23,051 nucleotides of DNA from a virus. The stretch covers positions 1-23,051 of the IMG/VR virus record IMGVR_UViG_3300020021_000049; one strand, written 5' to 3'. The translations under genes and the position numbers were made by a program. The notes below the pieces were generated by a model that ran no database searches, was not told where the DNA came from, and saw nothing but the letters and a program-made list of their open reading frames with translations. Positions 1 through 23,051 of the stretch are shown one piece after another. How positions within the stretch are numbered: position 1 is the first letter of the stretch; each line of letters begins with the position of its first letter.

Positions 1-285
1 GTCTTGCTGCTTCGCGGTTGCACCCGAGACTGCGGCAACGTTCGACATGGTTTTGTCGAACTCGTAGCCGGCCTTGACCGCGTAGGCGGCGAAGCCGAGT
101 AGTGCCGCACCCGCACCGAGAGCAACGTTGGTGACCTGCCCGAACTTCTCCTTCGATGTAACCGACAGGGTTTCGAGTTCGCCACCGAGTTGCTTGGTCG
201 CCTGCCCGGCCTGCTTCATGTTGGAGACGTAGTTGCCAAGCTTCGCCGACAACGCGACCGAGATGGAGCGAACGGTGTTTGCCAC
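1..285 (-). CDS. Tail tape measure protein, N-terminal 95 residues (partial)
   Basis: This is the start of the tape measure protein, which sets tail length and threads through the tail tube. Only the first 95 codons are present; the gene runs off the left edge. It begins at a GTG at 285, six bases after the stop of the tail chaperone extension frame. Residues 1-50 are polar and helical. Residues 53-72 form a small-residue-rich hydrophobic segment. Residues 76-90 (FDKTMSNVAAVSGAT) match the conserved block near the N-terminus of TP901-type tape measure proteins. Position directly after the two tail assembly chaperone frames is the standard siphophage arrangement. Confidence 0.93.
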   Translation of the reverse strand, partial: MANTVRSISVALSAKLGNYVSNMKQAGQATKQLGGELETLSVTSKEKFGQVTNVALGAGAALLGFAAYAVKAGYEFDKTMSNVAAVSGATAKQQD

Positions 286-291
286 AGGGAA

Positions 292-741
292 TCACCCCCG
301 CCGCTGCTTCTTCACCACCACATAGCGCATCGATGACGGCGCGTCGTCGTCCTTGAACTTGTTGCTGGCCCGCGCGATCTCCGCACAGCCGTGGCAGCGG
401 ATGTTGCGGGTCGTGTAGCCGCCGTCCATCTCAATGTCGGTGCACTCATCGAGCGGCAGCCCGCATCCGGGGCAGTGGCTGAGACGCCACGCCTCGAGAG
501 CGAGCATCCAGGCGCGTTGCGCTTCGTCCCACTCGGATTCGCGGGTCGTGACCGACTTTTTGAGTCTGCCGGTGACCTTGTCGTAGGAATGCCGGGTGAC
601 CTCGCGCGGTTCCCATCCGTCGAACCGGCGGACGGAAATCCCTAGTCGTTCGGCGGCTTCGACTCTGATCCGGATTTCCGGATCGTCGAGGCGGCTTGCG
701 AGAAAGGGACGTTGACCTCGCTGCGGTTGATAGCCCAGCAC
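292..741 (-). CDS. Tail assembly chaperone, frameshift extension (T part of GT)
   Basis: This frame lies between the upstream chaperone and the tape measure gene and overlaps the upstream frame by 100 nt. It is in the -1 register relative to that frame. It is probably translated mainly as the C-terminal part of a G-GT style fusion, not from its own start (a GTG at 741 has no clear ribosome site). After slippage at 702-708 it would add 136 residues, giving a fusion of about 305 aa. The extension carries a zinc-ribbon pattern, CPGC followed about 25 residues later by CHGC, and a basic C-terminus. Such Cys pairs occur in tail chaperone extensions of actinophages (family knowledge). The role is to hold the tape measure protein during tail assembly. 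Confidence 0.85.
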   Translation of the reverse strand: MLGYQPQRGQRPFLASRLDDPEIRIRVEAAERLGISVRRFDGWEPREVTRHSYDKVTGRLKKSVTTRESEWDEAQRAWMLALEAWRLSHCPGCGLPLDECTDIEMDGGYTTRNIRCHGCAEIARASNKFKDDDAPSSMRYVVVKKQRRG

Positions 742-1208
742 GCATCAACAAGGTCTTCGTACTGCTTGTCGCTCATAACGTCGATCAGGTCCGCCCAGTC
801 CTGGTCGTCCATGACCGGCTCAATGACGGTCGCCGGGAGCAGTTCGGCGTTGAAGGTGTCGATGTTTACGCCGGTGTGGATGTCGCGGACCTCGTTGTCG
901 CGCGGCTTGTGCCGGGCGCGCAATTCGTTCCACTTGTCCTTTGACATGGCGTGCACAACGAAGTCTTCGGTGCCCTCGCGCATCTCGGTCCGCAGCGCCT
1001 CGATCTCGTCGGAGATCCGTTTCGCGTCCGGGTTCTTGATGAACCGGTCGGTGTCGTCCTCCTGCTGCTGGATTTCGGCAAGTTGGTTGGCGAGCGCCTG
1101 AATCGGGGCGAACAGGTCGCCGCGCAGGCACACCGAAAGGGTGTTCTGTGGAAGCTTCGCCGCCTTCAGCTTGTCTTTGAAGCTCTTGGTGCGGATCTTG
1201 TTACTCAC
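642..1208 (-). CDS. Tail assembly chaperone (G part)
   Basis: This is a 188-aa protein between the major tail protein and tape measure genes, the standard position for the lambda gpG-like tail assembly chaperone. The start chosen is the GTG at 1208, preceded by GAAGGG about 8 nt upstream; the open frame extends further upstream without a better start. The protein is acidic and largely helical. Its last 20 residues are encoded in the overlap with the extension frame and are Ser/Lys/Pro rich, as expected for a non-conserved tail used only when ribosomes do not slip. The ribosome-binding region is complementary to the loop of an upstream hairpin (1248-1282), which may tune its translation. Confidence 0.85.
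   Translation of the reverse strand: MSNKIRTKSFKDKLKAAKLPQNTLSVCLRGDLFAPIQALANQLAEIQQQEDDTDRFIKNPDAKRISDEIEALRTEMREGTEDFVVHAMSKDKWNELRARHKPRDNEVRDIHTGVNIDTFNAELLPATVIEPVMDDQDWADLIDVMSDKQYEDLVDACWAINRSEVNVPFSQAASTIRKSGSESKPPND
667..684 (-). other. RNA hairpin downstream of the frameshift site
   Basis: A perfect 7-bp inverted repeat, GATCCGG-AAAT-CCGGATC, lies inside the overlap of the two chaperone frames, 17 nt downstream of the slippery heptamer on the minus-strand mRNA. It could act as a stimulatory structure for frameshifting. The spacer is longer than the usual 5-9 nt, so this role is uncertain. Confidence 0.4.
702..708 (-). other. Programmed -1 frameshift heptamer CCCTTTC
   Basis: On the minus strand the zero-frame codons read GTC CCT TTC TCG, which contains C CCT TTC. 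This is a perfect X XXY YYZ heptamer in the correct phase. It is inside the 100-nt overlap between the chaperone frame ending at 642 and the extension frame ending at 292. A -1 slip joins exactly these two frames, so re-pairing gives CCC TTT followed by CTC in the extension frame. Confidence 0.8.
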
Positions 1209-1209
1209 G

Positions 1210-1282
1210 TGGTGGGCCCTTCGCGTGTTGGGCCCGGATATGACGAAGGAGCGGCAACCCGGGCCCACCAGGTTGCCGCTCC
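1210..1282 (-). promoter_or_regulatory. Stable hairpin whose loop is complementary to the chaperone ribosome site
   Basis: Between the major tail protein stop and the chaperone start there is a perfect 12-bp stem (1248-1259 with 1271-1282) with an 11-nt loop. The loop bases 1261-1270 are perfectly complementary over 10 nt to 1210-1219, which is the stretch between the Shine-Dalgarno and the GTG of the chaperone gene. No U-run follows the stem, so it is not a typical terminator. It could stabilise the tail protein mRNA 3' end, or form a partial pseudoknot that hides the chaperone ribosome site. The zero-length connector limits full pairing. Confidence 0.5.
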
Positions 1283-1314
1283 AGATAGAGAGGATTCGTG
1301 CGTGTGCAGCCGGG

Positions 1315-1827
1315 TCAGGCGACGATTGCGACGTCGCGCTGAACGGTGTTCGTGATCAGCAGGTTCTGCATGATCTTCAGCTTTTCGTTGTCGGCCGGGG
1401 TCTGCTTCTGTTGGACGTTGCACGTCACCGGCATCACATCGACGATGTCCGTCGCGGCGAGATCCGGCTCAAAGGGGGTGCCCCAGCGGACCAGGACGTA
1501 GCCGATCACGCCGCGCTTCAGGACGATGAACGCCTGATTGTCGGCGGCTTCGGGCTCCTGCTGGCGGTAGATGTACTTCACCTGCAGCTTGTCGGTGAAC
1601 TGGCCGATATCCTCGAACACCTGCCGGGAACACAGGCGGGCATCGGTGATGTTCGACTCATCCGTGCTGGGGGCGAGACCGTCGTTGGTCAGGTAGCAGG
1701 ACAGGTCCACAGCGGAGACCGCGGTGGCTTCTGCGACGGTCGGGTTTGCGGGATCGGCCAACGTCGTCACGAAAACGACCTTGACGTTGCCATCACTGGT
1801 GACGGCGACTGGCACCGGGCTGGTCAT
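1315..1827 (-). CDS. Major tail (tube) protein
   Basis: This 170-aa protein is the subunit of the tail tube. Residues 16-32 carry the pattern VVFVTTLADPANPTVAE, typical of the N-terminus of actinophage major tail proteins, followed by an acidic-polar linker and beta-rich segments. It starts at an ATG that overlaps the stop of the upstream small gene as ATGA, so translation is probably coupled. It is followed by a strong hairpin and then the tail chaperone pair, the usual order. It contains three Cys residues, of unknown significance. A shorter protein with a similar N-terminus is encoded at 19524-19880. Confidence 0.88.
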   Translation of the reverse strand: MTSPVPVAVTSDGNVKVVFVTTLADPANPTVAEATAVSAVDLSCYLTNDGLAPSTDESNITDARLCSRQVFEDIGQFTDKLQVKYIYRQQEPEAADNQAFIVLKRGVIGYVLVRWGTPFEPDLAATDIVDVMPVTCNVQQKQTPADNEKLKIMQNLLITNTVQRDVAIVA

Positions 1828-2066
1828 GACGACTCGGCTCCTTCAGGGCTGGTGGCGGGTGGTTCCGGCGCAGCAGGGCGCTGCCGCCGTCGAGGTGCTG
1901 GCTTGCCGTCTTTGGCGACGTGATGCTTCGGCCGGCGCGGACGGGCGCCGGGTCCGGAGTTGGTGGGGTAGCCGTCGATCGGCGTCATCCCGCAGCGCAG
2001 CGAACGCTCGTCGCAGTCGAACTCGTGGCCGGTTGAGTCGTCGCGAACACGGATGTAGGTGGGCAT
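1824..2066 (-). CDS. Small basic hypothetical protein upstream of major tail protein
   Basis: An 80-aa protein. The start is the ATG at 2066, supported by GGGAGG about 8 nt upstream; the open frame continues further upstream but is antisense to the plus-strand gene there. It begins MPTYIRVRDDSTGHEFDCDE, a pattern I associate with small proteins of unknown function just upstream of major tail genes in actinophages. The middle is basic (RPRRPKHH) and the C-terminus is rich in Pro, Ala and Arg. The stop overlaps the major tail protein start by 4 nt. It could be a minor head-tail or tail component; function is not known. Confidence 0.75.
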   Translation of the reverse strand: MPTYIRVRDDSTGHEFDCDERSLRCGMTPIDGYPTNSGPGARPRRPKHHVAKDGKPAPRRRQRPAAPEPPATSPEGAESS

Positions 2067-2109
2067 GGTGTCGCCTCCCGGACAGATCGGATGAGTGCGC
2101 GCGTTGAGG

Positions 2110-2126
2110 TCGACCGATACGGTCGA
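2110..2126 (+). promoter_or_regulatory. Palindrome over a likely leaderless promoter of the plus-strand gene
   Basis: TCGACCG-ATA-CGGTCGA is a perfect 7-bp inverted repeat with a 3-nt centre, ending 4 nt before the ATG at 2131. It contains TACGGT (2118-2123), which fits the actinobacterial -10 pattern TAnnnT and would place transcription start at about 2130-2131, on the start codon itself. No Shine-Dalgarno is present, which fits a leaderless mRNA. The palindrome could be an operator for a phage or host repressor. No good -35 box is visible. This is inference from sequence only. Confidence 0.45.
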
Positions 2127-2130
2127 TGCC

Positions 2131-2652
2131 ATGTCTGATTCGCCGACCGAAATACCCGAAGCCGCAGCAAGCGCCCGTAGGCCCGCATGGCTGTGGCCGG
2201 TGGCGGCGGTCGCGATCGTCGTTGTCATTGCCACTGCGGTCGTGCTGTCGCTGACCTTGGGCAACGGCTCGTCGCCCGTTCCTGTCGCAGCAACTAGCAG
2301 GCCAGTCGCAGTGGAGACGCCGTCACCGACGCCGGGCCATCTCGACGAGCGCACCGCCTGCCAGGTGCTTGCACCGGCCGTGCAGGACGGGACGACAGCG
2401 ATCAAGGACCTGATCGCGCATCCGGATGGGACGACGATCGACAAGACCGCGTTGAACGCTGCGATCGACTCGTTCCAGCAGGTGCAGGCAGACGGGCCCG
2501 CCGACCTTCAGAACTTCGTCGACACGGCTACGACACCGTTGGTTGATCTCAACAGCGCGCTCAGCGGTGGCGGCAACAAGACCATCGGCACACAGGCTTA
2601 CGCCCTTGCCGCCCAGGCCATCCTGGATCGGTGCGCACCGTACGGACCGTGA
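2131..2652 (+). CDS. Single-pass membrane protein, putative moron (only plus-strand gene)
   Basis: A 173-aa protein encoded opposite to all surrounding tail genes. Residues 1-18 are cytoplasmic-type and end in two Arg. Residues 20-43 form one hydrophobic membrane segment rich in Val and Ala. A Pro/Thr/Ser linker (about 45-72) leads to an outer domain of about 100 residues, predicted helical, with two Cys (in ACQVL and DRCAP) that could form a disulfide. The start at 2131 is chosen because it fits a leaderless promoter; a GTG at 2095 is possible. It ends 4 nt from the convergent tail gene. A gene on its own promoter inside the late operon is typical of a moron expressed from the prophage, for example in surface modification or superinfection exclusion. 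The function is unknown. Confidence 0.8.
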   Translation: MSDSPTEIPEAAASARRPAWLWPVAAVAIVVVIATAVVLSLTLGNGSSPVPVAATSRPVAVETPSPTPGHLDERTACQVLAPAVQDGTTAIKDLIAHPDGTTIDKTALNAAIDSFQQVQADGPADLQNFVDTATTPLVDLNSALSGGGNKTIGTQAYALAAQAILDRCAPYGP

Positions 2653-2656
2653 TCCG

Positions 2657-2983
2657 TCAGCCCTTCACGGACGCCCGGGTGACGGTCGTGACCGACGAAT
2701 AGACGACATGAGCACGCCCGTCGGAAGGATCGGCGAGATAGGCGTTGAGTGGAATCCACTTCTCACCCGTGGTCGCCGGGACCGTGTACACGATCGGGTC
2801 GTTGTCCGCGCCCCCAGCCTGCACACCGGGCACGGAGACAGTGACGGTCATCGACGAGCCGGCACCGTTGCGGACGATCAGCTTGTGCGCACTGCCGACC
2901 TCATACGTGTCGCCGGCTGCGGCGGCAGCGAACGTCGGCGCGGTGCCGTCGAGGTGGATGGTCTGCGTCGCTACTGCGGTCAT
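2657..2983 (-). CDS. Small beta-rich virion-module protein
   Basis: A 108-aa protein with alternating hydrophobic and polar residues and many Gly, Thr and Val, consistent with a beta-sandwich. The pattern TIHLDGTAPTF, then VRNGAG, VTVSVPG, TGEKWIPL and a C-terminal VTY/SSVT-like strand is shared with small proteins found in head-tail clusters of many actinophages (recollection of the family, not a search). The start is the ATG at 2983, with AGGAG about 6 nt upstream. It sits between the tail terminator and the region of the major tail protein, so a head-tail joining, tail or decoration role is likely but not shown. Confidence 0.75.
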   Translation of the reverse strand: MTAVATQTIHLDGTAPTFAAAAAGDTYEVGSAHKLIVRNGAGSSMTVTVSVPGVQAGGADNDPIVYTVPATTGEKWIPLNAYLADPSDGRAHVVYSSVTTVTRASVKG

Positions 2984-3005
2984 GGGACGCTCCTAGCGGT
3001 AGGGA

Positions 3006-3455
3006 TCAAGCCGCAGGAGCGGCGGATGAAGTAACCGAGAATTGGGCGATCGCCTGATAGGCGGGTTGGCCGTCAGGGCCGTGCACGTCGTCGACCGGGG
3101 TCACGATCGGCTCGTCGTTGATCTGGCGGATGAAACCCGGCATCCGACCGTCCAGCGTTGGCTTCTTCCCGACCAGTAGCCCCGCAGCAAGGTCGAGGGC
3201 GGCCATGGCCTCGGTGTCGTCGCGGCCCGTCACCGTCAACTGGGTGAGCGTCGTCAGATCCAGACTGTTGCCGGTCAGGTTGATCAGGTCGCGGTGACCG
3301 GGCGCAGCCCACACCACGATGTACGGGAACTCCAACTCGTCATCGGAGACCGTGATCGCACCGATATAAATCTGGTACTCGGTCGGGGATGCTTCCAGCG
3401 GTGCGAGCATCGCCCGGATTGCATCGCGGTGATCGAGGGAGACATAGGCGCTCAT
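3006..3455 (-). CDS. Tail terminator protein
   Basis: A 149-aa protein with the layout of phage tail terminators (gpU / DUF3168-like): an N-terminal helix (RDAIRAMLAPL), then strands including PYIVVWAAPG, the conserved polar NLTGNSLDLTTLTQLTVTG segment, and an AMAALDLAAGLLVGKKP helix. Tail terminators cap the tail tube and stop its growth. The gene follows the HK97 gp10-like gene by an ATGA overlap and precedes the tail tube region, the expected position. The start ATG at 3455 is fixed by this coupling. Confidence 0.8.
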   Translation of the reverse strand: MSAYVSLDHRDAIRAMLAPLEASPTEYQIYIGAITVSDDELEFPYIVVWAAPGHRDLINLTGNSLDLTTLTQLTVTGRDDTEAMAALDLAAGLLVGKKPTLDGRMPGFIRQINDEPIVTPVDDVHGPDGQPAYQAIAQFSVTSSAAPAA

Positions 3456-3853
3456 GCGAAGCCCGGCGGCATGGCAGCCGCTTCGGATGCGGCGACGAAG
3501 GACGGGCTGTAGCGGTCGAGCGACGGGCCCATGTAGGCCCGCGGTGCCATCCTGCTCGTGCCCACCTCGAGAAACACTCCGTACGCCGCCTCCGGGCCGA
3601 TCTCGGCAGCCGTCTCGTAGCCCTGGCCTTCGGCGTGACGTTCAATGCTGGTGCTGATCGACGAGCGCAGGTTTCCGGTATCGACGGGCACGATCTTCTT
3701 CGCGTTGGCCTCGATCAGGTGGGCGTGTGCGATGACGATCGTGTCGAGTTTCTTCGCCACGAGCGGGCCGCTGGCGTCGAAAGCCAGCGCGACCGTGTTG
3801 AGCTCGGCAACAGCGGCGAGGAAGTCCATGTCATCAGCCACTGCGGCCACCAC
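3452..3853 (-). CDS. HK97 gp10-like tail completion / neck protein
   Basis: A 133-aa protein with the signature of the HK97 gp10 family: KKIVPVDTGNLRSSI in the middle, then EIGPEAAYGVFLEVGTSRMAPRAYMGPSLDR. These proteins act at the head-tail interface or in tail completion. Two adjacent GTG codons (3853 and 3850) and another GTG shortly after are possible starts. The first leaves 3 nt to the upstream stop and is used here; a start at the later GTG or the ATG of MDFLAA would shorten it by up to 8 residues. The stop overlaps the tail terminator start by 4 nt. Confidence 0.88.
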   Translation of the reverse strand: MVAAVADDMDFLAAVAELNTVALAFDASGPLVAKKLDTIVIAHAHLIEANAKKIVPVDTGNLRSSISTSIERHAEGQGYETAAEIGPEAAYGVFLEVGTSRMAPRAYMGPSLDRYSPSFVAASEAAAMPPGFA

Positions 3854-3856
3854 CTG

Positions 3857-4312
3857 TCAGCGTCTGGTTGGGGTGACCTCTTCGGCGAGGATGTCGCGGG
3901 ACCAGATCAACGAGCCGCCGCGAACTTCGACGATCCGCAACAGCAACCCGTTGAGGTTGGTGTCGTCACCGGATGCGACAACGCGGACCTGATCGTTGAT
4001 CTCCACCTCGACGACTTCGGCCGGTAGCGAGATCTGGTACATCTGGATTTCGGCGAACCGGTTGCCGACCTCGGTCTCCGAACCACGGCGGGCGATGCGT
4101 TGAATCCGGACCAAGCCCGTCTGGTCGTCGGTGATCGGCCACAACACCACCGGCACCGGATACTCCGACTTCCCGGTCGTTGGGTTGAAGGCTGCATCGG
4201 CACCGCTGGGTGGGCGCTGCAGGATGATCCGAGCGGTCATCGTCTTGTTGACGGTGGGCCGGTGGTGCTGCGACCAACCTGGCGGGATCACCGGCGTGCC
4301 GGGGCGTGGCAT
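3857..4312 (-). CDS. DUF6093-like head-tail joining protein
   Basis: A 151-aa protein starting at the ATG at 4312, which overlaps the upstream stop by one base (TGATG). It has a Pro-rich N-terminus, then TARIILQRP, a segment around FNPTTGKSEYPVP, and several strands (RFAEIQMYQISLP, DQVRVVASG, LLLRIVEVRGG). This matches my recollection of the DUF6093 family, which occurs in actinophages at the position of head-closure or stopper proteins. Its place between the connector and the gp10-like gene supports a head-completion role. The exact structural role is inferred. Confidence 0.72.
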   Translation of the reverse strand: MPRPGTPVIPPGWSQHHRPTVNKTMTARIILQRPPSGADAAFNPTTGKSEYPVPVVLWPITDDQTGLVRIQRIARRGSETEVGNRFAEIQMYQISLPAEVVEVEINDQVRVVASGDDTNLNGLLLRIVEVRGGSLIWSRDILAEEVTPTRR

Positions 4313-4986
4313 CAGTGGTTCCAGTGGAACTCGGACAACTCCGGGCCAAGGATCCAACGCTCCGGCTGGAAGTCGACGACATCCATGCAGAACAGGTTGC
4401 CGTCGTTGTCGTAGTCCGCAGCCGTTGCCCGCAAGGTTGCCGCCCGGGCGCGGAGCTCGGCGGCAACCTTCGTTCCGTCCACCTGAAGATCCAGGGTGCG
4501 GATGACCTTCGAGACCATGGCTTCGTTGGATGCCATCGTGTCAAGAGCTTCCGCGGCACCCAATCGGACGTTGGAGCCGCCCATGAGGTAGAACGCGTTG
4601 ATCTCCGCATCAGCGAAGACCGGGCGGGCAGTGTCAACGTCGGAGATCAACAGCCGAATCCGACCGGTTGATGTGCTCACGTCGGTGGTGATCGGAAGCG
4701 CACCGATGAGACTCGGATCGACGACGAACGTCGCCTCGCGTGCATCCTCGAGCGTGCCGCTGGCGGTCAGCCGGTAAGCGTGGAGTCCGGCCAGCGTGGG
4801 GTCGAACGATGCCCGGTACGGCTCACCTGCTCCGCCGGGCGCGGTGATGGTCATCACTGCGGTGGTCGCATCGGGTTGAGTGACCTCACCTGCGACGGTG
4901 GCATCGATGACGGGCTCACCGGCTGTGTCAACAGGTGACCATTCGGCGACGAAGAGGCTCCCGATCCAGTAATGCTTCACGCTCAT
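4312..4986 (-). CDS. Head-tail connector / adaptor protein
   Basis: A 224-aa protein with two parts. Residues 1 to about 105 form a beta-rich domain (AEWSPVDTAGEPV, AVMTITAPGGAG, LAGLHAYRLTASGTL). Residues from about 110 contain the connector helices: GRIRLLISDVD, FADAEINAFYLMGG, RLGAAEALDTMASNEAMVSKVIRTLDLQVDG, then KVAAELRARAATLRA. The latter pattern is typical of gp15/gp6-like adaptor proteins that dock under the portal. The start ATG at 4986 has GGGAGG 10 nt upstream. Its stop overlaps the next start as TGATG. Confidence 0.82.
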   Translation of the reverse strand: MSVKHYWIGSLFVAEWSPVDTAGEPVIDATVAGEVTQPDATTAVMTITAPGGAGEPYRASFDPTLAGLHAYRLTASGTLEDAREATFVVDPSLIGALPITTDVSTSTGRIRLLISDVDTARPVFADAEINAFYLMGGSNVRLGAAEALDTMASNEAMVSKVIRTLDLQVDGTKVAAELRARAATLRATAADYDNDGNLFCMDVVDFQPERWILGPELSEFHWNH

Positions 4987-5017
4987 GGTTCGGTCGCCTC
5001 CCGCCGTCGTCAGATGC

Positions 5018-5383
5018 CTAGGCCGCTGGTTCGAAAATCTCCCAGGCCACCGTGCTGGTGTCAGTCGCGTCGGCGCTGGTGATCGTGAACGATGTGCCCG
5101 CCGTACGCGCCGTGACCGCAATCGCCTTTGGTGCGGCGACGGTGCCCAGCACCTGGATGCTGACCATGATTCGGCTGTTCACGGTGACCTTTGTGTTGGC
5201 CACGACCTTCGTGCCGAGGACAAGGATCGCGACGCCCTGCCGGGCATTCGTGCCTTCCTTGACGTTCAGGCCGCTACCAATGCTGTCGGCAACGACATCG
5301 CCGGTGGCAACGACATCGCCGCCCGCCGTGAAGTCGCCGTCGACCTTGTCCTTGTCGCCGTAGTAAGCGGCCCGGTTACCCAT
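5018..5383 (-). CDS. Head fibre-like beta protein
   Basis: A 121-aa protein beginning with short hydrophilic repeats (DGDFTAGGDVVATGDVVADS), then a beta-rich C-terminal domain: NARQGVAILVLGTKVVANTKVTVNSRIMVSIQ, then TARTAGTSFTITSADATDTSTVAWEIFEP in pieces. This C-terminal pattern (strand, TVTVNSRI, then GTSFTITSxxxxDTSTVAW) recurs in tail fibre and head fibre tips of many phages (family recollection). Its position just after capsid genes suggests a trimeric fibre or decoration on the head. Start ATG 5383 with AAGGGA upstream; it overlaps the previous gene by 8 nt. Confidence 0.68.
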   Translation of the reverse strand: MGNRAAYYGDKDKVDGDFTAGGDVVATGDVVADSIGSGLNVKEGTNARQGVAILVLGTKVVANTKVTVNSRIMVSIQVLGTVAAPKAIAVTARTAGTSFTITSADATDTSTVAWEIFEPAA

Positions 5384-5696
5384 TGGATGTTCCCTTCTTG
5401 GCAGCCGGGCGCGCCGGCGTCTTCGGTGCCGCCTTGACGGCTTTGGCTGGTACCTTCCTTGCCGGTGCGGCGGGCTCGGTGATCGCCACCGGCACCGACT
5501 CGTCGGCTGGTGGGGTGCTTACGGCTGGTTCGCTGATCTGGATCTCGCCGGACTCCCCGCCCACCGTCAGTTCAACGGGGGCGGGAAGCCGGTCGAGGAT
5601 CTGGCCGAGCAGTTCATTGGTGGCGTCCTGCCGCTGGCACAACGCCACCATGTACTCGTCACCACGATGGACGGGTTTCGGCAGGGCGCCACCCAT
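5376..5696 (-). CDS. Small head-module protein with Lys/Ala/Pro-rich tail
   Basis: A 106-aa protein starting at the ATG 1 nt after the capsid gene stop (TGA-C-ATG). Residues 14-40 are helical (DEYMVALCQRQDATNELLGQILDRL), possibly an oligomerising helix. The middle is acidic and Pro-rich. The last 30 residues are a Lys/Ala/Pro-rich, histone H1-like tail (KVPAKAVKAAPKTPARPAAKK in part) that could contact DNA or an acidic capsid surface. I do not recognise a named family. The position after the capsid gene suggests a minor head or head-tail component. Confidence 0.7.
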   Translation of the reverse strand: MGGALPKPVHRGDEYMVALCQRQDATNELLGQILDRLPAPVELTVGGESGEIQISEPAVSTPPADESVPVAITEPAAPARKVPAKAVKAAPKTPARPAAKKGTSNG

Positions 5697-5697
5697 G

Positions 5698-6852
5698 TCA
5701 GCTACCCGCGCCAGACGATGCAACCGTCATTTTCGGATCCACAAACGTGCCCCCGAAAACGTGTTGGATCTTCTTCTCCGACGCCGAAGTGTCGAAGGAG
5801 AACATCTCCGGCGCGCCGCCACCGATACGACGCGAGTCCGGGATCTTCTCGAACAGTGCCGGCGCCTCATAGCCGCGCAGACGACCGAACTCGAGCGCCG
5901 GGCGGGGACCGTTCGGGTCGGCGAACAGCCACCACGACGTGTCGGCGTTCGCCGACGTCGCGATCGAGTCGATCCAGTAGTTGGTATTGACGGTCAGGTT
6001 CGCGGCGACACCGTTACCGCTGATGATCGTCACGTCGCCGTTGGCACCGACTGACCGGTACTCGGTGGCGTGGATGATCTCGTTGGCGGTGAGCGAGAGA
6101 CCCGTGCCGACAACGAGCTGGATGGCCTTGACCTGGATCGGGTTGCCGTTGGCGTCCTTGCGCTTCATCAGCACCGTGATCGCGGCCTGCAGGTTCGTCC
6201 GTGACAGCACCGGGTTGCCGGACAGGATGTTGTCGTTGCCGACGGTGTAGTTGTCGGCGTTCGGTCCGCTGGCGTCACAGATCAGGTTGGTGACGAACGC
6301 TTCCTCGGAGTCGCGCGCCGAGTCGGCGAGGTCCTGAGGCATCCGCATGAACGCACTCAGGTCGTCGTTGATCATCGCTTCGAAGCTGAGCGCGAACCCG
6401 GCTTCGTACTTCTGGACCGCGTACGTGAACTCGGCGTCGTCCATGCCGCGGCGCTCGTGCTCGGCGAGTTCCGCCACCGGCTTCAGCAGGCCGCGGACGC
6501 CGGAGGTGGCGAACCGCTTGACGGTGCGGAAGTCGTTGACCGTGGCCGCCCGGGCATAGTTCTGCCACGTCGGTGTGGTCGCCATGTACGCGCCGTACAG
6601 CTGGCGGTCCAGGGAGTCGGCGAACAGGAGCGGGAAGTCCGCCGTCGACATGGCCTCACGGAACTCGTGGAGGCCACGGCGACCGTTGCGGATATCGACG
6701 AGGAACTGGTGGGATTCCTTGACGCGCCGATCCCATTCGGGACGGGCGGCGCGGCGTGGGTCGGCGATCTGCGTGAAGCCGCCGAACATTTCGGCGATGG
6801 CGACGTTGCTGACGTTCGACACCGACGGGGTGAACTGTGAAGTCTCGGTCAT
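5698..6852 (-). CDS. Major capsid protein (Mu gpT-like / HK97 fold)
   Basis: A 384-aa protein at the expected place after the protease-scaffold and decoration genes. Features typical of gpT-like capsid proteins are FPLLFADSLDRQLYGAY near residue 75, PTWQNYARAATVNDFRTVKRF, and the following KYEAGFALSFEAMINDDL segment around residues 150-170, then NLICDASGPNADNYTVGN. The C-terminal half is beta-rich and ends in WWLFADPNGPRPALEFGRLRG-type strands. The start ATG at 6852 has GAGGAG upstream. It assembles the icosahedral shell with the DUF2190 protein as likely decoration. Confidence 0.92.
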   Translation of the reverse strand: MTETSQFTPSVSNVSNVAIAEMFGGFTQIADPRRAARPEWDRRVKESHQFLVDIRNGRRGLHEFREAMSTADFPLLFADSLDRQLYGAYMATTPTWQNYARAATVNDFRTVKRFATSGVRGLLKPVAELAEHERRGMDDAEFTYAVQKYEAGFALSFEAMINDDLSAFMRMPQDLADSARDSEEAFVTNLICDASGPNADNYTVGNDNILSGNPVLSRTNLQAAITVLMKRKDANGNPIQVKAIQLVVGTGLSLTANEIIHATEYRSVGANGDVTIISGNGVAANLTVNTNYWIDSIATSANADTSWWLFADPNGPRPALEFGRLRGYEAPALFEKIPDSRRIGGGAPEMFSFDTSASEKKIQHVFGGTFVDPKMTVASSGAGS

Positions 6853-6866
6853 GATGTGCTGGCTCC

Positions 6867-7220
6867 TCAGTAGCCGATGTCGACGGTGATGGTGGCGGTC
6901 GCGCCGGAGCCGACGGTCTCGGCTGCGTAGCCGAACCGCACACCGCTCGTGGTCTTGGAAAGCTTCGGCGTGTTCGCGGAGACGTAGTAGAGGATGTCGC
7001 CGACGGCGACAGCCGAGTCGGAGCCGGTGGTGCCCTTGACGGGCAGGCTGGCGGAGCCGTTGAACTTCACGGTCGCGTTGCCGTCGGCGTCCTGGTCGAT
7101 CAGCGCCACACCGGGCTTCTGCCCGACGAGCACCGGGTCACCGGACTTTGCGCCGGAAGCCGGGAGGCTGACCTTGCGGAACAGCTGGTCGCCGTTCTCG
7201 TGAACGATGTTTTCTGCCAT
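6867..7220 (-). CDS. DUF2190 head decoration protein
   Basis: A 117-aa protein of the DUF2190 type, with the pattern ASGAKSGDPVLVGQKPGVAL, then ATVKFNGSASLPVKG and AVAVGDILYYVSANTPKLSK ending in GSGATATITVDIGY. Proteins of this family are small capsid cement or decoration proteins. It lies between the scaffold part of the protease gene and the major capsid gene. The start ATG at 7220 has AAGGAGA about 8 nt upstream. Confidence 0.88.
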   Translation of the reverse strand: MAENIVHENGDQLFRKVSLPASGAKSGDPVLVGQKPGVALIDQDADGNATVKFNGSASLPVKGTTGSDSAVAVGDILYYVSANTPKLSKTTSGVRFGYAAETVGSGATATITVDIGY

Positions 7221-7235
7221 GTCAGGTCTCCTTGG

Positions 7236-7760
7236 TTACGGCCGGCCAGCGGCGGCGAGCTTGGCGGCCTCCGGCGACATGCCACCGGTGACGTAGGACT
7301 CGGCGAGCGACGCAACAACCGTCGCGTCCGATGCGGTGGACGTTGATGTGGTGCCGCCGAGACCGGCAACGCGACCGACGCCGGCGGCTTCGAGTGCCTC
7401 GGCGATCTCGGCCTCCTTCGCCGTGATCGCGGCCGTCATGGCCTCACGGAACTTCGGCTCGTCGAGGACGCTGGCCTCCGTCATCGGCAGCGTCGCGGTG
7501 ACGCTTTCAATGACCTGCGCCCGAGCGGCCGGGGTGCTGATCTGCGATCCGGTCAGGAGTTCGGTGGCGATCGGACGCGATGCCTCAACTGCGGCGTAGC
7601 GGGCCAGCTTCGCGTCGGCCTCGGTCGCGCGCCGCTCCGACTCGACAGCCTTGGTTTCGGCCGCCACGCGGGCGGTCTGTGCTTCGGTGACGGCGGTCGA
7701 CACCGCGGTGTCCGTCGTCCCCGCCGCGTCCGGCGTGGTGCCGGTTGGTGAATCAGCCAT
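7236..7760 (-). CDS. Internal in-frame scaffold product (putative)
   Basis: An ATG at 7760, in frame with the protease-scaffold gene (codon 429), is preceded by GGAGAGG with 5-nt spacing. This is as good a ribosome site as any in the window. Starting here gives a 174-aa protein that is exactly the helical scaffold domain. The arrangement is like lambda C/Nu3, where the scaffold is made separately in excess from a nested start. Made from the same frame, it would end at the same stop. Confidence 0.65.
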   Translation of the reverse strand: MADSPTGTTPDAAGTTDTAVSTAVTEAQTARVAAETKAVESERRATEADAKLARYAAVEASRPIATELLTGSQISTPAARAQVIESVTATLPMTEASVLDEPKFREAMTAAITAKEAEIAEALEAAGVGRVAGLGGTTSTSTASDATVVASLAESYVTGGMSPEAAKLAAAGRP

Positions 7761-9044
7761 GGTGGCCTCTCCATTCGGTTGGGTGGAAACGGTCGGCGGG
7801 GCGCCGTCCGCTACAGGTGGGGTGGCCTCCACGGCCGGGATCTCAACCGGCGCGGACTCGGTCACATTGGTGTCCGTGTCGTCATCGCCGTCGGTGTCCG
7901 CCGGTGCCTGAGCCGATGCGGGTACAGGCACGTACTCGGTCCGGGGCACAACCTCGACACGCTCGTCGGCAAGGGTCGCGACCGTGGCCGCATCACCGGT
8001 CGTCAACGTGTACGACTGCTGCCATGTGGTCCGGGACTGGTTGTCGGAGACCGCATACCAGACCATGTTCTGGTCCGGGTCGAAGTCGCAGACGTAGATC
8101 CACTGGGTGACATCGCCGTCATCGCCGTACGCGGTTCGCAGCGCGGTGTCGAGCGCCGACTGGGTGTCGTTGGTGCTGGCCTCGCGCAGGCTTGCCGACT
8201 CGGTGGTCGACGTGCTCGCCGTCGGGTCTTGGTAAATCCCGCGGGTGGCGAGTTGCGGTGCCTCGGCTTGAAGCTTCGCCGTGAACGCCTTCAGCGCGTC
8301 GCCGACTGCGTTCGACAGGGTGATCCGCTCATCGCGGGTCAACTTGCCGGCGCCGTACATGTCATCGGCGAGGCTCGTGAAGTCGCTGTGTATCCGCGAC
8401 TCAAACCAGGCTTCGATGTTCTGGGCTTCGACCAGTTGGGCGGCTCGTGCCGATTCGAGAAGCGACACGAGCTTGCCCCCAGCACCAGCGGCCGTAACGA
8501 AGTCGACGGACTCGGCGGAGACGATCGACGTAATGAGCGGGCCGCGCTGACCGGGCGGCTGCTTGCCGTACTCGGCAGTGCCGGATGCGCGGATGCTCAT
8601 GCCGATCGACTCGGCCATCGGCGCGACCAGCGGGATGAAGAGCGGGTACACCTCGATGTCGGCGTAGAGACCGTCGCTCTCGTAGATCGCATCGGTAACC
8701 AGGCGCCCGGCGAGATCATGGATTGACCGCTCGGGACGCTCGACCTCTTCCGTCCCGGATGGATGGTCCCCGTAAATAGGCAGGCCAGCGTGAAAAACGT
8801 TGGCCTCGACGGTCTGTTGCAACATCGAGGCTGGGTAATATCCGGTACTGCCCTGGACGTCGCCGGCGATTAGCTTGGCGCGGTAGCGACGCACGCCTTC
8901 GGTGGTCATCAGCGCCGAGGCGGTTGCTTCGGCGATCTGCACTGCTTGACTGGTTGGCAGCTCGGCGACGGCGGTTGCCGATTCGCGTAGACGCACCCGG
9001 CTATTCATACGATCCGGCGCCCGAAGGCGAGTCTTGTTCGACAC
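7236..9044 (-). CDS. Capsid maturation protease fused to scaffold
   Basis: A 602-aa protein. Residues about 50-200 are the prohead protease: YRAKLIAGDVQGSTGYY, IYGDHPS (His 94), RSIHDLAGRL, then IGMSIRASG (Ser 150 or 154 as likely nucleophile) and SAESVDFVTAAGAGGKL. A middle domain (about 295-375) has WIYVCDFDPDQNMVWYAVSD. Residues from about 429 are an Ala/Glu-rich helical scaffold domain with coiled-coil character. The start is a GTG at 9044 with GAAGGAGG upstream. A strong internal ribosome site and ATG at 7760 would also give the scaffold part alone. A terminator lies just upstream of this gene. Confidence 0.9.
   Translation of the reverse strand: MSNKTRLRAPDRMNSRVRLRESATAVAELPTSQAVQIAEATASALMTTEGVRRYRAKLIAGDVQGSTGYYPASMLQQTVEANVFHAGLPIYGDHPSGTEEVERPERSIHDLAGRLVTDAIYESDGLYADIEVYPLFIPLVAPMAESIGMSIRASGTAEYGKQPPGQRGPLITSIVSAESVDFVTAAGAGGKLVSLLESARAAQLVEAQNIEAWFESRIHSDFTSLADDMYGAGKLTRDERITLSNAVGDALKAFTAKLQAEAPQLATRGIYQDPTASTSTTESASLREASTNDTQSALDTALRTAYGDDGDVTQWIYVCDFDPDQNMVWYAVSDNQSRTTWQQSYTLTTGDAATVATLADERVEVVPRTEYVPVPASAQAPADTDGDDDTDTNVTESAPVEIPAVEATPPVADGAPPTVSTQPNGEATMADSPTGTTPDAAGTTDTAVSTAVTEAQTARVAAETKAVESERRATEADAKLARYAAVEASRPIATELLTGSQISTPAARAQVIESVTATLPMTEASVLDEPKFREAMTAAITAKEAEIAEALEAAGVGRVAGLGGTTSTSTASDATVVASLAESYVTGGMSPEAAKLAAAGRP
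7766..7772 (-). promoter_or_regulatory. Internal ribosome binding site for the scaffold
   Basis: GGAGAGG sits 5 nt before an in-frame ATG at 7760, inside the protease-scaffold gene at the domain boundary. Such a strong purine-rich site within a coding region at a domain junction is unlikely to be accidental. Confidence 0.6.
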
Positions 9045-9065
9045 TCTGGCCTCCTTCGGGCATGC

Positions 9066-9095
9066 AAAAAGCCCCGACCGCGTGGTCGGGGCTTT
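9066..9095 (-). terminator. Strong rho-independent terminator inside the head operon
   Basis: A perfect 12-bp stem (AAAGCCCCGACC, 9068-9079, with 9084-9095) with a GCGT loop is followed on the minus strand by five U residues (9066-9070). It lies between the small gene at 9148-9414 and the protease gene. It should stop or reduce read-through into the protease and capsid genes unless an antiterminator acts or a promoter lies further downstream. Confidence 0.88.
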
Positions 9096-9147
9096 CGGTG
9101 TGGCGATATGGATTTAGAACGTGGCCGCCGACGTGCGGCGGGGTTGG

Positions 9148-9414
9148 CTATTCGGTGATGCGGGCGCCCGTCACCGGGTCAAGGCCCATGATCTTGCGAG
9201 CCGCCTTCTGGAACGAGTCCTCGCGGGCCGCGGTCGCATCGACGTCGGCGTTGTGCTGGCCGTAATCCGCACCATGACCGGCCGCATCCGGGTCGAAGGC
9301 CGCCGTCTTGACCGCGCCCCGCGCCCACGTTTGGTGCAGGTTGGCGAGCGCGACGAGACGGTCGCGGCGCTCCGGGCTGATCGGAGTGGCGACCAGCTTG
9401 ATCTTCGGAGTCAC
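9148..9414 (-). CDS. Small hypothetical protein overlapping the MuF gene
   Basis: An 88-aa protein starting at a GTG that overlaps the MuF stop (GTGA), so it is translationally coupled. The sequence is hydrophilic with no recognised domain: TPISPERRDRLVALANLH near the start, then an acidic-polar middle and KAARKIMGLDPVTGARITE at the end. The only large overlapping neighbour is MuF with its GNAT-like C-terminus, so this could be a partner or protective protein of that domain. It could also be an unrelated virion-module gene. It is followed by a terminator. Confidence 0.72.
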   Translation of the reverse strand: MTPKIKLVATPISPERRDRLVALANLHQTWARGAVKTAAFDPDAAGHGADYGQHNADVDATAAREDSFQKAARKIMGLDPVTGARITE

Positions 9415-11285
9415 AGCGGTTTCACCCCATCCCAACTCGAGCCCAACATCGTAGCCTTCCCGATCCACGTATCGTCCCGGGTTGCTCCGGACCAACGACC
9501 GGCCTGTCCGAGACGGTACGCCGTCGGATAGTTCGGATCACCGAACCGGTACGTCTTGGCGTCTTCGATGATAGAGCGCGCTGCGGTGAGTTGATCCTCG
9601 ATGCGGGCAAGCTTGGCAGTTCTCGCCGCCGTTGAGCCTTCCGTTGCGATCTCGGTACGCAGATCCGCGGCATCGTTGTCGTATGCGAAGACCTGGACGT
9701 CGAGTCGGTAGAGCGTCTTCCTCGCCTCGTCGGCGGTCGCGAAGTCGTATCCCGACCTGGACCAGGCATATCCGCCGATGGAGATGTTGGCGTTGAGTTC
9801 GATGCGGGCCACACCGGATTCGCGATACCAGTCTTCGAGGTGGGCGTTGAACGCCTCCGCGAAGCCCTGACCCTGCACGTCCGAATCGAGTCGGAGCAGG
9901 GCGTGGTAGGCGACCAGGGATTGATCGCTGCCGCGGCCCAGTGCCCGGGTGAACTCGCCGACCTGCGTGCCTTCGCTGTCGGTGATGTCGCCGGAGATCA
10001 GTGTCAACCCGTCGTCGTCGAATGCCTCGGTCACCTTCGTGGTGAGGCTGGCGAACGTGCCGTCCATGACCTGAGCGGCGGCCTCTTTCGTCGGTGCAGC
10101 AAGTAGCTCGGCGGCGAGCGGGCGCCCGCTTTCGCTGCCGACCTTCGCGACGGGTGCTGCGGCTGTCCGGCGTGGCAGCGGAGTCGGTCTTGCGGTGACA
10201 TCAGCCGCTGCCGTTGACGCCGGTTTCGCGATGCGTTCCAGATCCTTGAGGGATGCCGGTGCATACGACGGCCGCCACCCGCTGGTCGTGCGCAGCCGCG
10301 GGATGTCATCCCAGGTGATCCGACCGGACTTCAGCAGGTTCAGCCGGCCGGGGCCGAGCATCTGCGCCTGCGTCGCTGCGGACTGTTGGCTGAACCATTT
10401 CCGCGCGTCGGGGACGGTGCTCGGGGGCTCTGGAGTTTTGATCCCGAGTTCGGACCACGGTTTGACGATCGGTACGCGTGCGCATCTTCCCGACTGGTGA
10501 TCTTGGGGTCCCGGTTCGGATAGGTCGTGAACCGAACCGTTCATAGCTATACAACTCGGACATGTCCTATTCGAGAAGGTGCAAAGCCACAGCCAGCCAC
10601 TCAGCACGTCCGAGTTCGAGTGGTGGGCGTACTGCGATGTGGTGCGGTAGGCGTCGAGCACCTCAGTCCGGGCGATGTTCGTAGCCCTGGCCAAGCCGCC
10701 ATTGAAGCCTTCCTCCAGCCCTGCCACCATCCGTGATGCGGCGGTGTTCGGGTTGTCGCCGAGCGCGACGCCGCGCACCAACTCCCGGTGCATGGCATCG
10801 ACGGCCTCACCGGACAGCGCGTTGGTCTGCGAGGTGATCTGCTGTGCGGTCCGGGCGACGATGATGTCCAACGACGTCGGGTTGATCCGGGCCGCGAACT
10901 TTGCTGCAGCCGCCGCGCGTTGAGCGACCGGCAGTTGCGAGGCGACGATCCCCGGCTCGGCATCAGCGGTCGACTGGACCGCGTTGCCGGCGGCGTCGGT
11001 GATCGTGACCCCGGCGCGGGTGGCGAGTTCCTGCAGCGTTGACTGGGCCGCTTCCATCGTCCGGTACAGGCGGTCGATGCGGTTCAGTTCGTACGCTGCC
11101 GGCCACCGGCCGAGTTGTGCCGCCAACGCCATGGCATCGGCGACTGCGGTGTTCATGTCGGCGGAGAGGGTGGCCCACGCCTTGACCCAGGCTGCGGCCA
11201 GGGCGCGGGTTGCGTCGTCTGCTTCAGTGCCGATCGTGGTCCGGAGTTGACTACCGAGGAGCAGCGTCGGTCGGCGGATCGCCAC
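9411..11285 (-). CDS. MuF-like minor head protein with GNAT-like C-terminal domain
   Basis: A 624-aa protein. The MuF (SPP1 gp7-like) domain occupies about residues 130-275. It includes RTEVLDAYR and the Cys/His motif C242-P-S-C245, H253, H263, C268. These proteins sit at the portal vertex inside the head. After a Pro/Ala-rich linker (about 350-385), residues about 385-530 contain VQGQGFAEAFN (GNAT motif A type, Q-G-Q-G at 471-474), then YRESGVARIELNAN and GGYAWSRSGYDF, typical of an acetyltransferase-like fold. Residues 535-575 are coiled coil. MuF proteins often carry variable C-terminal effector domains (literature on MuF polymorphic toxins). Its stop overlaps the next gene. Confidence 0.88.
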   Translation of the reverse strand: MAIRRPTLLLGSQLRTTIGTEADDATRALAAAWVKAWATLSADMNTAVADAMALAAQLGRWPAAYELNRIDRLYRTMEAAQSTLQELATRAGVTITDAAGNAVQSTADAEPGIVASQLPVAQRAAAAAKFAARINPTSLDIIVARTAQQITSQTNALSGEAVDAMHRELVRGVALGDNPNTAASRMVAGLEEGFNGGLARATNIARTEVLDAYRTTSQYAHHSNSDVLSGWLWLCTFSNRTCPSCIAMNGSVHDLSEPGPQDHQSGRCARVPIVKPWSELGIKTPEPPSTVPDARKWFSQQSAATQAQMLGPGRLNLLKSGRITWDDIPRLRTTSGWRPSYAPASLKDLERIAKPASTAAADVTARPTPLPRRTAAAPVAKVGSESGRPLAAELLAAPTKEAAAQVMDGTFASLTTKVTEAFDDDGLTLISGDITDSEGTQVGEFTRALGRGSDQSLVAYHALLRLDSDVQGQGFAEAFNAHLEDWYRESGVARIELNANISIGGYAWSRSGYDFATADEARKTLYRLDVQVFAYDNDAADLRTEIATEGSTAARTAKLARIEDQLTAARSIIEDAKTYRFGDPNYPTAYRLGQAGRWSGATRDDTWIGKATMLGSSWDGVKPL

Positions 11286-11287
11286 GG

Positions 11288-12253
11288 TCAGCTCCCCTTG
11301 TCGACCGGTGCCCCGTCTCCCGGCTGTGCACCGGTATCCCCGTCGTCCGTGGTGTCATCGCCGGGATCAGCCATCGGACCGGTTCCGGCCGTTGCCGGGT
11401 CGGCGCCGGCTTTCGCCAATGCGGCGAGCTGGGAGCCTGGTCCTAGCGGTGCACCTTTCGGCCAGATGAAGTTCCCGTCGTCGTCGGTCATCTGCTCGAC
11501 TATCTCGTCGGCACCGCGGACTCCGAATGCGGTGAGGATGAGACGCAGGATGATTTCCGGCGGGACGGTGCCGGTCGAGTTTGCTTTCTGGATCGCGTCG
11601 GCCAACTGGTCGACGGACATGTCTTGCAGGTTCGGCCACACAATGTCGATGGTGTCGACGGTGTCACCGGCAAGGGTGATGTATTCGCGGCCGGATGCGG
11701 GGTCACGGCGGATGGTGCCTTTCAGGCTGCCTCGCGGTGCCCGGACTGCTTCGCCGATGACGTACTGCATCAGTGGTAGCAGGAAGTCCGACGTCCACAG
11801 TTCGCGGCGTTGGGACATGGCCAACTCGGTCGGCTGGTCCAACGTTTCCGCTGTCGCCCGCGCCCCGGTTTGACCGGGGTCGGACAGCAGCATCGTGACC
11901 GGCACATCGAGGGCGGAGGCGATCATTGTTGCGATCGGTCGGCCGGAGTCGGCGTCGATCGTCGCCCCGGACTTCGAGATCGCTTCAAGAGCAACATCGG
12001 GCGGGATGATCGCAGCGGCACCGGCAGCGTCGGGTTCACCGTGGATCGAACGGCCCGGGCGGCGTTCCAGCGCCTTGCGGATCCCGGCCGCCTTGTTGCC
12101 CGGTGCGGTGGCTTTCCACGCGTACCGCGACAGGGAGCGCATGAGACGCGCCCAGTCTTCGAGGAACTCCTTGTACGCCTTCGCCCAGTCAACAGCGGCA
12201 TACGCGTCGGGGACACCGAACTTCCAGCCCGGTATTACCAGGCGACAGGCCAC
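11288..12253 (-). pseudogene. Portal protein, C-terminal part (frame broken)
   Basis: This frame holds the C-terminal two thirds of the portal. It begins with homology at GWKFGVPDAYAAVDWAKAYKEF (in part, first codons near 12238), followed by LEDWARLMRSLSRYAWK, TMIASALDVPVTMLLSDPGQTG and ALAMSQRREL-type portal features, then an acidic Asp/Gly/Pro tail. The frame is -1 relative to the N-terminal part. It has no ATG near the junction; the nearest possible restart is a GTG at 12253, just before the upstream TAA stop. The open frame extends to 12385 but that part is antisense-like shadow sequence. Residues expected between the two parts are missing (see finding). Confidence 0.8.
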
Positions 12254-12957
12254 TGCCCGAACTGGCGGATCCGTGCCGTCGGCCGGTAACCCAACGCCGG
12301 GTAATACCGCTCCAACGTTTCCGTGGACGGCAGGGCGGTTGACGGGTCGATGGTGGTCTTCACCCAGCGGCGGTGATAAAACCACGGCTCGGAGTCGTCC
12401 TCCGGGTTGCAGATGATGTCGACGATCTGATCCGCCGGGATGACCCGTGTCGACACCTGACCGGCAAGCGGTCGGGTGAAGCAGGAGACGTAGACGTTGC
12501 CGTCGGTGCCGAGCGCGTGCTCGAGTTGGTCGCGGGCGGACGGGCCCGTGACCGCGCGGAGGTTGCCGGGATCGCTGAGGAAATCGGCAATGACGGCCTG
12601 GACGTCCTGCTCGCCATCCTTACGCCCGTTCGCACGGGCGGTGATTTCGACGCCCTGACCCCACACATAGGCGGATCTGATGGCCAACCCGCGTTTTACC
12701 AGCGGGTTCGCGATCCCGTAGAGACGGCAGACGGCACGCATTTGGCGCATGCCCTCGGGTGTGAACTCCATCTCCGAGAGGGCAACAAGCCGCATCCATC
12801 CCGGGTCCAGCAGGGCGCGCTCGAGTTCGGTCAGCGACTCCTTCAGGAACGCCTCGTTGTTGCTGACCTCGCGGAGCTCAGCCCGCAACTCCTCGCGCAG
12901 AGGTGCCGTGCCGGAGATCGCCTCGGCGATACGGCGGACGGGGGCGAGGACATCCAC
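12235..12957 (-). pseudogene. Portal protein, N-terminal part (ends at premature TAA)
   Basis: A 240-aa open frame starting at GTG 12957 after the large terminase. It encodes the N-terminal portal region: RMLVALSEMEF-like and LYGIANPLVKRGLAIRSAYVWGQGVEI, then DFLSDPGNLRAVTGPSA, LGTDGNVYVSCF and a beta-rich clip-proximal part ending ARIRQFGQWPVAW followed by TAA. In related portals the segment after this Trp continues into the strand leading to WKFG. Here it stops and the continuation is in another frame. The two parts add to about 555 residues, a normal portal length. The gene is the dodecameric DNA gate at the head vertex if functional. Confidence 0.83.
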
Positions 12958-12972
12958 AAGGACACCCCCGGA

Positions 12973-14481
12973 TCAGTACCGTGCCCCGATGGAAAAGTCT
13001 GCGTCTTCGTCGTCTTCGACAACCCCGTCAGGCACGATCAGATCCGCGACAGCGGTCAGCATCAGCGCATCGGCCCTGTCCGGCGACGGGAGTTTGCGTT
13101 TCTTCATGTCGTCCTTGGATTCGATCTGCACCTGACCGCGCGACGTGTACTTGTAGCGGATGGCACCCAGTTGGGCGGCCAACTCGTCGTCGTCCGGATC
13201 GATGTCGATGTCGTCCTGCTCGAACCGTTCACGCAAAGCCCAGTACCACTCGGCGCGTGCGTTGAGGTAGTGCTCGTTATCAACGGCGCCGGCGCCGGCC
13301 TGCATGTCCACAACGTCGTAGCCCTGCTCGGCGAGTTGATCGACCACGCCGCCGCCGACGCCTACACCATCGACGCGGATCTCATCGGCGCCATGCTTGC
13401 GCGCTGCGACAATGACCTGACCGGTCGTCTCCGTGGTGGCCTGCTTGTGGTTGTCGGCGACGATCCGGGCAACCGGTCCGCGGCGGAGCATGATCACGGA
13501 TCGGTCGGCGCCGAACCTCGCAACGTCGACGCCGAGGATGGCCCACGGGCCGGGCTCGAGCGTCCGAGCTTGTGCGGCGAGGATCCATGCCGGGTCGATG
13601 AGGACGTCTTCGCCCACGTCCGGGAAGATCCCGCGGACCTTCGCGGTGAACAGTGGCGACTCAATGCCCCACCGGTGGATGCGTTCAGCAACCCACATCG
13701 GCGACAGCAGCATCGGCCGTAGATCATCGGGAACAAACTCGGTCGACGGGCCGAGACCCAACTTGTCGAACAGTTCGGCAAGCAAGGGATGCTCGGCGAT
13801 GGCTTCGGCGGTGAAGTTCGGTGTCTCCAATCCGTCGATCCGGATGACGTTCCAGCCGGAGCCGGGCTGGCAGATTTTGGCGAAGTGAGTGGTGGCCGAG
13901 TCCGGGTTCCCGATCGCCAGCACGCGCGCGTTCTCGTTGGTGGCGAGGGCGTCGACAGCATCGAACAAGGTTCGGGGGACGCCACCGGCTTCATCCACGA
14001 CGATCAGCGGATACCGGGAGTGGATGCCCTGAAACGCGGCCTGATCCTCATCTGCGGGCTTACGCCCGTAGCCGATCGGTTCGCAGCCGTCGAGCTTCCA
14101 CTCCGGCACCGAGCCGGACGTGATGTAACCCTGCAACCCGCCCTTACGGTGAGCACGGCGGATCTCACGCCACAGAATGGCGGACACCTGCGCTGCGGTC
14201 GGTGCGGTGGTGACGGCGAATGCTTCACCGGCGTCGTGGACGGAAAGCCACCACGAAACGAGTCGGCTCGCTGACCATGACTTTCCCGAGTCGTGGCAGC
14301 TTTGCACGGCCGTGTAGCGGTTGTCCCGGATTGACTCCGCGATCTCCCGCTGCTTGGACCACATGTGCTCGCCGAGTTTGTCCCGCACCCAACCGACCGG
14401 ATCATTCAGGTACGGGTCCGGCTGCTTCGGTTGGAACGAGTCGACCGCGACCTGCCACGCCATTTCCATCAGCGTCGGCAT
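12973..14481 (-). CDS. terL: Terminase large subunit
   Basis: A 502-aa ATPase-nuclease that packages DNA. The ATPase domain has a Walker A motif SCHDSGKS (residues 61-68), Walker B LIVVDEAGG (D163, E164), and the coupling segment near RVLAIGNPDS. The nuclease domain has GVDVARFGADRS (D319), RVDGVGVGGG (D371) and SPDRADAL (D468/D471) as likely metal ligands. The start ATG at 14481 has GAGGTG about 4 nt upstream; the open frame upstream has 11 more codons without a better site. The portal follows after 15 nt. Confidence 0.95.
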   Translation of the reverse strand: MPTLMEMAWQVAVDSFQPKQPDPYLNDPVGWVRDKLGEHMWSKQREIAESIRDNRYTAVQSCHDSGKSWSASRLVSWWLSVHDAGEAFAVTTAPTAAQVSAILWREIRRAHRKGGLQGYITSGSVPEWKLDGCEPIGYGRKPADEDQAAFQGIHSRYPLIVVDEAGGVPRTLFDAVDALATNENARVLAIGNPDSATTHFAKICQPGSGWNVIRIDGLETPNFTAEAIAEHPLLAELFDKLGLGPSTEFVPDDLRPMLLSPMWVAERIHRWGIESPLFTAKVRGIFPDVGEDVLIDPAWILAAQARTLEPGPWAILGVDVARFGADRSVIMLRRGPVARIVADNHKQATTETTGQVIVAARKHGADEIRVDGVGVGGGVVDQLAEQGYDVVDMQAGAGAVDNEHYLNARAEWYWALRERFEQDDIDIDPDDDELAAQLGAIRYKYTSRGQVQIESKDDMKKRKLPSPDRADALMLTAVADLIVPDGVVEDDEDADFSIGARY

Positions 14482-14551
14482 GGTCACCTCGTCGAGGGGT
14501 GAAGCGGCCCGCAACCGGGGAGGCGATCGCAGGGCCGCAGTCGATCAGGTG

Positions 14552-14983
14552 TTACTCGGCGGGTGCGGGCGGAGCAACCGGCGTCGCAGCGTCGGTGAGC
14601 GCCTGCACGGCCGCGTCGAGCGGGCCCTGCGCGGCGGCGAGTTGCGCGCTGACGGCGACGAGACCGGATGTGTCGACGCCAGCCGCCTCGAGCGTGGCAA
14701 TCTCGGCCTCGAGCGCAGTGACGCCTGCGCCGATCGCAGCAACCTGAGTGCCGACGTCACCGATGACGGTGTTGATCTGCGCGACGGCCGCGTCGATGTC
14801 CTCTTGCTGGCTCATGATCATTCCCTCTTTCGTGATGATGGTGCGCAGGGTGCGCTTGATGCCGGTGAGGTCTTCCTCGACTGCGGCGATTCGGGTGTCG
14901 AGTGCGTGCAGGCAGTGCAGGACCGCTTCGATCGGGTCCTTGTGGCCGGCGCAGTTGACGACGATGCAGACGAAGATGGTCAC
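14552..14983 (-). CDS. Coiled-coil protein coupled to cysteine peptidase
   Basis: A 143-aa protein whose GTG start overlaps the peptidase stop (GTGA). Residues 1-55 contain two or three Cys/His and a helix (RIAAVEEDLTGIKRTLRTI). Residues from 57 (MSQQEDIDAAVAQINTVI) form a long Ala/Glu/Val-rich coiled coil ending in an APVAPPAPAE type Pro-rich tail. A second good start, ATG 14815 with GAGGG 7 nt upstream, would give just the 87-aa coiled-coil part. It may join the two halves as a fused product, or both products may be made. Small coiled-coil proteins like the second part are common in actinophage genomes. Function unknown. Confidence 0.72.
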   Translation of the reverse strand: MTIFVCIVVNCAGHKDPIEAVLHCLHALDTRIAAVEEDLTGIKRTLRTIITKEGMIMSQQEDIDAAVAQINTVIGDVGTQVAAIGAGVTALEAEIATLEAAGVDTSGLVAVSAQLAAAQGPLDAAVQALTDAATPVAPPAPAE

Positions 14984-15720
14984 GTCGCGATCTCGGCTGA
15001 TGGCGTCGGCGCGGGCTGCGACAGTGGGGTGAGGATGGTGACATCGCCCTGCATGTCGAGGAGTTTGCCGAGATCGACGAACGTCAGATACGCACGACCC
15101 TTGACACCAAACGACTCGTTCCACGAGTTGTCGATCCACACCCGCTCATTGACGGCGTCGATCTCCCGGGACTCGATCTCATGCCCACCGGCGACTTTCC
15201 CGCCGAGACGCAACCGGCCGTCAGCGTCGGGGCTGAACATCTTCTGAAGCCACGACACACCGAGCATCACCGGCGTCTTGCTGAGCGCCTTCAGGCAGTC
15301 GTCGAGGGAGAACGTGTGCTGCATGCCGGAGATCAGACCCTTGGCCTTGAGCACCTTCGCGATGGTCAGGCCGGAGCTTCCGTCATCATTCGGCGGATAT
15401 GGGCCGTTGCCGTCTTCCTGCTCGGCGTCGGAGTACAGGTCGAGCGCCCCGGCCTCGTCGAAGGTGAAGGGCAGCTTCGGGATCGTGAGCAGCGTCGAGT
15501 AGTACGGGTCCGTCGCCAGGGTGCCGATACCGGCATTGGCTGTGCATGACCCGACCTGGCCCTGGTCGAGGATCGGGATGTGCCGTTCGTGCACCGCAGA
15601 CTCGATCTTCAGGTCGGTGGTGTCGAAGCGGTAGAGCTTCGAGCGCGAGTCGTGGTGGATGTGCCGGTTGAGCCTGCGATCGGAACTGGGAATCCGCTCA
15701 TGGTGGACGGTGTGGGCCAT
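14980..15720 (-). CDS. Papain-like (C1 family) cysteine peptidase
   Basis: A 246-aa protein with the papain-type layout: oxyanion Gln and catalytic Cys in LDQGQVGSC (Q53 or Q55, C59), His 180 in GGHEI and Asn 198 in WIDNSWNESFG. The block GQVGSCTANAG and the DNSW motif are characteristic of C1A-like bacterial and phage peptidases. There is no signal peptide. The N-terminus is His/Arg rich. The gene is coupled on both sides: its start overlaps the upstream stop by one base (TAATG) and its stop overlaps the downstream start. It could act in lysis, virion maturation or entry. Which of these is not clear; it lies upstream of the packaging genes. Confidence 0.85.
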   Translation of the reverse strand: MAHTVHHERIPSSDRRLNRHIHHDSRSKLYRFDTTDLKIESAVHERHIPILDQGQVGSCTANAGIGTLATDPYYSTLLTIPKLPFTFDEAGALDLYSDAEQEDGNGPYPPNDDGSSGLTIAKVLKAKGLISGMQHTFSLDDCLKALSKTPVMLGVSWLQKMFSPDADGRLRLGGKVAGGHEIESREIDAVNERVWIDNSWNESFGVKGRAYLTFVDLGKLLDMQGDVTILTPLSQPAPTPSAEIAT

Positions 15721-15950
15721 TAGACCTCCCGGTCGTCGCGGTCTTTGAGGAGGTGCAGGATGCCGCGACCGGTGTCATAACCGGTGGGCAGATACCAGAC
15801 CTTGTTGTCGATCACGAGGTGCATGCCCTCGGCGTGGATGGCTTCGTTGTTCGCGCCGCAGAGTTCGACCAGCGACATCTCGATGTGCTGCGGGGCATCC
15901 CGGATCGTCCAGGTGTCGTCTTCGTTGTGGTCCCACACGAGACTTGCCAC
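15720..15950 (-). CDS. Small hypothetical protein upstream of cysteine peptidase
   Basis: A 76-aa protein starting at a GTG at 15950 with a weak AAAGGCGG upstream. The sequence is acidic, with WDHNEDDTWTIRDAPQ and a C-terminal VWYLPTGYDTG. Its stop and the peptidase start share one base, so the two genes are translationally coupled. It could be a partner or inhibitor of the peptidase, but no family is recognised. It is the first gene downstream of the terminator that ends the accessory block. Confidence 0.62.
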   Translation of the reverse strand: MASLVWDHNEDDTWTIRDAPQHIEMSLVELCGANNEAIHAEGMHLVIDNKVWYLPTGYDTGRGILHLLKDRDDREV

Positions 15951-16080
15951 GGCGACCGCCTTTCGGGTCGCAGTGAGGGTTGGGGGTAGATCGCCGGGAT
16001 ATCGAATCCCGCGCGCGCTCCATGCCGAGGGGCGCCGCACACCAGTGACGTGCGACCCGCATCCGGTCAATGGGGGCAAC

Positions 16081-16107
16081 AAAAAAACCCGCCGGGCGAG
16101 CGGCGGG
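16081..16107 (-). terminator. Rho-independent terminator ending the accessory gene block
   Basis: A 7-bp GC stem, CCCGCCG (16088-16094) with CGGCGGG (16101-16107), is followed on the minus strand by seven U residues (16081-16087). It lies 48 nt after the stop of the excisionase-like gene and separates the right-hand accessory genes from the peptidase-terminase block. The remaining interval, 15951-16080, has no clear gene or promoter. Confidence 0.9.
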
Positions 16108-16154
16108 CATAGTGGTACGACTTGCACTGAGTGTTCGGTCCAAGGTCGAGTTTG

Positions 16155-16400
16155 TCAACTCTCCAGGTAGGGGCATATTCCGAACGCAAGATGGTGCACA
16201 TCGGCGAAGCGGTAGACCTTGCGTCGGCCAACGCTGCCGAGCGCCGTCAGGTCGCCCGCTGAAGCCCACCGGCGGATGGTCGACTCCGCGCATGTGCGGC
16301 CGCGATCGGTCAGGTATTGAACGATCCGCTCAGTGTTGCCGCACTGGAGATCCTCGGCACACCGGGCGCAAGTCCCACGTGCCAATCGCTGCCCGGTCAC
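16155..16400 (-). CDS. Excisionase-type winged-helix DNA-binding protein
   Basis: An 81-aa protein whose GTG start overlaps the previous stop (GTGA). Residues 23-70 read ERIVQYLTDRGRTCAESTIRRWASAGDLTA with GRRKVYRFADV, a MerR/excisionase-type winged helix as in HTH_17 proteins. Three Cys at 11, 14 and 20 may bind zinc. Such proteins act as excisionases or small regulators. It is the last gene before the terminator. It is not next to the integrase, so a role as excisionase or late-gene regulator is open. Confidence 0.75.
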   Translation of the reverse strand: MTGQRLARGTCARCAEDLQCGNTERIVQYLTDRGRTCAESTIRRWASAGDLTALGSVGRRKVYRFADVHHLAFGICPYLES

Positions 16401-16639
16401 GGCTCGTGGTTGGCGCAGTAGAACGTGACCTTCTCGTGGAGGTCTGGCAACCGCTCGATGACCATCATCGACACCGGCTTGCCGCAGGTGGCGCATCCCT
16501 CGGCGGCCTGACGTTCACGTTGCCGGTCTTCCGCCGCGACGAGCCTGCCGATGAACTCGCTGAAGATGATCTGGTTCGGGTCGCCCGGACCGTAGAAGTC
16601 TTCGAGGCCGAGGAAGCCCGGCAGGCTGGGCCCGCTCAT
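16397..16639 (-). CDS. Small zinc-ribbon hypothetical protein
   Basis: An 80-aa protein. The C-terminal half has CATCGKPV and then FYCANHE, a probable treble-clef or ribbon zinc site. The N-terminal half is helical (IIFSEFIGRLVAAEDRQRERQ). Start ATG and stop both form 4-nt overlaps with neighbours. Function unknown. Confidence 0.7.
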   Translation of the reverse strand: MSGPSLPGFLGLEDFYGPGDPNQIIFSEFIGRLVAAEDRQRERQAAEGCATCGKPVSMMVIERLPDLHEKVTFYCANHEP

Positions 16640-16839
16640 GGCTGTTCCATGTTTTCAACCACTCGTGTCGCCCGGCCGCTGGCGCCCGCCTCGCATTCGG
16701 TGCAATTCCAGCCGCCAGTGGGCTCGGGCGCTGTGAGATAACTCCACACCTCGACCGCGTGCCCGAACTCCTCGGCGTGACTATTGCCCGCCTTCTGGGC
16801 GTCGACCAGGGAGATGGGTTCGTAGATGTAGCCGGTCAT
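16636..16839 (-). CDS. Small hypothetical protein (67 aa)
   Basis: A 67-aa protein starting at an ATG that overlaps the preceding stop as ATGA; a GTG three codons upstream is also possible. It has a CTEC motif near residue 48 and is otherwise acidic. It sits in a chain of coupled small genes. No family is recognised. Confidence 0.65.
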   Translation of the reverse strand: MTGYIYEPISLVDAQKAGNSHAEEFGHAVEVWSYLTAPEPTGGWNCTECEAGASGRATRVVENMEQP

Positions 16840-17210
16840 GGTCGCCACTCCTCGCGGAAGTCAGCATGCCTGGCGTAGGCCTGGATCAGCTTCTGCAGCG
16901 AGTATCCGATCATCGACAATTCGGAGTTCATGTGCTGGTAGTGCGAATCCGGTACGCCCTGGTAGGGCCACGTATCGATCGGGCCTCGCATCCAATTCTC
17001 CGCCCAGCCGATGAAATCAAGCTTGGCCTTGGCGTCGGCCACGAGATCGGCATCACCCGACTTCCGCGCCGCGCGCAACTGCTCGTTGGCCCGCTTGCGG
17101 TAGAACTCGGTCATGCGCGGCATGTGCCCGATGATTGCGAATCCCGACAACCGTGCGGCCTCGGCGCACCCGTCGATGGTCTCCGCTCGGCGAGTTGGCC
17201 AGGTCTTCAT
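16836..17210 (-). CDS. Hypothetical protein with DUF6221-like C-terminal motif
   Basis: A 124-aa protein. The ATG at 17210 forms an ATGA overlap with the upstream gene and is preferred over an ATG three codons earlier. It is helical (FYRKRANEQLRAARKSGDADLVADAKAKL) and ends ARHADFREEWRP. That end resembles the closing motif of DUF6221 proteins, one of which is encoded directly upstream, though the rest of the sequence does not match. Function unknown. Confidence 0.68.
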   Translation of the reverse strand: MKTWPTRRAETIDGCAEAARLSGFAIIGHMPRMTEFYRKRANEQLRAARKSGDADLVADAKAKLDFIGWAENWMRGPIDTWPYQGVPDSHYQHMNSELSMIGYSLQKLIQAYARHADFREEWRP

Positions 17211-17695
17211 GCGGTCCATTCTGCCCGCCAATCCTCGTGGTCGTCCCATCGCAGCGCTAGCAACCGGACGACGTGATCGATCGCGGTTGCCGCCGCAACC
17301 TGGGCCTCGCGTTCGTCGGGATCTCGCCCGTCGGCGTATTCGTACCGCTGACCGGCCTCGTCGAGCGCCCAGCAATTTTCGACCTGGTCCGGGTCCTGCC
17401 ACATGCCGATGATCTGACGCTTGGCGTCGATGTCGCGGAGTTCCCGCTGCTGTTCCGGAGTCGCGTGGGTGACGCTGTGGCCGTGGCTGATCGACCCCCA
17501 CCCGGCGTGGTCGGCGTGCATCACCTCTTGCAGCCAACCGCAGCACCGCACGCCCGTGGGCGTCTGGACCTGCGCCTCGCACGACATGACCGAGAATGGC
17601 GCGTCACCATAGCTGCTGGTGTTGACGGTGTACGGGCCGACCTTGCGCTCGTCGTCGTCCAGCCGCGCGGCGATGAAGACGTCGATCTCAGTCAT
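17207..17695 (-). CDS. DUF6221 family protein
   Basis: A 162-aa protein. The start MTEIDVFIAARLDDDER and the end VVRLLALRWDDHEDWRAEW match the layout of DUF6221 proteins of actinobacteria and their phages, as does RELRDIDAKRQII in the middle. The function of this family is unknown. The segment around residues 40-90 contains several Cys and His (CCGW, HADHAGW). It is coupled to both neighbours by ATGA overlaps. Confidence 0.78.
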   Translation of the reverse strand: MTEIDVFIAARLDDDERKVGPYTVNTSSYGDAPFSVMSCEAQVQTPTGVRCCGWLQEVMHADHAGWGSISHGHSVTHATPEQQRELRDIDAKRQIIGMWQDPDQVENCWALDEAGQRYEYADGRDPDEREAQVAAATAIDHVVRLLALRWDDHEDWRAEWTA

Positions 17696-17997
17696 CGAAT
17701 CCTCCTGATCCATCGCTGTGCGTCTAGCCGTCGCTGCGCCTCGTTAACCTCGTCGACCGTCGGCGGTGTCCATCGCCCACCCGCCGCGCGATTGCTCAAC
17801 GCCTTCTCGACGACATTGAAGTCGAACGGGTCCAGCAGTTGCTGATACCGAACCTGCCAGGTGTGCACGACCTCGGACGTCGCTTCCTGGTCGAGGCCGA
17901 GCGCCAACGCGTGGCGCATGAGTTGATCCATCCTCATCGCACCGGCGTAGGCGACCGGAGAGAAGACTCGCATCAGCGCCAGGGCTTCGCGGTTCAC
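17692..17997 (-). CDS. Small protein resembling phage helicase loader family
   Basis: A 101-aa protein starting at GTG 17997, overlapping the upstream stop. It begins with a helix (REALALMRVFSPVAYAGAMRM). The middle has TWQVRYQQLLDPFDFNVVEKALSNRA followed by RWTPPTVDEVNEA. The W...L..dF..V..AL..........PT..E layout is that of small helicase-loader proteins of phages (G40P loader-inhibitor type). This is a pattern-level resemblance only, and no replicative helicase is visible in the window. Confidence 0.5.
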   Translation of the reverse strand: MNREALALMRVFSPVAYAGAMRMDQLMRHALALGLDQEATSEVVHTWQVRYQQLLDPFDFNVVEKALSNRAAGGRWTPPTVDEVNEAQRRLDAQRWIRRIR

Positions 17998-19097
17998 GAT
18001 GCCTCCGCCAGGATCTCGACCATCGGTGCGGTGGCTGCTTCGACGTGTAGTCGCCACTGGCCGCGGGCGTCGAGCTTGTTGCCCCGCACCTTGACCGCTT
18101 CGCCGTCTTCGTTCAGCCACTGCCCGCAGGTGCAGGCGACCGACCACCACCTGTCGGCGAGGATCTTCGGCTTCACCTTGTCGTTGGCTTCGATGACGAC
18201 CAGCTCACCGACGAACTCATGCGCCGCCGTGGTGTCCGGTGCCCGGTCGCGGATCTGCTTGCCGAGCTTCAGCCACGCCCGCTCCTGCCACTCCATCTTG
18301 CACCGTGGGCAGACGATGCGCTTGACGTACGGGTCCTGCCAGATCGCACCGCCGCACGACTCCTCCATGCCGGTCTCACGGTTGCGGCGACGTTCGGGGC
18401 ATGACCCGATGTGGACGAGGTCGGAGTGTTCGCCGAGAACGGAGCGGCAGGCACCGACCATGATCCGCAGCCCGTTGAGGAAGTCGCCGATGTCGGGGTG
18501 TGTGTCACACGCTTCGTCGAACCGGGACGCGAGCGCGGCCACGGCATCGTGCAGCCAGCCAAGTTGTGGCCGTCCGAACCGTGCGGCGTACTCCGCCTCG
18601 AGGGTGTCGGAGATTGGGCGCATGATCACATGCCCGTCGCCGACGCCGACGAAGGTTTCAACGACCAGCTTCGACGAGGTCAGCAGCGACCGCATTAGTC
18701 CGGGGCTTCCCTCCGGTGCCGTCCGATCCGGCACGACGACGGGGCCGAAACCGTACCGGTCGGCGAAGTCGTCATACCAGGCATCAACCCACACCCGCAG
18801 TGGGATCGGACCGGTTTGATGCGCGGTCTCGCCAGGGTTGAAGTCGAAACAGCCCGCCGACAGCAGGCTGAACGCGGCCAGGTTGATGCCCAATGGTGCA
18901 GCATCGGGCTTGCGGTGCTTGGTGCCATCCGAGCGCGCGGTGCCACCCGGAACAAGAGCGGTGATGAGGTTGTCGGCGAGCGCGGGGAGTTCGGCCAACA
19001 TCGTGGCGTAGCGGTTGCGGCAGCCTTCATGAACCCGCGCGGGAACGGGGTTCGACCGGCCGCAGCCTTGGCAAGTTGGTGTCTCTTCGTCGGCCAT
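17994..19097 (-). CDS. Zinc-binding hypothetical protein (367 aa)
   Basis: A 367-aa protein. The N-terminus has C9QGC12, H23, C26, a zinc finger of the kind seen in actinophage proteins. The middle, about residues 45-230, is helical with no named domain. From about 235 there are further Cys pairs (CPERRR, SCGGAI, CPRCKMEW) and near 325 CTCGQW, suggesting a second and third ribbon. It is preceded by a 122-nt gap holding a possible weak terminator. Its stop overlaps the start of the loader-like gene. DNA or RNA binding is likely; function unknown. Confidence 0.72.
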   Translation of the reverse strand: MADEETPTCQGCGRSNPVPARVHEGCRNRYATMLAELPALADNLITALVPGGTARSDGTKHRKPDAAPLGINLAAFSLLSAGCFDFNPGETAHQTGPIPLRVWVDAWYDDFADRYGFGPVVVPDRTAPEGSPGLMRSLLTSSKLVVETFVGVGDGHVIMRPISDTLEAEYAARFGRPQLGWLHDAVAALASRFDEACDTHPDIGDFLNGLRIMVGACRSVLGEHSDLVHIGSCPERRRNRETGMEESCGGAIWQDPYVKRIVCPRCKMEWQERAWLKLGKQIRDRAPDTTAAHEFVGELVVIEANDKVKPKILADRWWSVACTCGQWLNEDGEAVKVRGNKLDARGQWRLHVEAATAPMVEILAEAS

Positions 19098-19166
19098 TGG
19101 GGTGATCTCGTTTCGCAGCAGGTGGGGGCTACGATTTGGCTGACCTTGTGATCGGGGTCGTGCGGT

Positions 19167-19215
19167 AAAAAGCGAGTCGGCGGTTGGCTCTCCGTGGGGG
19201 TGGAGTCGGCCGCCG
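19167..19215 (-). terminator. Possible weak terminator or attenuator
   Basis: A CGGCGG (19178-19183) / CCGCCG (19210-19215) pairing with an inner CTCC/GGAG pairing is followed after 6 nt by five U residues (19167-19171) on the minus strand. The stem is interrupted, so it may be weak. It lies between genes 19220-19531 and 17994-19097. Confidence 0.35.
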
Positions 19216-19219
19216 TCTG

Positions 19220-19531
19220 CTATCTCGGGTTGGGCGGGATTCCCCAGCTGGACACGAAGTGGCTGCCACCTTCGCGCGGACCGCCATCGCGCTTGCCGAT
19301 CGTGGGCGCGATCTTGATGCCTTCCGCTTCGACGGGCGCGTCAGCGGACTGGATCCAGAAGAGCCACCTTCGCTGCTCTGGATCGGTTGCGAGTGTCGAG
19401 CATTCCGTCTCGCTGAGCACGTTCCAGCCGAGTCCGGCGCCTGCTCGCAAGGACGCAATGACTTCCGGGTCATCAAGTACTTCGACGAAGAAACGGGCGC
19501 CGACGCGGCCCGATAGTTTGGCGCTACCCAT
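19220..19531 (-). CDS. Hypothetical protein (103 aa)
   Basis: A 103-aa protein starting at ATG 19531, with AAGGGG about 8 nt upstream, overlapping the previous gene by 8 nt. It begins KLSGRVGARFFVEVLDDPEV and has RRWLFWIQSADAP in the middle; the C-terminus is Gly/Pro rich. No family is recognised. A probable RNA structure follows it. Confidence 0.62.
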   Translation of the reverse strand: MGSAKLSGRVGARFFVEVLDDPEVIASLRAGAGLGWNVLSETECSTLATDPEQRRWLFWIQSADAPVEAEGIKIAPTIGKRDGGPREGGSHFVSSWGIPPNPR

Positions 19532-19880
19532 GACGCTTTCCCCTTTCGATAGCGCGACGTTCCGCGCGGTTGGCCGGCTCGACGACCTCACCGTCGATCA
19601 CCTTGTGCCTGGCTACGAAGCGTGGCCAGCGGTCCGTGGCGTTCAGGGTGACAACGAGGTCTTCGGTTCGAATCGGCCCGCGGCCCGCCCGCACCTTCGC
19701 CACCGGGATATTGCCGACCGAGATGACCGTCGGCCCGTCGTCGCTGCGGTTGATGTGGATGCCGTCGTCGGCGCCAGCGGCAATGAACGGGGTCAGGTCG
19801 GTGCCGGCCGCCAACTCGGCGATGGTCGGGTTCTCCGGGTCGGCTGGCATCGGCATCCAGAAGACCCGAGGCTCGGTCAT
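19524..19880 (-). CDS. Small protein with tail-tube-like N-terminal motif
   Basis: A 118-aa protein starting with an ATG that overlaps the upstream stop. Residues 4-32 (RVFWMPMPADPENPTIAELA and GTDLTPFI) resemble the N-terminus of the phage's own major tail protein (VVFVTTLADPANPTVAE followed by VDLSCYL) and of actinophage major tail proteins in general. The C-terminal half is different and ends in a basic helix (NRAERRAIERGKRHG). It is encoded 18 kb from the tail module, among accessory genes. It may be a tail-tube-derived decoy or a duplicated remnant. Confidence 0.65.
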   Translation of the reverse strand: MTEPRVFWMPMPADPENPTIAELAAGTDLTPFIAAGADDGIHINRSDDGPTVISVGNIPVAKVRAGRGPIRTEDLVVTLNATDRWPRFVARHKVIDGEVVEPANRAERRAIERGKRHG

Positions 19881-20296
19881 GCGGCCGCCCCGTACGTCCT
19901 GGCGGCGTACTTCCGGATGGACTCACGGGCGTCGTCGATGGCCTTGCACCCCGGCAGGTGGCCCGACACTGCGGTGAACGCGTCGCGAGCACCGAGCATG
20001 TAGGCCCGGTAGGTCGGGTTCCGGAATCGGGTGCAGAGCGCGACGAGGAAGGCGGGCACCTCGCCGTCGAGGTCTATGACGATGGCGTCCGGGTCGGTCA
20101 TGAGATCCGGGACCACCTCGTCAACCGGCTGCGGAACCGGCTGCCGTTGCAGACGGAGGTGATGGCCGGCTTCATCGTGGGTGATTGCGAAGGTCGCGCG
20201 GTAGAGACTCGGGTCAAGGCCCAAAGACTCGACCCATGCGATCACATCGCCGAGTTCTTGGTTGTCGAATTCCGTGGTGTCCAGGAAGTCGGTCAT
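19877..20296 (-). CDS. Hypothetical protein (139 aa)
   Basis: A 139-aa protein. The ATG at 20296 has GAGGAG upstream; longer open sequence upstream is the shadow of another gene. It starts acidic and helical (DTTEFDNQELGDVIAWVESLG) and has RFRNPTYRAYMLGARDAFTAVSG near the C-terminus. It ends four bases into the tail-motif gene. No family is recognised. Confidence 0.62.
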   Translation of the reverse strand: MTDFLDTTEFDNQELGDVIAWVESLGLDPSLYRATFAITHDEAGHHLRLQRQPVPQPVDEVVPDLMTDPDAIVIDLDGEVPAFLVALCTRFRNPTYRAYMLGARDAFTAVSGHLPGCKAIDDARESIRKYAARTYGAAA

Positions 20297-20304
20297 TGCT
20301 CTCC

Positions 20305-20505
20305 TCACACGTATTGCCCGATCGAATGACCAGTGCTGGTGGTGGCGCGTTCGATCCATCCGAACTTGCACCGGTTGCATGCCCGGCTCAGGTATGAGCC
20401 GAGGCCTTCGAGCGTCTGCCATACCGTCGAGGCGCCGACGTTGCCGCACATCCGGCAGGTCGGCTGCGCACCGGTGTACGGCGGGGCGACCAGCGTGGCT
20501 TTCAC
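20305..20505 (-). CDS. Small double-CxxC zinc-ribbon protein
   Basis: A 66-aa protein with CRMC (residues 17-20) and CNRC (43-46), a classic zinc ribbon. The GTG start overlaps the upstream stop as GTGA. Nothing else identifies it. It may bind nucleic acid. Confidence 0.7.
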   Translation of the reverse strand: MKATLVAPPYTGAQPTCRMCGNVGASTVWQTLEGLGSYLSRACNRCKFGWIERATTSTGHSIGQYV

Positions 20506-21668
20506 TCGGTGATCTTGGGCTCGTAATGCCGTCCGGGAATCCGTTCATAGACGTCGCTGGACCCGTCGGTGAAGTTGACGGCGAACTCACCGTTGCTGCT
20601 CAGCGCCGAGATCGAGCCGACCTTCCGCGTATTGTCGACATGCAGCACGATCGGCGTGGTGGCCAAGTCCAGATCACGGATCGCCTCCCGTAGGGCAGCC
20701 ATCCGGCTGGCGGAATGGGCGCCTTGACTCATCCACTCAAGCTCGGCCACCGCCCGGGCCGCTTCGACTACCGGCGCCTTCTGGCGGTTGGCGGCCTGGA
20801 AGTCGCGGAGCGCGGCCCCGGCGCTGGCGTATGCCTTCTCGACGATGGTCAGCCTCGCGTTCTTGCGCTCGGCCTTCGCCCGCGCCTTGTCCAGTTTGCG
20901 GCTGAGATCGTCGGTCAGATCCTCGGCGGCTTTGGTGGCGGCACATGCCTCGCGTAGCGGGTCGGCGAACTTCTCGGCCTCAACGAGTAGGCGGCCCGAA
21001 TCGGTCCGCGCGCTGTCGCGATCGGCAATCAACTCCCGCACCAACTCGGCCGCATCGCCGAAGTAGTCCTCACCGTCAGAGACTTTGCCGAGCGCGCCGG
21101 CTATCTCGTAGGCGAGCGCATTCAGGGTGACCGAGTGCTGACGTAGCCTCTCGACCTCGGCGACCGGATAGACGCCGCCGGTAGCTTCGGCGAGCACCGG
21201 CCAGTCCACACCGTGCACCCGCGCCGTATGAGGCTGCGTGCGAACCATCGCGACCGGACCGACTGCTGGGTACTGGTCGACGATCTCAGACCATCCCGAA
21301 ACGTCCGGCAGCGCCTCACGCTGACGGACCGAATGTTGAATCAAGACATTGGCAGCGCGGGCGGCATCAGTTCCGAAGATCTGCAACAGCACGGTGTCGC
21401 GAAGGACGTCCGTCGCACCACTGAAGACCCGATCCAACTCGAGCGCGAACCTGAAGACACCAACGAACGCGTCATCGTCATCGACGAAGCGCAAGCCAAG
21501 CTGGCGGATCCAGTTCTCGGCGATGCTGTAGGGAATGAACACGACCCGCTCAAGGACGCGGATGACCGTCGCCGCGTCGGATTCAACGATCCCGGCCGCA
21601 GCGAAGATCACCGTCAACTCGGCCTCGGTCTGATCGGAGAATTTGGATAGATCACCAATTACCGGCAT
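20502..21668 (-). CDS. Hypothetical coiled-coil protein (388 aa)
   Basis: A 388-aa protein starting at ATG 21668, with GAGAGG 6 nt upstream. The N-terminal third is helical and acidic (SDQTEAELTVIF, RVLERVVFIPYSIAENW). The middle, from about 200 to 330, is a coiled coil (DDLSRKLDKARAKAERKNARL). The C-terminal 60 residues are beta-rich (ISALSSNGEFAVNFTDGSSDVYERI), possibly a small SH3-like or Tudor-like fold. I do not recognise it. It is the largest protein of the accessory block, with the zinc-ribbon gene coupled downstream. Confidence 0.62.
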   Translation of the reverse strand: MPVIGDLSKFSDQTEAELTVIFAAAGIVESDAATVIRVLERVVFIPYSIAENWIRQLGLRFVDDDDAFVGVFRFALELDRVFSGATDVLRDTVLLQIFGTDAARAANVLIQHSVRQREALPDVSGWSEIVDQYPAVGPVAMVRTQPHTARVHGVDWPVLAEATGGVYPVAEVERLRQHSVTLNALAYEIAGALGKVSDGEDYFGDAAELVRELIADRDSARTDSGRLLVEAEKFADPLREACAATKAAEDLTDDLSRKLDKARAKAERKNARLTIVEKAYASAGAALRDFQAANRQKAPVVEAARAVAELEWMSQGAHSASRMAALREAIRDLDLATTPIVLHVDNTRKVGSISALSSNGEFAVNFTDGSSDVYERIPGRHYEPKITE

Positions 21669-21764
21669 CAAACACCTCTCGTTTCGTCAAGATCGTTCTT
21701 GCCCGTCGGTGAGAACCTGGCACTCGAACTGGCCAGTAACATACGTATCTGCAGGTCAGCCGTC

Positions 21765-22412
21765 CTACTTGCCAACGCTCAAGTGGCTGACCGTCAAGCT
21801 CATCGCGGCCGGGATGAGCGCCTGCTGCTCCGGCGTCAACTGCAACGCGTCGAACGCCGCCGACATCAGCGCGAACATCTGCTTGCCGAACAACTCGGCC
21901 AGGTCGTTCTGCCGGTCCTCGACACCCATGTCGTGAGCCGTCTTGTATGCATCCCGGAAGTGTTTGCGCTCCCGGAACTCCAACTCGAGCCAGATGTTCG
22001 GCTTCGCCTCCCGCTTGGTGTTCGTGCCGCCGAACTCCGATGCACGGATCTCGGCCTCTTCGGTGACACCCCACACCAGGGCATCACGGTCGGCCGCCTC
22101 GATCTCCTTGACCCGCTGCTCGTAGTAGGCGACCCGGCCGGCCGAACGCCACACCTCCTGCAGGGCGGCATCCCGAGGGTCGACTTCGATGGGCACACCG
22201 AACGCTGCCAGTTCGGCCAGGGCGCGCTTCTCGACGACTCGGCGGGTGGCGGCCTTACGGACCTGGCCAGCACTGCCACCATGCTTGTTGCAGACATCAC
22301 CGCCCTGGATCGGATGACAACCGCACTGGATCCCGTCCGTTTTCCGATGGGCCTTGCAGCGTTTGGGGTCATGTGGTTGGCCACATTTCGGGCATGTCAT
22401 GGGGTCGGCCAT
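21765..22412 (-). CDS. HGG-motif zinc protein, candidate small terminase
   Basis: A 215-aa protein. Residues about 7-44 have CPKC, then RCKAHRKTDGIQC and a CNKHGGSAGQVR motif, a Cys/His cluster found in actinophage proteins often called terminase small subunit or HNH-like. The following ATRRVVEKRALAELAAFGVP helix and PRDAALQEVWRSAG region are DNA-binding-like. Candidate small subunits normally precede terL; here it is 7 kb away. The start overlaps the upstream stop by one base (TAATG). The assignment rests on family recollection. Confidence 0.55.
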   Translation of the reverse strand: MADPMTCPKCGQPHDPKRCKAHRKTDGIQCGCHPIQGGDVCNKHGGSAGQVRKAATRRVVEKRALAELAAFGVPIEVDPRDAALQEVWRSAGRVAYYEQRVKEIEAADRDALVWGVTEEAEIRASEFGGTNTKREAKPNIWLELEFRERKHFRDAYKTAHDMGVEDRQNDLAELFGKQMFALMSAAFDALQLTPEQQALIPAAMSLTVSHLSVGK

Positions 22413-22654
22413 TAGGCACCTTCAGTTGATCTAGTCAGTTCCGCTGCTCGAATCGCTGCCAGCGGGCAGCCGCCGTCGCATACGGTCTCCTCGCACAGCG
22501 GGCACGTCCACCAGTCGGCGACATCGGTCGTAGCCACCTGGTTGGCGATGATGTGCAACTCCGCAGCGCTGATGTCGCCTTGGTCGGCGATGGTGTGCAA
22601 GGTCTCGGCTATGGCGTGAATGATCTTCTTCTCTGCCGTTGTAGGTTCAGGCAT
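22412..22654 (-). CDS. Small protein with CPLC zinc motif
   Basis: An 80-aa protein starting at ATG 22654, overlapping the previous gene by 8 nt. The first 50 residues are helical (AEKKIIHAIAETLHTIADQG). The C-terminus has CPLCEETVCDGGC, three or four Cys that could bind zinc. It is coupled to the HGG gene by a TAATG overlap. Function unknown. Confidence 0.62.
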   Translation of the reverse strand: MPEPTTAEKKIIHAIAETLHTIADQGDISAAELHIIANQVATTDVADWWTCPLCEETVCDGGCPLAAIRAAELTRSTEGA

Positions 22655-22826
22655 CGTCGTCCTTCGGTGGTGGTGGTTGCTGCCAGCGGTCGGCAACCCA
22701 GCGGGCAATCCGCCAGCGTTCCGAGTTGCAGAGCCCGGTCGTCATCGCGGTCTCGATCACCCCCATGGCAATCAACTCGGATGTCATCTTGGGGATGAAC
22801 GTGGTGGTCGGGCTGGGTTCAGACAT
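22647..22826 (-). CDS. Small hypothetical protein (59 aa)
   Basis: A 59-aa protein starting at ATG 22826 with GGAGG 5 nt upstream. It has a helical middle (TSELIAMGVIETAMTTG) and a Pro/Asp-rich end. It follows the integrase stop by 31 nt. No family is recognised. Confidence 0.55.
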   Translation of the reverse strand: MSEPSPTTTFIPKMTSELIAMGVIETAMTTGLCNSERWRIARWVADRWQQPPPPKDDDA

Positions 22827-22857
22827 CAGCACCTCCGGTTGATCAAATTGAGCCGAG

Positions 22858-23051
22858 TCACCATGATCGATTTCTCATAACCTCGACGACGTCGGCGGGC
22901 AGCAGATGTCGGACGTACCGGTCTGTCACCGCGAGCGAGGCGTGACCGAGTTGCCTCTGAATCTGGTGCATCGGCATACCGGACTGCGCGAGGTCGAACG
23001 CCAGCGAGTGGCGTAGCCCGTGCGGGTGGACGCGTTTGTCGATCCCGGCCT
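22858..23051 (-). CDS. int: Tyrosine integrase, C-terminal end (partial)
   Basis: The last 63 residues of a phage integrase. They carry HGLRHS (His and the second catalytic Arg), then LGHASLAVTDRYVRHL with the conserved His and the nucleophile Tyr, the standard end of the tyrosine recombinase domain. The gene continues beyond the right edge. It points the same way as the structural genes and its stop is 31 nt from the first small accessory gene. Its presence marks the element as temperate. Confidence 0.95.
   Translation of the reverse strand, partial: AGIDKRVHPHGLRHSLAFDLAQSGMPMHQIQRQLGHASLAVTDRYVRHLLPADVVEVMRNRSW

Follow-up and report, generated by a model that had tools for sequence, protein, structure and literature searches.

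The virus record analysed here (the window, 23,051 bases, with its main genes on the minus strand) carries a portal gene whose reading frame is broken. We think it somewhat likely that a quasipalindrome template-switch mutation broke this gene, recently and in one replication accident, in an actinobacterial siphophage-like element or prophage. Eight bases stand at the break where relatives have a conserved coding stretch. They repeat a neighbouring sequence in inverted orientation and so point to a template switch at a quasipalindrome and not to a plain deletion. Events of this kind are already known; the source of the eight bases had escaped the initial annotation.

The portal gene and its neighbourhood

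The broken gene lies among the head genes of the window, which are listed below from the terminase onward. Connector and tail genes come after the capsid gene.

12973-14514, minus strand: terminase large subunit (phrog_2, E = 1.3e-33), intact, with no frame break compared with relatives
12957-11288, minus strand: portal gene as a whole, a 5' part followed by a 3' part in the -1 frame
12235-12957, minus strand: portal 5' part, 240 codons with a GTG start, ending ...FGQWPVAW and then TAA (12237-12235)
11288-12238, minus strand: portal 3' part, in the -1 frame, starting VIPGWKFGVPDAY..., with its stop at 11288 and homology from GWKFG at 12229
9411-11285, minus strand: MuF-like head morphogenesis protein (PF04233, E = 3.7e-7; phrog_241), intact
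7236-9044, minus strand: head maturation protease (phrog_15531, E = 1.1e-26), intact
7220-6867, minus strand: decoration protein
5698-6852, minus strand: major capsid protein (PF25209, E = 5.3e-37), intact

Both halves of the gene match the phrog_10963 portal profile (503 positions), the 5' part over positions 34-222 (E = 2.9e-39) and the 3' part over positions 247-502 (E = 7.9e-61). Combined, they belong to this family by sequence along nearly its whole length, but one continuous portal frame is absent from the window. Neither half was matched in a Pfam search, and a PDB sequence search with the portal profile returned no match. As the initial annotation had stated, the N-terminal part stops at TAA (12235-12237) right after the Trp of PVAW, and from 12238 the remainder is read in the -1 frame. 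The same annotation gave a spacing of 11 nt for the two Trp codons (12240-12238 and 12226-12224) and saw no slippery heptamer at the frame change; we agree on both points, the second by eye over 12225-12260. Programmed -1 frameshifting was rejected: such a heptamer is lacking, residues have been lost, the two Trp codons are ancestral and the arrangement occurs in no relative. The neighbouring genes had been described as intact, and comparison with relatives likewise gave no clear break elsewhere in the comparable regions.

Several other features of the window were recorded. Upstream of the terminase, a peptidase gene (14980-15720, minus strand; phrog_16701, E = 7e-44) encodes the motifs QGQVGSCTANA, GGHEIE and DNSWNES, which by eye resemble a papain-type Cys/His/Asn set. 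The C-terminal part of the MuF-like protein (9411-11285) is long and weakly resembles an acetyltransferase (GNAT; E = 0.03). The protein also matches phrog_27103 and phrog_25452, both of unknown function; judged from these similarities, it may carry an extra enzymatic domain. Far upstream of the head genes, the product of a minus-strand gene at 20502-21671 (389 residues) weakly matches tape-measure families (E = 5e-9). Strong inverted repeats at 1255-1282, 5633-5693 and about 9068-9087 lie between minus-strand genes or at their edges, and are probably transcription terminators.

Comparison with related portals

Close relatives of this portal occur in viral contigs and prophages of Micromonospora, Actinomadura, Dactylosporangium, Nocardioides and Arthrobacter. 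All 94 of the 94 relatives with a match spanning the break point keep a continuous frame across it, and nearly all of them have a WDSPVIHLAVNRPLGW-type stretch there. The break is therefore derived. The initial annotation had raised the prospect that many related elements might share the arrangement, and none of these 94 does.

The nearest relative is L002, a 4.8-kb viral contig with an intact portal of 573 residues. Amino acid identity to this portal is 83 per cent for the 5' part and 76 per cent for the 3' part (L002 residues 254-573). At the break point L002 has about thirteen further residues (DSPVIHLAVNRPL), so that 39 nt (thirteen codons) in L002 correspond to 8 nt in the window; this net loss of 31 nt explains the -1 frame, with the precise extent of the deletion for the window's own lineage estimated through a relative that differs at about 20 per cent of amino acids and many synonymous sites. 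The thirteen residues fall within the roughly ten to fourteen that had been proposed as missing, and the replacement of 39 nt by 8 nt accords with the earlier preference for a small deletion over a 1-nt error. Residues P243 and H246 are kept by 90 per cent or more of the relatives. Both Trp codons flanking the gap are also found in L002 and in many other relatives.

The terminase of L002 (L002:707-2362) is only 64 per cent alike to that of the window, against 78-83 per cent for the portal, and its N-terminus is different. By this sequence comparison, a mosaic exchange beside the portal gene is probable.

Origin of the eight bases

The sequences around the break can be divided into the following parts.

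12230-12237, minus strand: filler TAATACCG, 8 nt, starting with the stop codon and replacing 39 nt of L002
12230-12244, minus strand: 3' arm of an inverted repeat, CGCCTGGTAATACCG, composed of 7 native nt also found in L002 (12244-12238) and then the eight of the filler
12295-12309, minus strand: 5' arm of the inverted repeat, CGGTATTACCCGGCG, made up of the anchor CCCGGCG (12301-12295) and the copied template (12309-12302)

The filler is the exact reverse complement of 12302-12309, about 60 bases away. Neither the filler nor its reverse complement is repeated elsewhere on the window's coding strand: each is present a single time, the reverse complement at 12309-12302. The two 15-nt arms pair at fourteen of their fifteen positions, and in RNA and DNA folding they pair with each other, within a hairpin around the break of -50.6 kcal/mol (z = -2.4). 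Native codons for the conserved ERYYPA, kept in L002, contain the 5' arm. The imperfect palindrome GGTAATACC reported in the initial annotation does exist, but it represents only one arm, whose partner lies at 12309-12295, and the full repeat far exceeds what chance would give. The deletion proposed there holds as a description of the outcome, but its cause was most likely a template switch: the eight bases left at the break reproduce, in inverted orientation, a nearby stretch upstream.

A shorter repeat, CGCCTGG/CCCGGCG, was present before the event, with six of its seven positions paired; CGCCTGG is also found in L002. Within 200 nt on either side, no 7-nt anchor other than CCCGGCG has fewer than two mismatches, and CCCGGCG predicts the filler letter for letter. 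Even if all forty-two two-base anchors are allowed, the chance of predicting the filler is 42/4^8, or about 6e-4. The template-switch signature is found at three of 22,611 positions in the window, compared with 0.3 in codon shuffles. The other two positions are intergenic or sit at the 5' margin of an ORF that was called mechanically, and are plausibly terminator hairpins. For random 10-mers from the window, an inverted copy within 100 nt was found in 0.05 per cent of draws, while random 8-mers have a match within 100 nt in 0.5-2 per cent, in either orientation.

These observations suggest how the lesion could have formed. The end of a growing strand (...CGCCTGG) would have annealed to CCCGGCG, an imperfect complement lying some 60 nt upstream, and the polymerase would then have copied the eight bases of the filler from this wrong template before the strand returned to its original template further downstream. 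In this way about 39 nt (thirteen codons, encoding a conserved strand) would have been exchanged for 8 nt that bring a leading stop codon and a -1 shift. We infer both the order of these steps and that they took place in vivo. The window contains the marks by which quasipalindrome mutations are recognized, i.e. an exact inverted copy and an imperfect repeat at the switch point that predicts the new bases.

Age of the lesion

The two portal halves give dN/dS values against L002 of 0.125 and 0.143, i.e. strong purifying selection. Lineage-specific changes in the window and in L002 number three versus five in one half and four versus five in the other, with no excess in the window. We found no other clear break on the coding strand in regions comparable with relatives. 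Most of the other listed splits are antisense shadow frames; the remainder are a lone weak query near 8880 and two near 13060, the latter resembling an ordinary gene boundary. Taken together, the low dN/dS, the lack of a lineage-specific excess and the lack of another clear break mean that the lesion is either very recent or an artefact. An old pseudogene was rejected on the dN/dS and the lineage-specific changes, and a generally low-quality contig on the absence of any other well-supported coding-strand break in the comparable regions. Among the searchable viral contigs, from which records close to the window's own may be hidden, no other carries this junction, and plasmid records gave no match.

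Alternative explanations

An artefact could have arisen in vitro, through a template switch in this hairpin-prone stretch during whole-genome or library amplification or through an assembler choosing a minority molecule, in which case the real portal would be intact. A switch in vitro would leave an identical mark, and amplification enzymes are able to make inverted joins via displaced 3' ends; among chimeras formed in MDA, over 85 per cent are inverted (PMC1855051). The intact state of the rest of the comparable region and the purifying selection are those of a living phage, and the junction is missing from every other searchable viral contig, all of which fits this explanation. On the other hand, MDA chimeras consist of two stretches joined in inverted orientation, whereas here two switches fall within 8 nt and the strand then resumes its original direction, and the consensus of a metagenome contig normally outvotes a rare molecule. 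We regard an in vitro origin as unlikely, though a serious candidate. A plain deletion is improbable. Here a loss in one or two events, bounded by short direct matches (e.g. GG), would have left TAATACCG as a diverged remnant of GTG AAC CGG.. (VNRP), with the repeat a coincidence. It is true that GGTAATACCGG can be aligned with GGTGAACCGG of L002 and that the downstream frame reads V there, but the alignment requires a second loss of 6 nt as well as the very rare codons GTA and ATA (six and three, respectively, of 2,885 codons), and it leaves to chance a 14/15 inverted repeat anchored at the breakpoint.

Two further readings would make the arrangement functional, and we consider each of them highly improbable. 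A natural two-piece portal could restart its second half at GTG 12253 or ATG 12142, start codons that are indeed present in the second frame. Neither has a recognizable ribosome-binding site upstream, no relative has a split portal, and the break removes a strand beside a long helix and does not fall within a linker. Programmed ribosome bypassing of the kind known from T4 gene 60 would instead take off at TGG, before an immediate stop and a stable hairpin, and land on the TGG 11 nt further on. The outward geometry for this is present, with UGG-UAA, a matched UGG and a hairpin around the site. In T4 gene 60, ribosomes leave at a GGA codon just ahead of a UAG inside a stem-loop and land on GGA (PMC11194080). 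The matched codons and the stop are thus found in the window, but a non-coding gap whose omission restores the normal protein is not: a genuine bypass skips additional sequence, while here sequence is missing, and the product of a hop would lack fourteen L002 residues, P243 and H246 among them. The matched pair was inherited, since each Trp codon is ancestral; the UGG-UAA...UGG arrangement occurs in no relative; and the inverted filler accounts for the hairpin. We give no more credence to a hairpin-aided 11-nt hop, or other recoding that skips the stop, yielding a shortened but working portal. In that case a single template switch would have created a bypassing element.

Predicted consequences for the virion

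The portal is the ring through which DNA enters the capsid and is an essential virion protein. An AlphaFold2 model of the L002 portal has a portal fold, with the lambda portal (8k39) as its best fold-search match (E = 2.8e-12). In this model the residues lost from the window carry a strand (244-248, high confidence), which is followed by a long helix (263-289). Judged by the model, a 240-residue fragment lacks this helix and all that comes later in the chain, a region that would correspond, from general portal topology, to the stem, clip and crown.

If the template-switch reading is right, translation would give this N-terminal fragment, and there would be no portal ring, DNA packaging or virions unless an intact copy were present. 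About 330 of the 573 portal residues are out of frame, and virion formation is probably abolished, provided that the sequence is correct. The claim in the initial annotation that the element is defective as a phage follows on the same proviso, but goes further than a single 23-kb contig can demonstrate.

The window would thus offer a small and well-resolved case in which one template switch disables an essential virion gene. It also indicates that the look of recoding (a stop, matched codons and a hairpin) can arise by mutation alone, which calls for caution in scans for programmed frameshifting or bypassing in metagenomic phages. It adds little on portals themselves, and it does not seem to represent a new way of reading genes.

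Comparison with known systems

The portal halves cover a family, phrog_10963, that includes the portals of Brevibacterium phage LuckyBarnes, Arthrobacter phage TripleJ and Micromonospora and Actinomadura prophages. Elements of this family have the same gene order as the window (terminase, portal, MuF, protease, capsid). All of the relatives compared have an intact portal, in contrast to the broken frame in the window.

T4 gene 60 resembles the window in its stop after the take-off codon, its matched landing codon and its hairpin. It differs in that coding sequence is gone from the window, where the matched codons are ancestral and the arrangement is not conserved.

Yeast CYC1 and phage T4 rIIB provided the first examples of quasipalindrome template-switch mutations, which are also known from E. 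coli thyA (PMC7202029). In those events, as here, an imperfect repeat is completed, the new bases are the other arm inverted and the gene is frameshifted. Unlike in those cases, the ancestor of the window is inferred, about 50 nt lie between the arms and the return to the original template skipped about 31 nt net. Template-switch events often leave perfect inverted repeats, and the four-point model of Loytynoja and Goldman describes their course (PMC7954356). In its terms, the portal sequence would run from L to 1, continue inverted from 2 to 3 (the 8 nt) and resume from 4 to R, with a new inverted repeat as the result. That model was applied to ape genomes with a pair HMM (PMC7954356), whereas our fit to the window is informal, the nearest relative being too diverged, and yields the same succession of segments.
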